DNA of 64,000 nt from Microbacterium proteolyticum (GTDB lineage: Bacteria; Actinomycetota; Actinomycetes; Actinomycetales; Microbacteriaceae), in NCBI RefSeq assembly GCF_029639405.1, contig NZ_CP121274.1, positions 310,001 through 374,000 on the forward strand, given 5' to 3'. This document shows, in pieces, positions 1-64,000 of the stretch; positions within the stretch are counted from its first letter, which is position 1, and each line of letters begins with the position of its first letter. The notes beneath the pieces are model-generated. The model was not told the DNA's origin. It worked only from the letters and a program-made list of their open reading frames with translations, and searched no databases. The position numbers and the translations under genes are program-made.

Positions 1-39
1 CGCGTGAAGTTCCGGCCGATCGTCGAGGCCCTGGCCTAG
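1..39 (+). CDS. C-terminal tail of an upstream gene, possibly isochorismate synthase
   Basis: Frame 1 reads 12 residues (RVKFRPIVEALA) and then TAG, open to the left edge. The stop overlaps the convergent ppk2 stop by two bases, the tight packing seen throughout the window. A K-F-R-P...AL ending resembles the C-termini of chorismate-binding enzymes such as MenF, and the neighbouring men genes make isochorismate synthase plausible. Twelve residues cannot prove this, so the assignment is a guess from context. Confidence 0.35.
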   Translation, partial: RVKFRPIVEALA

Positions 40-893
40 GACTCCGCGAGCCGCTGCTTCTCGATCGCGACGTCGTAGTCGGCCGTGGGCCACTGCGGGT
101 CGATGTCCGTGAGGGCGTCGATGAGCAGCCGCTGCACCGCGAGCCGCGCGTACCACTTGCGGTCGGCGGGCACGACGTGCCACGGGGCGAGCGGCGTGGA
201 GGTGCGTTCGAGCGCCACCTGGTAGGCATCCATGTAGTCGTCCCACAGGGCACGCTCGTCGACGTCGGACGGGTTGTACTTCCAGTGCTTGTCGGGCCGG
301 TCGAGACGGGATGCCAGGCGCTCGCGCTGCTCGTCCTTCGAGATGTGCAGCATGACCTTGACGACCCGGATGCCGAGCTCCGCCGCCTCGGCCTCGAACG
401 CGACGATCGCTCCGTAGCGCCGCTCGATCTCGTCGGCCGGGGCGAGGGAGCGGACGCGTCCGATGAGCACGTCCTCGTAGTGCGAGCGATCGAAGACGCC
501 GAGGCGACCCGCGTCCGGCAGACGTTTGCGGATGCGCCACAGGAAGTCGTGCGCCAGCTCCTCGGCGGTCGGCTTCTTGAACGAGGCCAGCTCGACGCCC
601 TGCGGGTCGACGGCGCCGACGACGTGCTTGACGATGCCGCCCTTCCCGGCGGTGTCCATCGCCTGCAGCACCAGCAGCACCGAACCGGTCGCCGTGCCGG
701 CGACGCTCTGTGCGAAAAGACGCTCCTGCAGGTCGGCCAGCGGTGCGACGCCCGCGTCCAGGTCGGCCTTGCCCTGGTCCTTGTCGCCGTCGTAGCCCGG
801 CGTGGACCGGGGGTCGACATCGGCGAGACGGAACCCCGGTGCGACGTTCAGGGCGACGGCGGCGGGCGTGGTCCAACGGCTGTGCGAACTCAT
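36..893 (-). CDS. ppk2: Polyphosphate kinase 2 family protein
   Basis: A 285-residue PPK2-type polyphosphate:nucleotide phosphotransferase, a cytoplasmic enzyme moving phosphate between polyphosphate and nucleotides. The P-loop is QAMDTAGKGGIVKHV near residue 75 and the Walker B-like block is FDRSHYEDVLIGRV near residue 130. Further typical blocks are MLHISKDEQRERLASRLDRP and KHWKYNPSD. Length fits the one-domain short PPK2 class. I start at the ATG encoding MSSHSRW; an in-frame start 36 bases upstream adds residues atypical for the family. Whether it prefers ADP, AMP or GDP cannot be told from the sequence. Confidence 0.88.
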   Translation of the reverse strand: MSSHSRWTTPAAVALNVAPGFRLADVDPRSTPGYDGDKDQGKADLDAGVAPLADLQERLFAQSVAGTATGSVLLVLQAMDTAGKGGIVKHVVGAVDPQGVELASFKKPTAEELAHDFLWRIRKRLPDAGRLGVFDRSHYEDVLIGRVRSLAPADEIERRYGAIVAFEAEAAELGIRVVKVMLHISKDEQRERLASRLDRPDKHWKYNPSDVDERALWDDYMDAYQVALERTSTPLAPWHVVPADRKWYARLAVQRLLIDALTDIDPQWPTADYDVAIEKQRLAES

Positions 894-948
894 CGACACA
901 TCGTGCCGTGCCAGACGAACTCTCGCCAAGAGGTTGACGCCGCGCGGG

Positions 949-2724
949 TCAGCGCTCGAGCGGAACCTCGATCAGCTGGCGACCGCCCGCAGGGGACGTG
1001 AGCGCCTGGTCGAGGGCGACGCGCGTCGTCACCCGGCGGTACTCCCAGCCGTACGCGAGCGCGAGCTGCTCGAGCCGGACGTTCTGCGGCGTGTACTGCA
1101 CGCGCTCCATCGCGTCCGCCCCCGCGACGCCGGCGACCTCGAGGCCGTCGAAGATCGTGCCGCCACCGTCGTTGCCGACGATCACCTGAAGCCGCGGCTC
1201 GTGCTCCCCGGGGGGAAGGAGGAGTGCCCCCACGTCGTGCAGGAACGCGAGGTCGCCGAGCAGGACGCGCGTGACGCCCGGGCGTTCGTCGTCCTGGCTG
1301 GCCAGGGCGACACCGGTCGCGGTCGCGATCGTCCCGTCGATGCCGGCGAGCCCGCGGTTGGCGTGCACGGCCACCTTCTTGCCCCCGAGCAGTTCGTCGG
1401 CGACCCGGACGAGACGCGACGACCCGAACACGAGCCGGTCGTGGGGCCAGGTCGCGCGCCACACGGCGTCGACCAGGGCGGCACGGTCGACGGGAGCGCG
1501 GATCACCGCGACCTCAGCGTTGATCGCGCCGAGTCGCTCGTGCGGAACAGCGGACGACAGACCGTCCGCGTCGGGAGCGGGAGGGCTGAGATCGACGGCC
1601 GCCGCGCGCGACGCGCGCATCCACTCCCCCAGCCACGCGCGGTCCCCGGCGCCGTCGGCATCCACGGCGTCCGCCGCCCGGGTCGCCCCGTTGAGGTTGA
1701 TGGGCTCGCCCGGACCGCGCACCGCGATCACCTCGACGTCCTCGCGTCCGAGTAGGCGCGCGATCTCGCGGCTGAGGGTGGGGTGCCCGAACACCACGAC
1801 CCGCTCGATGCGGCCCCCGAGCGCCGGGTCGCGCAGGAGCGTGCGGTAGGCGTGCACGACGTGTCGGCCGTAGCGCGCGCCGCTGACGATCTCGGCGACG
1901 AGCGGGAAGCCGCCGCGGTGGGCGAGCTCCTCGGCCGCGGGGCCCGCATCCGCGCCGGCGACCACGATCGTCCGCCGCCCTGGTTCGAGGATCACCGGCG
2001 CCTCGGGCTCGGGTGCCACGTCGGCGATCCCGATCCCGCCCCCACCCTGGTACAGAGCTCCGGATGCCTCGTCGGCGGCCGGATCACCGGGCGCAGCCGG
2101 TCGCGTCGCACGGTCCACGAGCCACGCCGGGGCGGCACCCGCGAGCGGTTCGCGCAGGGGGACGTTCAGATGAACGGGACCGGCCGGGCGCGTGCCTTCG
2201 CCCAGCGCCGCGGCGAGCGCCGTCGCGGCGACCGCGTCGAACGCGGCGGTCTGGGGGGCGGTGGCATCCGGATCCACGGTGTCGGGGACGGAGAGATCGG
2301 CCTCGAACCGGGTCGTCGAGTGGAAGAGCCCGGGCTGCCGGGTGGTCTGGTTCGCACCGACGCCGCGCAGCTCCGGGGGGCGGTCTGCGGTGAGGAGCAG
2401 CAGCGGAACGCCGGAGTGGTGGGCCTCCAGGGCGGCGGGCAGCAGGTTCGCGACCGCCGTGCCGGACGTGCAGATCACGGCGGCCGGCATCCCGGTCTCG
2501 CGCCCGATACCCAGGGCCGTGAACCCCGCGACGCGTTCGTCGATGCGCACGTGCAGGCGCACGAGTCCCGCGCGCTCCAGGTCGGCCGCCACGAGGGCCA
2601 GGGCCTGCGACCTCGACCCGGGGCTCACGACCAGGTGCCGCACGCCGCGGGCGACGAGCCCGGCCAGCAGCGCCGCAGCCGCGTCCGTCGAGGGCGCCGC
2701 GGCGCCCGTTTCCCCCTGTGCCAC
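949..2724 (-). CDS. menD: 2-succinyl-5-enolpyruvyl-6-hydroxy-3-cyclohexene-1-carboxylate synthase
   Basis: A 591-residue ThDP-dependent enzyme joining isochorismate with 2-oxoglutarate in menaquinone synthesis. The N-terminal PYR domain carries VVSPGSRSQALAL near residue 30, and the C-terminal PP domain carries the ThDP/Mg motif starting GDLAFLHD and ending in VGNDGGGTIF (about residues 489-525). The GTG start at 2724 (MAQGETG...) lies two bases after the stop of the PLDc_N gene, so the two are probably co-transcribed. The reading frame stays open upstream, but that extension is low-complexity shadow of the PLDc_N gene. Other men genes follow within 6 kb. Confidence 0.93.
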   Translation of the reverse strand: MAQGETGAAAPSTDAAAALLAGLVARGVRHLVVSPGSRSQALALVAADLERAGLVRLHVRIDERVAGFTALGIGRETGMPAAVICTSGTAVANLLPAALEAHHSGVPLLLLTADRPPELRGVGANQTTRQPGLFHSTTRFEADLSVPDTVDPDATAPQTAAFDAVAATALAAALGEGTRPAGPVHLNVPLREPLAGAAPAWLVDRATRPAAPGDPAADEASGALYQGGGGIGIADVAPEPEAPVILEPGRRTIVVAGADAGPAAEELAHRGGFPLVAEIVSGARYGRHVVHAYRTLLRDPALGGRIERVVVFGHPTLSREIARLLGREDVEVIAVRGPGEPINLNGATRAADAVDADGAGDRAWLGEWMRASRAAAVDLSPPAPDADGLSSAVPHERLGAINAEVAVIRAPVDRAALVDAVWRATWPHDRLVFGSSRLVRVADELLGGKKVAVHANRGLAGIDGTIATATGVALASQDDERPGVTRVLLGDLAFLHDVGALLLPPGEHEPRLQVIVGNDGGGTIFDGLEVAGVAGADAMERVQYTPQNVRLEQLALAYGWEYRRVTTRVALDQALTSPAGGRQLIEVPLER

Positions 2725-2726
2725 GG

Positions 2727-3152
2727 TCAGCTGACGGCGCCGCGCTGACCGCGGGTGTCGTCGTCGCCCGGCTTCCCGCCGGGGTCGTCGCCGTCCGGCT
2801 TCGGCGCGGGTCGGCTGTCGCGCGGATCCTCGCCCTCGGAGTCGAGCTGAGCGAGCTCCTCCTCGAGGCGGCGGATGCGCTCGTCCTGGTCGGCGCGCGC
2901 ACGGGCCGAGAGTCCGCCGAGGAACTCGGGGTCGTCGTCCGGAGCACGTCGGAGCACCGGGCCACCGGCGCGACCGCGGCCGATCACGAACCACAGGATG
3001 CCACCGAGCACCGGCAGCAGGATCACGATCACCATCCACGCGGGCTTGCTGACGCCGCGGTGGCGGGTCGCCGGTTGAACGGCGCAATCGACGATCGTGT
3101 AGACCCAGAACGCGGTCGCCACGAGCGCCAGGATCAGCAGCAGGCGTGCCAT
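2727..3152 (-). CDS. PLDc_N-domain membrane protein
   Basis: A 141-residue protein with two predicted membrane segments (about residues 3-22 and 38-60), separated by a short loop containing DCAVQP, as in the PLDc_N (phospholipase D nuclease N-terminal) family. The cytoplasmic tail is long, charged and disordered (RADQDERIRRLEEELAQLDSEG, then Pro/Asp-rich). No catalytic nuclease domain is present. It precedes menD by two bases and probably heads that transcription unit from a TAGAAT box 6 nt before the ATG. Function is unknown; such proteins often sit near respiratory quinone genes in actinobacteria. Confidence 0.75.
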   Translation of the reverse strand: MARLLLILALVATAFWVYTIVDCAVQPATRHRGVSKPAWMVIVILLPVLGGILWFVIGRGRAGGPVLRRAPDDDPEFLGGLSARARADQDERIRRLEEELAQLDSEGEDPRDSRPAPKPDGDDPGGKPGDDDTRGQRGAVS

Positions 3153-3158
3153 GCAGTG

Positions 3159-3164
3159 ATTCTA
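3159..3164 (-). promoter_or_regulatory. -10 box for the PLDc_N/menD unit
   Basis: TAGAAT read on the minus strand ends 6 nt before the ATG at 3152, which would give a leaderless transcript. No clear -35 was found. Confidence 0.5.
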
Positions 3165-3214
3165 CCGGCGCTGCCTGGGCGGCGGCCGGGCGCCGGGTGA
3201 GGGCGGAGCGGTCG

Positions 3215-3220
3215 TAGAGT
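3215..3220 (+). promoter_or_regulatory. -10 box for the DUF4229 gene
   Basis: TAGAGT lies 6 nt before the ATG at 3227, so transcription would begin at or next to the start codon. Confidence 0.5.
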
Positions 3221-3226
3221 GGTCGT

Positions 3227-3538
3227 ATGCGTGCCCGTTCCGCCCTGGTCTACACGGTGCTGCGTCTCCTCGCTTTCGTGGTGCCGCTCGGCATCCTGCT
3301 GCTGTTCCCCGTCTTCCAGGAACTGCCGTGGCTGGCCGCGGTGTTCGCCGCCCTCATCGGTCTGAGCCTGTCGCTGCTGTTCCTGCGACGCCCGCTCGAC
3401 CAGGTCACCGGCGACCTCGCCGAGCGCCGTGCCGCGCGCCAGGCGAACGACCGCCGCACCGCCGCGGAGCGCGACGCCGACGTCGAGGACGCGGTGGTCG
3501 ACGCGGCCGGCGATGACCGGCCCGACGCGACGCGCTGA
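3227..3538 (+). CDS. DUF4229 family membrane protein
   Basis: A 103-residue protein with two hydrophobic helices (about residues 8-27 and 34-52), then the short basic motif FLRRPLDQVTGDLAERRAAR and an acidic tail. This layout matches DUF4229, small actinobacterial membrane proteins usually found beside menA/menE, as here. It converges on menA with a three-base gap. The role is unknown; conserved linkage suggests a link to quinone or cell-envelope metabolism. Confidence 0.7.
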   Translation: MRARSALVYTVLRLLAFVVPLGILLLFPVFQELPWLAAVFAALIGLSLSLLFLRRPLDQVTGDLAERRAARQANDRRTAAERDADVEDAVVDAAGDDRPDATR

Positions 3539-3541
3539 GCC

Positions 3542-4513
3542 TCAGGCCACGAAGGCCCAGAACAGCACGGCTCCGTACGCGACGGACGTGAAGCTCGTCA
3601 CCTGCAGCGCCACGATGAGTTCGCGCGGTGACCGGTAGGTCCACACGATGAGGATCGCCGACAGGGCTCCCAGCAGCGCGATGAGCGTCAACCACGCGAT
3701 GGGGTAGACCAGGGCGAGGAACACCGCGATCCCGAACGGCACCAGGACGAACAGCGTGAACAGCACCTGCGTGGCCCGACGGCCGATGAGCACCGAGAGC
3801 GTGCGCTTGCCCGCGAGACGGTCCTGATCGATGTCGCGCAGGTTGTTCGCCAGCAGCACCGCGCACGCGAGGAGACCCGCGGCCACGGCTCCGAACCACG
3901 CCTCCTGCGGGAGGGCCTGCACCTGCAGCCACGTCGTCCCGAGCGTGGCGACGAGGCCGAAGAAGACGAAGACGAACACCTCGCCGAGGGCGTTGTAGCC
4001 GTAGGGCCGCTTCCCGCCGGTGTAGAACCAGGCGGCGACGATGGAGGCCGCACCCACGGCGAGGAGCCACCACTGTTCGGTGCGGATCACGAGGGCGAGC
4101 CCCACGACCGCGGCGAGCGCGAAGAACGCCAGCGCCACGATGAGCACCGTGCGCGGCTTCGCCTTCCGGCCGCCCGTCAGTCGGCCGGGGCCGACGCGGA
4201 CGTCATCGGTCCCCCGGATGCCGTCGCTGTAGTCGTTGGCGTAGTTCACGCCGATCTGCAGCGCGAACGCGACCGCGAGGCACGCGAGGGCGATCACCCA
4301 ATGCAACTGGTCGTCGACGAGCGTCGCGGCGCCGGTGCCGATGAGCACCGGGGTGATCGCGAGCGGCAGCGTCCGCAGGCGCGCGGCCCCGATCCAATCG
4401 CGCGCGGTCGCGCGTGTCGCCGCGCGCGGCGCGGGACGGTGGGCCTTCTGGGGGTTGCCGCCGGGACGCCGCTTCGGGGCCGGACGCGAGCGCTTGCGAG
4501 ACTGTGCTGCCAC
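3542..4513 (-). CDS. menA: 1,4-dihydroxy-2-naphthoate polyprenyltransferase
   Basis: A 323-residue UbiA-family prenyltransferase attaching the polyprenyl tail to 1,4-dihydroxy-2-naphthoate at the membrane. The first Asp-rich motif is NYANDYSDGIRGTDD (about residue 85) and the second is NNLRDIDQDRLAGKRT (about residue 215). About eight transmembrane helices follow a basic N-terminus. The start is set at GTG 4513 (MAAQSRKRSR), just after the menE stop. Reading further upstream would run through menE, and that part shows no homology. Confidence 0.9.
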   Translation of the reverse strand: MAAQSRKRSRPAPKRRPGGNPQKAHRPAPRAATRATARDWIGAARLRTLPLAITPVLIGTGAATLVDDQLHWVIALACLAVAFALQIGVNYANDYSDGIRGTDDVRVGPGRLTGGRKAKPRTVLIVALAFFALAAVVGLALVIRTEQWWLLAVGAASIVAAWFYTGGKRPYGYNALGEVFVFVFFGLVATLGTTWLQVQALPQEAWFGAVAAGLLACAVLLANNLRDIDQDRLAGKRTLSVLIGRRATQVLFTLFVLVPFGIAVFLALVYPIAWLTLIALLGALSAILIVWTYRSPRELIVALQVTSFTSVAYGAVLFWAFVA

Positions 4514-4524
4514 GGAGGGAAAGC

Positions 4525-5688
4525 CTAATTCTTCGCGGAGCCGAACCGTTGCCGCAGGGCGGCGCGGTCGGGCTTCCCGGATGCCAGGACCGGCAGGGCG
4601 TCGACCAGGACCACCCTCGCGGGCCGGGCGACGGGTCCGACCGCTGCGGCAACGGCGGTGCGCACACGCTCGAGCGTCTCCCGTTCGTCTCCGGACGCCG
4701 CCACCACGACGGCGGACCCCTGCCCCCACTGCGCGTCCTCGACCGGGATCACGACGGCGGACTCCAGACCCGGGATGCCACGAACCGCCGCCTCGACCCG
4801 GTCGAGCGAGACGTTCACGCCGCCCGACACGATGACGTTGTCGAGGCGCCCGATGACCCGCAGCACTCCGTCGGCGAACTCGCCGCCGTCACCGGTGCGG
4901 TACCACCGGGTACCGGCGGCATCCGCGGGGAAGACCTCGGCCGTGCGGTCGGGATCGCCGAGGTAGCCGTCGGCGAGGGTCGGGCCCGAGATGCGCACCT
5001 CGCCGTCGACGATCGCGAGCTCCACCCCGTCCAGCGGGACCCCGTCGTACACGCACCCGCCGCTGGTTTCGGTCGACCCGTACGTCCGCACGATCCGTAC
5101 GCCGGCCGCGGCCGCCCGCTCGCGCAGGGCGACGGGCAGCGCCTGTCCGCCGATGAGGATGCGCTCGAACGAGCGGAGCGCCCGCAGAACCTCGGGGTCG
5201 CCCTCGGAGGCGTCCAGCAGCCGCTGCAGTTGCGCCGGGACGAGAGAGGTGTAGGTGGGGACGCGCTCGCCGTTCTCGTGCGACGCCATGCCGAGAGCAG
5301 CCGCGGCGAAGGGCTCGGGACGGAAGGGCCCGGCCAGGACCGCCGGCTCCCGCCCGCTCACGAGCGCGCGCACGAGGACCTGCACGCCCGCGACGTAGGT
5401 CGCCGGCACCGCCAGCAGCCACGCGCCCTCGCCGATGCGCGCCGCCGTCGCGAAAGCGCTCGCGATCAACGCGTTGCGGCCGATCGCGACCGACTTCGGC
5501 ACGCCCGTCGACCCCGACGTCGTGATGACCGCCGCCGTCCCGGCCGGCACCTCGTCCGGCAGCCCGCCGCCACCCAGGGCGACCGCGGGCCCCGCCCCCA
5601 GGACGGCGTGGCGCAGCGCGCGCAGCACGTCGCGGGGATCGTCGGATGCCGCCGCCTCCAGCTTCACGACCGCACCGGGGCGCGGCAT
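4525..5688 (-). CDS. menE: o-Succinylbenzoate-CoA ligase
   Basis: A 387-residue acyl-adenylate-forming enzyme making o-succinylbenzoyl-CoA. The AMP-binding P-loop is ITTSGSTGVPKSVAIG near residue 55, the A5 block is RTYGSTETSGG near residue 197, and YRTGDGGEF plus GRLDNVIVSGGVN form the hinge region. The protein is about 100 residues shorter than Bacillus or E. coli MenE, lacking part of the N-terminal subdomain, which is the usual actinobacterial short form. It lies seven bases downstream of menB and twelve upstream of menA, so it is probably in one operon. Confidence 0.88.
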   Translation of the reverse strand: MPRPGAVVKLEAAASDDPRDVLRALRHAVLGAGPAVALGGGGLPDEVPAGTAAVITTSGSTGVPKSVAIGRNALIASAFATAARIGEGAWLLAVPATYVAGVQVLVRALVSGREPAVLAGPFRPEPFAAAALGMASHENGERVPTYTSLVPAQLQRLLDASEGDPEVLRALRSFERILIGGQALPVALRERAAAAGVRIVRTYGSTETSGGCVYDGVPLDGVELAIVDGEVRISGPTLADGYLGDPDRTAEVFPADAAGTRWYRTGDGGEFADGVLRVIGRLDNVIVSGGVNVSLDRVEAAVRGIPGLESAVVIPVEDAQWGQGSAVVVAASGDERETLERVRTAVAAAVGPVARPARVVLVDALPVLASGKPDRAALRQRFGSAKN

Positions 5689-5695
5689 CCCGGGT

Positions 5696-6598
5696 TCAGT
5701 AGTGCCACGGGACGCCCGACCAGTCGGGGTCGCGCTTCTCGAGGAACGAATCGCGCCCCTCGGCCGCCTCGTCGGTGCCGTACGCGAGCCGCGTCGCCTC
5801 GCCCGCGAACAGCTGCTGCCCGACGAGCCCGTCGTCGACCGCGTTGAACGCGAACTTCAGCATGCGGATCGCCGTCGGCGACTTCGTGAGGATGGTCCGG
5901 GCCATCGCCAGCGCCTCACGTTCGAGGTCGGCGTGCGGGACGACGCGGTTGACCGCGCCCATCTCATACGCGCGCTGGGCCGAGTACTCCTCGGCGAGGA
6001 AGAAGACCTCGCGCGCGAACTTCTGCCCGATCTGACGAGCGAAGTAGGCCGAGCCGTAACCGGCGTCGAAGGACCCGACATCGGCATCCGTCTGCTTGAA
6101 GCGACCGTGCTCCGCACTCGCGATCGACAGGTCGCACACGACGTTGAGCGAGTGACCGCCGCCCGCCGCCCATCCCGGGACCACCGCGATGACGACCTTC
6201 GGCATGAACCGGATGAGGCGCTGCACCTCGAGGATGTGCAGGCGCCCCGCCCGGCCGTGGTCGGCGACGGACGTCTCGTCGTCGGAGTACTTGTACCCGT
6301 CGCGCCCGCGGATCCGCTGGTCGCCGCCCGAGCAGAACGCCCACCCCCCGTCCTTCGGGCTGGGACCGTTGCCGGTGAGCAGCACGACGCCGATGCGGTG
6401 GTCCTGCCGGGCGATGTCGAGGGCCCAGTAGAGCTCGTCGACGGTGTGCGGGCGGAAGGCGTTGCGCACCTCCGGTCGGTCGAACGCGATGCGGGCCACC
6501 CGGCCGTCGTGCGTGACGTGGGCGGTGATGTCGGTGTAGTCCTCGGCGCCGGGTGCGAGCGTCCACTCGGCCGGGTCGAAGATGTCGGAGACGTTCAC
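5696..6598 (-). CDS. menB: 1,4-dihydroxy-2-naphthoyl-CoA synthase
   Basis: A 300-residue crotonase-fold enzyme closing the naphthoate ring. Family marks include the RNAFRPHTVDEL block, the GWAFCSGGDQRIRG loop, the oxyanion-hole region GWAAGGGHSLNVVCDL, and the DADVGSFDAGYGSAY segment typical of MenB. The C-terminus WSGVPWHY is also characteristic. The GTG start at 6598 is five bases after the LLM gene stop. The frame is open far upstream, but that part is antisense or other-frame shadow. Confidence 0.93.
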   Translation of the reverse strand: MNVSDIFDPAEWTLAPGAEDYTDITAHVTHDGRVARIAFDRPEVRNAFRPHTVDELYWALDIARQDHRIGVVLLTGNGPSPKDGGWAFCSGGDQRIRGRDGYKYSDDETSVADHGRAGRLHILEVQRLIRFMPKVVIAVVPGWAAGGGHSLNVVCDLSIASAEHGRFKQTDADVGSFDAGYGSAYFARQIGQKFAREVFFLAEEYSAQRAYEMGAVNRVVPHADLEREALAMARTILTKSPTAIRMLKFAFNAVDDGLVGQQLFAGEATRLAYGTDEAAEGRDSFLEKRDPDWSGVPWHY

Positions 6599-6603
6599 GT
6601 CAC

Positions 6604-7401
6604 TCAGGCGTTCTTGCTGTCCCGCCAGGCGAGCCACCGCTCGATGATCGAGTAGTCCCAGTCGGGACCGGAAAATCCGAGCGTGAACAGGCGCGTCCCG
6701 GCGTCGTACAGCGCGTCGGCGACGCTCTCGTCGCGGTCTTTGAGTTCGTTCGACACGATGAGGCCGGACAGGTCGCGCCCCTCGGTCTCGGCCCAGCGCT
6801 CGATGACCTCGAACTTGTGGGGCAGCTCGTCGGGCGTGACGAAGCTGTGCCAGATGTCGGCGTGGCGGGCGACGATGCGCAGCGTCTTCTGCTCGCCCTT
6901 GCCGCCGATCATGACGGGGATCTTGCGGGTGGGGGCGGGGTTGAGCTTGCCCCAGCGGTCGACGATCCGGTCGAGATCGCTCGCGAGGGCGTTCAGGCGG
7001 GACCCTGCCGTCCCGAACTCGTAGCCGTACTCGTCGTAGTCGCGCTGGAACCAGCCCGATCCGGTGCCGAAGATGAAGCGACCGGTGTCGCCGCCCTTCT
7101 TGCTGATGTGGTCGACCGTGCGGGCCATGTCGGCCTGCAGGTCGGCCCCGCGGTAGCTGTTGCAGTTGACGAGCGCGCCGAACTCCACGCGCTCGGTCTG
7201 CTCGGCCCAGGCGGCGAGCATCGTCCACGACTCGAAGTGCTCGCCGTCGGGGTCGCCGTAGAGGGGGAAGAAGTGGTCCCAGTTGAACAGGATGTCGACC
7301 CCCATCTCCTCCAGACGGAAGACGGCGTCGCGGATGTCGGAGTACTGCACGTGCTGCGGCTGGATCTGGACGCCGAGCCGGACCGGGGTGTCGAAGAGCA
7401 T
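6604..7401 (-). CDS. LLM class F420-dependent oxidoreductase
   Basis: A 265-residue luciferase-like TIM-barrel oxidoreductase. Supporting blocks are LFNWDHFFPLYGDPDGEHFESWTMLA (residues 38-63), VNCNSYRGADLQADMARTVD and FIFGTGSGWFQRDYDEYG, followed by the IPVMIGGKGEQKTLR flavin/deazaflavin-binding segment. It is the first gene of the menB-menE-menA string (five-base gap to menB) and is divergent from menC. The F420 preference is inferred from family resemblance and the substrate is unknown. Linkage to men genes is recurrent in Microbacteriaceae but does not define a role in quinone synthesis. Confidence 0.8.
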   Translation of the reverse strand: MLFDTPVRLGVQIQPQHVQYSDIRDAVFRLEEMGVDILFNWDHFFPLYGDPDGEHFESWTMLAAWAEQTERVEFGALVNCNSYRGADLQADMARTVDHISKKGGDTGRFIFGTGSGWFQRDYDEYGYEFGTAGSRLNALASDLDRIVDRWGKLNPAPTRKIPVMIGGKGEQKTLRIVARHADIWHSFVTPDELPHKFEVIERWAETEGRDLSGLIVSNELKDRDESVADALYDAGTRLFTLGFSGPDWDYSIIERWLAWRDSKNA

Positions 7402-7407
7402 GCCGCC

Positions 7408-7413
7408 AGCCTA
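7408..7413 (-). promoter_or_regulatory. -10 box for the LLM-menBEA unit
   Basis: TAGGCT on the minus strand lies 6 nt before the ATG at 7401. It shares a 47-bp divergent region with menC. Confidence 0.5.
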
Positions 7414-7436
7414 TTCCCGGCGTCCGACACCGAGGC

Positions 7437-7442
7437 CAGGAT
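7437..7442 (+). promoter_or_regulatory. -10-like box for menC
   Basis: CAGGAT lies 6 nt before the ATG at 7449. The G-run between them (GGGGGG) could also serve as a ribosome site, so leaderless starting is not certain. Confidence 0.35.
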
Positions 7443-7448
7443 GGGGGG

Positions 7449-8450
7449 ATGAGTCCCCTCCCGCCGCTCACCGACGTCCTCGCCACGGCCCGCGTCGTGG
7501 CCCTCCCCCTCGCCACCCGGTTCCGCGGCATCCGGACGCGCGAGGCCGTCGTGTTCGAGGGACCGGAGGGATGGACGGAGTTCTCGCCGTTCGTCGAGTA
7601 CGACGACGCCGAGGCCGCGACGTGGCTCGCCGCCGCGCTCGAATTCGGCTGGCATCCCGCCCCTCCCCCGGTGCGCACCAGCGTCCTCGTCAACGCGACC
7701 GTCCCCGCGGTGACCGCGTCCGAGGTCGAGGGCGTGCTCGCCCGCTTCGACGGATGCCGGACGGCCAAGGTGAAGGTCGCCGAAGCGGGGCAGGTGCTCG
7801 CCGACGACGTGGCGCGAGTCCGCGCGGTGCGCGCGGCGATGGGGCCCGAGGGACGCGTCCGCATCGACGCCAACGGCGGATGGAACGTCGACGAGGCCGA
7901 GCGCGCCGTCCACGCCCTCGCCGAGTTCGATCTCGAGTACATCGAGCAGCCGTGCGCCGAGGTCGAGGAACTCGCCGAGCTCCGGGAGCGCATCGGCTAC
8001 CTCGACATCCCCATCGCCGCGGACGAGAGCGTCCGGAAGGCAAGCGACCCGCTCCGGGTCGCCCGCGCGGGAGCGGCCGACCTGTTGGTGATCAAGGCGC
8101 AGCCGCTCGGCGGGGTGCGCGCCGCTCTCGCGATCGTCGCGGAGGCGGGTCTTCCCGCGGTGGTGTCGAGCGCCCTCGACACGTCAGTGGGGCTGTCGAT
8201 GGGACTGGCCCTCGCCTCCGCCCTGCCCGACCTGGAGTTCGACTGCGGCCTGGGCACCGCGGCGCTGTTCACCGAGGACGTCGTCGCCTCACCCCTGCGT
8301 CCGCAGGGCGGGGCGCTCTCGATGACCCGCGCGAGCCCGACCACGGCCTCGCTCGACCGCGTCGAAGCCTCCGCCGACCGGCGCGACTGGTGGCTGCAGC
8401 GCCTGACGCGTTGCTACCGCCTCCGGGAGGCCGACCTCACTCGAGGATGA
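7449..8450 (+). CDS. menC: o-Succinylbenzoate synthase
   Basis: A 333-residue enolase-superfamily enzyme dehydrating SHCHC to o-succinylbenzoate. Catalytic marks are the KVKV lysine pair (about residue 107), metal ligands in RIDANGGW, YIEQP and AADES, and the second catalytic lysine in VIKAQPLGG. The C-terminal loop SSALDTSVGLSMG is typical. It is transcribed away from menB/E/A. Its 3' end overlaps the convergent TetR gene by 14 bases, an unusually large overlap for two conserved genes. Confidence 0.9.
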   Translation: MSPLPPLTDVLATARVVALPLATRFRGIRTREAVVFEGPEGWTEFSPFVEYDDAEAATWLAAALEFGWHPAPPPVRTSVLVNATVPAVTASEVEGVLARFDGCRTAKVKVAEAGQVLADDVARVRAVRAAMGPEGRVRIDANGGWNVDEAERAVHALAEFDLEYIEQPCAEVEELAELRERIGYLDIPIAADESVRKASDPLRVARAGAADLLVIKAQPLGGVRAALAIVAEAGLPAVVSSALDTSVGLSMGLALASALPDLEFDCGLGTAALFTEDVVASPLRPQGGALSMTRASPTTASLDRVEASADRRDWWLQRLTRCYRLREADLTRG

Positions 8451-9063
8451 GCGTCAGGATGTGCGAGAGCCGCGCCGCCAGCTCGGGCTGCGCCGCGCGC
8501 GGGTCGCGACCGGCGATGAGCGCGTGCTCGGTCGCCGACACCCACATCGACAGCAGCAACTCGGTCGCCGCCTCCGGGGGGACCCGCAGCCGGAGGCCCC
8601 TCGCCTCGGCGATATCGCGGACGAGGTGCGAGACGTTCTCGGACAGCCCCCGATCGAGCGCGAGGTAGGCCACCGCGAAGTCCGGATTGCGCAGCGCCTG
8701 CGTGCGGATCTCGGCGTTCAGGAGCACGTCGAGTCGATCCTGGGCGGCGATCTCGAGCACCTGCTGGACGAGGTTGTGCAGCTCGGTGTGGGCATCGAGA
8801 TCGTCCGCCTCGAGCGAGGCGATGCGTTCGCGCAGCGTCGCGAGCGTCGCCTCCGCCGACCTCTCGCACAGCGCGAGGAACAGCTCCTCCTTCGAGGCGA
8901 AGTTCGAGTAGAAGGCCCCCCGGGTGAATCCCGCGCGCTCGCAGACGGCCTCCACCGACGTCGCGTCGATGCCCTCTTCGGCGAACAGCTGAGCCGCGGC
9001 ATCCATGAGTCTGGTGCGGGTGTTCTCGCGTCGTCGCGACGGCGCCGGTGCCGTGTCGGTCAT
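8437..9063 (-). CDS. TetR family transcriptional regulator
   Basis: A 208-residue repressor. The N-terminal HTH spans about residues 12-60 with TSVEAVCERAGFTRGAFYSNFASKEELF, the recognition-helix signature of the family. The rest is a helical ligand-binding domain of unknown specificity. Start ATG 9063 has GAGGAG seven bases upstream; an ATG 21 bases earlier is less well placed. It is divergent from the MMPL/YhgE pair with a tandem palindrome in the shared spacer, so it most likely represses both its own gene and the transporter genes. Confidence 0.88.
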   Translation of the reverse strand: MTDTAPAPSRRRENTRTRLMDAAAQLFAEEGIDATSVEAVCERAGFTRGAFYSNFASKEELFLALCERSAEATLATLRERIASLEADDLDAHTELHNLVQQVLEIAAQDRLDVLLNAEIRTQALRNPDFAVAYLALDRGLSENVSHLVRDIAEARGLRLRVPPEAATELLLSMWVSATEHALIAGRDPRAAQPELAARLSHILTLILE

Positions 9064-9122
9064 GCGGCGCTCCTCTGGCTTCACGGGCGAGACTCAGGTT
9101 GGCCCCACGCCCTGGAGACTAC

Positions 9123-9155
9123 GATACATTGTTGTATCCGATACGGTGCTGTATC
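9123..9155. promoter_or_regulatory. Tandem TetR operator
   Basis: Two adjacent 16-bp dyads. The first, GATACATTGTTGTATC at 9123-9138, has perfect 6-bp arms. The second, GATACGGTGCTGTATC at 9140-9155, has one mismatch. Their centres are 17 bp apart, about 1.6 helical turns. They sit between the divergent TetR and MMPL genes, the standard site for TetR autoregulation. Confidence 0.75.
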
Positions 9156-9185
9156 GACCCACCGCCGACCTCGGGAGCAGCCACC

Positions 9186-12083
9186 GTGTCCACATTCCTG
9201 TACACCCTGGGCCGTTGGTCGTTCCGTCACCCGTGGCGGGTCCTGTCGGCCTGGCTCCTCATCCTCGTGCTCGCGGGCGGCGGAGTCGCGCTCTTCGCCA
9301 AGGGCACCGACAACACGTTCGCGATCCCCGGAACCGAGTCGCAGGCCGGTCTCGAGATGCTCTCGCGCACCTTCCCGCAGGTGAGCGGCGCCAGTGCCGA
9401 CATCGTGGTCGTCTCCGCCGACGGAGCCGGCGTCCGCGACCAGGGATATCAGGATGCCATCGGCACGACGATCTCCGACATCGAGAAGCTCGACTTCGTC
9501 GAGGCCGTCACCGACCCGTTCGACGAGCGCATCTCCGGCGGGGTGTCCGACGACGACCGTGCCGCCATCATCCGCATCCAGTTCTCGGGTGAGGCCACCG
9601 AGGTGCCCACCGCCACCGAGGACGGCCTGCGCGAGGCCACCACGGCGCTCGGCACCGCCCTCCCCGCGGGGTCGCAGGCGGTGCTGGGCGGTCAGCTCTT
9701 CGCCACCGAGATCCCCGGGGCGAGCATCACCGAAGCCCTCGGCGTGGTGATCGCCGCGATCGTCCTCATGCTGACGTTCCGATCGTTCCTCGTGGCCGGG
9801 ATGCCGCTGGCCACCGCCATCCTCGGCGTCGCGCTCTCGGTCGCCCTCATCTTCATCGCGACCGGCTTCGCCACGGTGTCCTCCACGACCCCGCTGCTGG
9901 CGGTCATGCTCGGACTCGCCGTCGGCATCGACTACGCCCTCTTCATCGTGTCGCGACATCAGGATCAAGTACGCGGCGGCATGGACCCCGAGGAATCCGC
10001 CGCCCGAGCCACGGGCACGGCGGGCTCGGCGGTCGTGTTCGCCGGCATCACGGTGCTCATCGCCCTGATCGGCCTCGGCTTCGCCGGCATCCCGTTCCTG
10101 ACCACGATGGGCGTCGCCGCATCCGTCGCCGTCGCCATCGCGGTGTGCATCGGGCTGACGCTGACGCCCGCCTTCCTCGGATTCGCGAAGGGCCGCGTGG
10201 TCGGCTGGGGCTTCGCCAGGAAGCGGACGTCCGCACGCCGTCGCCGCACGATGACGGCGGAGCAGGGCGCCGAGGCCGACGCCGTGGCCGAGGCCGCCCG
10301 CGCCGGGAAGGCGGCCGCCCGCAAGGCCCGCACCGAGCGCACCGGCCCCGCCAAGCGGTGGGTCGGCCTGGTGACGCGGCATCCCGTCGTCACTTCCGTC
10401 GCCGTCATCGGTCTGCTCGGCGTCACCGCGATCCCCGCCGGGAGCCTCGCCCTCACGCTCCCCACCGCGGGACAGCTGCCCCCGGGCAACGAGGCGCGCA
10501 CAGCCTACGAACTGACCGACGAGTACTTCGGGCCCGGTGCCAACGGTCCGCTCATCATGACCGGCACGATCGTCACCTCGAACGACCCGCTCACCCTCAT
10601 GACCGACATCGGCGACGAGGTCGCGAAGATCCCCGGCGTCGCTCAGGTCGCCCTGGCGACCCCGAACCAGACGGCCGACACCGGCATCGTGCAGATCGTG
10701 CCGGAGACGGGCCCCGAGGATCCCCGCACGGCCGACCTCGTGCGGGAGCTCCGCGCCGCCGAAGACCGCCTCTACGACCAGTTCGGCGTCCGGCTCCTCG
10801 TCACCGGGTACACCGCCGTCACCATCGACATCTCCGACCAGCTCGGCGCCGCGCTGCTGCCGTTCGGCCTGTTCGTCGTCGGCCTGTCGCTGATCCTGCT
10901 CATGATCGTGTTCCGCTCGATCTGGGTGCCGCTGACCGCCGCGGGCGGGTACCTGCTGTCGGTGGCCGCCTCGTTCGGTGTCGTCGCGGCCGTGTTCGAG
11001 TGGGGCTGGTTCGCCGACGCGCTCCACGTGGCGAAGGTCGGACCGATCATCAGCTTCATGCCGATCGTGCTCATGGGCGTGCTGTTCGGCCTCGCGATGG
11101 ATTACCAGGTGTTCCTGGTCTCGCGCATGCGCGAGGACTACGTGCACGCCGACCGCGAGGGCCGCACGCCCCGCGAGGTCGCGCTGGGGGCGGTGCGCAG
11201 CGGCTTCATGGGCTCGGCCCGCGTCGTCGTGGCCGCCGCGGTCATCATGTTCTCGGTGTTCGTCGCGTTCGTGCCGGAAGGCGATTCGAGCCTCAAGCCG
11301 ATCGCGCTGGGCCTCGCCGTCGGCGTCGCCGTCGATGCGTTCCTCGTGCGCATGACCCTGGTCCCCGCGGTGCTCGCGCTCCTGGGGGCGAAGGCGTGGT
11401 GGATGCCGCGCTGGCTCGACCGACTGCTTCCCAAGCTCGACGTCGAGGGCGAGGCCGTCGAACGCGAGATCGGCCTGCGGGATTGGCCGACGGAGCCCGC
11501 CATCGCCCTCGCCGCCGACGACCTGCGCGCCGCCACTTCCTCCGACGACGAAGAGCCGGCGTTCGCCGACGTCCACCTGCGCGTCGGATACGGCGGCACG
11601 CTGCTGGTGACCGGCGAGACGCGCGTCACGCGCCCCCTCCTGCTCGCACTCGCCGGCCGACTCTCCGCGGTCGAGGGTCGCCTGCGCGTCGACGGCCTCC
11701 TGCTCCCCGAGCGAGCCGGCGCCGTCCGCTCCCGCGTCGGGCTGGCGCTCCTCGACGATCCCGGATCCGCCGTCGACGAGGTCACCCGGGCGCTGGCCGG
11801 CCGCACACGCCTCGCGGTGCTGTGCGACGTCGACCGGCTCGACGCCGACACCCGTTCCGACGTCGCCGAAGAACTCCGACGCGCCGCCGTCGCCGCGCGC
11901 GAGCGCGCCGACGATGCCGGGTCGGCGTTCACGCTGGTCGTGTCGGCCCGCGACGAGCGTCGCGCGCTCGCCCTCCTCGCCGACGCCCACCGCCCGGACG
12001 TGACCTCGCTCGCGCTCCCCGCGCCGCAGAGGCACCGCCCGGCCCCCGAGTCCTCCACCGATCTCTCCGAGGTGTTCGCATGA
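9186..12083 (+). CDS. MMPL family transporter with C-terminal degenerate ABC-like domain
   Basis: A 965-residue RND/MMPL-type membrane transporter. About twelve membrane segments are split by two large outer loops, and two conserved cores are visible: VGIDYALFIVSRHQD (about residue 250) and LFGLAMDYQVFLVSRMRED (about residue 640). The GTG start has GGGAGC upstream. After the last helix (about residue 790) comes an extra ~160-residue domain that resembles an ABC nucleotide-binding domain: FADVHLRVGYGGTLLVTG, then LLLALAGRLSAVEGRLRVDG. The Walker A glycine-lysine is replaced (TGETRVTRPLLLA). It overlaps the YhgE gene by four bases and probably exports lipids or envelope compounds. Confidence 0.88.
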   Translation: MSTFLYTLGRWSFRHPWRVLSAWLLILVLAGGGVALFAKGTDNTFAIPGTESQAGLEMLSRTFPQVSGASADIVVVSADGAGVRDQGYQDAIGTTISDIEKLDFVEAVTDPFDERISGGVSDDDRAAIIRIQFSGEATEVPTATEDGLREATTALGTALPAGSQAVLGGQLFATEIPGASITEALGVVIAAIVLMLTFRSFLVAGMPLATAILGVALSVALIFIATGFATVSSTTPLLAVMLGLAVGIDYALFIVSRHQDQVRGGMDPEESAARATGTAGSAVVFAGITVLIALIGLGFAGIPFLTTMGVAASVAVAIAVCIGLTLTPAFLGFAKGRVVGWGFARKRTSARRRRTMTAEQGAEADAVAEAARAGKAAARKARTERTGPAKRWVGLVTRHPVVTSVAVIGLLGVTAIPAGSLALTLPTAGQLPPGNEARTAYELTDEYFGPGANGPLIMTGTIVTSNDPLTLMTDIGDEVAKIPGVAQVALATPNQTADTGIVQIVPETGPEDPRTADLVRELRAAEDRLYDQFGVRLLVTGYTAVTIDISDQLGAALLPFGLFVVGLSLILLMIVFRSIWVPLTAAGGYLLSVAASFGVVAAVFEWGWFADALHVAKVGPIISFMPIVLMGVLFGLAMDYQVFLVSRMREDYVHADREGRTPREVALGAVRSGFMGSARVVVAAAVIMFSVFVAFVPEGDSSLKPIALGLAVGVAVDAFLVRMTLVPAVLALLGAKAWWMPRWLDRLLPKLDVEGEAVEREIGLRDWPTEPAIALAADDLRAATSSDDEEPAFADVHLRVGYGGTLLVTGETRVTRPLLLALAGRLSAVEGRLRVDGLLLPERAGAVRSRVGLALLDDPGSAVDEVTRALAGRTRLAVLCDVDRLDADTRSDVAEELRRAAVAARERADDAGSAFTLVVSARDERRALALLADAHRPDVTSLALPAPQRHRPAPESSTDLSEVFA

Positions 12084-14122
12084 CCGTCCCCGTCGAGCGC
12101 TCCCGCTCGCGTCGCCCCGTGACCTGGCTGACCCTCATCGGCGTCCTCCTGCTGCCGGCCGTGATCGGCGGCATCCTCGTCGGCGCGCTTTACAACCCGA
12201 CCGATCGCCTCGACAACATCACCGCCGCGATCGTCAACGACGACAAGCCCGTACAGCTCAACGGCCAGACGGTGCCGTTGGGTCGGCAGCTCACCGGCGG
12301 GCTCGTCCAGGGCGCGGACGACCAGCCGAGCAACATCGACTGGGTCATCTCCAACGACGAGGATGCCGCGGCAGGCCTCAAGGACGGCACCTACACCGCG
12401 GTCGTCACCATCCCCGAGAACTTCACCTCGGCGGCGCTGTCCACCCGGCCCGGCGAGACGCCCGAACGCGCGACGATCGGGCTCGAAACGGCCCCCGACG
12501 CGCGCGTGGTCGACGGCGCGATCACCGCGCAGCTGGCATCCACCGCCTCCTCCGTGTTCGGCACCGAGCTGTCGTCGCAGTACCTCACGAACGTGTTCCT
12601 CGGCTTCACCACCCTCGGCGAGAAGCTGGGGGAAGCGGCCAGCGGCGCGCACCAGCTCGCCGACGGCGCCGGGCAGGCCGCGACCGGCGCGACCACGCTG
12701 ACCGACGGCCTGGGGCAGCTCTCGGACGGCGCCGGCCAGGTCGCGTCCGGGGCGCAGCAGCTGGCCGCGGGCACGACGCCGCTCGCCGACGGCGCCTCGC
12801 AGATCGCCGGCGGCGCGACCGCGCTGGCCGGGGGGACGCGCGAGGCCGCGTCCGGCGTCCGCGACCTCGCGGACGGCAACAAGGCGCTGGCGGCCGAGAT
12901 CAACGACCTGGCCGACCAGATTCCGCCGGGCTTCGCGCAGGCAGCGACCGACCTCTCAGACGCCGCTCCGAAGGTGAACGACGCGCTCGTGGAGGCGGCC
13001 GCGGCGCTGCAAAAGGCCGCGGACGAGTGCACCGGCACGCCCGAGCAGTGCGACGCGCTGGAGAAGGCCGCCGCCGACGCGAACGCGGCGCTCCCGCAGG
13101 CCACCGAGACCGTGACCCAGATCGGCACGCTCGCCGGTCAGGCGGCGAAGCTCCCCGCCGGAGTCCGCGCGATCGCCGACGCGAACCAGAAGCTCGCCGA
13201 CGGCGGGTTCAAGGCCGCGAACGGCATCGACACGATCGCCGGCGGCATCGACGGCCTGAGCACCGGCGCGAGCCAGGTGGCCGACGGCACGCGTCAGCTG
13301 GGAGCCGGCGCCGCCACGCTCAGCTCCGGCGCGGCGCAGGTGGCATCCGGTGTCTCCGCATCCCGCGACGGCTCCGCGCAACTCGCGGACGGCGTCCAGA
13401 AGGTGGCATCCGGAACCTCCTCGCTCGCCGACGGACTCGACACCGCCGTCGCCCAGCTGCCCACCTACACCGACGCGCAGGCCACGAACCTCGCGAAGGT
13501 CGTCGCCGACCCGGTGTCGGCCACGGGCGTGAGCACGTCGCTCTTCGGCATCTCGGCGGTCCCGCTGCTGGCCATGGCCGTGCTGTGGTTCGGCGGGGTC
13601 GCGTCGTTCGTCGCGTTCCAGGCCGTGTCGGCGCGGGCGCTCACGAGCCGGCGCGCGTCCGGACTCGTCGCCCTCCGCGGCTTCGCCCCCGCGGCGATCG
13701 TCGGCGCCGTGCAGGGGCTCCTCGTCGCCGCCGTGGTGCAGGTGGCATCCAACTACGACTGGGGCGACTGGGCGCTGTTCGCACTCGTCTGCATCGCCGC
13801 CGGAGTGGCCTTCGCTGCCGTGAACCAGGCACTCGTCGCGGTGTTCGGCGGCGCCGGCCGATGGATCGCCGCGATCGTCGGAGCGCTGGCCATCGCGGCC
13901 AACATCGTCTCGACGGTGCCGCCGGTGCTCGCCGGCTTCGCCGCGTTGCTGCCGACCTCGCCGGCCTACTCCGCGATGCTGGGCGCACTGGCGTCGTCGG
14001 GGGGCGTCGGCACCGGGATCGTGGCGCTGGCCGTCTGGGCCGTGCTGGCTCTGATCGTGACGACGCTCGTCGTCGTCCGCCGCCGTACGGCGTCCGTCCG
14101 CACCGCCACCCAGCCCGCGTAG
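12080..14122 (+). CDS. YhgE/Pip domain membrane protein
   Basis: A 680-residue protein with one N-terminal membrane helix (about residues 17-38), a long external region and five or six C-terminal helices. The external region is a chain of short degenerate repeats of the type LADGAxQxxxGAxxL (about residues 195-275 and again 370-460), which forms extended helical structure in YhgE/Pip/ESX-type phage-receptor proteins. Two cysteines in a short insertion (CTGTPEQC) could form a disulfide. The ATG overlaps the MMPL stop (ATGA), so the two are translationally coupled and likely act together at the membrane. Confidence 0.87.
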   Translation: MTVPVERSRSRRPVTWLTLIGVLLLPAVIGGILVGALYNPTDRLDNITAAIVNDDKPVQLNGQTVPLGRQLTGGLVQGADDQPSNIDWVISNDEDAAAGLKDGTYTAVVTIPENFTSAALSTRPGETPERATIGLETAPDARVVDGAITAQLASTASSVFGTELSSQYLTNVFLGFTTLGEKLGEAASGAHQLADGAGQAATGATTLTDGLGQLSDGAGQVASGAQQLAAGTTPLADGASQIAGGATALAGGTREAASGVRDLADGNKALAAEINDLADQIPPGFAQAATDLSDAAPKVNDALVEAAAALQKAADECTGTPEQCDALEKAAADANAALPQATETVTQIGTLAGQAAKLPAGVRAIADANQKLADGGFKAANGIDTIAGGIDGLSTGASQVADGTRQLGAGAATLSSGAAQVASGVSASRDGSAQLADGVQKVASGTSSLADGLDTAVAQLPTYTDAQATNLAKVVADPVSATGVSTSLFGISAVPLLAMAVLWFGGVASFVAFQAVSARALTSRRASGLVALRGFAPAAIVGAVQGLLVAAVVQVASNYDWGDWALFALVCIAAGVAFAAVNQALVAVFGGAGRWIAAIVGALAIAANIVSTVPPVLAGFAALLPTSPAYSAMLGALASSGGVGTGIVALAVWAVLALIVTTLVVVRRRTASVRTATQPA

Positions 14123-14137
14123 GCGGGGGGCGCGGGG

Positions 14138-14165
14138 GCGCGCGCGCGTGTGCGTGCGTGCGTAC
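14138..14165. repeat. Alternating purine-pyrimidine tract
   Basis: Twenty-eight bases of strict purine-pyrimidine alternation, first GC steps and then GTGC steps, directly after the YhgE stop. Such tracts can adopt Z-DNA under negative supercoiling. It is followed four bases later by the first 59-bp palindrome. Confidence 0.6.
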
Positions 14166-14169
14166 CCGG

Positions 14170-14228
14170 TTCGGTGTCCAAGACACGCGGACGAGCGGTG
14201 ACCCCATCCGCGTGTCTTGGACATTGAA
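14170..14228. repeat. 59-bp palindromic repeat, copy 1
   Basis: Inverted arms of 22 bp (core TGTCCAAGACACGCGGA at 14175-14191 and its complement at 14207-14223) around a 15-nt loop. Same family as the copies at 15286 and 15429. It lies between the YhgE and DUF559 genes. Confidence 0.85.
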
Positions 14229-14353
14229 CGCGGGGATGCGGAGACATGGCGGCACCGAGCACCCGTCCTCCCCACGGGCGATATCGGCGCCGTTGTCCGC
14301 AGAACGGCGAGCAAGGCGCGCGGAAGGACGCGCGCCCACGGTTTCTTGGGGCG

Positions 14354-15250
14354 GTGCGCCGCTCACCGCTTCCCTCCGCCCTCGGTGTCGCCTTCGACGT
14401 CGCGAGCGCTGGAGGAATGGGGCTGACCTCGGGACGCCTGTTCGCGAGTGACCTCGCGGCGCCGTTTCACGGCATCCGGATGCGCTCCGATCAGGAGTTC
14501 GGCACCCTTCTCCAGAGATGCCGCGCGTATGCTCCTCGGCTGCGTGGGCCACAGTTCTTCAGCCACACCACCGCCGCCGCCGTGTGGGATCTCCCGTTAC
14601 CCCTGTACGCGATGCGCGACCTCCACGTCTCGGCCAGCCCGCCCGCGAGAGAACCGCGCACGACCGGCGTCATCGGGCACCGGATCCGGATGGATGCCGC
14701 GGAACTCACCCTCCGCTCGGGACTCCCGGTGCCCACCGCGGCCGAGACCTGGGCGCAGCTCGGCGGGATGGTTCCCCTCGACGCGCTCGTGGCCGCAGCC
14801 GACGCGATCCTGACGCGCGGCAACGTCGACACGGGAGACCTTCGGGCAGCCGCCGAGCGGTTGCGTCGGAGAGGCGCTGCCGATCTCGACGCGGCCCTCG
14901 AACTCGCTCGTCGCGGAGCGGAGTCTCCGCGCGAGACCGACCTCCGTCTCATCCTGCAGCGGGCGGGATTGCCCGAACCGGAGCTAAACGGCGACCTCGT
15001 CGCCGGCGGGCGCTTCATCGCACGCCTCGACCTCGCCTACCGCGAGTACCGGGTCGCGGTCGAGTACGACGGGCGTCAGCACGCCTCGATGGAGCAGTTC
15101 CGACGAGATGCCGACCGGTGGCCGGCCATCGCGAGCGCCGGCTGGATCCTCGTCCGCGTACTGGGCCACCACCTGCAGAACCCTGAGCGGGATGTCGTCG
15201 CGCCCGTTCGCGACGCGCTGCTCTCCCGGGGGTGGCGCCCCCGCGCGTGA
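14354..15250 (+). CDS. DUF559 endonuclease-fold protein
   Basis: A 298-residue protein. The N-terminal part (LFASDLAAPFHGIRM..., FFSHTTAAAVWDLPLP) resembles the AbiEi-like/DUF559-associated module common in actinobacteria. The C-terminal part is a very-short-patch-repair-like nuclease fold with RLDLAYREYRVAVEYDGRQH (about residue 225), followed by the helix with RRDADRWPAIASAGWILVRVLG. Asp and Glu of the presumed metal site are present. The start is uncertain: I use GTG 14354 because the sequence from there matches the family. Neighbours give no partner toxin. The gene is bracketed by 59-bp palindromes, one upstream and two downstream. Confidence 0.75.
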   Translation: MRRSPLPSALGVAFDVASAGGMGLTSGRLFASDLAAPFHGIRMRSDQEFGTLLQRCRAYAPRLRGPQFFSHTTAAAVWDLPLPLYAMRDLHVSASPPAREPRTTGVIGHRIRMDAAELTLRSGLPVPTAAETWAQLGGMVPLDALVAAADAILTRGNVDTGDLRAAAERLRRRGAADLDAALELARRGAESPRETDLRLILQRAGLPEPELNGDLVAGGRFIARLDLAYREYRVAVEYDGRQHASMEQFRRDADRWPAIASAGWILVRVLGHHLQNPERDVVAPVRDALLSRGWRPRA

Positions 15251-15285
15251 GCTCCCGCGCGCACTCCTCGGTGTCCGAGGGCCCG

Positions 15286-15344
15286 TTCAGTGTCCAAGAC
15301 ACGCGGACACCGGCGCGGCACATCCGCGTGTCTTGGACACTCAA
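15286..15344. repeat. 59-bp palindromic repeat, copy 2
   Basis: Same 22-bp arms (starting TTCAGTGTCCAAGACACG) and a 15-nt loop, CACCGGCGCGGCACA. It lies in the convergent gap between the DUF559 gene and ccsB and could also terminate transcription from both sides. Confidence 0.85.
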
Positions 15345-15428
15345 CGCCTTCGGCTGCGACGCCGCCGCGGCCGCGCAGGGGCGGGCGCATGCGAAGGATC
15401 CTGTGGCGCTCGACCCGGTACCCCGGCG

Positions 15429-15487
15429 TTCAGTGTCCAAGACACGCGGACACCGGCATGACACACCCGCGTGTCTTGGACACTGAA
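15429..15487. repeat. 59-bp palindromic repeat, copy 3
   Basis: Same arms with one change in the right arm, and loop CACCGGCATGACACA, close to the loop of copy 2. Located 84 bp after copy 2. Nothing else recognisable occupies the 302-bp gap 15251-15552. Confidence 0.85.
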
Positions 15488-15552
15488 CCGGGTGCGCGAG
15501 CCGCCGCCGCCACGCGCCCGCGGCTCGCGCCGAACCGCGGACCCCCGCGACC

Positions 15553-16569
15553 TCAGCTGGTCAGGCCGGAGTAGGCGTGGAGGCCCTTGAAGAAGACGTT
15601 GACGATCGTGAAGTTGAACAGCACGGCGGCGAAGCCGATGATCGAGAGCCAGGCCGAGCGGGTGCCGCGCCAGCCGCGGGTCGCGCGGGCGTGGATGTAT
15701 CCGGCGTAGAGCACCCAGATGACGAAGGTCCAGACTTCCTTGGTGTCGAAGCCCCAGAAGCGACCCCAGGCGTCGTTGGCCCAGATGGACCCGGCGATGA
15801 GCGTGAAGGTCCAGAAGATGAACCCGACGATCGCGAAACGGTAGGCGAGCGACTCGAGAGCGTCGGCGTTCGGCAGGGTCTGCAGGAAGCTGCGACGGGG
15901 GGCCGGGGCGTCCGACGACGCCGCGAGGGCGAGCTTGCGCTCCCGACGCGTCTGCAGCAGCTGCATCACCGACAGCCCGAAGGCGAGGGCGAACAGCGCC
16001 GTCGCCAACGACGCGACGAAGACGTGGATGACGAGCCACACCGACTTCAGCGGATCGGCCAGCGGCACGACCTCGACGTGGAACGCCAGCGTCGCTCCGC
16101 CCAGCAGCACGATGGCGAGCCCGGTGATGAGCGCGCCGAGGAAGCGGAGGTCGAAGCGGGTCAGCACAACGAGGTACACCGCGACGACGAGCAGCACGCC
16201 GGTCAGCGCGAACTCGTACATGTTCGACCACGGGACGCGTCCCGCGGCGACACCGCGCAGCACGGTTCCCGCGAGGTGGAAAAGGAAGCCGAGCGCGACG
16301 AGCGCCGTGCCCATGCGCGCCCACAGGTACCGCGGTTTCGCGGAGGAGGTTCCGGATGCCGCCGACCGCGGCGACGCGTCGATGACGCCGCCGCCCCCCG
16401 CGGTGACCAGTTCGCGCGCGACGACCTCGTCCTTGGCCTTGATCGCGAGGTCGGAGCGGCGGGCCAGGTCGATCGCGTACGCGATGAAGGCCAGCACGTA
16501 GATCGCAACGGCCGTCCACACGAGCAGGAGAGAGATCTCGTCGAGGAGCAGCGGGTCGGTTCCGGGCAT
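15553..16569 (-). CDS. ccsB: Cytochrome c biogenesis protein CcsB
   Basis: A 338-residue integral membrane protein of the System II heme handling/ligation complex (CcsA/CcsB family). About eight helices are visible. The conserved SNMYEFAL motif (about residue 130) and the Trp-rich WWD-type motif WGFDTKEVWTFVIWVLYAGYIH (about residues 270-291) bind heme with flanking histidines. It partners ResB, encoded four bases upstream on the same strand, and attaches heme to apocytochromes c outside the membrane. Confidence 0.92.
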   Translation of the reverse strand: MPGTDPLLLDEISLLLVWTAVAIYVLAFIAYAIDLARRSDLAIKAKDEVVARELVTAGGGGVIDASPRSAASGTSSAKPRYLWARMGTALVALGFLFHLAGTVLRGVAAGRVPWSNMYEFALTGVLLVVAVYLVVLTRFDLRFLGALITGLAIVLLGGATLAFHVEVVPLADPLKSVWLVIHVFVASLATALFALAFGLSVMQLLQTRRERKLALAASSDAPAPRRSFLQTLPNADALESLAYRFAIVGFIFWTFTLIAGSIWANDAWGRFWGFDTKEVWTFVIWVLYAGYIHARATRGWRGTRSAWLSIIGFAAVLFNFTIVNVFFKGLHAYSGLTS

Positions 16570-16573
16570 GGTG

Positions 16574-18316
<1,743 letters not shown>

Positions 18317-18341
18317 GGTCTTCTTCCGGTCGGGCGAGAGG

Positions 18342-19091
18342 TCAGAGCGGGAGTTGGACACCCTGCATCACCCCCTGCAGCGTCGACATCCACGTGCCCC
18401 AGAGGCCGGTCACCATCAGCAGGCCGAGCACAATCAGCAGGCCGCCGCCGATGAGGTTCACGAGCCGGATGTGGCGACGCACGAACGCCACCGAACGGGT
18501 CGCCCACCCGAAGCCGAGAGCCAGGAGCAGGAACGGGATGCCGAGGCCCAGCGAGTACGCGAGGCCCAGGAGGGCGGCGCGGCCGGGGTCGCCCAGGTTG
18601 TACGACACCGAGAGGATCGCCGCCAGGGTCGGGCCGATGCACGGGGTCCAGCCGACCCCGAGCGCGATGCCCAGGAGCGGGGCGCCGATGAGGCCGAGGT
18701 TGCTGCGGGCCTGCAGGCGCACCGAGCGCTGGGCGAGGCCGAACAGCCCGACGAACACCAGGCCCAGGAGGATGATGACGACGCCCATCACGCGGGTGAT
18801 CACGTCGGCGTACCGCAGGAAGAACATGCCCACGGTGCCGCTGAAGACGTTGACGGCCATGAACACCAGCGTGAATCCGGCGATGAACAGCAGCGTGCCG
18901 AACACCAGCCGAGACCGGGCCGGCGCGGATGCCGATCCCCCTCGCGGCGAGACGGCACCGCCGATGTATCCGAGGTAGCCCGGAACGAGCGGCAGCACGC
19001 ACGGGGAGAGGAACGAGATCAGACCCGCGGCCAGGGCGATGGGGATCGCGAGCCAGAGCGCGCCGTCGAAGACGAGAGCGCCCGGGTTCAC
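18342..19091 (-). CDS. ccdA: Cytochrome c biogenesis thiol transporter CcdA
   Basis: A 249-residue six-helix DsbD-type membrane protein passing electrons from cytoplasmic thioredoxin to the outer face. The two redox cysteines lie in [15 protein letters not shown] (about residue 31) and [16 protein letters not shown] (about residue 153). The GTG start overlaps the stop of the TlpA-like gene (GTGA), which fits its role as electron donor for that protein in reducing apocytochrome c. Confidence 0.92.
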
Positions 19092-19681
19092 GTGGTCTCC
19101 GCGAGGACCGTGCGCACCATCGCCTCGAGGATGGATGCCTCGGGCAGCTCGCCGATGATGCGCGCGGCGACGCGGCCCTGCCGGTCGAGGACCAGGGTCG
19201 TGGGGGTGGCGTTGATGGGCGTCTTGTCGGCGAACGCCAACTTCAGTTCGGCGTCGCTCACCGCCATCAGGCTCGAGTACGACACCCCGTTGTCACGCGC
19301 GAAGGACAGAGCGGTCGCGGGCTGGTCGTACGTGTTGACGCCGAGGAACGAGACGTCCTGACCCTCGAACGTCTGGTAGGCCTGCTCGAGGCGCGGCGCT
19401 TCGATGATGCACGGGCCGCAGGTGGCGTACCAGAAGTTCACGACGAGCACCGTGCCGGCGTAGTCGGCGCTGGAGGCGGTGGAGCCGTTGTCGAGCGTGC
19501 CGGAGAAATCCACGGGCTCGCCGCGGTTCTCGGGGGCGAGCTCCTGCGTCTGGAACCCGTTGGCGGCGATGTAGCCCTTGTTGTCGCCGGCGCGGTACTG
19601 CTCGGCGAGCGGGTCGGCGCTGCACGAGGCGAGGCCCGCGACCAGCGCGAGGGCGGCGGCGGCGGAGAGGATTCGGCGCAT
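19088..19681 (-). CDS. TlpA/ResA-like thioredoxin-fold lipoprotein
   Basis: A 197-residue secreted thioredoxin-family protein. The signal peptide ends in lipobox LASC (about residue 20). The active site is [17 protein letters not shown] (CGPC, about residue 95), and the cis-proline loop is [14 protein letters not shown] 19681 has AGGAG seven bases upstream and overlaps the phosphatase stop. By position before ccdA-resB-ccsB it should keep the CxxCH cysteines of apocytochrome c reduced. Confidence 0.9.
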
Positions 19682-20325
19682 CACACGGCTCCTACGTCGA
19701 CGGCTCCGGCCGTCGCGGCCGGCTCGGCGTACGCCACCTCGACCCAGCGCGAGGAGCCGGCGGCGCCGTCTCGCCGCTCGAAGCTCGTGACGCTCGACAG
19801 CGCGCAGCGGCGCTTGCGGGGGTCGTGGCGGGTGGGCTGCTGGGAGAGCGCGAGGTGCGTCACCCAGATGGGGAGCTGATGGGAGACGACGACGACGTCG
19901 CCCGAGGGCACGCGGTCCCAGGCGTCGGCCATCGCCTCGGTCATGCGCGCGACGATGCGCTCGTACGGCTCGCCCCAGCTGGGCACCGCCGGGCGGGAGA
20001 GGTGCCGCCAGTTCAGCGGGTTGGCCAGGGCCTTCTTCATCCGTCGGCCCTCGAACACGTTGGTCGGCTCGATGACGCGATCGTCGATGAACGGCTCGAT
20101 GCCGAAGAGTCCGACGAAGGGTTCGGCCGACTCGCGCGTGCGCTGCAGCGGCGAGACGACGAGGGCGCCGATCGGGCGCTCGAGCGCGTGCACGTACTCG
20201 GCGGCCTGCCGTGCCATGCGGCGACCGTCGACGCTCAACCCGAATCCGGGGAGCCGACCGTACAGCACGCGGCGGGGGTTGTGGACTTCCCCGTGGCGCA
20301 CGAGATGGAGGCGGTCTGCGGGCAC
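19681..20325 (-). CDS. Histidine phosphatase family protein
   Basis: A 214-residue member of the histidine phosphatase (phosphoglycerate mutase-like) superfamily. The catalytic RHGE is in LHLVRHGEVHNPRR near residue 10, the second arginine is in SPLQRTRESAEPF, and the second histidine is in VVVVSHQLPIWV. It lies directly upstream of the thioredoxin lipoprotein gene, overlapping it. The GTG at 20325 has a TAGACT box seven bases upstream; a GTG 33 bases earlier is possible. The substrate is unknown. Confidence 0.85.
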   Translation of the reverse strand: MPADRLHLVRHGEVHNPRRVLYGRLPGFGLSVDGRRMARQAAEYVHALERPIGALVVSPLQRTRESAEPFVGLFGIEPFIDDRVIEPTNVFEGRRMKKALANPLNWRHLSRPAVPSWGEPYERIVARMTEAMADAWDRVPSGDVVVVSHQLPIWVTHLALSQQPTRHDPRKRRCALSSVTSFERRDGAAGSSRWVEVAYAEPAATAGAVDVGAV

Positions 20326-20332
20326 GGACTCC

Positions 20333-20338
20333 AGTCTA
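20333..20338 (-). promoter_or_regulatory. -10 box for the phosphatase-ccs unit
   Basis: TAGACT on the minus strand, 7 nt before the GTG at 20325. It would drive the phosphatase, the thioredoxin lipoprotein and the ccdA-resB-ccsB string. Confidence 0.5.
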
Positions 20339-20409
20339 CGGTCGGGTCTTGTGGGCACGCTGAGCGAGGAGCGCCGTTGGTTCGACGGCGACCTATCCGC
20401 CCGCCCCGG

Positions 20410-21096
20410 TCACGCGTCGCGGCGCGAGGCGAGCAACGAGCGCACGCGCACATAGAAGAACCACGCGACGCCCACCGTGACTCCGACGATGACGACGTAC
20501 TTCAGGACGTCGGCGTACTGCTCGATGACGTGCCAGTTCTCGCCGAGCAGGTACCCGGCCAGCACGAAGATCGTGTTCCAGATGAGGCTGCCGGCGGCGG
20601 TGAGCAGGCCGAAGCGCCACAGCGGCATCTTCGCGACGCCGGCGGGGATGGAGATGAGGCTGCGGAAGATCGGCACCATCCGCCCGAAGAACACGGCCTT
20701 GCCCCCGTGCCGCTCGAACCACGCGACGGTGCGGTCGACGTCCTCGGGGTGCAGCAGCGGGACCTTCGCCGCGATCGCGCGGAGCCGGGCGGCTCCGAGC
20801 CAGCGGCCGAGTCCGTACAGCGCGAACGCGCCCACGACCGAGCCGAGGGTGGTCCACAGCAGTGCTTCGAAGAGCGTGAACGAGCCGCGGCTGGCGGTGA
20901 GTCCGGCCATCGGGAGCACGACCTCGCTCGGGAGCGGCGGGAAAAGGTTCTCCAGCGCGATCGCGAGGCCGGCGCCGATGGGGCCGATGATCTCCATCAG
21001 CGAGACGGTCCAGTCGGCGAGCGACGTCAGCCAGGACTGGTCGCCCGAGGAGGAGTCCGCGGACGCGCCGCGCAGGGTCAGGGTGCTGTCGGTCAT
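20410..21096 (-). CDS. DedA family membrane protein
   Basis: A 228-residue DedA/VTT-domain protein, a family linked to lipid-carrier flipping and membrane homeostasis. The conserved block ENLFPPLPSEVVLPMAGLTA (about residues 49-68) and the FFGRMVPIFRSLISIPAGVAKMP motif (about residues 140-162), with its key arginines, are present. Four or five membrane helices. Start ATG 21096 is preceded by GAAGG; the ORF upstream of it is non-coding in character. Confidence 0.88.
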   Translation of the reverse strand: MTDSTLTLRGASADSSSGDQSWLTSLADWTVSLMEIIGPIGAGLAIALENLFPPLPSEVVLPMAGLTASRGSFTLFEALLWTTLGSVVGAFALYGLGRWLGAARLRAIAAKVPLLHPEDVDRTVAWFERHGGKAVFFGRMVPIFRSLISIPAGVAKMPLWRFGLLTAAGSLIWNTIFVLAGYLLGENWHVIEQYADVLKYVVIVGVTVGVAWFFYVRVRSLLASRRDA

Positions 21097-21187
21097 CGGG
21101 TGCCTTCGCGCTCGGTGATCGGCCGCCCGTCCGGACGCCCGCACGAAGCCTAGGGCCGCAGGCTCGGCAGCACCTGTGAGGAGGAGG

Positions 21188-21580
21188 TCAGGATGCCGAG
21201 ACCCCGGCGCCGACGATCGCGGCGGCGACGAACCACGTCACGGCCATGAGCGCGATCCCCGTCAGCGGCACCCAGAAGGCGATGCGGTGCCGCACCAGCC
21301 GGATGATCGCGACGACCACGGTCAGCAGCAGCACAACCCACGGGGCGAGGACGGCGAACCAGAGGCCGAAGTTCATCACGCCGTAGTCGCACGTCACGGA
21401 GCCGCAGGCGTCGGACGCGAACGCGAGGAAGAACCCCGCGTAGGAGCAGGCGAGGGCGGCGAGCGGCAGGAGGACGAGCAGCACGACGGTGATCACGAGG
21501 TCCCAGCCCCGGCGCGCGGGACGCGGCGGCCGCTCGGGCCGCAGCGTCCGGTACGACTCCGGGGAGAGGGAATACGTCAC
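21188..21580 (-). CDS. Small membrane protein of unknown function
   Basis: A 130-residue protein with three strong hydrophobic helices after a Pro/Arg-rich cytoplasmic start (SYRTLRPERPPRPARRGWD). The loop between helices 1 and 2 holds two cysteines (DACGSVTCDYG) placed for an external disulfide. I start at GTG 21580 because a TAGGAT box lies exactly six bases upstream; a GTG two codons earlier would abut the box. I do not recognise the family. Confidence 0.6.
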   Translation of the reverse strand: MTYSLSPESYRTLRPERPPRPARRGWDLVITVVLLVLLPLAALACSYAGFFLAFASDACGSVTCDYGVMNFGLWFAVLAPWVVLLLTVVVAIIRLVRHRIAFWVPLTGIALMAVTWFVAAAIVGAGVSAS

Positions 21581-21586
21581 GGCCAC

Positions 21587-21592
21587 ATCCTA
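21587..21592 (-). promoter_or_regulatory. -10 box for the small membrane protein
   Basis: TAGGAT on the minus strand, 6 nt before GTG 21580. Its spacing decides the start codon chosen for that gene. Confidence 0.45.
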
Positions 21593-21635
21593 GAGATGCG
21601 GCGTCATCGATTCGCGTCGGACGGGCGTCGCGCCC

Positions 21636-21641
21636 TACGTT
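21636..21641 (+). promoter_or_regulatory. -10 box for the SAH-hydrolase-like cassette
   Basis: TACGTT lies 6 nt before the GTG at 21648. It would start a leaderless transcript covering the four overlapping genes to 26296. Confidence 0.5.
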
Positions 21642-21647
21642 CGAGCC

Positions 21648-22391
21648 GTGTCGTCCTCCACGTCCGCCGCCCCCGCCGGGCCCGACGCCGTGTTCCCGAT
21701 CGCGCGGGGGTTCCTCGACGCGCGTCCGGTCGGGCCCGTCGCGCTCTCCTACGGCGGCCCTCTTCCCGCCGTGCCCGCCGACCTCCGCGCCGATCTCCGC
21801 TCGGCCTGGGACCTCGACGTCATCCACGATCCCGCGGCGCCCGACCCGCTCGCCTCGCGGGCGTTCGGCATCCTGTACGGCCACCTGCGGGCCGAGCAGG
21901 TCGTTTTGGCACTGTCGGCTCGCACGAACCTGACGCTCGCCGGAGGCACGGTGCGCATCGTCGGTGACGGCGCGCCGGCCACCGCGCTGACGACGGTGCT
22001 GCGACGTCTGGGGGCCGCCGTCGTGCGCGCGACCGACGATCCGGTCGAACGACTCGCCGCCCGGCTCGACGGCATCCGCGTCGAGGCCGTCGCCGCGCCC
22101 GGCTCGACGCCCGTGACGATCCTGACGGGTGTCGGCCACGACGGCTTCACGGCGACCGACGTGCGGGGTCTGGTCGCCGATGCCTCCCCCCGGCCGGTGG
22201 ATGCCGCCGACCTGCCGTCCCCGCGCCCGCACGTGCGCACGACCCCGAACGGATCCCTGGTGGAGATGCCCTCGCCCCTCCCCGTCGAGGGCGAGCGACC
22301 CACCTCGGCGCAGCTCCACCTCGTCGACGCTCTGATCGCGGCCCTGATCACCGGCGCCGACGACGCCTTCGCCTCGGCGGTGACTCCGTGA
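21648..22391 (+). CDS. Degenerate adenosylhomocysteinase-like protein
   Basis: A 247-residue protein that I do not recognise as a named family. From about residue 100 it runs parallel to the NAD domain of SAH hydrolases: GGTVRIVGDGAPATALTTVLR matches a Rossmann turn with the glycines disturbed. AAVVRATDDPVERLAARLDG then matches the stretch that in the next gene reads ARVVVTETDPVAALQAAFAG. VTILTGVGHDGFTATD and TTPNGSLVEM follow in the expected order. The substrate domain is missing or much shortened. The stop overlaps the start of the SAH-hydrolase-like gene. It may be a non-catalytic partner subunit; this is my inference from alignment by eye. Confidence 0.55.
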   Translation: MSSSTSAAPAGPDAVFPIARGFLDARPVGPVALSYGGPLPAVPADLRADLRSAWDLDVIHDPAAPDPLASRAFGILYGHLRAEQVVLALSARTNLTLAGGTVRIVGDGAPATALTTVLRRLGAAVVRATDDPVERLAARLDGIRVEAVAAPGSTPVTILTGVGHDGFTATDVRGLVADASPRPVDAADLPSPRPHVRTTPNGSLVEMPSPLPVEGERPTSAQLHLVDALIAALITGADDAFASAVTP

Positions 22392-23644
22392 GCGGCCGGA
22401 TCGCCGACCCGGGGCTGTGGCGGGCCGGGCACGACCGGATCGAGTGGGCCCGCGCCCACATGCCCGTGACGACGGCGCTCGCCGCGCGGCTCGCCCGCGA
22501 CGGCACCGTCGCAGGGGTCCGCATCGGCGTCTCGGACGTGCTGGAGCCCAAGACCGCGACGATCGCCCTCGCGCTGGCCGAGGCCGGGGCCGACGTGACC
22601 GTCACCTCCGCCGGTCGCAACACCGACGACGCGGTGGCCGCGGCGCTGGCCCACGCCGGCATCCCGACCTACGCCCGCGCCGACGCCGACCGCACCGAGG
22701 ACCGGGCCAACGCCCTGGCGCTCCTCGAGCACCGTCCCCACGTGATCGTGGACGACGGCGCCTCGACGATCCGCCTCGCCCACCTCGAGCGCCCCGACGT
22801 CGTCGCGGAGATGCGCGGGGCGACCGAGCAGACGACCTCGGGGGTACGGCCGCTGCGTCGCATGGAGGCCGAGGGCGCGCTGCGCATCCCCGTCGTGGCC
22901 GCCAACGACGCCCGGTCGAAGTCGCTGTTCGACAACATGCACGGCACCGGGCAGTCGGTCGTGTTCGCCGTCGCCGACGTGGCGGACCGCTCCTTCCGCG
23001 GCGCGACCGTCGCCGTCGTCGGGTTCGGACGCGTCGGAACGGGTATCGCGCAGCACGCCGCCGCGCTCGGCGCGCGGGTGGTCGTGACCGAGACCGATCC
23101 GGTCGCCGCGCTCCAGGCGGCCTTCGCCGGGTTCGAGGTGCGCACCCTGGCGGAGGCCGTGCGGTTCGCCGACATCGTCATCTCGGCCACCGGCATCCGT
23201 CACACGATCGACGTCCCGCATCTCGACGCGCTCCGCGACGGAGCGGTCGTCGCGGTCGGCGGCGGCGTGGGCCAGGAGATCGCCCTGGATGCCGCTCGCG
23301 CGGCGGGGGCCGTCGAGATCGCGCGCACGGGAGCCGTCTCGATCCTCCGGATGCCGAGCGGTGCCGAGGTCCAAGTCCTCGACGACGGGAACTGCCTCAA
23401 CGTCAGCGCCGCCGAAGGCAACCCGGTGGAGATCATGGACCTCTCCTTCGGTGTCCAGCTCGCCTCCGTCGCCCACGTGCTCTCGACCCCCGACCTCGCC
23501 CCGGGGGTGCACGACCTGCCCCGGGCCGCCGACGACGAGGTCGCCGCCATCGCCCTCTCCTCGTTCGGCGGCACGTTGGACGCGCCGTCCGCGGCGCAGC
23601 AGGCGTTCCTCGCGACGTGGAATCCCGAGGAGGGCGAGGAGTGA
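22388..23644 (+). CDS. Divergent adenosylhomocysteinase family protein
   Basis: A 418-residue SAH hydrolase homologue, shorter than bacterial AhcY and lacking the C-terminal Lys-Tyr tail. Retained: VDDG (residues 121-124), ribose-contact NDARSKSLFDN with Lys178, Asp182 and Asn183, HGTGQS as in archaeal members, and the NAD turn VVGFGRVGTG (210-219). Changed: the adenine/His55 region reads GVSDVLEPKTA instead of a His-x-Thr pattern. The TEETTTG loop reads TEQTTSG, and the GHFD loop reads GGGVG. Bulk SAH recycling is therefore doubtful; a related nucleoside-like thioether or ether is more likely. Genes on both sides overlap it. Confidence 0.75.
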   Translation: MSGRIADPGLWRAGHDRIEWARAHMPVTTALAARLARDGTVAGVRIGVSDVLEPKTATIALALAEAGADVTVTSAGRNTDDAVAAALAHAGIPTYARADADRTEDRANALALLEHRPHVIVDDGASTIRLAHLERPDVVAEMRGATEQTTSGVRPLRRMEAEGALRIPVVAANDARSKSLFDNMHGTGQSVVFAVADVADRSFRGATVAVVGFGRVGTGIAQHAAALGARVVVTETDPVAALQAAFAGFEVRTLAEAVRFADIVISATGIRHTIDVPHLDALRDGAVVAVGGGVGQEIALDAARAAGAVEIARTGAVSILRMPSGAEVQVLDDGNCLNVSAAEGNPVEIMDLSFGVQLASVAHVLSTPDLAPGVHDLPRAADDEVAAIALSSFGGTLDAPSAAQQAFLATWNPEEGEE

Positions 23645-24936
23645 CCGTCGTCGTCCACCGCGCCCCGGTCGTCCTCTCTCCCGGCTCGCCGCCGCTGACG
23701 GACGGAGCCGTCACGATCGCGGACGGTCGCATCCGCGACGTCGGTCCCGCCGACGAGGTGCTCGCCGCCGCCGGCCCCGACGCCGAGCTGCACGAGTGGG
23801 ACGGCGCGCTGACCCCCGGTCTCGTCAACGCCCACACGCACCTGCAGTACAGCGACATGGCGGCCGTCGGCCTCGCCGAGCACACCGGCTTCGAGGCGTG
23901 GATGAGCGCCTTCATGGAGCTCTACCCTGTCCCCCGCGACTGGGGCGCGTCGGCCGCGGCCGGCGCCGCCCTGGCCCTGCGCTCCGGCACGACGGCCGTC
24001 GCCGAGATCGTCACCGATGCCGCCGCCGGTTCCGCCGTGCACGACGCGGGGCTCCACGGCATCGCGTTCTGGGAGGTGCTCGGCTGGACCGAGCGCGCGT
24101 GGGCCGAGAACGGCGAGCGCACGGTGCGCGCCGAGCTTGCGGCCCTCCCCACCCCGCCGGCGACGGGTCTGTCGCCCCACGCGATCTACTCGCTCGACAC
24201 GGCCGTGCTGCGCGATCTCTCGCGCCTCGCGCGGACGCTCGGTGTGCGCCAGCACATCCATGCGGCGGAGTCGGCGTGGGAGGACGCGTACGTGCGCTCC
24301 GGAACGGGCGATCTCGCCGAGCGGTGGCGGGCCAACGGACGCGGCGAGTTCACCCTGCTCCGCGACGGCGGCGTCGGCACGGGTGTCATCCGGTACCTCG
24401 ACGACCTCGGCGCCCTGACCCCGACGACGCATCTCGCGCACGGGATCTACGTGGATGCCGACGACCGGGCGCTCCTGCGCGCCCGCGGCGTCAGCGTGGC
24501 GCTGTGCCCCCGCTCGAACGCCGTGATCGGCCTGGACCCGCCCCCGGTCGCCGCGTACCTGCGCGAGGGCAACGCGATCGCCGTCGGCACGGACTCGCTG
24601 TCGTCGTCGCCGAGCCTCTCCCCGTGGCAGGACGTCGCCGCGCTCGCGGACATCGCCCGCGCCCAGGGGTACGCCGACGACGACCTCCACGCGCGCCTGT
24701 TCGCGGCCGCGACGACGGGAGGCGCACGCGCCCTCGGACTGGACGCCGACACCGGCGTCCTCCGTGCGGGGGCCCGCGCCGACCTCGCCGTCTTCCCCGT
24801 CGCCTCGGCCACGCCGCGCGACGCCCTCGCTGAGCTCGTCGAGGACGGCCCCGCCGAGGCATCCCTCACCGTCGTCGGCGGCCGCGTCCGCTGGGCGACC
24901 ACCGCCGATCACGAACGGACCACCGCCCATGTCTGA
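23641..24936 (+). CDS. Amidohydrolase, aminofutalosine/MTA deaminase-like
   Basis: A 431-residue metal-dependent hydrolase of the TRZ/ATZ-MtaD group. Metal ligands are visible in NAHTHLQYSD (about residue 62), HIHAAES (about 205), LAHGIY (about 268) and VGTDSLSSSPSLS (about 318). The HTHLQYSD opening, the FEAWM segment and the GTDSLSSS ending are closest to aminodeoxyfutalosine-type deaminases, enzymes that deaminate adenine in 5'-modified nucleosides. This organism uses the classical men pathway, so menaquinone is not the likely role. Next to a divergent SAH hydrolase it suggests deamination of a modified nucleoside. Confidence 0.75.
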   Translation: MTVVVHRAPVVLSPGSPPLTDGAVTIADGRIRDVGPADEVLAAAGPDAELHEWDGALTPGLVNAHTHLQYSDMAAVGLAEHTGFEAWMSAFMELYPVPRDWGASAAAGAALALRSGTTAVAEIVTDAAAGSAVHDAGLHGIAFWEVLGWTERAWAENGERTVRAELAALPTPPATGLSPHAIYSLDTAVLRDLSRLARTLGVRQHIHAAESAWEDAYVRSGTGDLAERWRANGRGEFTLLRDGGVGTGVIRYLDDLGALTPTTHLAHGIYVDADDRALLRARGVSVALCPRSNAVIGLDPPPVAAYLREGNAIAVGTDSLSSSPSLSPWQDVAALADIARAQGYADDDLHARLFAAATTGGARALGLDADTGVLRAGARADLAVFPVASATPRDALAELVEDGPAEASLTVVGGRVRWATTADHERTTAHV

Positions 24937-26296
24937 CCCCCGCCCGCTGCTGTTCGGCCTCTACGAACAGGCCTGCGTCGGCAACGGCTCCTCGGCCGCG
25001 AGCCTGTGGACCCACCCCGCCGACGACCGGTTGTCGGCGACGTCGCTTGGGTATTGGACCGACCAGGCGCGGCGCGTCGAGGACGCCGGCATGGACCTGT
25101 TCTTCTTCGGCGACGTGCTCGGGCTGTACGACACGTACCGGGGCGGGGCCGAGACCGCGATCCGTCACGGCGTGGAGATCCCGGCGCTCGACCCGATGCT
25201 GCACATCCCGGCGCTCGCCGCGGTCACCGACCGCATCGCGTTCGGGACGACGGTGTCGACGACGTACGAGCACCCGTTCGCACACGCGCGCCGCTTCTCC
25301 ACTCTCGACCACCTCACCGGCGGGCGCATCGGCTGGAACGTCGTGACGTCGTACCTGCCGGGGGCGGCGGCGAACTTCGGTCTGGACGTCATGGCGCACG
25401 ACAGCCGCTACGACCGCGCCGACGAGTTCCTCGAGGTCGCCTACGCGCTGTGGGAGCGCAGCTGGGACGACGACGCGTTCGTCGGCGACAAGGCATCCGG
25501 GGTCTTCGCCGACCCCGCCAAGGTGCACCGCATCGATCACGTCGGCGAGCACTTCCGCGTCGCCGGCCCCCACCTCGTGACCCCGTCGCCCCAGCGCACC
25601 CCCGTGGTCATCCAGGCCGGATGGTCGCCGCGCGGCCGCGAGTTCGCCGCCCGGCACGCCGAACTGATCTTCGTGGGCGACTCCGATCCGGTCGCGGTGC
25701 GCGAGGGGCTCGCAGGCATCCGCCGTCGGGCGGAGGAGCTGGGGCGGGATGCCTCCCAGATCCGCGCCGTGGTGGGCATGAACCTCGTGGTCGCCCCGAC
25801 CGCGATCGCGGTGCAGGAGAAGATCGATTCCCTCCAGGAGCACTACGCCGCGGAGGCGCAGCTGGCGGCCTACGCCGGGTGGGGCGGGATCGATTTCTCG
25901 CAGTACGCCGACGACGAGCCGCTCGTCAAGCGCAGCACGAACGCGACGCAGACGAAGGAGACGCGCAGCGACGCGCCCGTGCTCACCGCCGGAGACGTGC
26001 GCCGCCAGTTCTCGAAAGTGACCGCGTTCGCGGACGACCGCTTCCTCGGCACCCCCGACACCGTCGCCGACTCCATCGGGGCCTTCGTCGAGGAGTCGGG
26101 GGTCGACGGCTTCCTGCTGCACCCGTTCCTGTCACCCGGATCCGTCGAGGACTTCGCCGAGCTCCTCGTCCCGGCGTTGCGCGAGCGGGGGCTGTACGGC
26201 GGCTTCCCGCAGGACGGCACGTTCCGCTCGCGGCTGCGCACCGACCGCCGCGACCGCCTCGGCGACGACCACCCCGCGCGCTCCGGCGCGCGGTGA
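24929..26296 (+). CDS. NtaA/DszA-type FMN-dependent monooxygenase
   Basis: A 455-residue LLM-class flavin monooxygenase of the NtaA/SnaA/SoxA(DszA) branch. Diagnostic blocks: FFGDVLGLYDTYRGG (about residue 53), the THIS-type ALDPMLHIPALAAVTDRIAFGTTVSTTYEHPF core, the RIGWNVVTSYLPGAAANFG motif typical of the branch, and VIQAGWSPRGREFAARHAE. Members use FMNH2 from a separate reductase to cleave C-S or C-N bonds. It overlaps the amidohydrolase stop by eight bases and closes the four-gene unit. No flavin reductase is encoded nearby. Confidence 0.82.
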   Translation: MSDPRPLLFGLYEQACVGNGSSAASLWTHPADDRLSATSLGYWTDQARRVEDAGMDLFFFGDVLGLYDTYRGGAETAIRHGVEIPALDPMLHIPALAAVTDRIAFGTTVSTTYEHPFAHARRFSTLDHLTGGRIGWNVVTSYLPGAAANFGLDVMAHDSRYDRADEFLEVAYALWERSWDDDAFVGDKASGVFADPAKVHRIDHVGEHFRVAGPHLVTPSPQRTPVVIQAGWSPRGREFAARHAELIFVGDSDPVAVREGLAGIRRRAEELGRDASQIRAVVGMNLVVAPTAIAVQEKIDSLQEHYAAEAQLAAYAGWGGIDFSQYADDEPLVKRSTNATQTKETRSDAPVLTAGDVRRQFSKVTAFADDRFLGTPDTVADSIGAFVEESGVDGFLLHPFLSPGSVEDFAELLVPALRERGLYGGFPQDGTFRSRLRTDRRDRLGDDHPARSGAR

Positions 26297-26312
26297 GCCG
26301 CCGGCGCCGCGG

Positions 26313-27305
26313 TCAGTCGCGCGGCGCCGGACCCGTCGAGAGAGCGTGGACGAACCGGCGGAGGAACTCCGTCTTGTCGAACGCCGTCACCGCGCGGACG
26401 ATCGGCCCCTCCGGTGTCCCCCACACCAGCGGCAGGCCGTCGTGCGTGAGCGCGATGCGGGTCGCGAGGGAGTCGGCGTACGGCGTGTAGTCCACCGGTC
26501 CCTCGATCCAGCTCGTGACGATCTCCGGGCGGTGCAGGATGACGGTCGTCAGGCCGTCGTGGGCGGACGAGATCCGACGCCCCCACTTGTACTGGTAGAA
26601 GTCGTTGTACGCGTCGAGCACCTCGCCGGCGAACGTCGCCCACGGGGTCCCGACCCCGCGCAGCACGGCGAGCACGTGCTCGTCGAGGATCGCCGTCGCC
26701 GTGACGTTCACTCCCACCATGACGACGTTGCCGGAGTTGCGCGCACCGAACACGATCTCGGCGGCGCGACGGTCGTTGGCGGTGTTGGCATCCGTCAGGG
26801 TCGCACCACCCGGGGCCGGGTACGGACCCGCCCCGCCCATGATGACCACCGATCGGAACTTCAGGAACAGGTCGGGGTCGCGCTCGAGCGCGCGGGCGAT
26901 GTTGGTGAGGGGCCCCAGGGGGTGCAGGTCCACCTCACCGGGGTGCTCCGCGGCGATGCGCACGATGGCATCCACCGCGCTCTCGTCCTCGACGCGCAGC
27001 TCGGCGCGGTCGAAGCGGTCGCCGAGGCCGTCGGTGCCGTGGACGAAGTCGGCGATGGACGCCTCGCCCTCGATCGGCGCGGCCTCCCCCAGGTGCACCG
27101 GGATGTCCTCGCGCCCCGCGAGCCGCAGCACGGTGCGGACGTTGCGCGCGGAGTCCTCCACCGGCGTGTTGCCGTAGATCGTCGTGATGGCCTCGATCGC
27201 GACGTCGGGCTGGGCCAGCAGGTACATGAGGGAGTGCGCGTCGTCGAGGCCGGTGTCGGTGTCCACGAGGACGCGGCGGACGACGGAAGGAGAAGCGGAT
27301 GCCAT
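26313..27305 (-). CDS. Nucleoside hydrolase
   Basis: A 330-residue N-ribohydrolase. The calcium-binding signature DTDTGLDDAHSLMYLL is at about residue 14, followed by ITTIYGNTPVEDSARN (about 41), PLGPLTNIARAL (about 116), the VIMGGAGPYPAPGG block and TDANTANDRRAAEIVF. Start ATG 27305 is preceded by GGTGAG; an in-frame GTG 33 bases upstream is less likely. It converges on the monooxygenase gene and is divergent from the ABC importer, so it probably releases the base from an imported nucleoside. Confidence 0.88.
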   Translation of the reverse strand: MASASPSVVRRVLVDTDTGLDDAHSLMYLLAQPDVAIEAITTIYGNTPVEDSARNVRTVLRLAGREDIPVHLGEAAPIEGEASIADFVHGTDGLGDRFDRAELRVEDESAVDAIVRIAAEHPGEVDLHPLGPLTNIARALERDPDLFLKFRSVVIMGGAGPYPAPGGATLTDANTANDRRAAEIVFGARNSGNVVMVGVNVTATAILDEHVLAVLRGVGTPWATFAGEVLDAYNDFYQYKWGRRISSAHDGLTTVILHRPEIVTSWIEGPVDYTPYADSLATRIALTHDGLPLVWGTPEGPIVRAVTAFDKTEFLRRFVHALSTGPAPRD

Positions 27306-27340
27306 GCACTCACCCTGCCCGGTCGCTCCCGCCGACACGG

Positions 27341-27357
27341 CGCGGTGTTACACCGCG
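27341..27357. promoter_or_regulatory. Perfect 17-bp palindrome, candidate operator
   Basis: CGCGGTGTTACACCGCG has perfect 8-bp arms around one T. It sits between the divergent nucleoside hydrolase and solute-binding protein genes, 36 bp from the former start. It is a good candidate operator for a shared repressor, but no regulator gene is adjacent. Confidence 0.55.
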
Positions 27358-27486
27358 TGACGCGTTCGTTCCCTGTTCGTCACGAGAACACCCCAGAGTG
27401 AGGGATGACGCGGGCGGCCCCGACCCGCGTCCCTCACAGCACATGTCGATCGGCGCCGTCGGCGTCGTCGGGAACGGACACACCCC

Positions 27487-28725
27487 ATGGCATCCACGTC
27501 TCAGCGACTGCGTCGCGTCGCACTCCCCGCGGCCGGTCTCACCGCCGCTCTCGCCCTCACGGCCTGCGCCGGCGGTCAGGCCGCCCCCGCCCCGACCGAC
27601 GGGTTCGACGGCGTCAGCCTGACCGTCTGGAACAACATCGACTTCGAGCCCTACCAGGGCCTGCAGAAGCAGTACTTCGAAGCGTGCGCCGCCGACCTCG
27701 GCATCACGGTCGACGTGCAGACCCAGTCCGGCGACTACACCACGAAGCTGCTGCAGGCCGCCGGCGCCAAGGCCCTGCCCGACGTGGCCCTCCTCTCCAC
27801 CGACACGCAGCTGCCGCAGCTGGCCGCCCAGGGCGTGCTCGCAGACCTCAGCTCGTACGACGTGAGCACGGACGGTCTCGCCGACAGCGCCGCCGACCTC
27901 GGCCGCTACGACGGCACGCTCTACGGTCTGCCCGTGCAGGTCGAGGACTACGCCATCTTCTACAACAAGGCCGCCTTCGCCGCCGCCGGAGTGTCCGAGA
28001 CCGCGCCGAAGACCTTCGACGACCTCGTGAAGCTCGCAGCGTCGTTGACCACGGCCGACCAGAAGGGCATCGTCCTCCCGGGCATCGGCGGCGACGGCTC
28101 GACCCCGGTGTACTTCCTGCCGTTCCTCCTCTCCGCCGGCGGCGACCCCGCCGACCCGACCGGCACCGGTGCCGTCGAGGCCGTCGACCTGTACAAGAAG
28201 CTCGTCGACAACGGCTCGCTCTCGTCCGAGTTCGTCAACTGGGGCTGGGACTCGATCGACCAGTGGACCTCCGGCAAGACGGCTCTGACGGTGTCGGGCC
28301 CCTGGAACCTCGTCGACACCTCGATCCCGTTCGAGTGGGGCACGTTCCCCTTCCCGACCGCCACCTCCGGTGAGTCGCCGAAGGTGAACCTCCTCGGCTA
28401 CGCCTACGGCGTCGCCGCCAACGCCGACGCGACGAAGGAAGCCGCGGCCGCAGCGCTGGTCAAGTGCCGCGCGTCAGAGGAGAACCAGGTCGACACCGCG
28501 GTCCAGGGCGGATACATCCCCGCGCTGAAGAGCGCGCAGGCCACCTTCGTCGAGAAGGTCCCCGCCGCCGCCCCGTTCGTCGACGCCGTCGACGGCGCGT
28601 ACAACTCCGCGCAGCTCGGCACCGAGTGGAACACGCTGCAGCAGCAGTACGTCGACGCCATCCAGGCGGCGACGGTCGGCGGACAGACGGCACAGGCCGC
28701 CCTGGAGCAGGCCAGCGGCAAGTGA
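27487..28725 (+). CDS. ABC importer solute-binding lipoprotein
   Basis: A 412-residue extracellular solute-binding protein of the family 1 (CUT1 sugar) type. The signal peptide ends in lipobox LTAC (Cys26). Family features: SLTVWNNIDFEPYQ opening, ALPDVALLSTDTQLPQLAAQGVLADL, GLPVQVEDYAIFYNKAAF and the QWTSGKTALTVSGPWNL hinge. Its gene is followed by two permeases in one overlapping unit. The ligand is not readable from sequence; the divergent nucleoside hydrolase suggests nucleosides, while the family more often binds oligosaccharides. Confidence 0.88.
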   Translation: MASTSQRLRRVALPAAGLTAALALTACAGGQAAPAPTDGFDGVSLTVWNNIDFEPYQGLQKQYFEACAADLGITVDVQTQSGDYTTKLLQAAGAKALPDVALLSTDTQLPQLAAQGVLADLSSYDVSTDGLADSAADLGRYDGTLYGLPVQVEDYAIFYNKAAFAAAGVSETAPKTFDDLVKLAASLTTADQKGIVLPGIGGDGSTPVYFLPFLLSAGGDPADPTGTGAVEAVDLYKKLVDNGSLSSEFVNWGWDSIDQWTSGKTALTVSGPWNLVDTSIPFEWGTFPFPTATSGESPKVNLLGYAYGVAANADATKEAAAAALVKCRASEENQVDTAVQGGYIPALKSAQATFVEKVPAAAPFVDAVDGAYNSAQLGTEWNTLQQQYVDAIQAATVGGQTAQAALEQASGK

Positions 28726-29669
28726 CGGCGGACACGCTGACGACGACCGGCCGGCCGGGGGCACGCACCCCCGGTCGGTTCCGGCGTTCCCTGGCCGCGC
28801 GCCAGCGCGGTGAGCTGTGGGGGTTCCTCACCCCGGCCATCGTGTTCTTCATCGTCTTCTTCCTGTTCCCCCTCGGGTACGGCGTGTACATGAGCACGAC
28901 GAACTTCACGACGGGGACGTTCATCACCGGCCGGGCGCCGTTCGTCGGGACGGCGAACTTCGAGGCGATCCTCTCCGAGCCGATCACCTTCCGCGCGCTG
29001 GCGAACACCGTCACGATCACCGTGGTCTCGGTCGTCGTCGAGCTCGTCCTGGGGCTTCTCCTCGCGCTCCTCTTCGCCCGGAGATTCCCCGGCAGCCGCT
29101 GGCTGCCGACCCTGATCCTCCTGCCGTGGCTGCTCCCGGCGGTCGTCGTGGCGACCGTCTGGAAGTCGCTCCTCGCCGGGGACGGACCGATCAACGACGT
29201 GCTGGGGTCTCTCGGACTTCCCGCCGAGGCGTGGCTGGCGAACCCGGCCACCGCCCTCCCGGCCGTCATCGTGGTCGCCGTGTGGGCGAGCCTGCCCTAC
29301 TGGGCCACGATCCTGGGCGCGGCCCTCAAGCAGGTGCCGGCCGAACAGCTCGAGGCGGCTCAGCTCGACGGGGCGGGCGCCTGGCGTCGCCTCGTCTCGA
29401 TCGTGCTGCCGACGATCTGGCCCGTGATCTCGGTGCTCGTCGTCATGAGCGTCGTCTACACGCTCCTCATCGTCGACCTCGTGCTCGTCCTCACGGCCGG
29501 CGGTCCCGCCAACAGCACGGTGACCCTCGGCCTGCTGTCCTACCGGCAGGCGTTCCAGCAGTTCCAGTTCGGACTCGGCGGCGCCTACGGGATGCTGCTG
29601 CTGGGCATCAGCATCCTGTTCGCGATCGTGTACACCGTGATGTCCATGCGCCAGGAGCGTGACGAATGA
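28722..29669 (+). CDS. ABC importer permease (MalF type)
   Basis: A 315-residue inner-membrane permease with six predicted helices. The EAA loop that contacts the ATPase reads EQLEAAQLDGAGAWRRLVSIVLPTIWP (about residues 206-232). The GTG start overlaps the solute-binding protein stop (GTGA). The extended N-terminus (about 30 residues) is basic and cytoplasmic. Confidence 0.88.
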   Translation: MTADTLTTTGRPGARTPGRFRRSLAARQRGELWGFLTPAIVFFIVFFLFPLGYGVYMSTTNFTTGTFITGRAPFVGTANFEAILSEPITFRALANTVTITVVSVVVELVLGLLLALLFARRFPGSRWLPTLILLPWLLPAVVVATVWKSLLAGDGPINDVLGSLGLPAEAWLANPATALPAVIVVAVWASLPYWATILGAALKQVPAEQLEAAQLDGAGAWRRLVSIVLPTIWPVISVLVVMSVVYTLLIVDLVLVLTAGGPANSTVTLGLLSYRQAFQQFQFGLGGAYGMLLLGISILFAIVYTVMSMRQERDE

Positions 29670-30547
29670 CCGCGACCCTGCCCGCCGCCCCGGCCCCCGC
29701 GACGACCGCCTCGGTCGCCGCTCCCGTCGCCGAGCGTCGCCGCCGCCGCGGCTGGACGTGGACGATCGTCACGATCGTCGTGCTCGCCGTCTACCTCTTC
29801 CCCGTCTACTGGATGATCTCTGCGTCGCTGCAGCCCTCCGCCAACTCGGCGGACACCGCCTGGTTCCCGGTCTCCCCCGGGCTCGGCGGCTACGAGAAGG
29901 CGCTCGACGACGCCGGCATCGGCGGGTTGCGCGTGTCGGTCCTGGTCTCGCTCGGCTCGGTGCTCGTGACGCTGCTCGTGGCCATCCCCGCCGCGTACGC
30001 GCTCAGCCGCCTGCGGTCGCGGGCGGTCAGCATCGCCCTCATCCTGCTGCTGCTCGCGCAGATGATCCCGAGCGTCGTCCTGGCCACCTCGTTCTACGCG
30101 ATGTTCAACTCGTGGGGCCTGCTCAACACGTTCATCGGGCTCATCCTGGCCAACGCCACCGCGGGCGTCCCGTTCGCGGTCATCGTGATGAGGGCCTTCA
30201 TGCTGCGCCTGGACACCGAGGTGATCGAGGCGGCGACGGTCGACGGACTCGGGCCGATCGGCACGCTGTGGCGGATCGTCGTCCCGCTCTCGCGCAACGC
30301 CATCGTCACCGCCGGCGTCTTCGCGTTCCTCTTCAGCTGGGGCGATCTGCTGTTCGGCCTGACCCTGGTCAACCGCAACGAGATGTACCCCATGTCGGTG
30401 CTGATCCTGGCGCTGGCGAACTCGAACCTCAACACGTGGGCGGCGACGATGGCCGCTTCCCTGATCGCGAGCGTGCCCGCCCTGGTGGTGATCCTCGCGG
30501 CTCAGCGACACGTCAAGGCGGGTCTGAGCGCCGGCGCCGGACGCTGA
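29666..30547 (+). CDS. ABC importer permease (MalG type)
   Basis: A 293-residue permease with six helices. The EAA motif is VIEAATVDGLGPIGTLWRIVVPLS (about residues 187-210). The ATG overlaps the preceding permease stop. No ATP-binding gene follows; CUT1 systems in actinobacteria commonly use one shared MsmK/UgpC-type ATPase encoded elsewhere. The pseudo-ATPase at 32000 is not a credible partner because its catalytic motifs are lost. Confidence 0.88.
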   Translation: MTATLPAAPAPATTASVAAPVAERRRRRGWTWTIVTIVVLAVYLFPVYWMISASLQPSANSADTAWFPVSPGLGGYEKALDDAGIGGLRVSVLVSLGSVLVTLLVAIPAAYALSRLRSRAVSIALILLLLAQMIPSVVLATSFYAMFNSWGLLNTFIGLILANATAGVPFAVIVMRAFMLRLDTEVIEAATVDGLGPIGTLWRIVVPLSRNAIVTAGVFAFLFSWGDLLFGLTLVNRNEMYPMSVLILALANSNLNTWAATMAASLIASVPALVVILAAQRHVKAGLSAGAGR

Positions 30548-30572
30548 GCACGGGCGGGCCCGCCCCCGCACG

Positions 30573-30578
30573 TAGACT
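30573..30578 (+). promoter_or_regulatory. -10 box for aspS
   Basis: TAGACT lies 8 nt before the GTG at 30587, consistent with leaderless or nearly leaderless transcription. Confidence 0.5.
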
Positions 30579-30586
30579 GGTCCCTC

Positions 30587-31927
30587 GTGAGCGAACGCGT
30601 CCTGATCCAGCAGTTGAAGTCCCTTCCCGCCGGCCCCGTCTCGGTGTCGGGGTGGGTCGAGACCGTCCGCGATCAGAAGAAGGTGCAGTTCATCGTCCTC
30701 CGCGACGAGACCGGCGCCGTCCAGCTGGTCAACCCGGCCACGCGTCCCTCCGAGGAGGCCGGCGAACAGGATGCCGCGGCCCTGGCCCTCACCGAGACGA
30801 TCGGCGCCCTCGCCAACGGCACGTTCCTGACGGTCCGCGGCGAGCTCAAGCACGACGAGCGCGTCAAGCTCGGCGGCGTCGAGATCAAGATCGGCGACCT
30901 CGAGATCGCCGCTGCCGCCAACCCCGAGACCCCGATCGCCGCCGACAGCGGTCTGGACAAGCGCATGGACTGGCGCTTCCTCGACCTCCGCCAGCGTCGC
31001 AACAACCTCATCTTCCGCGTGCAGACCACCCTCGAGCACGCCATGCGCACGTACTGGGTCGAGCGCGACTACATCGAGATCCACTCCCCCAAGCTCATGG
31101 CATCCCCCTCGGAGTCCAACGCCGAGCTGTTCGAGGTGCCCTACTTCGAGGACAAGACCGCGTACCTCGCGCAGAGCCCGCAGTTCTTCAAGCAGATGGC
31201 GCAGGTCGCCGGCTTCGGCAAGATCTTCGAGATCGCGCCCGCGTTCCGCGCCGACCCGTCCTTCACGAGCCGCCACGCGACCGAGTTCACCTCGGTGGAT
31301 GCAGAGATCAGCTGGATCGACTCGCACGAGGACGTCGCCCGTATGCAGGAGGAGCTCCTGCAGACCGCGTTCCAGGCCGTCAAGGACAAGCACGGCGACG
31401 AGATCCAGGAGCTGTTCGGCGTCGAGGTGCAGGTGCCGACGCTGCCGTTCCCGCGCATCCCGCTCGCGGAGGCCCGCGAGATCGTCGCGGCCCGCGGCTA
31501 CGACATCCCGCGTACCGACGGCGACCTCGACCCCGAGGGCGAGCGCCAGATCGCCGCGCACGTCCGCGAAGCGTTCGGCCACCAGTTCGTCTTCGTGACC
31601 GACTACCACCCCGAGATCCGCGCGTTCTACCACATGCGCGACCCCGAGACCGGGCTCACGAAGTCGTACGACCTGCTGTTCAACGGCGTCGAGATCACCA
31701 CCGGCGCGCAGCGCGAGCACCGCGTCGACGTCCTGGTGGAGCAGGCGAAGGAGAAGGGGCTCGACCCCGAGCACCTCGATTTCTACCTCGACTTCTTCCG
31801 CTTCGGCGCCCCGCCGCACGGCGGCTTCGGCATGGGCCTCGCGCGCGTCCTGATGCTCCTGCTCGGCGAGTCGTCGATCCGCGAGGTCACCTTCCTCTTC
31901 CGCGGCCCCACGCGCCTGGCTCCCTGA
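30587..31927 (+). CDS. aspS: Aspartate-tRNA ligase, archaeal/non-discriminating size
   Basis: A 446-residue class IIb synthetase charging tRNA-Asp, and perhaps tRNA-Asn. An OB-fold anticodon domain (VSVSGWVETVRDQKKVQFIVLRD) leads to the catalytic core with motif 2 FEIAPAFRADPSFTSRHATEFTSVDAEI and motif 3 GFGMGLARVLMLLLG. It lacks the ~130-residue GAD insertion of standard bacterial AspRS (about 590 residues), matching the archaeal/eukaryal form often annotated as aspartate-tRNA(Asn) ligase. Whether a second, bacterial-type AspRS exists lies outside this window. Confidence 0.9.
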   Translation: MSERVLIQQLKSLPAGPVSVSGWVETVRDQKKVQFIVLRDETGAVQLVNPATRPSEEAGEQDAAALALTETIGALANGTFLTVRGELKHDERVKLGGVEIKIGDLEIAAAANPETPIAADSGLDKRMDWRFLDLRQRRNNLIFRVQTTLEHAMRTYWVERDYIEIHSPKLMASPSESNAELFEVPYFEDKTAYLAQSPQFFKQMAQVAGFGKIFEIAPAFRADPSFTSRHATEFTSVDAEISWIDSHEDVARMQEELLQTAFQAVKDKHGDEIQELFGVEVQVPTLPFPRIPLAEAREIVAARGYDIPRTDGDLDPEGERQIAAHVREAFGHQFVFVTDYHPEIRAFYHMRDPETGLTKSYDLLFNGVEITTGAQREHRVDVLVEQAKEKGLDPEHLDFYLDFFRFGAPPHGGFGMGLARVLMLLLGESSIREVTFLFRGPTRLAP

Positions 31928-31987
31928 GTTCCCCCGCCCGACGCCCGAGGTTCACTCACCGGGCCGGGCGAGGTCATCCGTGACGCC

Positions 31988-31993
31988 TAGCGT
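31988..31993 (+). promoter_or_regulatory. -10 box for the pseudo-ABC gene
   Basis: TAGCGT lies 6 nt before the ATG at 32000. The presence of a promoter argues that the gene is expressed. Confidence 0.45.
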
Positions 31994-31999
31994 GTCGTC

Positions 32000-33055
32000 A
32001 TGGTCGAAGGCAGCGCCGCGGTGGCCGTCCCCTCGGACGGTTCCTCGGGCGCGGGGTGGAGCGTACGGCTCTCGGGCGTGACCCGCTCCCGCGCGGGCGC
32101 GCGGGTCCTCGACGGAGTCGACCTGGACCTGCCCGCGGGGGGCATCGTCGCGATCGTCGGCGAGTCCGGCTGCGGCGCGACCACCCTCGCGGGGATCATC
32201 GCCGGCCGCGAGCGGGCCGACCACGGCGAGGTGCTCATCGACGGGCGGGCGCGACCCGATGCGCCGCGACTCGGTGGGGTCTTCGATGACGGCGCTCCGC
32301 GCTTCGGGCGGGTACGCGACGCCGTGCTGCCCCGCGGGCGTCATCCCCACGGGGCCGACGACGAGGTGAGACGCCTCCTCGCCCTCGTCGGGCTGACCTC
32401 CCCGGATGCCGGGATACGGCGCCTGTCGCGGGGCGACCGGCAACGGCTCGCGATCGCGCGGGCGCTGGCCGCCGAGCCCCGAGCCCTGGTGCTCGACGAT
32501 GCGCTCAGCGCTCTGCACACCGTCGGTCGGGAGCGGCTGCGGGACGCTCTGGTCAGCGAGCTCCGCCGCCGCGGAACGACGACCGTCTGGGTCACCCGCG
32601 ACACCGCCGAAGCCATCGCCGTCGCCGACCGCGTGATCGTCCTCGACCGCGGACGCATCGCCGCCGACGGCACACCCGAGCAGGTCTACGCCCGCGCGGC
32701 CGAGCCCGCCGTCGCGGCGGTGCTCGGACCGGTGAGCAGCGTGCCCGGCATCGTCGAGGGATCCGAAGTCGACGTGTGGGGGCAGCATCTCCCCCTGGCC
32801 GGGTCCGCGCACGACGGGCACTGCGAAGTGCTGGTCCGCCCCGAGAACGTCGTCCTCGTGGCGCCGGACGCGCCCGGGATGGATGCCGTCGTCGAGGAGA
32901 GCAGGTTCCTCGGTCGCGTGCGGCGGTCGCTCGTGCGCACGCTCGACGGGAGCCTCGTCCACGTGGATCACGCCGCCGATGCACGCCTGGACCTTCACGC
33001 CCGGGTGCGAATCGCCCTCGCGGCCGTTCCCGTGACGACGCGGCCGCTCAGCTGA
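32000..33055 (+). CDS. ABC ATPase-like protein with lost catalytic motifs
   Basis: A 351-residue protein built like PotA/FbpC-type import ATPases: a nucleotide-binding domain (about 20-245) then an MOP/TOBE-like tail (CEVLVRPENVVLVAP). Every catalytic signature is altered. Walker A is GESGCGATT (residues 54-62) with Ala60 in place of lysine. The signature motif is LSRGDR (142-147), and the Walker B catalytic Glu is Asp167. The switch histidine is Arg200 (VTRD). The frame is intact and codon use is normal, so it is under selection but probably not an ATPase. No permease genes adjoin it. Confidence 0.8.
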   Translation: MVEGSAAVAVPSDGSSGAGWSVRLSGVTRSRAGARVLDGVDLDLPAGGIVAIVGESGCGATTLAGIIAGRERADHGEVLIDGRARPDAPRLGGVFDDGAPRFGRVRDAVLPRGRHPHGADDEVRRLLALVGLTSPDAGIRRLSRGDRQRLAIARALAAEPRALVLDDALSALHTVGRERLRDALVSELRRRGTTTVWVTRDTAEAIAVADRVIVLDRGRIAADGTPEQVYARAAEPAVAAVLGPVSSVPGIVEGSEVDVWGQHLPLAGSAHDGHCEVLVRPENVVLVAPDAPGMDAVVEESRFLGRVRRSLVRTLDGSLVHVDHAADARLDLHARVRIALAAVPVTTRPLS

Positions 33056-33064
33056 GGGCTGGGC

Positions 33065-33367
33065 TCAGGCGGGGAAATCGATCCCCGCGCGCTCGGTCAC
33101 CACGGTGCGGACGAACGCCGCCACCTCCTGGTGCGCCGGGTGCACCTGATAGCGCTCGAGGGCCTCGACGTCCGCGAACTCGCTGACGAGCGCCACGTCC
33201 CAGTTCGTCTGCGGGTAGGCGACGTTCCGCCCCACCTCGAGGTGTTCGATCTCGGCGATCTCGCCGCGGAGCGACAGCAGCCGCTCGGCGATCTGCTCCG
33301 CGTGCAGCGCGCGGGTGTCGGCGTCGTCCGCCGCGAGCTTCCACAGGACGATGTGACGAATGCTCAC
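33065..33367 (-). CDS. Dabb family (stress-responsive A/B barrel) protein
   Basis: A 100-residue dimeric alpha/beta-barrel protein. The family pattern is RHIVLWKL at the N-terminus, then EVGRNVAYPQTNWDVALVSEFADVEALERYQVHPAHQEVAAFV. The GTG start overlaps the stop of the glutaredoxin-like gene. Function is unknown; related domains bind hydrophobic ligands or act as small monooxygenases. Confidence 0.82.
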   Translation of the reverse strand: MSIRHIVLWKLAADDADTRALHAEQIAERLLSLRGEIAEIEHLEVGRNVAYPQTNWDVALVSEFADVEALERYQVHPAHQEVAAFVRTVVTERAGIDFPA

Positions 33368-33642
33368 GCGGAGGCTCCTTCGGGGTCGGCCGCGAGAAGG
33401 GCGGCACGGAGACGGTCGGCGGATACGCGCCAGTGCGCGTGCAGTTTGCCGTCGATCAGGACGACGGGGATCTTCTCCCACCACCGCTCGTAGAGGGCGG
33501 TGTCCTCGGCGATCGACGCCTGCTCGATGACGAGCCGGTCGGCCACCTCGGCCGGAAGCTCGCCCACGACCGTCTCGACGATCTGCTCGGCGACGTCGCA
33601 GAGATGACAGTCGGGCTTGCCGATGAGCGTGAGGGTCGTCAC
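33364..33642 (-). CDS. Glutaredoxin-like protein
   Basis: A 92-residue thioredoxin-fold protein with redox motif KPDCHLC (CxxC) at about residues 9-15 and the cis-Pro segment IPVVLIDGKLHAHWRVS. This is the DUF836-type glutaredoxin seen widely in actinobacteria. GTG 33642 is the only start that precedes the conserved beta strand TLTLIGKP. It precedes the Dabb gene with a four-base overlap and follows a rhodanese gene, forming a small redox cluster. Confidence 0.82.
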   Translation of the reverse strand: MTTLTLIGKPDCHLCDVAEQIVETVVGELPAEVADRLVIEQASIAEDTALYERWWEKIPVVLIDGKLHAHWRVSADRLRAALLAADPEGASA

Positions 33643-33673
33643 CCCACCTATCCTAGGAGGGCGCGACGGGGTG

Positions 33674-33967
33674 TCAGGACTCGACGTCGTAGCCCGAGGC
33701 GATCCACTCGCCCGTGCCGCCCTCGACGTTGGTGGCGTCGTGGCCGCGCGCCGACAGGGCCTCGACGACCCGCGCCGAGCGACCGCCGGCCTGGCAGATG
33801 ACGTCGAAGGCCCCCTCCGGGAGCTGGTCCAGGTTCTCGCCGAGCGTCGACATCGGCAGGTTGACGGCGCCGGGGACGTGTCCTCCGGCGAACTCGTCGA
33901 CCTCGCGCACATCGATCAGCGGACGATTGCGTCCGGCGTGCAGGTCGTGGACCGAGATGGACTGCAT
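33674..33967 (-). CDS. Rhodanese-like domain protein
   Basis: A 97-residue single rhodanese domain. PLIDVREVDEFAGGHVPGAVNLPM is the CH2A-type region, and the active-site loop is ICQAGGRSARVVEAL with Cys near residue 58. It may carry persulfide sulfur. The loop sequence CQAGGRS resembles persulfide-transfer rhodaneses rather than phosphatase-like ones, whose loop is longer. Confidence 0.88.
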   Translation of the reverse strand: MQSISVHDLHAGRNRPLIDVREVDEFAGGHVPGAVNLPMSTLGENLDQLPEGAFDVICQAGGRSARVVEALSARGHDATNVEGGTGEWIASGYDVES

Positions 33968-34053
33968 GTGTGCTCCTCGAAAGGACGTCGGTGATCGGAT
34001 GCCGCATACACGAAGCGCCCGTCGGATGACAGGCGCTCGGTGTGGTGGTCGCG

Positions 34054-34152
34054 TTACTTCTTGTTGCGACGCTGGTGACGAGTCTTGCGAAGCAGCTTGC
34101 GGTGCTTCTTCTTCGCCATGCGCTTACGGCGCTTCTTGATGACAGAACCCAC
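34054..34152 (-). CDS. Mini ribosomal protein bS22 (AURKAIP1/COX24 type)
   Basis: A 32-residue, extremely basic peptide MGSVIKKRRKRMAKKKHR... ending in RRNKK. The pattern VIKKRRKRM-KKKHRKLLR is the AURKAIP1/COX24 domain, which in mycobacteria is the small-subunit ribosomal protein bS22. Start GTG 34152 has GAGG upstream at good spacing. It is too short for standard gene finders and is embedded in a longer spurious frame. Confidence 0.88.
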   Translation of the reverse strand: MGSVIKKRRKRMAKKKHRKLLRKTRHQRRNKK

Positions 34153-34235
34153 GGAAAACCTCACTAAGTCGGGGTCTGGGTGCCGATGTCGGCTCCCGGG
34201 AACGGGCAGGCGTTGGAAAAAGGCCTCGGACCAGT

Positions 34236-34427
34236 CTAGCCGACGTCGGACACCGGCCGCTGCACAGCCTCGGCGACCGCCGATTCGGGCACCCGGTAGC
34301 TGCGTCCGAACCGCACGGCGGGCAGTTCTCCGGCGTGTACGAGGCGGTAGACGGTCATCTTCGAGACCCGCATCAGATCTGCGACCTCGGCGACCGTCAG
34401 GAAACGCACGTCGGGCAGCTCTGCCAT
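34236..34427 (-). CDS. BldC/excisionase-family HTH protein
   Basis: A 63-residue MerR-type winged HTH: FLTVAEVADLMRVSKMTVYRLVHAGELPAVRFGRSYRVPESAV. The order of residues matches actinobacterial BldC, a small DNA-binding regulator of development in Streptomyces. The ATG has GGGTG upstream and lies 43 nt after a predicted transcription start. Its neighbour bS22 follows on the same strand, an arrangement also common in other actinobacteria. Confidence 0.85.
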   Translation of the reverse strand: MAELPDVRFLTVAEVADLMRVSKMTVYRLVHAGELPAVRFGRSYRVPESAVAEAVQRPVSDVG

Positions 34428-34476
34428 CGATCACCCTTCGCCGCGGGTGTCCGCCACCCCTGTTCGCTGTGGACAC

Positions 34477-34506
34477 ACTCTAGGGTCTGCCCGAGACGCG
34501 TGTAAA
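34477..34506 (-). promoter_or_regulatory. Promoter for the BldC-like gene
   Basis: On the minus strand a -35 TTTACA (34506-34501) and a -10 TAGAGT (34482-34477) are separated by 18 bp. The 142-bp spacer between BldC and ArsR genes contains nothing else recognisable. Confidence 0.5.
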
Positions 34507-34569
34507 CCTATGGGGCTTCTGTGACGGAAGTGTGATGCGGATGCCGTGTTCCCGGGGCCCGGCGGCCGT

Positions 34570-34965
34570 TCAGCGGCCGGGGAGCTTGCGGAACGCGGAG
34601 GTGACCGAGTGCTTCACCGAGGCGGCCGCGCGGCCCATCACCTCGGCCGCGTGGACGGCGGGTTCCGGCAGGGCGGGCTCGTTCTCGACGTCGACCGAGA
34701 AGAACGGCACGAGCCAGTCATCGACCTCGTCGAGCGGAGCCACCGCCAGGCTGTAGTAGCGGTGCTGGCCCTCCTCGCGCACCGAGACCAGTTCCGCCTC
34801 GCGCAGCACCTTCAGGTGCTTCGAGACGGTGGGCTGGCTGACGCCGAGCGCGTGCACGATCTGCGAGACGCTCGTGCCCCGCTCACCGCCGGTCGCCCGG
34901 TCCAGGAGCAGCTGAAGGATGTCGCGACGCGTGCCGTCAGCGATCACGTCGAAGATGTCCGCCAT
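34570..34965 (-). CDS. ArsR family regulator
   Basis: A 131-residue regulator. The winged HTH covers residues 1-75 with FDVIADGTRRDILQLLLD and the recognition segment SVSQIVHALGVSQPTVSKHLKVLREAELV, then EEGQHRYYSLA. No cysteine pair for metal sensing is present. The C-terminal 50 residues include EVDDWLVPFFSVDVE, as in the ArsR group near bldC in actinobacteria. A TAACCT box 6 nt before the ATG suggests a leaderless start. It is divergent from trkH. Confidence 0.85.
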   Translation of the reverse strand: MADIFDVIADGTRRDILQLLLDRATGGERGTSVSQIVHALGVSQPTVSKHLKVLREAELVSVREEGQHRYYSLAVAPLDEVDDWLVPFFSVDVENEPALPEPAVHAAEVMGRAAASVKHSVTSAFRKLPGR

Positions 34966-34971
34966 GGCATT

Positions 34972-34977
34972 AGGTTA
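34972..34977 (-). promoter_or_regulatory. -10 box for the ArsR gene
   Basis: TAACCT on the minus strand, 6 nt before the ATG at 34965. Confidence 0.45.
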
Positions 34978-35033
34978 GCCGCGAGCCCGCCCGAGTACCA
35001 TGATTCGGGTTCCATCCCCGAAGGGAGCGACGC

Positions 35034-36476
35034 ATGGCGGCGACGCCCGACGAGGTGCGTATGTCGATGCGCGTACGCCGCATCGCTTTCCGAGCATGGG
35101 ACGGGCTGCGCGATCTGACCACGGCGTCCCCCGCTCGATTCGCGGTGCTGGTGTTCGTCATCCTGATCCTCCTGTTCACCGCGCTCTTCTCGCTCCCGGC
35201 CGCGGCCGCGGACGGCCAACGCACGCCGCTCGCCGACGCGCTGTTCACCGCCGTGTCCACCATCTGCGTGACCGGTCTGTCGACGGTGAACATGTACAGC
35301 CACTGGTCGCCGCTCGGGCACGTCATCACCTACCTGGGGGTGAACGTCGGCGCACTCGGCGTGCTCACCCTCGCCTCGATCCTGGGCCTCGTCATCTCCA
35401 AGCGCCTGGGCCTTCGGGCCAAGCTCATCGCCGCGGGCGACAGCAACCCGCTCCGCGCCCACGGCGGGCCGGTCAACGAGGGGCAGACGATCCGCCTGGG
35501 CGAGGTCGGCCAGCTGCTGCGCACCGTCGCGCTGTCCACCCTCGTCATCGAGGCCGGTCTCACGGTGCTGATCTATCCCTCGCTGGTCATCGGCGGGATC
35601 GACCCGCTCGTCGCCCTGTGGGAGGCGCCGTACTACGCCGCGATGGCGTTCACGAACACAGGCTTCATCCCCAACGCCGACGGCCTGACGCCGTTCGCGC
35701 AGGACTACTTCCTGCTGACCGTGCTCATGATCGGCGTGTTCCTCGGCTCGATCGGGTTCCCGGTGATCTTCACGCTGTGGCGCCACTGGTGGCGGTTCCG
35801 GCTGTGGTCGCTGCACGCGAAGCTGACGATTATCACGACCGTGGTCCTCTTCTTCGCCGGCGCCGGCGTCATTCTGCTGCTGGAATACGACAACCCCCTC
35901 ACCTTCGGAAGCATGGACGCGTGGGACACCACGTTCCAGGCGTTCTTCCTGTCGGCCATGACCCGGTCCGGAGGCTTCTCCGTCGTCGACATCGGCGATC
36001 TCAACGGTGCCACGCTCATCGTCGGATCCATGCTCATGTTCGTCGGCGGGGGCTCGGCATCCACCGCCGGCGGCATCAAGGTCACGACGCTGGCCGTCCT
36101 CGCCCTCGCCGTGTTCTCGGAGGCGAAGGGGCGCCCGTCGGTGCAGGCGTTCGGGCGGCGCATCCCCAGCGACGTGCAGCGCGTGGCGCTCTCGGTCGTG
36201 GCGTGGGGGGCGACGATCGTGGCTATCTCCACGGTCACGATCAGCCGCATCACCGACGCCCCGATCGAATACGTGCTCTTCGACGTCATCTCCGGTTTCG
36301 CCACCGTGGGCCTGTCGACCGGACTCACCGCCGAACTCCCCGACCCGGCCGTGTACGTGCTGGCGCTCACGATGTTCATGGGGCGCATTGGTACTGTGAC
36401 TCTCGCCGCGGCCGTCGCGGCGTCCTCCCGTTCGCAGCTCTACGCGCTGCCCGTCGAAAGGCCGATCGTTGGTTGA
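35034..36476 (+). CDS. Potassium uptake protein TrkH/KtrB
   Basis: A 480-residue potassium channel-like transporter with four pore repeats. Selectivity-filter regions are STICVTGLSTVN (about residue 80), MAFTNTGFIPNADG (about 205), SAMTRSGGFSVVDIG (about 308) and SGFATVGLSTGL (about 422). Ten or so helices. The length and N-terminus fit KtrB/TrkH of Gram-positives. ATG 35034 has AAGGGAG upstream. It forms a unit with the NAD-binding TrkA-like gene, overlapping it by eight bases. Confidence 0.92.
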   Translation: MAATPDEVRMSMRVRRIAFRAWDGLRDLTTASPARFAVLVFVILILLFTALFSLPAAAADGQRTPLADALFTAVSTICVTGLSTVNMYSHWSPLGHVITYLGVNVGALGVLTLASILGLVISKRLGLRAKLIAAGDSNPLRAHGGPVNEGQTIRLGEVGQLLRTVALSTLVIEAGLTVLIYPSLVIGGIDPLVALWEAPYYAAMAFTNTGFIPNADGLTPFAQDYFLLTVLMIGVFLGSIGFPVIFTLWRHWWRFRLWSLHAKLTIITTVVLFFAGAGVILLLEYDNPLTFGSMDAWDTTFQAFFLSAMTRSGGFSVVDIGDLNGATLIVGSMLMFVGGGSASTAGGIKVTTLAVLALAVFSEAKGRPSVQAFGRRIPSDVQRVALSVVAWGATIVAISTVTISRITDAPIEYVLFDVISGFATVGLSTGLTAELPDPAVYVLALTMFMGRIGTVTLAAAVAASSRSQLYALPVERPIVG

Positions 36477-37140
36477 ACGGATCCGCAGCGACGCGCCCGT
36501 CCTCGTCATCGGCCTCGGGCGTTTCGGCGCGGCGTGCGCCGGCGAGCTGGACCGGCTGGACCGCGAGGTGCTCGCCGTCGACGGCAACCTCGACCTCGTC
36601 CAGAAGTGGTCCGAGCGCGTCACGCACGCCGTCCAGGCCGACGCGCGCAACATCGACGCACTGCGCCAGATCGGTGCGCAGGACTTCCAGGTCGCGGTCG
36701 TCGCGGTCGGGTCCCTGATCGAAGCGTCCGTGCTCATCACGGCGAATCTGGTCGACCTGAAGGTGCCCCAGATCTGGGCGAAGGCGGTGTCGCAGTCGCA
36801 CGGCAAGATCCTCGCCCGTGTCGGCGCGAACCACGTCATCTACCCCGAGGCCGAAGCCGGCGAGCGCGTCGCGCACCTCGTCAGCGGCCGCATGCTCGAC
36901 TTCATCCGCTTCGACGACGACTTCGTGCTCGCGAAGATGTACCCGCCGAAGCTCGTCCGCGGCGTCGGCCTGAACGAGTCGGGCGTGCGGACGAAGTACA
37001 ACGTGACGGTCGTCGGCGTGAAGAGCCCGGGCCGCCCCTTCCGCTACGCGGAGGCGAACACCATCGTCACCAACCACGACCTCATCATCGTCTCGGGCAC
37101 CAACAGCGACATCGAGCGGTTCGCGGCGCTGGATCGCTGA
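36469..37140 (+). CDS. TrkA/KtrA-type potassium channel regulator
   Basis: A 223-residue RCK protein. The Rossmann domain begins VLVIGLGRFGAACAGELDRLDREVLAVDGN (first glycine near residue 15) with the acidic end of strand 2 binding ribose. A C-terminal RCK_C subdomain (GVRTKYNVTVVGVKSPG) starts near residue 165. The start is TTG 36469, eight bases inside trkH with AAAGG upstream, so translation is coupled. It gates the TrkH pore in response to nucleotides. Confidence 0.9.
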   Translation: MVERIRSDAPVLVIGLGRFGAACAGELDRLDREVLAVDGNLDLVQKWSERVTHAVQADARNIDALRQIGAQDFQVAVVAVGSLIEASVLITANLVDLKVPQIWAKAVSQSHGKILARVGANHVIYPEAEAGERVAHLVSGRMLDFIRFDDDFVLAKMYPPKLVRGVGLNESGVRTKYNVTVVGVKSPGRPFRYAEANTIVTNHDLIIVSGTNSDIERFAALDR

Positions 37141-37183
37141 CCGCTGCGCGCCCGCGGCTCTGACCGCCCGACGTCCCGTTCTT

Positions 37184-37250
37184 CGATAAACGCGATCGGC
37201 GACGAGAAACGCGTGCGCAGCACGTTTCTGGCCGCGAGAAGCGTTTATCG
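37184..37250. terminator. Nested hairpin in convergent gap
   Basis: Outer arms CGATAAACGC (37184-37193) and GCGTTTATCG (37241-37250), inner arms AGAAACG (37205-37211) and CGTTTCT (37223-37229). It sits between the converging trkA and DUF1905 genes. No U-run follows, so it is either a bidirectional terminator or a palindromic repeat. Confidence 0.55.
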
Positions 37251-37267
37251 CGGGAGAGGGGATGCCG

Positions 37268-37555
37268 TCAGGCGTCGATCTCCAGCGCGACGGTGACGAC
37301 GTCGTCGACGCCGAGGTGCTCGGCATCCTGCAGCGCTTTCTTGATCGGCACGATGTAAGCGCCGTCCTTCGGCCAGAGCGCCGTGGTCACCCGCGTCTCC
37401 CCGATCGTGACGGCGGCGGGGATCATGCCCCAGCCGTAGGTGACCACGGGGGCGACCTCGGCGATCGCCGCGGCCTCGACGGGCGGCACGGTGACGAAGT
37501 GGTACGGCGCGGGTCCGCGCCAGTACCAGATCGGTCCCTCGAACCTCAGGCGCAT
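37268..37555 (-). CDS. DUF1905 domain protein
   Basis: A 95-residue beta-rich protein. Pattern: MRLRFEGPIWYWRGPAPYHFVTVPPVEAAAI, then GWGMIPAAVTIGETRVTTALWPKDGAYIVPIKKALQDAEHLGVDDVVTVALEI. This matches DUF1905, in which the WPK...YxxPIKK stretch is conserved. It lies one base after proC on the same strand, so it is probably co-transcribed. The function is unknown. Confidence 0.85.
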   Translation of the reverse strand: MRLRFEGPIWYWRGPAPYHFVTVPPVEAAAIAEVAPVVTYGWGMIPAAVTIGETRVTTALWPKDGAYIVPIKKALQDAEHLGVDDVVTVALEIDA

Positions 37556-37556
37556 G

Positions 37557-38402
37557 TCACGCCCCGGCGGCGAGTTCCTTCGCCCGCGCGAGCGCGGCCT
37601 CGGCCGCCGCGGTGAACGTGTCGTCGAGGTGCGCGTCCTGCAGCACCGCGACCGCGCGCTCGGTCGTGCCCTTCGGGCTGGTGACGCGGCGGCGGAGTTC
37701 GGCCGGATCCACGTCGGCGGATGCCAGCAGCGCCGTCGCGCCGATGAAGGTCTGCTCGGCCAGCAGACGTGCGGCGTCGTCGTCGAAGCCCATGCGGACC
37801 GCCGCCTTCGTGAACTCCTCGATGAGGAGGAACACGTACGCGGGCCCCGAACCCGAGATGGTGGAGAGCGCGTCGATCTGCGACTCCGGAACCTCGACGA
37901 CGTGGCCGACCGTCTCGAAGAGCGCTCGGACGAGCGCGACATCGTCCGCCGTCGCGTCGGCACCGGCGGCGAGACCGGTGACGCCCTTGCCGACGAGCGA
38001 GGGCGTGTTCGGCATCGAGCGCAGCGTCGCGACGCCCGCGCCGAGGTGCCGCGCGAAGGTCTCGAGGGTCACCCCGGCCGCGAGGCTGACCACGACCGCG
38101 CCGGGTCGGAGGTGCGGCGCGATCTCGTCGAGGAGATCGGGCACCATGGCGGGCTTCACGCCGATGAGGATCACGTCGGCGGATGCCGCGGCGGCGGTGT
38201 TGCCGTCGGGGACGGTCTCCAGCGCGACGCTGGTGACGCCCTCCAGCCCGGCGAGTTCGGCCGCTTTGGCCGCCGAACGGTTGGTGGCGGTCACTCCCCC
38301 GCCGGTGAGACCCGCGGCGACGAGTCCGCGCAGGATCGCGCCCCCCATGGAACCGGCGCCGAGGAACGCGAGCGGGGGCAGGGTGGGAGTGGCATCCGTC
38401 AT
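37557..38402 (-). CDS. proC: Pyrroline-5-carboxylate reductase
   Basis: A 281-residue enzyme catalysing the last step of proline synthesis. N-terminal NAD(P) turn FLGAGSMGGAILRGLV (about residue 13), VILIGVKPAMV in the Rossmann fold, RSMPNTPSLVGKG (about 128), and the C-terminal signature GSGPAYVFLLIEEFTKAAVRMG then RRRVTSPKGTT. A TAGACT box precedes the ATG by seven bases. Confidence 0.93.
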   Translation of the reverse strand: MTDATPTLPPLAFLGAGSMGGAILRGLVAAGLTGGGVTATNRSAAKAAELAGLEGVTSVALETVPDGNTAAAASADVILIGVKPAMVPDLLDEIAPHLRPGAVVVSLAAGVTLETFARHLGAGVATLRSMPNTPSLVGKGVTGLAAGADATADDVALVRALFETVGHVVEVPESQIDALSTISGSGPAYVFLLIEEFTKAAVRMGFDDDAARLLAEQTFIGATALLASADVDPAELRRRVTSPKGTTERAVAVLQDAHLDDTFTAAAEAALARAKELAAGA

Positions 38403-38409
38403 GCACGCA

Positions 38410-38415
38410 AGTCTA
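38410..38415 (-). promoter_or_regulatory. -10 box for proC
   Basis: TAGACT on the minus strand, 7 nt before the ATG at 38402. Confidence 0.5.
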
Positions 38416-38502
38416 CGAACCCTGAGTGCGGCCGATAGGGGCGCGCGTTAGAGTCGGAACGCGCCCGTAGCGGAGCGGACGCGAGTGACACGGAGGACCC
38501 CC

Positions 38503-39615
38503 ATGACTCTCTTCGACGGCATCACCTCACGCCTGGTCGAGACCGGTCGGCTGAGCGTCAACGTGCTCGAGCGCGCGACCGACGACCCCGCAACCTCACC
38601 CGAGCAGACCGTGGTGTTCGTCCACGGGAACGTCTCCTCGGCGCTGTTCTGGCAGGAGATCATGCAGGACCTGCCGAGCGACCTGCGCGTGCTCGCGGTC
38701 GACCTGCGCGGCTTCGGCGGAACAGAGCACACCCCGATCGACGCGACCCGCGGCGTCCGCGACTTCAGCGACGACCTCCACGCGACCCTGAGCGCCCTCG
38801 GCATCCCGACCGCGCACCTGGTGGGCTGGTCGATGGGCGGCGGCGTCGTCCTGCAGTACGCGCTGGACCACCCCGTCCTCTCCCTCACCCTGCAGGCGCC
38901 GGTGTCGCCCTACGGATTCGGCGGAACGCGCCGCGACGGGTCCCGACTCACCGACGACGACGCGGGAGTCGGCGCCGGCGGCGCGAACCCCGACTTCGTG
39001 CAACGCCTCATCGACCACGACACGACCGACGAGGCCCCCACCTCTCCGCGCTCGGTCTTCCGGTCGGGGTACGTCGCTCCCGGCTACACGAGCGAGCACG
39101 AGGACGCCTGGGTCGAGTCGATGCTCACGACCTCCACCGCGGGCGGGAACTACCCCGGGGATGCCGTGGCATCGCCGAACTGGCCGGGTTTCGCCGCCGG
39201 GAAGATCGGCGTGCTCAACACCATGGCGCCGAAGCACTTCGATGTCTCGGGCATCGTCGACCTCGCCGAGAAGCCCCCGATCCTGTGGATCCACGGCACG
39301 GCCGACGCGATCGTCTCGGACGCCTCGTTCTACGACTTCAACCACCTCGGCGCCCTCGGCATCATTCCGGACTGGCCGGGCGAGGACGCGGCCCCGGCGC
39401 AGCCGATGGTGTCGCAGACCCGCGACGTGCTGGACGCGTACGCCGCCGCCGGCGGGGACGTCACCGAGATCGCCGTGGAGGGCGCCGGCCACGCGCCCCA
39501 TCTCGAGCGCCCGGCGCAGTTCCGCCAGGCTCTGCTGACGGTGATCGGGTACGTGGGTCGCCCCGCCGACCCTGCCCCGCCCACCGAGGCGATCATCCTG
39601 CGTTCGGCCGACTGA
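38503..39615 (+). CDS. Alpha/beta hydrolase
   Basis: A 370-residue alpha/beta hydrolase. Oxyanion motif VFVHGNVSSALFW (about residue 40), nucleophile elbow GWSMGGG with Ser near residue 109, an acidic residue in ILWIHGTADAIVSD, and histidine in GAGHAPHLERP near 335. A long lid between 140 and 250 is Asp/Ser-rich. ATG 38503 has GGAGG upstream. It is followed nine bases later by an LLM oxidoreductase, so the two may act on one substrate. That substrate is unknown. Confidence 0.85.
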   Translation: MTLFDGITSRLVETGRLSVNVLERATDDPATSPEQTVVFVHGNVSSALFWQEIMQDLPSDLRVLAVDLRGFGGTEHTPIDATRGVRDFSDDLHATLSALGIPTAHLVGWSMGGGVVLQYALDHPVLSLTLQAPVSPYGFGGTRRDGSRLTDDDAGVGAGGANPDFVQRLIDHDTTDEAPTSPRSVFRSGYVAPGYTSEHEDAWVESMLTTSTAGGNYPGDAVASPNWPGFAAGKIGVLNTMAPKHFDVSGIVDLAEKPPILWIHGTADAIVSDASFYDFNHLGALGIIPDWPGEDAAPAQPMVSQTRDVLDAYAAAGGDVTEIAVEGAGHAPHLERPAQFRQALLTVIGYVGRPADPAPPTEAIILRSAD

Positions 39616-39624
39616 GAGGTCCCC

Positions 39625-40554
39625 GTGGAGTACTGCCTCTTCACCGAGCCCCAGCAGGGGTTCTCCTACGACGATCAGCTCGCGTTCGCGCGATCGGCCG
39701 AAACCCACGGCCTCGACGGATTCTTCCGCTCCGACCACTACCTGCGGATGGGCGAGGGCGACCCGCTGCCCGGCCCCACCGACGCGTGGACCACGCTCGC
39801 GGGCCTCGCCCGCGAGACGTCCCGCATCCGGCTCGGCACCCTGGTGTCGTCGGTGACGTACCGCGTGCCCGGCATCCTGGCGATCCAGGTCGCGCAGGTC
39901 GACGCCATGTCGGGCGGTCGGGTCGAACTCGGCCTCGGCACGGGCTGGTTCGAAGCGGAGCATGCCGCCTACGGCATCCCCTTCCCGCCGAAGCGGTTCG
40001 ATCTGCTCGAGGAGCAGCTCGCCATCGTCACGGGGCTGTGGTCGACGCCGGCTGGTGAGACCTTCTCGTTCGAGGGCGCGAATTACCGCCTGGATGCCGC
40101 CCCCGCGCTGCCCAAGCCCGTCCAGTCACCCGTGCCGGTGATCGTCGGCGGCGGCGGCCCCAAGCGGACGCCCGCCCTCGCGGCGCGGTTCGCGACCGAG
40201 TTCAACATCGGGTTCGTCCCGGAGGACGTCGTGGCCGAGAAGTTCGCCGTCGTCCGCGCCGCGTGCGAGGACATCGGACGCGACCCCGCGTCGCTGAAGT
40301 TCTCGGTCGCACTGCCCACCATCGTCGGCGCGGACGACGCCGCGATCGAACGCCGCGCGGCCGCGATCGGCCAGACGCGCGCGCAGTTCGACAACGGCGC
40401 CAACCTGATCGGTCGACCGGAGCAGATCGCCGAGAAGGTCGAGCGTCTGCGGGATCTCGGTGCGGAACGCGTGTACTTCCAGCTCCTCGACCTGCGCGAC
40501 ATCGATCACGCCGACGAGGTCGGCACCGAGCTGCTGCCGCTGCTACCGCGCTGA
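39625..40554 (+). CDS. LLM class F420-dependent oxidoreductase
   Basis: A 309-residue luciferase-like TIM-barrel protein. GLDGFFRSDHYLRMGEGDPLPGPTDAWTTLAGLARETSRIRLGTLV is the typical N-terminal block, then MSGGRVELGLGTGWFEAEH, and PVPVIVGGGGPKRTPALAARFATEFN for the cofactor. The GTG start is preceded by GAGAGG. It resembles F420-dependent members of the TIGR03560-like group; the F420 assignment is by resemblance only. Confidence 0.82.
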   Translation: MEYCLFTEPQQGFSYDDQLAFARSAETHGLDGFFRSDHYLRMGEGDPLPGPTDAWTTLAGLARETSRIRLGTLVSSVTYRVPGILAIQVAQVDAMSGGRVELGLGTGWFEAEHAAYGIPFPPKRFDLLEEQLAIVTGLWSTPAGETFSFEGANYRLDAAPALPKPVQSPVPVIVGGGGPKRTPALAARFATEFNIGFVPEDVVAEKFAVVRAACEDIGRDPASLKFSVALPTIVGADDAAIERRAAAIGQTRAQFDNGANLIGRPEQIAEKVERLRDLGAERVYFQLLDLRDIDHADEVGTELLPLLPR

Positions 40555-40569
40555 GTCGCGCCGGCGCGG

Positions 40570-41034
40570 TCAGTCGCGACGGGTCTCGAAGAAGTCCCGC
40601 AGCAGAGCGGATGCCGCGGTCTCGGCGACCCCGCCGACCACCTCGACGCGGTGCGGCAGACGCCGGTCGCGCAGGACGTCGTAGAGCGACCCGGCGGCAC
40701 CGGCCTTGGCATCCCATGATCCGAAGACCACGCGCGGCACGCGCGCCTGCAGGATCGCCCCCGCGCACATGACGCACGGTTCGAGCGTGACCACGAGCGT
40801 GCACCCGGCGAGGTGCCACGTGCCCGCGTGCGCGGCGGCCGCGCGCAGGGCGACGACCTCGGCGTGGGCGGTGGGGTCGTTCGTCGCCTCGCGGAGGTTG
40901 CGTCCCTCGCCGATCACGCGTCCGTCGGCGTCGATGACGACGGCGCCGACGGGCACATCCTCGTGCGCGGAGGCCTCGGCGGCGAGCGCGAGGGCCCGCT
41001 GCATCGCGGCGAGGTCGGCGGCGGTGGGGGTCAC
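40570..41034 (-). CDS. tadA: tRNA adenosine(34) deaminase
   Basis: A 154-residue zinc deaminase converting A34 to inosine in tRNA-Arg(ACG). The catalytic HAE is in [11 protein letters not shown] near residue 53, and the zinc cysteines are in [17 protein letters not shown] near 85-88. Downstream [18 protein letters not shown] is characteristic of TadA. The GTG start has CGGAG upstream. It converges on the LLM gene and is divergent from upp. Confidence 0.92.
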
Positions 41035-41077
41035 GGTGCTCCGGAAAGACGGGGGCGGACTCTCGGGGTCGAGCGGC

Positions 41078-41083
41078 TAGCCT
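41078..41083 (+). promoter_or_regulatory. -10 box for upp
   Basis: TAGCCT lies 7 nt before the ATG at 41091, giving a leaderless start. Confidence 0.5.
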
Positions 41084-41090
41084 TGAGCCT

Positions 41091-41723
41091 ATGCGTGTCC
41101 ACGTCGCCGACCACCCCCTCATCACCCACAAGCTCACGGTGCTGCGTGACCGGCAGACCTCGTCGCCGGTCTTCCGTCAGCTCACCGAGGAGCTGGTGAC
41201 GCTGCTGGCGTACGAAGCCACCCGCAACGTGCGCGTGGACCCGATCGAGATCCAGACCCCGGTGACGACCACCCAGGGTGTGAAGATCAGCGAGCCGCGA
41301 CCCATCGTCGTGCCGATCCTGCGCGCGGGCCTGGGCATGCTCGAGGGGATGGTGAAGCTCCTCCCCACCGCCGAGGTCGGTTTCCTGGGCATGGTCCGCG
41401 ACGAGGAGACCTTCCAGCCCACCACCTACGCCGAGCGCCTGCCCGACGATCTCAGCGACCGCCAGTGCTTCGTGCTCGACCCGATGCTCGCGACCGGCGG
41501 CTCGCTCGGCGCGGCCATCACATTCCTCTTCAACCGCGGCGCACAGGACGTGACGGCGATCTGCCTGCTCGGCGCCCCCGAGGGCGTCGCCGCGATCGAG
41601 AAGCAGGTCGAAGGACACGACGTCACCCTCGTGCTCGGCGCCCTCGACGAGCGCCTGAACGAGAAGGGCTACATCGTGCCCGGGCTCGGCGACGCCGGCG
41701 ACCGCCTCTACGGCACGGCCTGA
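41091..41723 (+). CDS. upp: Uracil phosphoribosyltransferase
   Basis: A 210-residue pyrimidine salvage enzyme making UMP from uracil and PRPP. The motif [14 protein letters not shown] (about residue 73), the PRPP loop [18 protein letters not shown] (about residue 125) and the C-terminal uracil-binding [16 protein letters not shown] are all intact. tadA and upp are commonly adjacent in actinobacteria. Confidence 0.94.
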
Positions 41724-41787
41724 CGCCTGTCGGCCCGGTCCGACGCTGCGTGGCCTGACGCCGCGCGGCCGGTCCGACGCTGCGTGG
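41719..41787. repeat. Tandem 35-bp duplication after upp
   Basis: CCTGACGCC...GGTCCGACGCTGCGTGG occurs twice in direct tandem, the first copy spanning the upp stop codon. The 20-bp core CGGTCCGACGCTGCGTGGCC is at 41736-41755 and 41770-41789 with a 34-bp period. Confidence 0.75.
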
Positions 41788-41798
41788 CCGGAGCCTCC

Positions 41799-41868
41799 GG
41801 TTTGGGGCGCGATTTGCGCTTTGGGGCGGGTATTTTCGCGCCCCAAAGCGCTAAATACGCCCCAAACC
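41799..41868. repeat. Nested double palindrome
   Basis: Outer arms GGTTTGGGGCG (41799-41809) and its complement (41858-41868). Inner arms GCGCTTTGGGGCG (41816-41828) and its complement (41839-41851). All pair perfectly. It sits in the convergent upp/helicase gap, contains unusual AT-rich stretches, and may also act as a bidirectional terminator. Confidence 0.8.
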
Positions 41869-41910
41869 CGGAACACGCGTACGCGGGGCGGTCGAGCGCG
41901 CGCGGGAGCA

Positions 41911-41950
41911 ACCGGCGCGGAAGCGACCGGCGCGGAAGCGACCGGCGCGG
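41911..41950. repeat. 15-bp tandem repeat
   Basis: ACCGGCGCGGAAGCG repeated 2.7 times. With the two repeats above, it fills most of the 275-bp gap 41724-41998; no gene is visible there. Confidence 0.8.
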
Positions 41951-41998
41951 GACTCGCCGTGCGCGGGTCGCGCTGTCGGCGAGGAGCGTCTCGCGGCG

Positions 41999-44900
41999 TC
42001 AGCCGTCGGCACCGACCAAGCGAGCGAAGGCGCTCAGACGCGCGACGCCCTCGGGCGTGCGGGGCAGGTCGTCGAGCAGGGCGGGCGAGAACAGGACGAA
42101 CGCCGCCTGCATCGCCCGCGAGATCGCGACGTTGATGCGGTTGCGCAGAAGCAGGAACTCCAGTCCTCGCGGAGCCTCGCGTCCGGAGGACGCCGCGAGA
42201 GTGAGGATCGCGACCACAGCTTCCTTGCCCTGGAACCGGTCGACCGTGCCCACCGGCACGTCGGCGAAACCTGCCGCCGCGAGAGCCTCTTCCACCTCGA
42301 CCTGCTGCGCGTTGTACGGCGTGATCACGATGATGTCGTCGGCGCGCAGCGGCCGCGGCGGATGGACCACGGCGGCATCGCCGACACCGCCGTCGGCACC
42401 CGTCCACTCGCGACCGACGAGGTCGGTGACGAGGGCGACGACGGCCGCCGCCTCCTCGGGCGAGGATGTCGCATTGCCGTGGTGCCGGACCGGAACCGCA
42501 CGGAGCCCGGGCTCGACACCGGCGAGGGACCGCAGCGCCGTGGACGGGTGTGCGGCGAGACGCCCCTCGTAGGAGAGACGCGACACCGGTGCCGCGACCG
42601 CCGGGTGCATGCGGCGCGTCCGCGCGAGGAAGTACCCGAACTCGGGCGGCACCACCTCGGCGCCGTCGACGACCCACCCGAGAGCCGAAGTGTCCACCGG
42701 CTCGGGATGGGTGCCCTGGCTGACTTGCGGCAGCTGCTGAGGGTCGCCGAGAAGCAGCAGGCGCGGTGACGCGAGCGAAACGGCGATCGTGGATGCCAGC
42801 GAGAACTGCCCCGCCTCGTCGATCACGAGGAGGTCGAGACTGCCGCGCGGGATGCGCCCCTCGTGGCTGAAGTCCCACGCCGTCCCCCCGACGACGAAGC
42901 CGTGCGCGGCGTTCTCGGCGGCGAAGGCGGGGACGCCGTTCTTCGGCAGCACGGTGAACGAGTGCTCCGCGCCCGGGTCTTTCGGGGCCTTGCCGACCCT
43001 GCCCGCGGGGACGCCCGCGGAGATGACCTGGTCGAGCATGTGCTCGACGGTCGCGTGGGACTGCGCCACGACCCCGACGCGGTAACCGCGTTCGGCCACC
43101 AACCGGGCGATGACGTGCGACCCGACGTAGGTCTTGCCGGTTCCGGGGGGTCCCTGCACGGCGAGGTAGCTGCGGTCGAGGTCGGCGACGCTCCGCGCGA
43201 TCGCGGAGACCTCGTCGTCTCCGGCGCCCCCGTGGATCGAGGTCACCGGCGTCAGAGCACCGGAACGGGTCCGCGGCGGCCGGCGGCGGAGGATGTCGGC
43301 CGCAGGTCCCTCCGGGAGGGCGGGGGCCGCGGCCAGAACGGCATCCGCCCACGCGTCGATCGCCTTCTGCTGGTTTCCGGCGCGCGGCGGGGCGGGCGGC
43401 GTGAGAGCGAGCGGAAGGGTGTCCCAGGTCACCCCGTCGACGGCCACCTCCTCGATCATGGCGCCGTCGTCGAGGACCTCCCGTACCGTCACCCGCCGGG
43501 CCCCGTGGATCCACCGGGGCCGGACCTCGAGCGGGAACGGCGCCGGCAGGTCGTAGACGGCGAACGGTTCGGCATCCACCGACAGCCGACTGCCGGGGGC
43601 GACCTCGCCCCGCACCTCGACGAGGCGCCGCTCGGCGCCACGACCCGACTCCGAAATGTGCCAGTCGGCGACGACCCGCGAGCGAGCGGCATCGACGACG
43701 ATCACGTCGCGGGTGTCCTCCCAGATCGAGACCGGCTCGCGCAGGCGGAGGAAGTGGGTCGCCCAGTACGTCTTCTCTTCGCGCGGGTAGTAGTCGATCG
43801 CGGCGGCGGCAAGGCGCAGGGCCGTCGCGTCGGGTTCGGCGGCGTCGGCCGCCCAGCGTTGCAGCTCCGTCGCGCGCAGCGACGGCTCGTACGCCTGCTC
43901 GTCCGGTTCGGCCCCGCGCGCGGGCATCGCCCCGCCCTCGCGCGCCCGCTCGACGAGCCAGTCGCGCAGGCGGCGGGTGGAGACGCAGTCGTAACGGTTG
44001 TAGTCGGCCAGGTCGTCGAGCACCCGCTGGGCGGCTTCGGCCTCGCCGTCGGCGGCGAGCGCGCGGGCTTCGACGTACTTCACGATGGAGTCGTCGCCGC
44101 GCTGCACGTCGCTGGTGCGCACCTCGTCGCCCATGTACAACGGCTCGAGCTTCTTGATCGAGTACGAGCGCGACCCCACCCGCAGCGCGCGGCGCACGAC
44201 CGGGTACAGGTCGACGAAGACGCCGTCGCGCAGCAGCCGGTCGACGTCGGCCTCGCGCACGCCGTAGCGAGCCGCCATTGTCAGCAGGTGCGTGGGTTCG
44301 TACGGCGCGTAGTGGTAGATGTGCATGCCGGGGAACTGCTCGCGGCGCACGGCCACCATGTCGAGGAAGCGCTCGAGCGCCACCCGTTCCTCGGCGAACG
44401 TGTGCGCCCACAGCGCTCCGTAGCGTTCGCGGGTGTCGACCCAGCCGAACAGGTATTCGATGCCCCACTGCTCCCGGTCGCCCTCGGTGTACAGCGGGTC
44501 GCCCTCGAAGTCGAAGAACAGGTCGCCGTGGTCGGGGCGGGGCAGCACACCGAGGGCTTTGGGCGCCACGACCTCGAACGTCGGCACGACGTGGTCGCCC
44601 TCCGAACCGTCGCCGGCCGGGCTCTCGAGCTGCAGGCGCGCCTGCGTCCGGAGCGAGACGAAGGTGTCGACGCTCATGCCGGCGGGCGGGGCGGGTGCGG
44701 ACGCCAGCGCGTCGATCGTGTCGACGCCCGCAGCCCGCAGGCGGTCGCGCTGGACGGGCCGCATGCCGGCGACGAGCAGCAGGTCGCGGTGGGCGACGAC
44801 CTCGATCTCGCAGGTCGGGCAGCGTCCGCACGCGAGAACGGCGAGCTCGCCCCGCGGGTCGCCCCAGGGGATCACCGGCCCCGCCGTTCCGAGCGACACC

Positions 44901-45535
44901 CGCCGGTCGGCGATCAGGGCGCGCAGCCGCGCCCGACGGAGGGCGAAGACGGGCAGGAGGTCGTCGACCCGGTGCGTGCTCGTGCCGCCGTCGCCGAGGA
45001 GCAACTGCACCTCGTCGGACCGCACGACACCGAGGCGGTCGAGCTGGTCGACATAGGCCGCGAGCTGCATGAGCGCGGTCACGCGGGCGCGGCGGGCGAG
45101 CTTGGTGTCCTGCACGATCCACGGGCGCGGGCCACCGTCGCCCGCGTCGGGTTCGCGGATCAGGAAGTCGGCGAAGCCCACGAACTCGTCGGTCGAGAAA
45201 GCGGCCTGGTACACCACCTCGGCCGTCGGGTCGGCGAGGGCCTCACCGGTGAGCCGCACGGCGTCGGCGAGCGCCGCGGCGTCGGAGGAGCGCGCCGCGG
45301 GGATCTCGCGGACGGCGGCACCGAATCGTCGTCGGTAGTCGTCGAGGACGCGCAGCTCGTGCGCGGTACCGAGGGCCGCGGCGCGTTCGAGCGTGGCATC
45401 CTCGGGGTCGGGCACGGCCTCGATGCGGCCGATCTTCGCGTCGATCGCCCGCAGCCAGGCGAACTCGCACTCCGCCGCCGCTTTGAGGTCGCTGGCGCTC
45501 CAGACGATCCGGGCGTCCTGCTCGATGTACCGCAT
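41999..45535 (-). CDS. TM0106-type RecB-like nuclease fused to a superfamily 1 helicase
   Basis: A 1178-residue two-part DNA enzyme. N-terminal half: a RecB-like nuclease (VWSASDLKAAAECEFAWLRA at residue 11, a cysteine cluster ACGRCPTCEIE near 235, FFDFEGDPLYTEGDREQWGIEYLFG near 340, and YNRYDCVSTRRLRDWL near 515). C-terminal half: an SF1 Dna2/Upf1-type helicase with Walker A GPPGTGKTYVGSHVIARL near 795, Walker B LLVIDEAGQFS, motif III LLLGDPQQLPQV and the last motifs VDRFQGKEAVVAILTLAAS and NRINVAISRA. ATG 45535 follows a TAGCGT box; reading further upstream is spurious. Probably DNA repair or foreign-DNA processing. Confidence 0.85.
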   Translation of the reverse strand: MRYIEQDARIVWSASDLKAAAECEFAWLRAIDAKIGRIEAVPDPEDATLERAAALGTAHELRVLDDYRRRFGAAVREIPAARSSDAAALADAVRLTGEALADPTAEVVYQAAFSTDEFVGFADFLIREPDAGDGGPRPWIVQDTKLARRARVTALMQLAAYVDQLDRLGVVRSDEVQLLLGDGGTSTHRVDDLLPVFALRRARLRALIADRRVSLGTAGPVIPWGDPRGELAVLACGRCPTCEIEVVAHRDLLLVAGMRPVQRDRLRAAGVDTIDALASAPAPPAGMSVDTFVSLRTQARLQLESPAGDGSEGDHVVPTFEVVAPKALGVLPRPDHGDLFFDFEGDPLYTEGDREQWGIEYLFGWVDTRERYGALWAHTFAEERVALERFLDMVAVRREQFPGMHIYHYAPYEPTHLLTMAARYGVREADVDRLLRDGVFVDLYPVVRRALRVGSRSYSIKKLEPLYMGDEVRTSDVQRGDDSIVKYVEARALAADGEAEAAQRVLDDLADYNRYDCVSTRRLRDWLVERAREGGAMPARGAEPDEQAYEPSLRATELQRWAADAAEPDATALRLAAAAIDYYPREEKTYWATHFLRLREPVSIWEDTRDVIVVDAARSRVVADWHISESGRGAERRLVEVRGEVAPGSRLSVDAEPFAVYDLPAPFPLEVRPRWIHGARRVTVREVLDDGAMIEEVAVDGVTWDTLPLALTPPAPPRAGNQQKAIDAWADAVLAAAPALPEGPAADILRRRPPRTRSGALTPVTSIHGGAGDDEVSAIARSVADLDRSYLAVQGPPGTGKTYVGSHVIARLVAERGYRVGVVAQSHATVEHMLDQVISAGVPAGRVGKAPKDPGAEHSFTVLPKNGVPAFAAENAAHGFVVGGTAWDFSHEGRIPRGSLDLLVIDEAGQFSLASTIAVSLASPRLLLLGDPQQLPQVSQGTHPEPVDTSALGWVVDGAEVVPPEFGYFLARTRRMHPAVAAPVSRLSYEGRLAAHPSTALRSLAGVEPGLRAVPVRHHGNATSSPEEAAAVVALVTDLVGREWTGADGGVGDAAVVHPPRPLRADDIIVITPYNAQQVEVEEALAAAGFADVPVGTVDRFQGKEAVVAILTLAASSGREAPRGLEFLLLRNRINVAISRAMQAAFVLFSPALLDDLPRTPEGVARLSAFARLVGADG

Positions 45536-45543
45536 GATGGTCA

Positions 45544-45549
45544 ACGCTA
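45544..45549 (-). promoter_or_regulatory. -10 box for the nuclease-helicase
   Basis: TAGCGT on the minus strand, 8 nt before the ATG at 45535. Confidence 0.4.
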
Positions 45550-45628
45550 ACCGGGGCCGCCGACATCGCCGGTCGCACTGTCCACACCTCGTTGATCCGG
45601 AGACCGCCGGACGTTCACCGTCGGCTCG

Positions 45629-45634
45629 TAGTGT
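45629..45634 (+). promoter_or_regulatory. -10 box for the lipoprotein gene
   Basis: TAGTGT lies 7 nt before the ATG at 45642 and supports that start over the ATG four codons later. Confidence 0.45.
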
Positions 45635-45641
45635 CCGACGC

Positions 45642-46157
45642 ATGGGGGCTGGGATGAGACTTCGGGCTGCGACGGCGATCGTCGGGGGGATCCTGATGCT
45701 GGGCGGGTGCAGCGGCGGCTCTGTGCAGCCGGACGCGGCGCCGACGGCGAACGACGCGGCGGTGAAGGCGACGACGCTGTCGATCCTCTGCGCCACGCGC
45801 GCCTATCAGCAGGAGTTCGTCCATTTCGCGCAGGAGGAGATCACGACAGAGACCCTTCCGAAGCTGCAGACCATGGCGAACGACGGAGCCGACCTGTTCC
45901 GCCGCAGCGCTTCGGCGTTCCGCGATTCCGGGACCCCGTGGCCCGAGGACGTGCGCCCCGATGTCGAGACGGTCGCGGCGTACTACGACCAGGGCGCCAC
46001 CCTGTTCGAGCACCTCGGCGACGCGCACGACGCCTCCTCGCTCTCGGTCGTGTTCCAGGAGTTCCAGCAGCTGCCCGACGCCACCGACGCCATCGGACGC
46101 GTGGGTGCGGCGGCGGGGATCAGCACGGACCTCGCCGGGGAGTGCGACTCGCGCTGA
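45642..46157 (+). CDS. Lipoprotein of unknown function
   Basis: A 171-residue secreted protein. The signal peptide RLRAATAIVGGILMLGGC ends in lipobox LGGC (Cys about residue 22). The mature part is helical and acidic, with one further cysteine pair (LSILCATRAYQQEF and the C-terminal AGECDSR) that could form a disulfide. The pattern matches no family I can name. It precedes nadE by 61 bp in the same direction. Confidence 0.7.
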   Translation: MGAGMRLRAATAIVGGILMLGGCSGGSVQPDAAPTANDAAVKATTLSILCATRAYQQEFVHFAQEEITTETLPKLQTMANDGADLFRRSASAFRDSGTPWPEDVRPDVETVAAYYDQGATLFEHLGDAHDASSLSVVFQEFQQLPDATDAIGRVGAAAGISTDLAGECDSR

Positions 46158-46206
46158 CGCTCCCCCGTCCGCCCGTGCCGTCCGCCACGGTGTCGGGGAC
46201 ACCTGA

Positions 46207-46212
46207 CAGACT
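46207..46212 (+). promoter_or_regulatory. -10-like box for nadE
   Basis: CAGACT lies 6 nt before the GTG at 46219. It deviates from TAnnnT at the first base. Confidence 0.35.
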
Positions 46213-46218
46213 GGTCGC

Positions 46219-48279
46219 GTGATCACCGAGCTGCCGTTCGAAAACGTCTACCGGCACGGGTTCGCGCGTGTGGCCGCGTGCACGATCCCCGTCGCGATCG
46301 CCGACCCCGCCACCAACGCCGAGGCCGTGCTCTCGTCCGCGCGCGAGTGCGACGCCGACGGCGTCGCGGTGGCCGTCTTCCCCGAACTGTGCCTGTCGGG
46401 GTACGCCATCGACGATCTGGTGATGCAGGATCCCCTGCTGGATGCCGTCGAAGCGGCCGTCGCGCGGATCGTCGCGGCATCCGCCGACCTCCTGCCGGTC
46501 CTCCTGGTCGGGGCCCCTCTCCGCCACGGCAATCGGCTCTACAACTGCGCCGTGGTGGTGCACCGCGGTCGCATCCTCGGCGTGGCCCCCAAGTCCTATC
46601 TGCCCACCTACCGCGAGTTCTACGAGCAGCGCTGGTACGCCCGGGGCGACGACCAGGTCGGTCAGCACATCGTCGTGGCGGGCGACACGGTGCCCTTCGG
46701 CCCGGATCTGCTGTTCGACGCCGCCGACGTGCCGGGTCTCACCGTGCACGCCGAGGTGTGCGAGGACGTGTGGGTACCGATCCCCCCGTCGTCCCCCGCG
46801 GCGCTGGCCGGAGCGACGGTGCTCGCCAACCTCTCGGGCAGCCCCATCACGATCGGACGCGCCGACGACCGTAATCTGCTGTCGCAGTCCCAGTCGATGC
46901 GCTGCCTCGCGGCGTACGCCTACGCCGCCGCCGGTCCGGGCGAGTCGACCAACGACGTGTCGTGGGACGGCCAGACGATGATCTACGAGGGCGGCCAGCT
47001 GCTGGCCACGACCGAGCGTTTTCCCGACGGCCCGCGCCGGAGCGTCGCCGACGTCGACCTCGACCGTCTGCGGCAGGACCGGCTGCGCCAGGGCACGTTC
47101 GACGACAACCGCCGCACGTCCGGGACACCTTTCCGCACGGTGTCGTTCGAGCTGGCGCCGCCGACCGGCGACCTGGGCCTCCGGCGCTCGCTGGATCGAT
47201 TCCCGTTCGTCCCCGACGATCCCGCGCGCCTCGCGCAGGACTGCTACGAAGCGTTCAACATCCAGGTCTCGGGCCTCGTCCAGCGCCTGGAGGCGATCGG
47301 TGCTCCGCGGCCCGTGCTCGGTGTGAGCGGGGGGCTCGACTCCACCCACGCGCTCCTGGTCATCGCGCAGGCGATGGACCGGATGGGCCGCCCGCGCAGC
47401 GACATCCTGACGTACACGCTGCCCGGGTTCGCGACGAGCGAGAAGACCAAGCGCAACGCGATCGCGTTGGCCGAGGCGGTCGGCGCGACGATCGAGGAGA
47501 TCGACATCCGGCCCGCGGCATCCGAGATGCTCTCCCGGATGGGGCACCCGTTCGCGGCGGGTGAACCCGTGCACGACGTCACCTTCGAGAACGTCCAGGC
47601 GGGGCTGCGCACCGACTACCTGTTCCGGCTGGCGAACCAGAAGAACGGGATCGTGATCGGCACGGGCGACCTGTCCGAGATCGCGCTCGGCTGGTCGACG
47701 TACGGCGTGGGCGATCAGATGAGCCACTACTCGGTGAACCCGGGCGTGCCCAAGACCCTCATCCAGCACCTGATCCGCTGGGTCATCTCGGCCGGGGAGC
47801 TCAGCGCCGCGACCGTCGAGGTGCTGCAGGCGGTGCTCGACACCGAGATCAGTCCCGAGCTCGTGCCCGCCGGCCAGGACGGCAGGATCCAGTCGACCGA
47901 GGACCGCATCGGCCCCTACAACCTGCACGATTTCACGCTGTACCACGTGCTGCGTTTCGGCTTCCGGCCCTCGAAGATCGCCTTCCTCGCCGCGAAGGCG
48001 TGGGAGGACCCGGATGCCGGCGCCTGGCCCCCGGGCTACCCGGAGGGGGCGCGGCCGTCCTACGACCTGCCCACGGTCGCCCGGTGGATGGAGGTGTTCC
48101 TCCAGCGCTTCTTCGGCTTCGCGCAGTTCAAGCGCAGCGCGATCCCGAACGGGCCGAAGGTCTCCCCCGCCGGGTCCCTGTCACCCCGTGGCGACTGGCG
48201 CGCGCCGTCGGACGGCAACGCGCGCGCGTGGCTCGCCGAGCTGCGAGCCGCCGTGCCGCAGGCGTTCGACGGCGCCTGA
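46219..48279 (+). CDS. nadE: Glutamine-dependent NAD(+) synthetase
   Basis: A 686-residue two-domain enzyme making NAD from deamido-NAD, ATP and glutamine. The nitrilase-type glutaminase domain (1-300) carries Glu in AVFPELCLSGYAIDDL, Lys in APKSYLPTYREFYEQR and Cys in HAEVCEDVWVP. The synthetase domain has the PP-loop LGVSGGLDSTHALLV near residue 366, GTGDLSEIALGWSTYGVGDQMSHY, and KRSAIPNGPKVSPAG near the C-terminus. This is the long actinobacterial form. Confidence 0.94.
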   Translation: MITELPFENVYRHGFARVAACTIPVAIADPATNAEAVLSSARECDADGVAVAVFPELCLSGYAIDDLVMQDPLLDAVEAAVARIVAASADLLPVLLVGAPLRHGNRLYNCAVVVHRGRILGVAPKSYLPTYREFYEQRWYARGDDQVGQHIVVAGDTVPFGPDLLFDAADVPGLTVHAEVCEDVWVPIPPSSPAALAGATVLANLSGSPITIGRADDRNLLSQSQSMRCLAAYAYAAAGPGESTNDVSWDGQTMIYEGGQLLATTERFPDGPRRSVADVDLDRLRQDRLRQGTFDDNRRTSGTPFRTVSFELAPPTGDLGLRRSLDRFPFVPDDPARLAQDCYEAFNIQVSGLVQRLEAIGAPRPVLGVSGGLDSTHALLVIAQAMDRMGRPRSDILTYTLPGFATSEKTKRNAIALAEAVGATIEEIDIRPAASEMLSRMGHPFAAGEPVHDVTFENVQAGLRTDYLFRLANQKNGIVIGTGDLSEIALGWSTYGVGDQMSHYSVNPGVPKTLIQHLIRWVISAGELSAATVEVLQAVLDTEISPELVPAGQDGRIQSTEDRIGPYNLHDFTLYHVLRFGFRPSKIAFLAAKAWEDPDAGAWPPGYPEGARPSYDLPTVARWMEVFLQRFFGFAQFKRSAIPNGPKVSPAGSLSPRGDWRAPSDGNARAWLAELRAAVPQAFDGA

Positions 48280-48281
48280 CC

Positions 48282-48779
48282 TCACCAGCCCATCGAGCCG
48301 GGCACGCCCTTGAACGGCCCCGCGAGGTCGCTCGTCACCCAGCCCCCGTAGAAGCCGCCCGGCTGCGGCTCGACGGTCTCGCCGGCGACGACGCACCGAT
48401 CCATCGACGCCGCGTACACGGCGACCCGGTCGGCGAGGACCTCGTATCCGGGCATCGGGCTCGGATAGTTCCACGCGGCCCGTTCGGCGACCGCCCCCTG
48501 CCCACCGTGGACGTCGAAGTACCGCGCACCGCCCTTGAACTCGCAGAACGAGGCTCCCTGACCCGGCGTGAGCGCCTCCCCGAACGCCGCGATGGGCAGG
48601 TAATAGACCGGCGGATGGCTCGTTTCGAGCACCCGCACCACGTCGTCGGTGTCGGCGATGCGGACGCCGCCGAAATCGATCTGCACCCGCGTGCGCACCC
48701 GTTCCACCCGCGGCGGACGCGGGTAGTCCCACACGGATTCCTGGCCGGGACGGACGGGGTCGGGTACGGGGCGCGCCAT
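48282..48779 (-). CDS. DUF427 domain protein
   Basis: A 165-residue protein with the DUF427 beta-rich fold: SVWDYPRPPRVERV, ADTDDVVRVLETSHPPVYYLPI, SFCEFKGGARYFDV and AAWNYPSPMPGYEVLADRVAVYAASMDRCVVAGE. Its end converges on nadE with a two-base gap. A TACCGT box lies six bases before the ATG. Function is unknown. Confidence 0.88.
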   Translation of the reverse strand: MARPVPDPVRPGQESVWDYPRPPRVERVRTRVQIDFGGVRIADTDDVVRVLETSHPPVYYLPIAAFGEALTPGQGASFCEFKGGARYFDVHGGQGAVAERAAWNYPSPMPGYEVLADRVAVYAASMDRCVVAGETVEPQPGGFYGGWVTSDLAGPFKGVPGSMGW

Positions 48780-48785
48780 GGGTCC

Positions 48786-48791
48786 ACGGTA
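48786..48791 (-). promoter_or_regulatory. -10 box for the DUF427 gene
   Basis: TACCGT on the minus strand, 6 nt before the ATG at 48779. Confidence 0.45.
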
Positions 48792-48892
48792 CGCCGCGGC
48801 GACCGGCCCGGGGTCGGATCGACCCCGCTCGGACCGGCGGGTGGCACGGGAGCGCGCGGCGGTTCGATACCCTGGAGCGAGGAGGGGCACGA

Positions 48893-49090
48893 GTGAGCGG
48901 CGAACACGGCACCGGAATCAGTCGGCGGTACCGCGTCTACCAAGTGGGCGGGATCGTTCTCGGCGTGCTGTTCCTCGGGCTCGGCATCGCCGCGCTCCTC
49001 GCGGGCGGCGGCCCCGTGATCGCCGCCATCGCCGGAATCGGGGGCCTCGCCGTGATCATCGTGTCGATCGTGATGATGGTGCGCTCATGA
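48893..49090 (+). CDS. Tiny two-helix membrane protein
   Basis: A 65-residue protein: a basic, polar start (GISRRYRVYQ) then two helices, GGIVLGVLFLGLGIAALLAGG and VIAAIAGIGGLAVIIVSIVMMV. The GTG start has a strong GAGGAGGGG upstream. It overlaps the next tiny membrane gene by four bases. The family is not recognised. Confidence 0.6.
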   Translation: MSGEHGTGISRRYRVYQVGGIVLGVLFLGLGIAALLAGGGPVIAAIAGIGGLAVIIVSIVMMVRS

Positions 49091-49236
49091 CCGCCCCCGA
49101 CGACGGCGGCCAGGGCGAGAAGCCCCGCAAGTACCCGCGCGGCCAGGTCGTGATCTGGATCGCCGTCTCGGCGGTGGGACTGTGGCTGCTGGGCAGCGGA
49201 CTCATCGGCATCCTGTCCGGCGGCTCCGGAAACTGA
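49087..49236 (+). CDS. Tiny single-helix membrane protein
   Basis: A 49-residue protein with a charged N-terminus (DDGGQGEKPRKYPRGQ) and one helix, VVIWIAVSAVGLWLLGSGLIGIL. ATG overlaps the previous stop (ATGA), so it is translationally coupled. The PRGQVVIWIAVSAVG stretch is similar to small Microbacteriaceae proteins of unknown role. Too short to be found by default cut-offs. Confidence 0.5.
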   Translation: MTAPDDGGQGEKPRKYPRGQVVIWIAVSAVGLWLLGSGLIGILSGGSGN

Positions 49237-49306
49237 CGCCCGCCGGGAATTCCCGTCGATCGGGGTCGTTGTCCTGAAGGCATCGATCACCGAACGAAAG
49301 GGCATC

Positions 49307-50251
49307 ATGACGCGCATCGGACAGAGCGACCTCGACATCCGACCCCTCTCCCTGGGCGGCAACGTCTTCGGCTGGACCGCCGACCGGGACACCTCGTTCG
49401 CCGTCCTGGATGCCTTCCACGCCGGCGGCGGCGACTTCATCGACACGGCCGACGGCTACAGCGCGTGGGCGCCCGGCAACTCCGGCGGCGAGAGCGAGAC
49501 GATCATCGGCGAGTGGCTCGCGAGCCGCAAGCCGGAGAACGTCGTCGTCGCCACGAAGGTCAGCACGCACCCCGACTTCCGCGGCCTGTCCGCCGCGAAC
49601 GTGCGCGCGGCGGCCGAGGCGTCGCTGGGCCGGCTCGGCGTGGACGCGATCGACCTGTACTACGCCCACTTCGACGACCCCGAGACGCCGCTCGAGGAGA
49701 CCGTCGGCGCGTTCGCCGACCTCGTCTCCGACGGGCTCGTGCGCTACGTCGCCGTCTCGAACTACAGCGCGGACCGCATCCGCGAGTGGATCTCGCTCGC
49801 CGAGGCCGCCGGCGCCGACCTCCCCGTCGCCGTGCAGCCGCACTACAACCTCGTGCACCGCACCGCCGTCGAGACCGAGATCGTGCCCGTCGCCGAGCAG
49901 TACGGCTTCTCTCTCGTGCCCTACTACGCGCTGGCCAGCGGATTCCTCACCGGCAAGTACCGGACGACGGATGCCGCGGGCGATTCGCCCCGCGCGGGCG
50001 GTGCCGCGAAGCTCGCGACGCCTGCCGGACTCGCGGTCATCGACGCGCTCGAAGAGATCGGTCGTGCCCACGGCGCGTCGATCGCGAGCACCGCGTTGGC
50101 GTGGCTGAAGGCGCAGCCGACCGTGGTCGCTCCGCTGGCCAGCGCGTCGCGCCCCGAGCAGGTGCCCGACCTTCTGGCGAGCATCTCGCTCGACCTGTCG
50201 GCCGACGAGCTGGCGCGTCTGGACGACGTGTCCGCCGCCGCCCAGGGCTGA
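49307..50251 (+). CDS. Aldo/keto reductase
   Basis: A 314-residue NADPH-dependent TIM-barrel oxidoreductase. Catalytic pattern: Asp in FIDTADGYSAWAPGN, Tyr in the same loop, Lys in VVVATKVSTHPD and an LYYAHFDDPETPLEETVGAF segment replacing the usual His region. The NADPH site contains VAPLASASRPEQV near residue 275. ATG 49307 has GAAAGG upstream. Related to the YhdN/Tas class of general aldehyde reductases. Confidence 0.88.
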   Translation: MTRIGQSDLDIRPLSLGGNVFGWTADRDTSFAVLDAFHAGGGDFIDTADGYSAWAPGNSGGESETIIGEWLASRKPENVVVATKVSTHPDFRGLSAANVRAAAEASLGRLGVDAIDLYYAHFDDPETPLEETVGAFADLVSDGLVRYVAVSNYSADRIREWISLAEAAGADLPVAVQPHYNLVHRTAVETEIVPVAEQYGFSLVPYYALASGFLTGKYRTTDAAGDSPRAGGAAKLATPAGLAVIDALEEIGRAHGASIASTALAWLKAQPTVVAPLASASRPEQVPDLLASISLDLSADELARLDDVSAAAQG

Positions 50252-50256
50252 GCCCG

Positions 50257-50286
50257 CGCCGGGCCGCGCGGCGACGCGGCCCGGCG
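50257..50286. terminator. GC-rich terminator-like hairpin after the aldo/keto reductase
   Basis: A perfect 12-bp stem (CGCCGGGCCGCG at 50257-50268, complement at 50275-50286) with a six-base loop, five bases after the aldo/keto reductase stop. No T-run follows, as is usual at this GC content. Confidence 0.55.
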
Positions 50287-50345
50287 GTCGCACCGGGCTC
50301 CGCGGTCGCGCGCGCCGAGCGGTCCGCCGCGGCCGCGCGGTCGGC

Positions 50346-50351
50346 CAGAAT
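50346..50351 (+). promoter_or_regulatory. -10-like box for the nucleosidase gene
   Basis: CAGAAT lies 6 nt before the GTG at 50358. Confidence 0.35.
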
Positions 50352-50357
50352 GGTGGG

Positions 50358-50915
50358 GTGAAGCTCCTCGTCGCCGCCCACGCGTCCGAATTCGTCGCCT
50401 TCGAACCCGACATCCCCGGTTTCGACCGACTGCTGACCGGCGTCGGCAAGATCCCCGCCGCGTACGCCCTGACCCGCGCGCTGTGCGAGGGCACCTACGA
50501 CGAGATCGTGGTCGTGGGCACCGCGGGCGCCATCGACCCCGACCTCGAAGGCGGCATCTACGACATCTCCGCCACGATCCAGCACGACGTGAAGGGCCTC
50601 GACGGCACCTTCGGTCAGCACGTCTGGCTGCCCGCGCGGGTCGACATCGCCCCCGAGGGCGTCGTGATCGCGACCGGCGATCACTTCGTCGACGACGCCG
50701 ACGCCGTCGCCCTCATCCGCGGACTCGACGCGCGCATGGTCGACATGGAGTCCTACGCGCTCGCGTGGGTCGCGCAGCAGTTCGACGTCCCGATCCGCAT
50801 CCTGCGCGCCGTCTCGGACCGCGCCCAGGACGGCGCGACCGAGTTGTGGGACGACGTCGTCGAGCGGTGCAGCCACGAGCTCCGCGCGAAGATCCGCGAG
50901 CTCTACGGCGTGTGA
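50358..50915 (+). CDS. Short nucleosidase (MTA/SAH nucleosidase-like)
   Basis: A 185-residue PNP/UDP-phosphorylase fold protein, shorter than the usual ~230 residues of MtnN. It keeps VVVGTAGAIDPDLEGG (about residue 46), the VDMESYALAWVAQQFDVPIRILRAVSD block with the ribose-contact Met-Glu (about 132) and the C-terminal helix. The N-terminal Asp/Glu general acid is not obvious. It probably splits base from ribose of MTA-, SAH- or related nucleosides. It may complement the divergent SAH-hydrolase cassette at 21.6 kb. Confidence 0.75.
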   Translation: MKLLVAAHASEFVAFEPDIPGFDRLLTGVGKIPAAYALTRALCEGTYDEIVVVGTAGAIDPDLEGGIYDISATIQHDVKGLDGTFGQHVWLPARVDIAPEGVVIATGDHFVDDADAVALIRGLDARMVDMESYALAWVAQQFDVPIRILRAVSDRAQDGATELWDDVVERCSHELRAKIRELYGV

Positions 50916-50948
50916 CCGGCGCTCCCGGGGCACGCCCGGCGGCCACCG

Positions 50949-52436
50949 CTACGGCGTCTGCGACCCGTGGCGGGCGCGACCGGCGAGGTCGGCGACACCG
51001 ACGATGAGCGCGAGCCCGAGGAAGACGCCGACGGCGATCATCCCGCTGGCGTAGGCGTCGTGGAACACCGTGAGCTCTTCGCGGTCGCCCTGCTCGCGGT
51101 ACACCGTGGCGTAGAAGAGGGCCAGCGCGATGGCCGTCCCCACCGCCGTTCCGACACGCTGCCCCAGTTGGCCGATCGACCCGGCGACCCCGCCGCGGGA
51201 GACGGGGATGTCCGCGAGGGTGAGCGTCTGATTCGGGGAGACGACCAGTCCCCCGGCGAGACCGCCCACGGCCATGACCGCGGCCATCGCCCACGGCGTC
51301 CATTCCGGCGGGGTGACGACGGCGACGAGCACGAGGGCCCCCGCGGCGACGACCATCCCGAGGATGCCGCCCACCACGAGCGGGCGTCCGAGCCGGGTCA
51401 CCAGGGTGCCGCCGATCCAGGCGCTGCCGGCCGAGGCCACCGCGAACCCGATCGTCACCATGCCGGCGAACACCGGGGGAAGCCCGAGGCCGCCCTGCAG
51501 GTACAGCGTGCCGAGGAGGAACATGGCCGGCACCGCCGCGAAGTAGGCGGTCGAGATCAGCACACCGTTGCGGTACGAGCCGAGCCCGAAGATCGCGAAC
51601 GGCATCAGCGGCATCCGCCCGCGGTCGGCGTAGCGGCGCTCCCAGAAGACGAACGCGGCGGCGAACACCGCGGAGGCCACCAGCAGCCACCAGCGACGAG
51701 GGTCGTCGTCGGGCGACCCGGTCGTGAAGAGGAACGGCCACATCAGGGCGACGATCGTCAGCCCGAAGAGCACGACGCCGATCGGATCGAGGTCGAGCGC
51801 GCGGTGCGACTTCGTCCGGGTGCTCGGGAGCAGCCACGCCGCCAGGACGATCACGATCGCGACGAGGGGGATGTTGATCCAGAAGATGAGCCGCCAGCCG
51901 TCGGTCTGACCGCCGAGGGCGATCAGGAGTCCCCCGAGAGTCGGACCGAACGCCGTCGCGATGCCGATCGTCGCCCCGAACAGGCCGAACGCGCGACCGC
52001 GCTCCTTGCCCTGGAAGAGCTGCTGCACGAGTCCGAGCACCTGGGGCATCTGGATGCCGGCGGCCACTCCCTGCAGGAGACGGGCGGTCAGGAGCACCGC
52101 GGTGTTGGGCGCGAGTGCGCACGCCAGACTGGTGAGGAGGAACAGCGACAGTCCGACCAGGAACAGCACCCGTCGCGACCGCAGGTCGCCCAACCGACCC
52201 GCCGGCACCAGCACCAGACCGAAGGTCAGGATGTAGCCCGACACCACGAGCTGCAGCTCCGTGGGTCCCGCGTTCAACGCCGATTCGATCGACGGCAGCG
52301 CGACGTTGACCTTCGTGAGATCGAGGATGGTGAGGGCCGCGACCGAGACGGCGATCCAGTACGCACGCCAGCGGTGGCGCGGGGAGAGCTGGATGTCGCG
52401 CGTAGGCGGGTGGGGGGACGTGCGTTCTTCAGGCAT
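50949..52436 (-). CDS. MFS transporter, DHA2 (14-helix) type
   Basis: A 495-residue multidrug-type proton antiporter with 13-14 helices. Motif A is in helix 2-3 (GRLGDLRSRRVLFLVG), LLQGVAAGIQMPQVLGLVQQLF is motif C-like, and GPTLGGLLIALGGQTDGWRLIFWINIPL is the DHA2 motif. Start ATG 52436; a GTG nine bases earlier is equally possible. It may export drugs or metabolites. No regulator is adjacent. Confidence 0.87.
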   Translation of the reverse strand: MPEERTSPHPPTRDIQLSPRHRWRAYWIAVSVAALTILDLTKVNVALPSIESALNAGPTELQLVVSGYILTFGLVLVPAGRLGDLRSRRVLFLVGLSLFLLTSLACALAPNTAVLLTARLLQGVAAGIQMPQVLGLVQQLFQGKERGRAFGLFGATIGIATAFGPTLGGLLIALGGQTDGWRLIFWINIPLVAIVIVLAAWLLPSTRTKSHRALDLDPIGVVLFGLTIVALMWPFLFTTGSPDDDPRRWWLLVASAVFAAAFVFWERRYADRGRMPLMPFAIFGLGSYRNGVLISTAYFAAVPAMFLLGTLYLQGGLGLPPVFAGMVTIGFAVASAGSAWIGGTLVTRLGRPLVVGGILGMVVAAGALVLVAVVTPPEWTPWAMAAVMAVGGLAGGLVVSPNQTLTLADIPVSRGGVAGSIGQLGQRVGTAVGTAIALALFYATVYREQGDREELTVFHDAYASGMIAVGVFLGLALIVGVADLAGRARHGSQTP

Positions 52437-52555
52437 CGCGCTCACGCTACTCGCGGGCGACGACGCCGCGGGCGGGCTTGCGCCATCGCGCGGTCGGGGT
52501 CGCGGGCGGACGTCGCCGTGCGTCGGGCCGGTCCCGCCCGGACTTCTGCGGAGCG

Positions 52556-52738
52556 TCAGTCCGCGTCGCGCCGGGCGAACACCGCGCGCAGCACCAGGAA
52601 CACGACGACCGCCACCACCGCGATGAGCACCAGCCGGAAGACGAACCCGATGAACCACAGGAGCACGTTGACGATCAGCCCCGCGATGATCACCGCCGCG
52701 ATCACGCCGAGAACGGTCCAGAGGGTGCTCGTACGCAT
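52556..52738 (-). CDS. Tiny two-helix membrane protein
   Basis: A 60-residue protein: MRTSTLWTVLGVIAAVIIAGLIVNVLL and then GFVFRLVLIAVVAVVVFLVLRAVFARRDAD, with only a few polar residues between. The arginine-rich end should lie in the cytoplasm. Downstream of sbcC on the same strand, nine bases after its stop. Small Microbacteriaceae hydrophobic proteins of this type are common; the function is unknown. Confidence 0.6.
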   Translation of the reverse strand: MRTSTLWTVLGVIAAVIIAGLIVNVLLWFIGFVFRLVLIAVVAVVVFLVLRAVFARRDAD

Positions 52739-52747
52739 GATCCCAGC

Positions 52748-55700
52748 CTAGGCGGGCGCTGCGACCGTCGCGGAGTCCTGACGGATCACGCTCGGACCGC
52801 GAGGGGTCGCCGTCACCCGCACCTGGGCCGGCAGCTGATCCTTCATCGACGCGACGTGGCTGATGACGCCGACCGTACGGCCGCCCTGGCGCAGCTCGTC
52901 GAGCGTTCGCATCGCGAGGTCGAGGGTCTCGTCGTCGAGGGAGCCGAAGCCCTCGTCGATGAACAGGGTGTCGAGCCGGATGCCACCCGCCCGCGCCGTC
53001 ACGACCTCGGCCAGCCCGAGCGCGAGGGCGAGGGACGCGAGGAACGTTTCGCCGCCCGACAGCGACTGGGGCGGTCGGCATTGGCCGGTGAAGGCGTCCA
53101 TGATCTCGAGTCCCAGACCGCTCGCGGCTCCCCGCGCGGCCAACGCGTCGGTGTGCTGCAGCCGGTAGCGACCGGCGGACATGTGGTCGAGACGGAGGTT
53201 CGCGGCATCCACGATCTCTTCCAGCTCGGCCGCGAGGACGAAGGTCTCGAGGGTCATCCGGCGGGTGTTCGGGGCACGGCCGGCCATCGTGTCGGCCAGG
53301 CGCGCGACGACCGCATGCGCCTCGGACAGTCGCGCGACCGAGGAACTGCCCGCATCGACCCGCTGGGCGAGATCGCGCACGCGCGTCGCCACCGCGGAGG
53401 CAGCGGCGTGAGCGGCGGCGGCGGACTCCACGGCGGAGCGGGCGTCGCGCACCCCCGCAGCCGCCGGGGCGAAGTCGATGGGCTCGTCGGGCGCCCCGAC
53501 GAGGACGAGTTCGAGTTCGAGAAGTCGACGGCGGACGGCGGCGAGCGCGGCCTCGTGCTCGCCGACCGCGGATTCCAGGCGGCGGCGGGCGGCGGGGTCG
53601 CGAAGGGCGGTGCGCACGTCGTCCTCGTGGGCGAAGGCGCTCTCGCCCCGCAGCCCGTCGAAGGTCGCGCGCGCATCCGCGGCGGCACGGGTGCGCGTCT
53701 CGTGCTCGATCCGCGCGGCGATCACCGCTCGGACGGCGTCTCTGCGCGCCCGGAGGTCGCGGCGACGCGCCCGCACGCTGTCGAACGTGCCGCGTGCGTC
53801 CTCGACGGCCGCGCGCAGCGCCTCGGCGCGCTGAAGGTGCAGCGCGAGATCCTGGCGGGCCACGGCGAGCTCGTGCGCCCACCGCTCACTCTCGATCGAG
53901 TCCGCCTTCTCGCGGTCGAGGAGCTCGGCGCGCGCGGCGGCCAGGCGGTCGAACTCGGCCACGTCGGCCTCTGCCTGGGCGAGCGTCTCGCCGACGCGGT
54001 CGTGTCGCTCGCGAAGCGCGGTCACCGATTCTCCTCCGGCCCGGGCGGCGGCGAGCGCGTGGGCGTCACGGGCGACCCGCGAAGCGTCGGATGCCAGCCG
54101 GTCGAGCTCGGTCGCGGCGTTCTTGCGGTCTTCGGCGGCCGAGACCTCGGCGTCGGTGACGGGTTCGCCGGCGCCCACCGCGGGCGCCGGATGCTCGCGC
54201 GATCCGCAGACGGCGCACGGTTCGCCGTCCACGAGGGCGTGTGCGAGTTCGGCTGCGGCCCCGGCGAGCCGGCGCCGCAGGAGGGAGCTCCAGGCCTCGA
54301 CGGCGAGACGCAGTTCGTCGGCGCGCACGAGGGCGGCGAGATCGGCGATGTCCCGCTCTTCGGCGAGCTTCTCGGCGTCCAGCGCCGCGTCGATCCGGCG
54401 GGCGACCTCGGTCCGTTCGGCCGCGGCGACGTCGCGACGGGAGGCGGCATCGGTCAGAGCGGCGATTCGCTGATCGAGGGCGGCGAGCGCGGCCGGCACC
54501 CCGTCGCGCCGCGTGCGGACCTCGTCGGCGGACCGCTCGGCACGCTCGACGTCCGCTCGACGCCTCGCGACGTCGGCCTCGATCGTCGCCCACTCGTCCT
54601 CGAGGGCGAGCGCCTCGTCGACGCGCGCGATCACCGTCGTGAGCTCGTCGTCGCGGATGGTGAGGTCGGCCGCCGCGTCGAGTCCGACCTCGCCGAGGTC
54701 GGCCGCAGCCCGGACCGCGGCGTCGACAGCGGCACGTGCGGGCTCGACCGCGCGCCGTGTGCGGTCGAGCGCGTCGACCGACGCCCGCAGGACCTCCGCG
54801 GCCGCCGCGGCCGCCGACTCCGCCCGCAGGACCGCGACGCGGTCGGCGTCCGACTCGAGGGCCGCGAGGTGCTGCCGCGCCGTCTGCCGCTCGACCTGAC
54901 GCTCGTGCATCGACGCCGCCTCGCGCTCCGCGGCGAGCGCGGCATCGAGCGCACCCTTCGCCGCCTCCCGCTCGTGCGCGGCTGCCTCGACGCGATACTG
55001 CAACCGCTCGACGGCGCGGATGAGACGTGCGAGCCGTTCGTCGATCGTCAGCGTCGCGCGCCCTGGGCCCCCGGACTCCGCCACGTCTTCGCGCACGTCG
55101 GATCCGCCCACGGCATCGGCCTCCGGCCCGACCTCGCGGGCCGCATCGACCTCGGCCACCATGCGCTCCGCCTCGTCCAGCAGCGTCGACACCTCGGTGC
55201 CCTCCGCGGCCAGCCGCTCGGCCGCGCGCTTGCGCCGATCGTCGAGGGCCGTCGCGTACTGCTCGAACGAACGGGTGCCGAAGAGGGTGCGCAGCAGCGC
55301 CTGCCGTTCGTCGTTCTTGGCGAGAAGGAACCGGGCGAACCGGTTCTGAGCGAGCAGGATCACCTGCAGGAACTGCTGCTGGGTGAGCCCGAGGATTCCG
55401 TCCAGCTGCGCCGCCACGTCGACCGGTCTCGCTGCGACACCCGTCCAGCCCTCGGGCTCGAGCACCTCGAGAGCGGCCCGGTGGGGCTCCTTCGTGGTTC
55501 CCGCTCCGTTGCGCTTGGGACGCTCGTACTCGGGCGAGCGCGTGACGCGCCACCGGCGCCCCTCGGCGCTGAACTCGACCGTCACGCTCGTGGGGTCGTC
55601 GAGTCCGCAGTGATCGCTGCGCAGACGCCGCTCGGCTCCGTCGTAGCGGGGAACACCCCCGTAGAGGCCGTAGCAGACGCCGTCGAGGACGCTCGACTTC

Positions 55701-55819
55701 CCGGCGCCCGTGCGGCCCGTGATGAGGAAGATCCCGTCGTCGGCGAAGGCGTCGAAGTCGACGACCTGACGTTCGAGGAACGGCCCGAAGCCCTCGAGTT
55801 CGAGGCGATGCAGCTTCAC
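52748..55819 (-). CDS. sbcC: Exonuclease SbcC (Rad50-type ATPase)
   Basis: A 1023-residue Rad50-like ATPase. N-terminal Walker A TGRTGAGKSSVLDGVCYGLYG near residue 35, long coiled-coil arms with an alanine/arginine heptad character, and a CxxC zinc hook GEPCAVCGSREHPAP near residue 535. The C-terminal signature is LSGGETFLASLALALGLAEVV with Walker B FIDEGFGSLDDETLDLA near 970. The GTG start overlaps the sbcD stop. With SbcD it opens hairpins and processes DNA ends. Confidence 0.94.
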   Translation of the reverse strand: MKLHRLELEGFGPFLERQVVDFDAFADDGIFLITGRTGAGKSSVLDGVCYGLYGGVPRYDGAERRLRSDHCGLDDPTSVTVEFSAEGRRWRVTRSPEYERPKRNGAGTTKEPHRAALEVLEPEGWTGVAARPVDVAAQLDGILGLTQQQFLQVILLAQNRFARFLLAKNDERQALLRTLFGTRSFEQYATALDDRRKRAAERLAAEGTEVSTLLDEAERMVAEVDAAREVGPEADAVGGSDVREDVAESGGPGRATLTIDERLARLIRAVERLQYRVEAAAHEREAAKGALDAALAAEREAASMHERQVERQTARQHLAALESDADRVAVLRAESAAAAAAEVLRASVDALDRTRRAVEPARAAVDAAVRAAADLGEVGLDAAADLTIRDDELTTVIARVDEALALEDEWATIEADVARRRADVERAERSADEVRTRRDGVPAALAALDQRIAALTDAASRRDVAAAERTEVARRIDAALDAEKLAEERDIADLAALVRADELRLAVEAWSSLLRRRLAGAAAELAHALVDGEPCAVCGSREHPAPAVGAGEPVTDAEVSAAEDRKNAATELDRLASDASRVARDAHALAAARAGGESVTALRERHDRVGETLAQAEADVAEFDRLAAARAELLDREKADSIESERWAHELAVARQDLALHLQRAEALRAAVEDARGTFDSVRARRRDLRARRDAVRAVIAARIEHETRTRAAADARATFDGLRGESAFAHEDDVRTALRDPAARRRLESAVGEHEAALAAVRRRLLELELVLVGAPDEPIDFAPAAAGVRDARSAVESAAAAHAAASAVATRVRDLAQRVDAGSSSVARLSEAHAVVARLADTMAGRAPNTRRMTLETFVLAAELEEIVDAANLRLDHMSAGRYRLQHTDALAARGAASGLGLEIMDAFTGQCRPPQSLSGGETFLASLALALGLAEVVTARAGGIRLDTLFIDEGFGSLDDETLDLAMRTLDELRQGGRTVGVISHVASMKDQLPAQVRVTATPRGPSVIRQDSATVAAPA

Positions 55820-56970
55820 GACCGCGCCTCCGTCACGGCGCGCGCGTCGAGCACCTCTCGAATGAGCTCGCGCTCGGCGTCGGAGGCCCCTTCGCCCTCG
55901 CGTACGTGCGTGAGGAACGCGTCGATGATCTCGGTCTCGTCGCGGGCGGCGCGCACACGTCGGGCGTAGCCGAGGCCGTCGTCCTTCCGCGCCTCGGCCG
56001 GGGTGTGGGCGACCGTCGCGCACCAGGGGAACCGGGCCTGCAACCGGCGCATCGGATCGATCTGCGGTGTGGAGTCGGTGTACTCGGCCCGCACCCACTG
56101 GTCGACGTGCGCGTCGAACGCGGGATCGCCGAGCAGGTCGTCGAACGATGCCCGGAGGGTGACCAGCGGCCGCGGCACGGGCAGATCGAGCCACTGGACG
56201 GATGCCAGGCCCGTGGCATCCAGATCGATGAGCCACGACCCTCTCGGTTTGCCGGCCTCACCGAAGCTGTAGTGCACGGGCGCCCCGGCGTAGCGCACGC
56301 GGTCGGAGAGCTGCTGGCGCCCGTGGATGTGCCCGAGCGCGACGTAGTCGGGGCCGTCGAAGACCGGGAGCGGCACGTTGTCGAGCCCGCCCTGGCGGAT
56401 CTCGCGCTCCACGCCGGGCGTTGCCTCGACACCGGCGGCGAAGCAGTGCGCGATCGCGACCGACCTGCCGCCGCGCGCCGCCAGGTCGCGGCGCACGAGG
56501 TCCATGGCGTGGCCGATGGTCTGCGCCTGGCTGCGGAGTTCGACACCCTCCCACAGGTGGCGCACGATCGCGGGCTCGAGGTAGGGGATGCCGTAGAAGT
56601 GGACGGGACCGTGCGCATCGTCGATCGTCACCGGGGAACCGACGGCGAGCGGATCGGTGACGACCGTGATCTCTTCGCGCAGGAGGGCCGACTGGAAACC
56701 CAGCCGGGCTGCGGAATCGTGGTTGCCCGAGGTCACGATGACGCGTGCGCCCGCGTCGGCGAGCGCCGCGAGCGTGCCCGTCAGAAGCGGGTAGCAGGCC
56801 GCCGACGGAGCCGCGGAGTCGAATACGTCGCCCGCGACGATCACGACGTCGACGGCGTGCACGCGCACCTGCTCGACGAGCGCACCGAGCACGTCGGCCA
56901 GGGCGTCGAGCGTCGAGTGGCCGTGGAACGACCGCCCGATGTGCCAGTCGGAGGTGTGCAGGATCCGCAT
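55816..56970 (-). CDS. sbcD: Exonuclease SbcD (Mre11-type nuclease)
   Basis: A 384-residue metallophosphoesterase nuclease. Mn-binding motifs: LHTSDWHIGRSFHG (residue 4), VIVAGDVFDSAAPS (about 45), IVTSGNHDSAARLG (about 78), IAHCFAAG (about 170) and ALGHIHGRQQL (about 208). ATG 56970 is six bases after a TACCGT box; the GTG two codons earlier is less likely. It forms a complex with SbcC from the overlapping gene. Confidence 0.94.
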   Translation of the reverse strand: MRILHTSDWHIGRSFHGHSTLDALADVLGALVEQVRVHAVDVVIVAGDVFDSAAPSAACYPLLTGTLAALADAGARVIVTSGNHDSAARLGFQSALLREEITVVTDPLAVGSPVTIDDAHGPVHFYGIPYLEPAIVRHLWEGVELRSQAQTIGHAMDLVRRDLAARGGRSVAIAHCFAAGVEATPGVEREIRQGGLDNVPLPVFDGPDYVALGHIHGRQQLSDRVRYAGAPVHYSFGEAGKPRGSWLIDLDATGLASVQWLDLPVPRPLVTLRASFDDLLGDPAFDAHVDQWVRAEYTDSTPQIDPMRRLQARFPWCATVAHTPAEARKDDGLGYARRVRAARDETEIIDAFLTHVREGEGASDAERELIREVLDARAVTEARS

Positions 56971-56976
56971 GTTCAC

Positions 56977-56982
56977 ACGGTA
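56977..56982 (-). promoter_or_regulatory. -10 box for sbcDC
   Basis: TACCGT on the minus strand, 6 nt before ATG 56970. Confidence 0.5.
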
Positions 56983-57048
56983 CGTCGGGCCTCCGACATC
57001 GACGCTCAGCCGGGGCGCGGGTCGCGCACGCCGAGGCGTCCGGCGCCG

Positions 57049-57366
57049 TCAGCCGGCGGAGACCTCGGCCGCGAGAGCACGGATGCGGTCGTCACCCAGG
57101 TCGAGGCCCACGTCGGAGAAGCGCTGACGGAGCACGTCGGCGATGCGCTCTTCGGACGCGTCGCCGACATCGGCGCGCGTCTGCACGACGACGCCGGCGA
57201 TGCGCGCCTCGTCGTCGGTGGGGTGCGTGTCCATCGCGGGTGCGGACTGCTCGCCCGGTCGCGTCGTCTTGCCCTCGGGGTGCACGGCGCCGCCGACGGA
57301 ATCCGCCGGCGAGGCCCCGCCCTCGGGGCCGTCGGACGGCTGGGGGCTGCGGGAGTGGTCGGTCAT
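57049..57366 (-). CDS. Small disordered protein with C-terminal helical domain
   Basis: A 105-residue protein. The first half is Ser/Pro/Gly/Asp-rich and probably unfolded (HSRSPQPSDGPEGGASP). The second half, VVVQTRADVGDASEERIADVLRQRFSDVGLDLGDDRIRALAAEV, should form three short helices. It overlaps nothing and follows the next gene by one base. No family is recognised. Confidence 0.5.
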   Translation of the reverse strand: MTDHSRSPQPSDGPEGGASPADSVGGAVHPEGKTTRPGEQSAPAMDTHPTDDEARIAGVVVQTRADVGDASEERIADVLRQRFSDVGLDLGDDRIRALAAEVSAG

Positions 57367-57367
57367 G

Positions 57368-57577
57368 TCAGTCCTCCGTGCTCATGTCGGGGTCGATGCC
57401 CTGACTGGCGGCATCGCCTTCGATCGGGTCCGAGGGCTCGGCGTCGTTCAGACGCGGCGACCCCTTCGCCCGCTCGTTCTGCTCGGCGGTCTCGCCGTCG
57501 GCGACATCGCCGCTCACCCAGCCGCCGGGAGGGTTCGCATCGATGACGCCCTCGGGAAGGTCGCGGTCGTCGGTCAT
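57368..57577 (-). CDS. Small acidic protein of unknown function
   Basis: A 69-residue hydrophilic protein rich in Asp, Glu, Pro and Gly (EGVIDANPPGGWVSGDVADGETAEQNERAKG...). No hydrophobic core. Start ATG 57577 with GAAAGGGG upstream. It is one base before the previously listed small protein, so both are probably co-expressed. Gene status is supported mainly by good ribosome site and operon spacing. Confidence 0.5.
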   Translation of the reverse strand: MTDDRDLPEGVIDANPPGGWVSGDVADGETAEQNERAKGSPRLNDAEPSDPIEGDAASQGIDPDMSTED

Positions 57578-57667
57578 GGCATCCCCTTTCGACGCTCCCA
57601 GCTTCGTCGCCGAGGAGCCCCCGCGGCCGGGGGTTGACGCTTCAGGGAGGCCCGGGTACCGGGTCGC

Positions 57668-57961
57668 TCAGCTTCGGGCGCGGAGGAGGCCCGCACGCTC
57701 GGGGTGAGCGTCGAACCACTCGCCCACGTACCAGCACACGGGGAGGATCTCGCGGTCTCCCGCCTGCTCGATGGCGTCGACCGCCCGCTCCACGACCACG
57801 GCGGCGTACCCCCGTCCGCGGAACGTCGGAATGGTGAACGCGCGCGTGAGCGCGATCGTGCGGCCGTCGTCGCGATAGTCGAGGACGGACACCAGATCAT
57901 CGCCGTCGTGCAGGGTGTAGCGCGAGGCGGCACGATCGTCGGCGAAACGCAGGTCGGTCAT
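57668..57961 (-). CDS. GNAT-family acetyltransferase, YjdJ type
   Basis: A 97-residue minimal GNAT fold: YTLHDGDDLVSVLDYRDDGRTIALTRAFTIPTFRGRGYAAVVVERAVDAIEQ, with the acetyl-CoA turn FRGRGYAA near residue 49. The class is the short YjdJ/Gcn5-related N-acetyltransferase. It acts on unknown small molecules. Start ATG 57961. Confidence 0.8.
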   Translation of the reverse strand: MTDLRFADDRAASRYTLHDGDDLVSVLDYRDDGRTIALTRAFTIPTFRGRGYAAVVVERAVDAIEQAGDREILPVCWYVGEWFDAHPERAGLLRARS

Positions 57962-58076
57962 GCACCTCACGGTACGCCGCTTCTCGGGAACGGGCGCTGA
58001 GAACGCAATGTGCACGGTCCGCGGGCGCTCGCACGTCGAGAACAGAGCAGAATGCCACATCCTCGCCGGTCACGAT

Positions 58077-58106
58077 TTGACGCGATCCGCCATGGTGGGT
58101 CATAAT
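58077..58106 (+). promoter_or_regulatory. Strong promoter for the Cys-rich leader
   Basis: -35 TTGACG (58077-58082), 18-bp spacer, -10 CATAAT (58101-58106), then seven bases to an ATG. This is the best sigma-70-type promoter I see in the window. Confidence 0.7.
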
Positions 58107-58113
58107 CAGCCGC

Positions 58114-58215
58114 ATGACTCTCAACGCGCTTGCTCTGTCCGCCCGGGAGGCGAACGGAACTGCCGGCATCATGATGCCCGGCCGCGTTGTCATGTGTTGT
58201 CGAATGTGCCGCTAA
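58114..58215 (+). CDS. Leaderless Cys-rich mini-ORF, candidate leader peptide
   Basis: A 33-codon ORF starting exactly where a transcript from the CATAAT promoter should begin and ending in TAA. The peptide begins MTLNALALSAREANG and ends VMCCRMCR, with three cysteines among its last six residues. Actinobacterial cysteine-responsive leaders are typically leaderless and Cys-rich at the end. The 178-base stretch to the regulator gene contains paired CGACGAC (58231-58237) and GTCGTCG (58259-58265) that could form an attenuating hairpin. The peptide itself has no recognisable domain. Confidence 0.5.
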   Translation: MTLNALALSAREANGTAGIMMPGRVVMCCRMCR

Positions 58216-58392
58216 CAGCGACCCTCGCCCCGACGACCCCGCGCTTCTGAACGCCGGCGTCGTCGCCCGGTCGTCCGCCTTCCGCGTCGATCACGCGTAC
58301 CCGGACACCGCGCTCCGGCCCCTCGGCCACACACCTCCCGCTGAACCCCGCTCCCTCGACGCCCGGGTTCACCACTGAAGGACACTTCCCTC

Positions 58393-59154
58393 ATGTCGAT
58401 CTCCGCCGTTCTCGACCGCCCCGCCACCACCGCCACTTCCGCCACCGCGGTCCGCCCGCAGCCCGCGCGTCGCGTCGTCGCCGCGCGGCCCGCCGCTCCG
58501 GCCGCCGCCCCCGCGACCCCCACCCCCGCGGCACGGGCCGCACTGCCCGCCGGGACCGCTCCCCGCGGCTTCGCCCTCTACGTCGGCATCGACGAGGCCA
58601 AGGCCGCCGAAGCCGGCGTCAGCCTCGGCACCCTCGTCGAGGCGCTGCGCCGCACCCTCGGCGAGCTCGCGCCCGCCGCCGAGACCTACGCGACGGTCGC
58701 ACTCGCCCCGGCCGGTGCCGGCGGTCGCGACGTCGACGTGGTACGGCTCGCCCTCCACGAACCCTCCGCCGTCGCCCGCACCAAGGAGGAACCGGCCGAA
58801 GAGGACCGCGCTCCCCGCGGCGTCGTCGTCGACATCTCGCGCAAGCGCGTCCTCATCGACGGCGAGTCCGCCGCCTTCACCTTCAAGGAGTTCGAGCTGC
58901 TGCAGTACCTCGTGCTCCGCGAGGGCCGCACGATCGAGCGCACCGAGCTTGTCTCGTCGCTGTGGGAGGGCGCGACCGATGACGAAGCGCCCGGTGAGCG
59001 CACGATCGACGTGCACGTGCGGCGTCTGCGCGCGAAGCTCGGCGCGTACGAGGACATCGTCCGCACCGTGCGGGGGGTCGGCTACCGGTTCGATCGGCAC
59101 GCCGACGTGTCCATCCGCTACGGCCACGGCACGCCCTCGCCCGACCGCTTCTGA
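58393..59154 (+). CDS. Winged-helix regulator without receiver domain
   Basis: A 253-residue protein. The C-terminal 100 residues are an OmpR-type winged helix: VVVDISRKRVLIDGESAAFTFKEFELLQYLVLREGRTIERTEL, then GERTIDVHVRRLRAKLGAYEDIVRTVRGVGYRF. The N-terminus is Ala/Pro/Thr-rich and disordered, followed by a small alpha/beta segment (RGFALYVGIDEAKAAEAGVSLGTLVEALRRTLG) rather than a phospho-acceptor domain. ATG 58393 has GAAGGA upstream. Regulation may come through the Cys-rich leader before it. No sensor kinase is nearby. Confidence 0.8.
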   Translation: MSISAVLDRPATTATSATAVRPQPARRVVAARPAAPAAAPATPTPAARAALPAGTAPRGFALYVGIDEAKAAEAGVSLGTLVEALRRTLGELAPAAETYATVALAPAGAGGRDVDVVRLALHEPSAVARTKEEPAEEDRAPRGVVVDISRKRVLIDGESAAFTFKEFELLQYLVLREGRTIERTELVSSLWEGATDDEAPGERTIDVHVRRLRAKLGAYEDIVRTVRGVGYRFDRHADVSIRYGHGTPSPDRF

Positions 59155-59192
59155 GCAGCCGCCCCGCTGAGCGTCATGTCGGCGGGGCGACG

Positions 59193-59198
59193 TAGGGT
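59193..59198 (+). promoter_or_regulatory. -10 box for the AlkA-like gene
   Basis: TAGGGT lies 6 nt before the ATG at 59205. Confidence 0.5.
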
Positions 59199-59204
59199 GT
59201 CGGC

Positions 59205-60194
59205 ATGAGATCGACGCGGGTGCACGTGCGACCGTCGTCGCGCGACCCGCGACCGCCGGTCGCCGAGCCCCTCCAGACGGAGTACCGCCCGCCTCAGCCC
59301 GTCGACGTCGAGGCCACGGTCGGCGCGCAACGCCACGGACGCAACGACCCGACGTTCCTGGCGTCGGGCGCGCTGCGCACCGGGGGTGTGATCTGGCGCG
59401 CGAGTCGCACCCCGACGGGCGTCGCGACGCTCGCGCTCCGCCGCACCGCCGACGGCACGGTCCGTGCCGCGGCGTGGGGTCCGGGCGCCGAGTGGGCGGT
59501 GGACCAGCTGCCCGCGCTGTGCGGCGCGCTCGACGAGCCCGACGGTTTCGACGCGTCGCGGCATCCGTCGGTCGCCGAGTGGCATCGACGGCACCCCGAC
59601 CTCCGCATCGGTCGAACCGACCTCGTGTTCGATGCGCTGGTGAGCGCGGTCATGGAGCAGAAGGTCACGAGCCTCCAGGCGTTCTCCGCGTGGCGCACCA
59701 TCGTCACCTGGTACGGCGAGCGCGCCCCCGGTCCGACGCCGCGCCCGATGTTCGCCCCGCCGGACGTGGAGGGCTGGCGGCACGTACCGTCCTGGGCCTG
59801 GCATCGCGCGGGACTCGAACCGCCGCAGTCGCGCACGATCGTCGAGGCCGCGCGCCGGGGCGCCTCGGTCGAACGGGCAGCGCTCGACGCCGCAGACGGC
59901 GAAGCCCGCGACCGGGTGTTCATCAGCCTGCGCGGGGTCGGCGTCTGGACAAGCGCCGAGACGCGCATCCGGGCGTTCGGGGATCCGGATGCCGTGAGCA
60001 TCGGCGACTACCACCTGGCTCACCAGGTCGGCTACGCCCTGACGGGGCACCGCACCGACGACGACGGCATGCTCGAACTCCTCGAGCCCTTCGCCGGGCA
60101 CCGCCAGCGCGTCATCCGTCTCATCTACGCGGGAGCCGGACTGGAACCGCGGCGCGGCCCACGGCTCGCCCCCGAAGACCACCGCGACCGGTGA
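59205..60194 (+). CDS. DNA-3-methyladenine glycosylase II-like protein (AlkA family)
   Basis: A 329-residue HhH-GPD DNA glycosylase. The helix-hairpin-helix and catalytic segment are SLRGVGVWTSAETRIRAFGDPDAVSIGDYH (about residues 241-270), with the acid in SIGDYH. ALVSAVMEQKVTSLQAFSAWR precedes it. The N-terminal ~120 residues are the AlkA-type beta domain. It removes alkylated bases in base-excision repair. Confidence 0.85.
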   Translation: MRSTRVHVRPSSRDPRPPVAEPLQTEYRPPQPVDVEATVGAQRHGRNDPTFLASGALRTGGVIWRASRTPTGVATLALRRTADGTVRAAAWGPGAEWAVDQLPALCGALDEPDGFDASRHPSVAEWHRRHPDLRIGRTDLVFDALVSAVMEQKVTSLQAFSAWRTIVTWYGERAPGPTPRPMFAPPDVEGWRHVPSWAWHRAGLEPPQSRTIVEAARRGASVERAALDAADGEARDRVFISLRGVGVWTSAETRIRAFGDPDAVSIGDYHLAHQVGYALTGHRTDDDGMLELLEPFAGHRQRVIRLIYAGAGLEPRRGPRLAPEDHRDR

Positions 60195-60237
60195 CGACCA
60201 CGACCGGTCGCGCGGGGCATCGGAGGCGGCACGCGCC

Positions 60238-60243
60238 TAGGCT
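60238..60243 (+). promoter_or_regulatory. -10 box for the small membrane protein at 60250
   Basis: TAGGCT lies 6 nt before the ATG. Confidence 0.45.
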
Positions 60244-60249
60244 GGGCGC

Positions 60250-60471
60250 ATGACGCACTCCGGGACGGGCTGGCCCCGCGGACGCACGTACTGGCTTCTC
60301 GGTTCCGTGGTGCTGCTGGGCGCCGGCATCCTGTTCGGTCTGGTGTGGCAGAACGTGTGGCTCGGCCTGCTGCTGGCGGCCGTGATCTCGCTGGGGTGGC
60401 TCATCGCGTTCGAGTCGAACCGCGGACGCAACGTCGGCGTCAACGACCCCGACAACGGCGTCGAGCTCTGA
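60250..60471 (+). CDS. Small two-helix membrane protein
   Basis: A 73-residue protein: a Trp/Arg-rich start (GWPRGRTYW), two helices (LLGSVVLLGAGILFGLVW and VWLGLLLAAVISLGWLIAF), and a polar tail ESNRGRNVGVNDPDNGVEL. Its leaderless-type promoter supports expression. It converges on the lipoprotein gene with a nine-base gap. The family is not recognised. Confidence 0.6.
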   Translation: MTHSGTGWPRGRTYWLLGSVVLLGAGILFGLVWQNVWLGLLLAAVISLGWLIAFESNRGRNVGVNDPDNGVEL

Positions 60472-60480
60472 CGCGCGGAC

Positions 60481-62274
60481 TCAGGAACGTTCGACGCCGG
60501 CGGCGAAGGCGAGCACCCGGGCGGTCACGAACGGAGTGACGTAACCCGCGGCCCCCGCGGCGGGCGTCGTCTCGGCGTCGATCGTCGCCTCCGCGAGCGC
60601 GCCCCGGACGAACGGTGTCGTCGCCCCCGTTTCCGTGAGCGCGTCGACCGCCGACACCGTGTACTCGTCGGCCACGGCGATCCGTCGCGCCGCCGCGTCC
60701 GCGGCATCCACGTCCGAGGGCGGACGCACGGTCTGCGTCGCCGCGAGCACGGGCGACACGCGCGTGTATCCGACGAGAGCGATGCCGAGCGCGGCCCACC
60801 CGCGGTCGTCGGGGGCTCGTTCGGCCAACTCGTCGCGCGCGCGGGCGAGGGCGAGCGCGCGCAGCGCCGCGGGGTCGGCCGCCGCCACGCGCGCCTCAGC
60901 GGCGTCGACGTCGATGCCGTCGGCGTCGGCGCGCGCCGCGATCACCCGCGACCGATACGCGTCGCTCGCGGCGATGCCCGCTCGCCGCAGCAGCGAGGCC
61001 ACCCCGTCGAGGTCGGCGTCGCCGACGAGTCGGCCACCGCCGCCCGCGGGCAGGCCGGCGACAGTCTGAGCCGTGCGGAGGGAAGACCGCGCGAGCGCGG
61101 CGGCGTTCGTGGCGGCGACGACGGAGGAGTCGTCCACCGCTTCGGCGGACATGTCCTCGGCGTACCGGGCGAGGGCGTAGGCCTCGGTCGCGGCGGTCGC
61201 CGCCCGGAGGATCGCGTCGAGATCGTCGAGGGTCTCGGGCGACCGCTCAGCGAGGCCGTCGAGAAGCCCTCCGGCGGCCTCGCGCACCCGCGCCGAATCC
61301 GCCGTCGCCTCCCCGACGGGCGCCTGCGCTGCTGCGGCGAGGGCCGCCGCGTCGGCGGCCGTCGTGGCAGCCGCGAACGCCGCCTCGGTCTCTCCCTCCG
61401 CGCGCAGGGCCGAGGCGTTCGCGAACGCGGTGCGCGCCGGGTCGGCGAGCGCCGGGCCGGTCGCGGTCTCGAGGGATGCGGAGGCGGCCTCCAGGATCGC
61501 GTCGACGGCCGCGCCGAGCGGCCCGTCGTCCTCGGCGACCTCCGCGGCCGTCGCGAGGGGCGACGGAGAAGGCTGCGGCGTGGGGAACGCCGCCTCCGGA
61601 AGGTCCTCCCCCGTCATCACGGCGTAGGCGCCGGCGATGTCGGCGACCTCGGTCACCGTCATCCCGCCGGTCGCGGCGAGCTGGTCGAGGTCGACCGTCT
61701 CGCCCTGCGCGTTCCGCACCATCCGCTGACCGGCCGGAACGAGGATCGTGTCGATCCCTCCGGCCTCGACGGCCGCGGCGACCTGCTCCGCGAGCCCCGC
61801 GACGGGTCGGATCGCGCCGAACGGGGTCACCGCTCCGGACAGGGCGACCCCCGACTGGATCTCGGTGCCGTAGTACAGCGCGAGGACGCCCACGGCGGTG
61901 ACGGCGCCCGCCGCCGGGGTCGCGAGGCGCGTGTCGAAGCCGAACGTGTACGCGGTGTCCGGCCGAGCGCCGGTGAGGAGCGTCGCGGCGGTGACCGCCG
62001 TCCAGGTCGCGGACTGCGTGACCGGATCGACGCCGCTGACGTCGTTCTCGGTGATGTCGACGCTGAGGCCGTCGCCGTCGGCGGAGGACGCGGTGATGCG
62101 CTGGGCGGCCAGCACCCCTTTCTTGCCGCTCGCGTACAGCACGGGCACGGTGATCTCGCTGCCCTCGAACCGGCCGTCCGACCCGGTGCCGAAACCGAGG
62201 GAGAACTGGAGCCCGCACCCCGAGAGGACGAGGACGGACACGAGAGCGACGGCCGCGGCGGCGGTGCGTCTCAC
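60481..62274 (-). CDS. Secreted lipoprotein with inactivated Lon-type domain
   Basis: A 597-residue protein. The signal peptide ends in lipobox LSGC (Cys20). Residues ~40-180 align without gaps to the Lon (S16) proteolytic core: YTFGFDTRLATPAAGAVTAV, then SGAVTPFGAIRPVAGLAEQVAAA and IDTILVPAG. The Ser of DGPSAG is Ala121 and the Lys of GLKEK is Gln164, exactly 43 residues apart as in Lon. The catalytic dyad is therefore lost. After a Pro/Ser linker (residues ~235-245), about 350 Ala-rich residues form repeated helices. It overlaps the GNAT stop (GTGA). It could bind rather than cut peptides outside the membrane. Confidence 0.8.
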   Translation of the reverse strand: MRRTAAAAVALVSVLVLSGCGLQFSLGFGTGSDGRFEGSEITVPVLYASGKKGVLAAQRITASSADGDGLSVDITENDVSGVDPVTQSATWTAVTAATLLTGARPDTAYTFGFDTRLATPAAGAVTAVGVLALYYGTEIQSGVALSGAVTPFGAIRPVAGLAEQVAAAVEAGGIDTILVPAGQRMVRNAQGETVDLDQLAATGGMTVTEVADIAGAYAVMTGEDLPEAAFPTPQPSPSPLATAAEVAEDDGPLGAAVDAILEAASASLETATGPALADPARTAFANASALRAEGETEAAFAAATTAADAAALAAAAQAPVGEATADSARVREAAGGLLDGLAERSPETLDDLDAILRAATAATEAYALARYAEDMSAEAVDDSSVVAATNAAALARSSLRTAQTVAGLPAGGGGRLVGDADLDGVASLLRRAGIAASDAYRSRVIAARADADGIDVDAAEARVAAADPAALRALALARARDELAERAPDDRGWAALGIALVGYTRVSPVLAATQTVRPPSDVDAADAAARRIAVADEYTVSAVDALTETGATTPFVRGALAEATIDAETTPAAGAAGYVTPFVTARVLAFAAGVERS

Positions 62275-63242
62275 GATGGCCGCTCCGAGACGAACAGCGC
62301 GCACGTCGTGTCGTAGTAGTCGTCGGTCTCTCCGGCCGGCCGCATGCCGATGCGCTCGGCGACCGCCTGCGAGGCGCGGTTGTCGGGGTGGGTCACGGCG
62401 ACCACGCGAGGGATGCCGGTCGCGTGCGCGAGCGCGAGCACCGCCGCGGCGGCCTCCGTCGCGTATCCGTCGCCCTGGGCGTCGGGGTGGAAGTGCCAGC
62501 CGATCTCGACGTCGTCGGCTCGCCCGTCGCCCACCCCGGCGGACCACGGGATGGGCTTCAGCAGGATCGCGCCCAGCCTCCGCCCATCGGTTCGCGTGAC
62601 GGCGCGGACGCCGAGGACCCCGTCGCCGCGGTCGCTCCACCGATCGAGCAGGGCGTCGACCTCGGTGGCATCCGTCATCGTCCGACCGTCGCCGATGTAC
62701 CGACGCACCTCGGGCCGGCGGTACATGTCGAACAGGAACGTCCGGTCGTCTTGCGCGCGGGTCCACTCCCGGAGCACGAGTCGCTCGGTGGCGAGGTGGG
62801 TGCGCCGCATCGGCAGGTGCGGGATGCCGTCCTCGGCGAAGGGCTCGCCCGAGACGACGAATCCGAAGCGGCCGTACCACTCGGCGAGCTGAGCCTGGGC
62901 ATCGAGGAGGATCGGGATGCCGGGGGCCTCGGCATCCAGGATCCCCACGGCGGCGCGCATCAGTTCGGCGGCGAGCCCCCGGCCCCGCGCGGACGCGGCG
63001 GTCGCGACCCGCCCGATGCGGGTGTTGCGGCCTTCGCGCAGCACGCGCAGGGTCGCGAGCACGGCTCCGGATTCGTCCTCGGCCCAGAGCAGCTCGGCGC
63101 CGGGCTCGATGTCGCGGCCGTCGATCTCGGGGTACGCCGCCTCCTGCTCGACGACGAAGACCGACACCCGGAGCCACAGCAGACGGTAGAGGGTGAGCGG
63201 GGCGATCTCGGCGACGGGTGCGCGGTGGAACGTGACGGCCAT
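62271..63242 (-). CDS. Two-domain GNAT acetyltransferase (ElaA-like plus RimJ/RimL-like)
   Basis: A 323-residue fusion. Residues 1-150 form an ElaA-type GNAT (LTLYRLLWLRVSVFVVEQEAAYPEIDGRD; acetyl-CoA turn ASARGRGLAAELM; LLDAQAQLAEWYGRFGFVVSGE). Residues 151-323 form a RimJ/RimL-type GNAT (TERLVLREWTRAQDD; WHFHPDAQGDGYATEAAAAVL; DNRASQAVAERIGM). The frame is continuous across both. A TAGCGT box lies six bases before ATG 63242. Separate genes usually encode the two types. Confidence 0.83.
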   Translation of the reverse strand: MAVTFHRAPVAEIAPLTLYRLLWLRVSVFVVEQEAAYPEIDGRDIEPGAELLWAEDESGAVLATLRVLREGRNTRIGRVATAASARGRGLAAELMRAAVGILDAEAPGIPILLDAQAQLAEWYGRFGFVVSGEPFAEDGIPHLPMRRTHLATERLVLREWTRAQDDRTFLFDMYRRPEVRRYIGDGRTMTDATEVDALLDRWSDRGDGVLGVRAVTRTDGRRLGAILLKPIPWSAGVGDGRADDVEIGWHFHPDAQGDGYATEAAAAVLALAHATGIPRVVAVTHPDNRASQAVAERIGMRPAGETDDYYDTTCALFVSERPS

Positions 63243-63248
63243 CCCTCG

Positions 63249-63254
63249 ACGCTA
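63249..63254 (-). promoter_or_regulatory. -10 box for the two-domain GNAT gene
   Basis: TAGCGT on the minus strand, 6 nt before the ATG at 63242. Confidence 0.45.
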
Positions 63255-63332
63255 TCGCGCCGTGTCGCTAGCCTGACCCTCGAGCGCCGGGCGCCCACCG
63301 CCCCGCCGCCCGCCACCGAGACAGGAGTGCCG

Positions 63333-63623
63333 ATGTCCTTCCAGGCGTACCTCGACGCGGTCGAGAAGAAGACCGGGCTGACGCCGCGCCAGCTCGTCGA
63401 TCTCGCGGCGGAACGCGGATTCGGCCCCGACACCAAGGCGACCCCGATCCTGGAGTGGCTGAAGACCGACTACGACCTCGGACGCGGTCACGGCATGGCT
63501 CTCGTGCACGTCATCACGAAGGGCCCGCGGATCAGCGCCACCCACGTCGGCTCCGGCGGCACGCACAGCGACCCGACCGACACGCTGTGGCTCGACGGCG
63601 CCGCGTCGAATCCGCACCGCTGA
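63333..63623 (+). CDS. DUF4287 domain protein
   Basis: A 96-residue protein: MSFQAYLDAVEKKTGLTPRQLVDLAAERGF, then ATPILEWLKTDYDLGRGHGMALVHVITKG. This is the DUF4287 pattern (KTG-TP and DYDLGRGHAMA). ATG 63333 has CAGGAG upstream. Function is unknown; related proteins are small, soluble and found across bacteria. Confidence 0.85.
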   Translation: MSFQAYLDAVEKKTGLTPRQLVDLAAERGFGPDTKATPILEWLKTDYDLGRGHGMALVHVITKGPRISATHVGSGGTHSDPTDTLWLDGAASNPHR

Positions 63624-63632
63624 CCGGACGGC

Positions 63633-63983
63633 TCAGCCGCCTCCGAACCGGCGCGAAGCGGCCATCTGCTCGGCGACCCGACGGAGGGCGAGGATGAGCG
63701 GTTCGACCAGCACGGTGCCGAGGACGACGTAGCGGACGGCCTCTTCGGCGGAGTCCGCGGGCGTCGCCTCGAGCTCCGCCTCGCCGATGGCGGCGAGATG
63801 CTCGACGTACGCGGCGAGCACGGGTTCCGGAACCGCGAATCCCGCACGGTCGAGGGAGTTCAGGGCGCGGGCGACGGCGGCGACCTGACCCGGCGCGCAT
63901 TCGTCCGGCTCGCCGCCGAAGCGGGCCACGAGCGCGCGCGCCGGCTCCAGGTCGAGGTGGGCGTCGTCGTCGGCCGGGTTCAC
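63633..63983 (-). CDS. Small protein of unknown function
   Basis: A 116-residue, mostly helical protein: DLEPARALVARFGGEPDECAPGQVAAVARALNSLDRAGFAVPEPVLAAYVEHLAAIGEAELEA..., ending in EEAVRYVVLGTVLVEPLILALRRVAEQMAASRRF. A GTG start at 63983 is used; an upstream start outside the window cannot be excluded. It converges on DUF4287 with a nine-base gap. No family recognised. Confidence 0.5.
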   Translation of the reverse strand: MNPADDDAHLDLEPARALVARFGGEPDECAPGQVAAVARALNSLDRAGFAVPEPVLAAYVEHLAAIGEAELEATPADSAEEAVRYVVLGTVLVEPLILALRRVAEQMAASRRFGGG

Positions 63984-64000
63984 CGCCGAGCTCGCTGCTC

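Follow-up and report, generated by a model that had tools for sequence, protein, structure and literature searches.

A divergent SAH hydrolase relative and its degenerate partner in a conserved, putatively nucleoside-scavenging gene module of Microbacterium

Why would a Microbacterium genome carry two SAH hydrolase (SAHH) relatives side by side, one of them a mere stub, in a single run with genes for an amidohydrolase, a flavin monooxygenase, a nucleoside hydrolase and an importer?

A conserved gene module

In the window (the whole 64,000-nt stretch analysed), four overlapping forward-strand genes, g1 (21648..22391), g2 (22388..23644), g3 (23641..24936) and g4 (24929..26296), are followed by a convergent nucleoside hydrolase (NH) gene on the reverse strand (26313..27338; family profile PF01156) and by forward-strand genes of an ABC importer: a family-1 (CUT1-type) solute-binding protein (27487..28725) and two permeases named by position and likeness (28728..29669, with an uncertain start codon, and 29666..30547). 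The coordinates and the overlaps of 4 nt (g1/g2), 4 nt (g2/g3) and 8 nt (g3/g4) bear out the arrangement described in an earlier note on this DNA. Of the single leaderless promoter that it also proposed, a candidate −10 element held up, while a generic sigma-70 promoter scan found nothing. This hexamer, TACGTT (21636..21641, forward strand), starts 12 nt before the GTG of g1, leaving six bases to it, and may drive leaderless transcription of g1; 10 of 12 Microbacterium relatives (one of the 12 being nearly identical to the window) have exactly the same six bases there, although the flanking bases differ. Between the NH and binding-protein starts lies a perfect palindrome, GCGGTGTTACACCGC (27342..27356), a possible operator present as a single exact copy in the window and with similar sequences in only a few relatives.

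Conservation was counted in the nearest 80 of 366 confirmed g2-family loci; as these were picked by closeness, the counts describe nearest relatives. g3 adjoins g2 in 78 of the 80 (gap −4 to 3216 nt), a g1-like partner is found in 79 (as an in-frame fusion in 40 of those), and 76 possess an importer, drawn from three unrelated types. One locus (L064) harbors an intact SAHH paralogue (termed A), g2 and an importer, with g3 absent from its contig. The partner profile, seeded with 17 of the 80 loci and checked on the remaining loci and controls, matched 56 of the 57 loci left once the seeds and the A loci are set aside, and none of the 289 control stretches. The cassette is a conserved module, far beyond chance, and the earlier note's expectation of a gene order kept in relatives was correct. 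A Cupin_5 gene of other lineages, in 45 of the 80 loci, finds no explanation in a nucleoside-scavenging reading. No methionine gene was noticed among the annotated neighbours of the module, and a literature search recognised no published description of it.

A divergent SAHH relative and its partner

By its AdoHcyase and NAD domains and by its fold, g2 belongs to the SAHH superfamily; the best fold match of its model (pLDDT 92.4) is the Pfu SAHH with inosine (7r37, TM 0.92). It scores below the TIGR00936 ahcY cut-off (331.3 vs. 497.6 bits) and above that of NF004005, another adenosylhomocysteinase model (385 vs. 275). In an SAHH tree built by a quick method, with a weak root and with the pseudo-A of locus L033 removed, the g2 family (family B) forms a single clade (SH-aLRT 99) that is sister to the tandem paralogue A (SH-aLRT 96 for A plus g2) and groups with archaeal-type SAHHs outside the AhcY rows, in agreement with the claim that g2 is no ordinary AhcY. 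Shared with AhcY are the fold (TM about 0.9), the NAD domain and the K/D/N catalytic residues; apart from its separate clade and low TIGR00936 score, g2 differs by the absence of HxTxE(Q) and by replacement of the residues equivalent to H55, H298 and H350 (Pfu numbering).

This replacement was seen in 36 of 36 g2-family rows, H55 being exchanged for V, F or T; g2 itself has V51 and G293-V294 where SAHH has the catalytic His and the gate His-Phe. The NAD/3′-oxidation residues and the nucleobase motif E-x-K are kept in all 36 rows. Passages of PMC10978960 and PMC13406329 call H55 and the gate His/Phe conserved in SAHHs and important to their catalysis; with these lost, thioether hydrolysis by g2 is not assured. 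Of the SIHH motif HxExK, g2 retains E53 and K55, with Val for His, leaving the motif incomplete, and intact A carries it in full. A passage of PMC10978960 links the E-x-K half (its lysine) to hypoxanthine (S-inosyl) substrates. Given the loss of the three histidines in every row, g2 cannot be assumed to be an ordinary S-inosylhomocysteine (SIH) hydrolase.

The likeness to an archaeal SIHH-type pairing, raised in the earlier note, survives in E-x-K and the deaminase-type neighbour, and fails at the three histidines. With the route of Methanocaldococcus/Thermotoga, which pairs an SAH deaminase (DadD) with an S-inosylhomocysteine hydrolase (SIHH), the module shares both enzyme types, the archaeal-type SAHH lineage, and E-x-K in g2 and A. 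Unlike that route, it is bacterial, patchy and accompanied by an importer and, in part, a LacI regulator; its g2 lacks the three histidines and adjoins a second SAHH or stub, and its g3 sits on a different amidohydrolase branch. Closer in taxonomy is the actinobacterial SAH deamination of Streptomyces flocculus, from which an SAH deaminase and SIH were reported (cited in PMC10978960), with no known enzyme that consumes the SIH; the Streptomyces SAHHs studied in that paper did not cleave SIH.

Is g2 then the AhcY of its host? Of 32 other genomes with the g2 family, 16 also encode an AhcY above the TIGR00936 cut-off, so that the family must be more than a substitute for AhcY. A second AhcY, which the earlier note had counted on, was not borne out in the host genome, where no other SAHH-family gene was found. 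Full-length matches to the window-type g2 (373–392 bits, assigned by score, with the signature confirmed in only some) occur in at least 13 of 149 genus genomes among the matches listed, a patchy distribution. A further SAHH family, C (LHxEPKTA...GNPIEAMD), exists in and near the genus; it was set aside for lack of an adjoining g3 or cassette importer (tblastn; L091, L094–L096 and L098–L101, three of these eight loci being viewed gene by gene). Plasmid-borne SAHHs of Paenibacillus and Rubrobacter were likewise dismissed as single genes with no g3 in the annotated 15 kb.

The partner gene g1 encodes a second-SAHH stub whose part assignable by alignment is the Rossmann domain and its preceding helix, with the catalytic residues erased. 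It yields a sub-threshold match to AdoHcyase_NAD (E 0.0025; 18.4 bits, cut-off 27), and profile comparisons relate it to the g2 family (E 1e-8) and to A (E 2.5e-6, probability 88.8). All 50 matches listed in a fold search with its model (mean pLDDT 71) are SAHH or SAHH-like, at TM ≤0.43. Profiles and model together identify g1 as a predicted pseudo-SAHH, the remnant of a tandem SAHH, as previously suspected. Basal lineages have the intact paralogue A in place of g1 (a pattern search found A or pseudo-A genes in 6 of the 80 loci), and the decay of A can be followed across lineages from intact enzyme to full-length pseudoenzyme, to stub (g1), to a domain fused to g2. Neither this decay, nor the intact A, the histidine loss, the alternative importers and the Cupin_5 gene figured in the earlier note, whose reading otherwise held in large part.

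We propose that g1 is a structural, non-catalytic partner of g2. SAHH relatives devoid of the full catalytic equipment beside an active SAHH are familiar from AHCY and its AHCYL1-type relatives. There as here, an incompletely equipped relative accompanies an active one; the present case differs in its bacterial operon, in a graded decay that reaches an NAD-domain stub, and in a partner that is neighbouring or fused. Alternatively, though we consider this unlikely, g1 may be a decaying leftover and g2 may act alone: against the same seven relatives, dN/dS is higher for g1 (0.27–0.45) than for g2 (0.07–0.18). The values for g1 nevertheless lie well below 1, and retention of the partner in 79 of 80 loci, 40 times as an in-frame fusion, argues against mere decay.

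Deaminase, monooxygenase, nucleoside hydrolase and import

From its sequence, g3 is a probable purine-type deaminase, perhaps acting on a 5′-substituted adenosine. This amidohydrolase stays below every curated cut-off, including those of the models for TRZ/ATZ hydrolase (119.6 bits, cut-off 540), 8-oxoguanine deaminase (118.6, cut-off 532), 5′-deoxyadenosine deaminase (117.8, cut-off 522), aminofutalosine-type deaminase (100.6, cut-off 320) and MTA/SAH deaminases, and its profile matches indicate a separate subfamily among cog0402-type deaminases. Because it scores equally with the 8-oxoguanine deaminase and TRZ/ATZ models, the substrate is not fixed by sequence; with 8-oxoguanine deaminase and 5′-deoxyadenosine deaminase less than one bit apart, the 5′-modified nucleoside suggested earlier stays a guess. 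The HxH, HxHxxE, H and D that we take to be metal/catalytic residues are all present (H65/H67, H205xH207xxE210, H267 and D318). Over the 78 g3 loci, HxHxxE and GTDS were found in 78, HxAH in 77 and the first HxH in 77 (Tyr in L025), and the final Ser of HxHxxES varies, leaving that pattern unmatched in 31. At E 1e-90, a wider search returned g3 in 2 of 296 Actinomycetota, one being the host genome; in the class of genome G020 it was found in 1 of 240, G020 itself.

g3 aligns over one long stretch with DR_0824 (2imr), which we take to be a 6-aminodeoxyfutalosine deaminase, a group that also includes 7lkj. The setting differs from that of such enzymes: the host genome has menD and gives no match to MqnA/MqnD (PF02621), which renders a link to futalosine-type menaquinone synthesis unlikely, as the earlier note had argued.

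g4 is, by family profile, an NtaA/DmoA/LadA-type flavin monooxygenase, above the TIGR03860 NtaA/DmoA cut-off (471 vs. 279.7 bits). Found at >60% identity in 12 of the 18 Microbacterium loci but in none of the 62 others, it is an optional part of the module and not the core step once envisaged. Microbacterium catabolizes riboflavin via RcaE, a member of the same flavin-monooxygenase group, yet g1–g3 have no known counterpart in that pathway. Given that g4 is optional and scores higher with LadA (413.7 bits) than with the riboflavin lyase 5w48 (317.8 bits), riboflavin catabolism through g4 is not supported.

Of the 22 loci with a CUT1-type importer, 18 have an NH gene no more than 7 kb from g2; in the 58 loci lacking this type, none was found at that distance. 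On a Roseateles plasmid, an NH gene follows the A-B-importer-g3-ATPase genes. The importers themselves are unalike: one type has a sugar-like SBP_bac_1, another an ECF S component similar to the riboflavin family. Comparing this S component with solved structures gave nothing useful. Nine aligned SBP_bac_3 proteins of other lineages conserve an Arg (9/9) and an Asp (8/9), presumably the residues typical for alpha-amino-acid ligands, and this would fit a side chain such as homocysteine. With three unrelated types, the importers do not point to a single ligand class. A LacI regulator and a shared CTAAGCGCTTAG-like palindrome accompany all five A-B loci examined.

A proposed pathway and its alternatives

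We favour, at a probability of roughly 55%, a module for the uptake and catabolism of a 5′-substituted adenosine, the likeliest compound being SAH or something closely related of the thio- or sulfonium-adenosyl type; sequence conservation, gene order, phylogeny and residue losses are the evidence from which we infer its reactions. The ABC importer would bring the 5′-substituted adenosine into the cell, g3 would deaminate its adenine to hypoxanthine, and g2 with NAD+ would oxidize the 3′-OH and split off the 5′ substituent to give inosine, which the nucleoside hydrolase would cleave into hypoxanthine and ribose. g1 would be the non-catalytic subunit of a mixed oligomer with g2, replacing the intact A of basal lineages, and in some strains g4 may act on the side chain once it is released. 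More tentatively, an NAD-dependent g2 without acid/base and gate histidines might form a new kind of enzyme complex, active only together with the catalytically dead SAHH stub and encoded in an operon devoted to nucleoside scavenging, and perform chemistry other than SAH hydrolysis (e.g. sulfonium 5′-cleavage to methionine, or formation of a 3′-keto nucleoside).

We give little weight to a substrate with no or a small leaving group (5′-deoxyadenosine or methylthioadenosine), on which g2 would act as a 3′-dehydrogenase, with elimination of the base from the resulting 3′-keto nucleoside. The V, F or T replacing H55 and the match of g3 to the 5′-deoxyadenosine deaminase model, albeit far below cut-off, would suit such a reaction, but it makes NH superfluous, which is at odds with the NH genes of 18 of 22 CUT1-type loci and of the Roseateles operon. 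Rather improbable, too, is S-adenosylmethionine (SAM) or its inosyl form as the substrate, a special case overlapping with the favoured pathway: as a sulfonium 5′ group leaves unaided, g2 would free methionine and the acid/base histidine could be lost. In all 36 rows H55 and the gate His are lost while the 3′-oxidation residues stay intact, which is consistent with this, as are the amino-acid-type residues of the nine SBP_bac_3 proteins; the dissimilar importers speak against it, and to our knowledge ordinary SAHH does not use SAM. Housekeeping SAH recycling, with g2 as an AhcY in disguise, is very improbable and was rejected: the want of another SAHH-family gene in the host is outweighed by the AhcY coexisting in 16 of 32 genomes, the patchy distribution, the separate clade, the linkage with importers (also with a LacI regulator in several basal loci) and an MTA/SAH-nucleosidase-like protein, below cut-offs, at 50358–50915.

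For the family, g2-type genes carry an adenosylhomocysteinase annotation in public records, and because they consistently lack residues considered important for SAHH, they allow a direct test of the SAHH mechanism. The series from A through pseudoenzyme and stub to fused domain is an easily followed natural example of how an enzyme becomes what we propose to be a structural partner.

Composition and spread of the cassette

The 3.97-Mb genome that holds the window, its closest named kin in the collections being Microbacterium, carries four plus-strand genes overlapping by 4, 4 and 8 nt: g1 (247 aa), only faintly similar to S-adenosylhomocysteine hydrolase (SAHH) by sequence, g2 (418 aa), an SAHH relative, g3 (431 aa), a deaminase-type amidohydrolase, and g4 (455 aa), an accessory monooxygenase. 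A nucleoside hydrolase gene (NH) lies convergent to them, followed by ABC importer genes for a binding protein and two permeases; family searches bore out the gene names proposed for the cassette in the earlier note. Six bases 5′ of the first GTG, a TACGTT hexamer recurs unchanged in 10 of the 12 relatives compared, amid varying surrounding bases, which fits a leaderless g1 transcript. The NH and binding-protein genes diverge around a perfect 15-base palindrome, GCGGTGTTACACCGC (27342–27356), a possible operator.

Genome scanning with a g2-family profile yielded 366 confirmed stretches, the best 80 of which form the locus set. Among these 80 loci, 78 contained g3, at distances from g2 ranging from a 4-nt overlap to 3216 nt; it was not found in L064 (Granulosicoccus; none on the 15-kb contig, nor a LacI match within 7 kb) or L077 (contig end). 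The g2–g3 gap measured 2.4–3.2 kb in 20 of the 78, with the importer inside it where genes were inspected. Importers, called at 28% identity and E 1e-10 with queries partly drawn from the same loci, lay ≤7 kb from g2 in 76 of the 80 and belonged to the SBP_bac_3 amino-acid (37 plus one partial), CUT1 (22) or ECF (16) type. NH was confined to loci of CUT1 type, 18 of 22, with no case among the remaining 58; Cupin_5, present in 45 loci, was absent from all those of CUT1 type. A Roseateles sp. XES5 plasmid carries LacI, A (a full SAHH paralogue), B (the g2 counterpart), binding protein, two permeases, g3, ATPase and nucleoside hydrolase, in that order. A CTAAGCGCTTAG-like palindrome precedes A in all five A–B loci examined (L048, L050, L059, L069, L119; L050 and L059 are near-copies). 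Taken together, the cassette is a real, conserved module. As g4 at >60% identity was confined to 12 of 18 Microbacterium loci (0 of 62 others), it is accessory; weaker relatives lie close to the cassettes of L074 (42%) and L088 (44%).

Within the genus, 13 of 149 genomes had a full-length g2 match (373–392 bits) among the matches listed and are provisionally taken as window-type by score; the two extracted as loci (L086, L087) carry the signature. Ten other genus loci comprised six with a Curtobacterium-type cassette of g2, g3, Cupin_5 and SBP_bac_3 importer (L088, L089, L090, L092, L093, L097) and four with a different SAHH family (L091, L094, L095, L096). Genes of the g3 family are scarce in the phylum: of 296 evenly sampled genomes, 2 had one at E 1e-90, the window genome among them. 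This genome also encodes a second g3 copy with a Cupin_5 gene (L106:8362–10180; C2:1121361–1123179), adjoining genes read as rplI/rpsR/rpsF; no g2 gene or cassette importer was found beside it. Since Rathayibacter L020 harbors the whole cassette near likewise-read genes, the L106 pair may be a relic.

The g2 active site and its partner

Residues were checked in P. furiosus numbering, verified on eight residues, across 36 g2-family and six A rows. All 36 g2-family rows had replaced H55 (V 32, F 3, T 1), H298 (G 35, M 1) and H350 (N throughout), and all retained E57, K59, D128, N178, K183, D187, N188 and E302; the six A rows kept all eleven. In one study (PMC10978960), HxExK enzymes are reported to favour S-inosylhomocysteine (SIH), with O6 of hypoxanthine contacted by the lysine; the motif histidine is described there as important in catalysis and H298–F299 as the gate. 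Another source (PMC13406329) calls the gate conserved and, in at least some rows of a table, lists homo-oligomers. Together, the lost histidines, the retained residues and these reports predict that g2 can still take a 6-oxopurine nucleoside and oxidise the 3′-OH, but on this pattern the 5′ chemistry must be arranged differently from that of SAHH. The predicted g2 model is confident (pLDDT 92.4), and the inosine-containing structure of P. furiosus SAHH was its best fold match.

With Pfam (E 0.0025) and NCBIfam (E 2.9e-5) models alike, SAHH matches of g1 fell below cut-off. Compared by profile with the g2 family, g1 gave E 1e-8 over 100 columns, and all 50 fold-search matches listed for its predicted model, of moderate confidence, were SAHH or SAHH-like. 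In the segment aligned to the g2-family profile, the catalytic-helix K, D and N are S, G and I. A g2 partner was present in 79 of the best 80 loci, as full paralogue A (5), a full-length pseudoenzyme (1; L033), a separate stub (33) or a stub joined in frame to the g2 N-terminus (40); in L032, without a match, g2 starts 142 bases from the contig end. As a check, the partner profile matched 56 of the 57 loci outside the profile seeds and the A loci at E 1e-9 or better (L032 being the miss), and none of 289 other same-length stretches from the same loci at E 1e-3. Two further full A genes occur in L107 and on the Roseateles plasmid. With a dN/dS of 0.27–0.45 (seven relatives), g1 is under constraint, weaker than that on g2 (0.07–0.18), g3 (0.12–0.23) or g4 (0.04–0.13; five relatives).

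In a quick IQ-TREE analysis of 65 rows, excluding the L033 pseudo-A, the 36 g2-family rows formed one clade (SH-aLRT 99) and the six A rows another (100), joined at 96. AhcY (ordinary SAHH) rows fell outside, though the root region is weak (39) and some rows have long branches or an odd composition. The pseudo-A, stub and fused loci shared one clade of 30 rows (94), with the rows of intact-A loci outside it. The simplest history would be tandem duplication of an archaeal-type SAHH, followed by stepwise loss of A's catalytic part, the rest being retained.

Housekeeping recycling and other SAHH genes

According to the earlier note, lack of any other AhcY would refute its proposal of a nucleoside-type catabolic pathway, and the window genome indeed has no other SAHH gene, as housekeeping SAH recycling by the g2 family would predict. 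Such a role is nonetheless unlikely, because half of the other genomes with the g2 family (16 of 32) have AhcY as well, and the family is patchily distributed. A short gene of the MTA/SAH-nucleosidase kind at 50358–50915 (+) scored 120.7 bits against the NF004168 cut-off of 129; it may be the route by which the genome disposes of SAH.

A further SAHH family (LHxEPKTA; L091, L094–L096, L098–L101) carries N in place of D128 and E in place of D187 in 8/8, and N at H350 in 7/8; no g3 or cassette importer was found beside its eight genes. Plasmid 2 of Rubrobacter radiotolerans (L121) has an SAHH gene, its product 41% identical to the g2-family protein of L050, that precedes a bile-acid:sodium-symporter-family gene, with no g3 in the annotated stretch. 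L110 and L111 (Rhizohabitans, Streptosporangium) have two adjoining SAHH genes of different types, and presumably account for the HxTxE motif in 2 of 12 AhcY rows.

A proposed nucleoside pathway

Sequence places g3 in a subfamily of its own among deaminase-type amidohydrolases, one that retains the usual metal and catalytic motifs (HxHxxE and GTDS in 78/78 loci, HxAH and the first HxH in 77/78). It scored about equally, and far below cut-off, with TRZ/ATZ hydrolase (119.6 bits), 8-oxoguanine deaminase (118.6) and 5′-deoxyadenosine deaminase (117.8) models; its alignments to the aminofutalosine-type model (100.6) and to the structure of DR_0824, an aminofutalosine deaminase, each run in a single long stretch. 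Nine aligned SBP_bac_3 proteins from other lineages kept Arg (9/9) and Asp (8/9), the usual residues for amino-acid ligands, which weakly points to SAH- or SAM-like compounds.

Deaminase, SAHH relative, nucleoside hydrolase and importer would make a coherent path. The importer would take up a 5′-substituted adenosine, g3 could yield the hypoxanthine base, g2, with its hypoxanthine motif, would act on the deaminated nucleoside, and NH would act in the same path, with hypoxanthine, ribose and the side chain as end products. Counting against it are the lost g2 histidines, a g3 sequence that does not fix one substrate, importers of three unrelated kinds, Cupin_5 in 45 loci, which the path does not explain, the absence of NH near loci without a CUT1 importer, and the absence of methionine genes among the annotated neighbours, the genes covered here. 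For Streptomyces flocculus, PMC10978960 cites SAH deamination and SIH, the SIH-consuming enzyme being unknown. A description of the module was not found in the open-licence literature searched; we infer that it would represent a variant of SAH/SIH-type nucleoside metabolism built around an unusual pair of enzymes.
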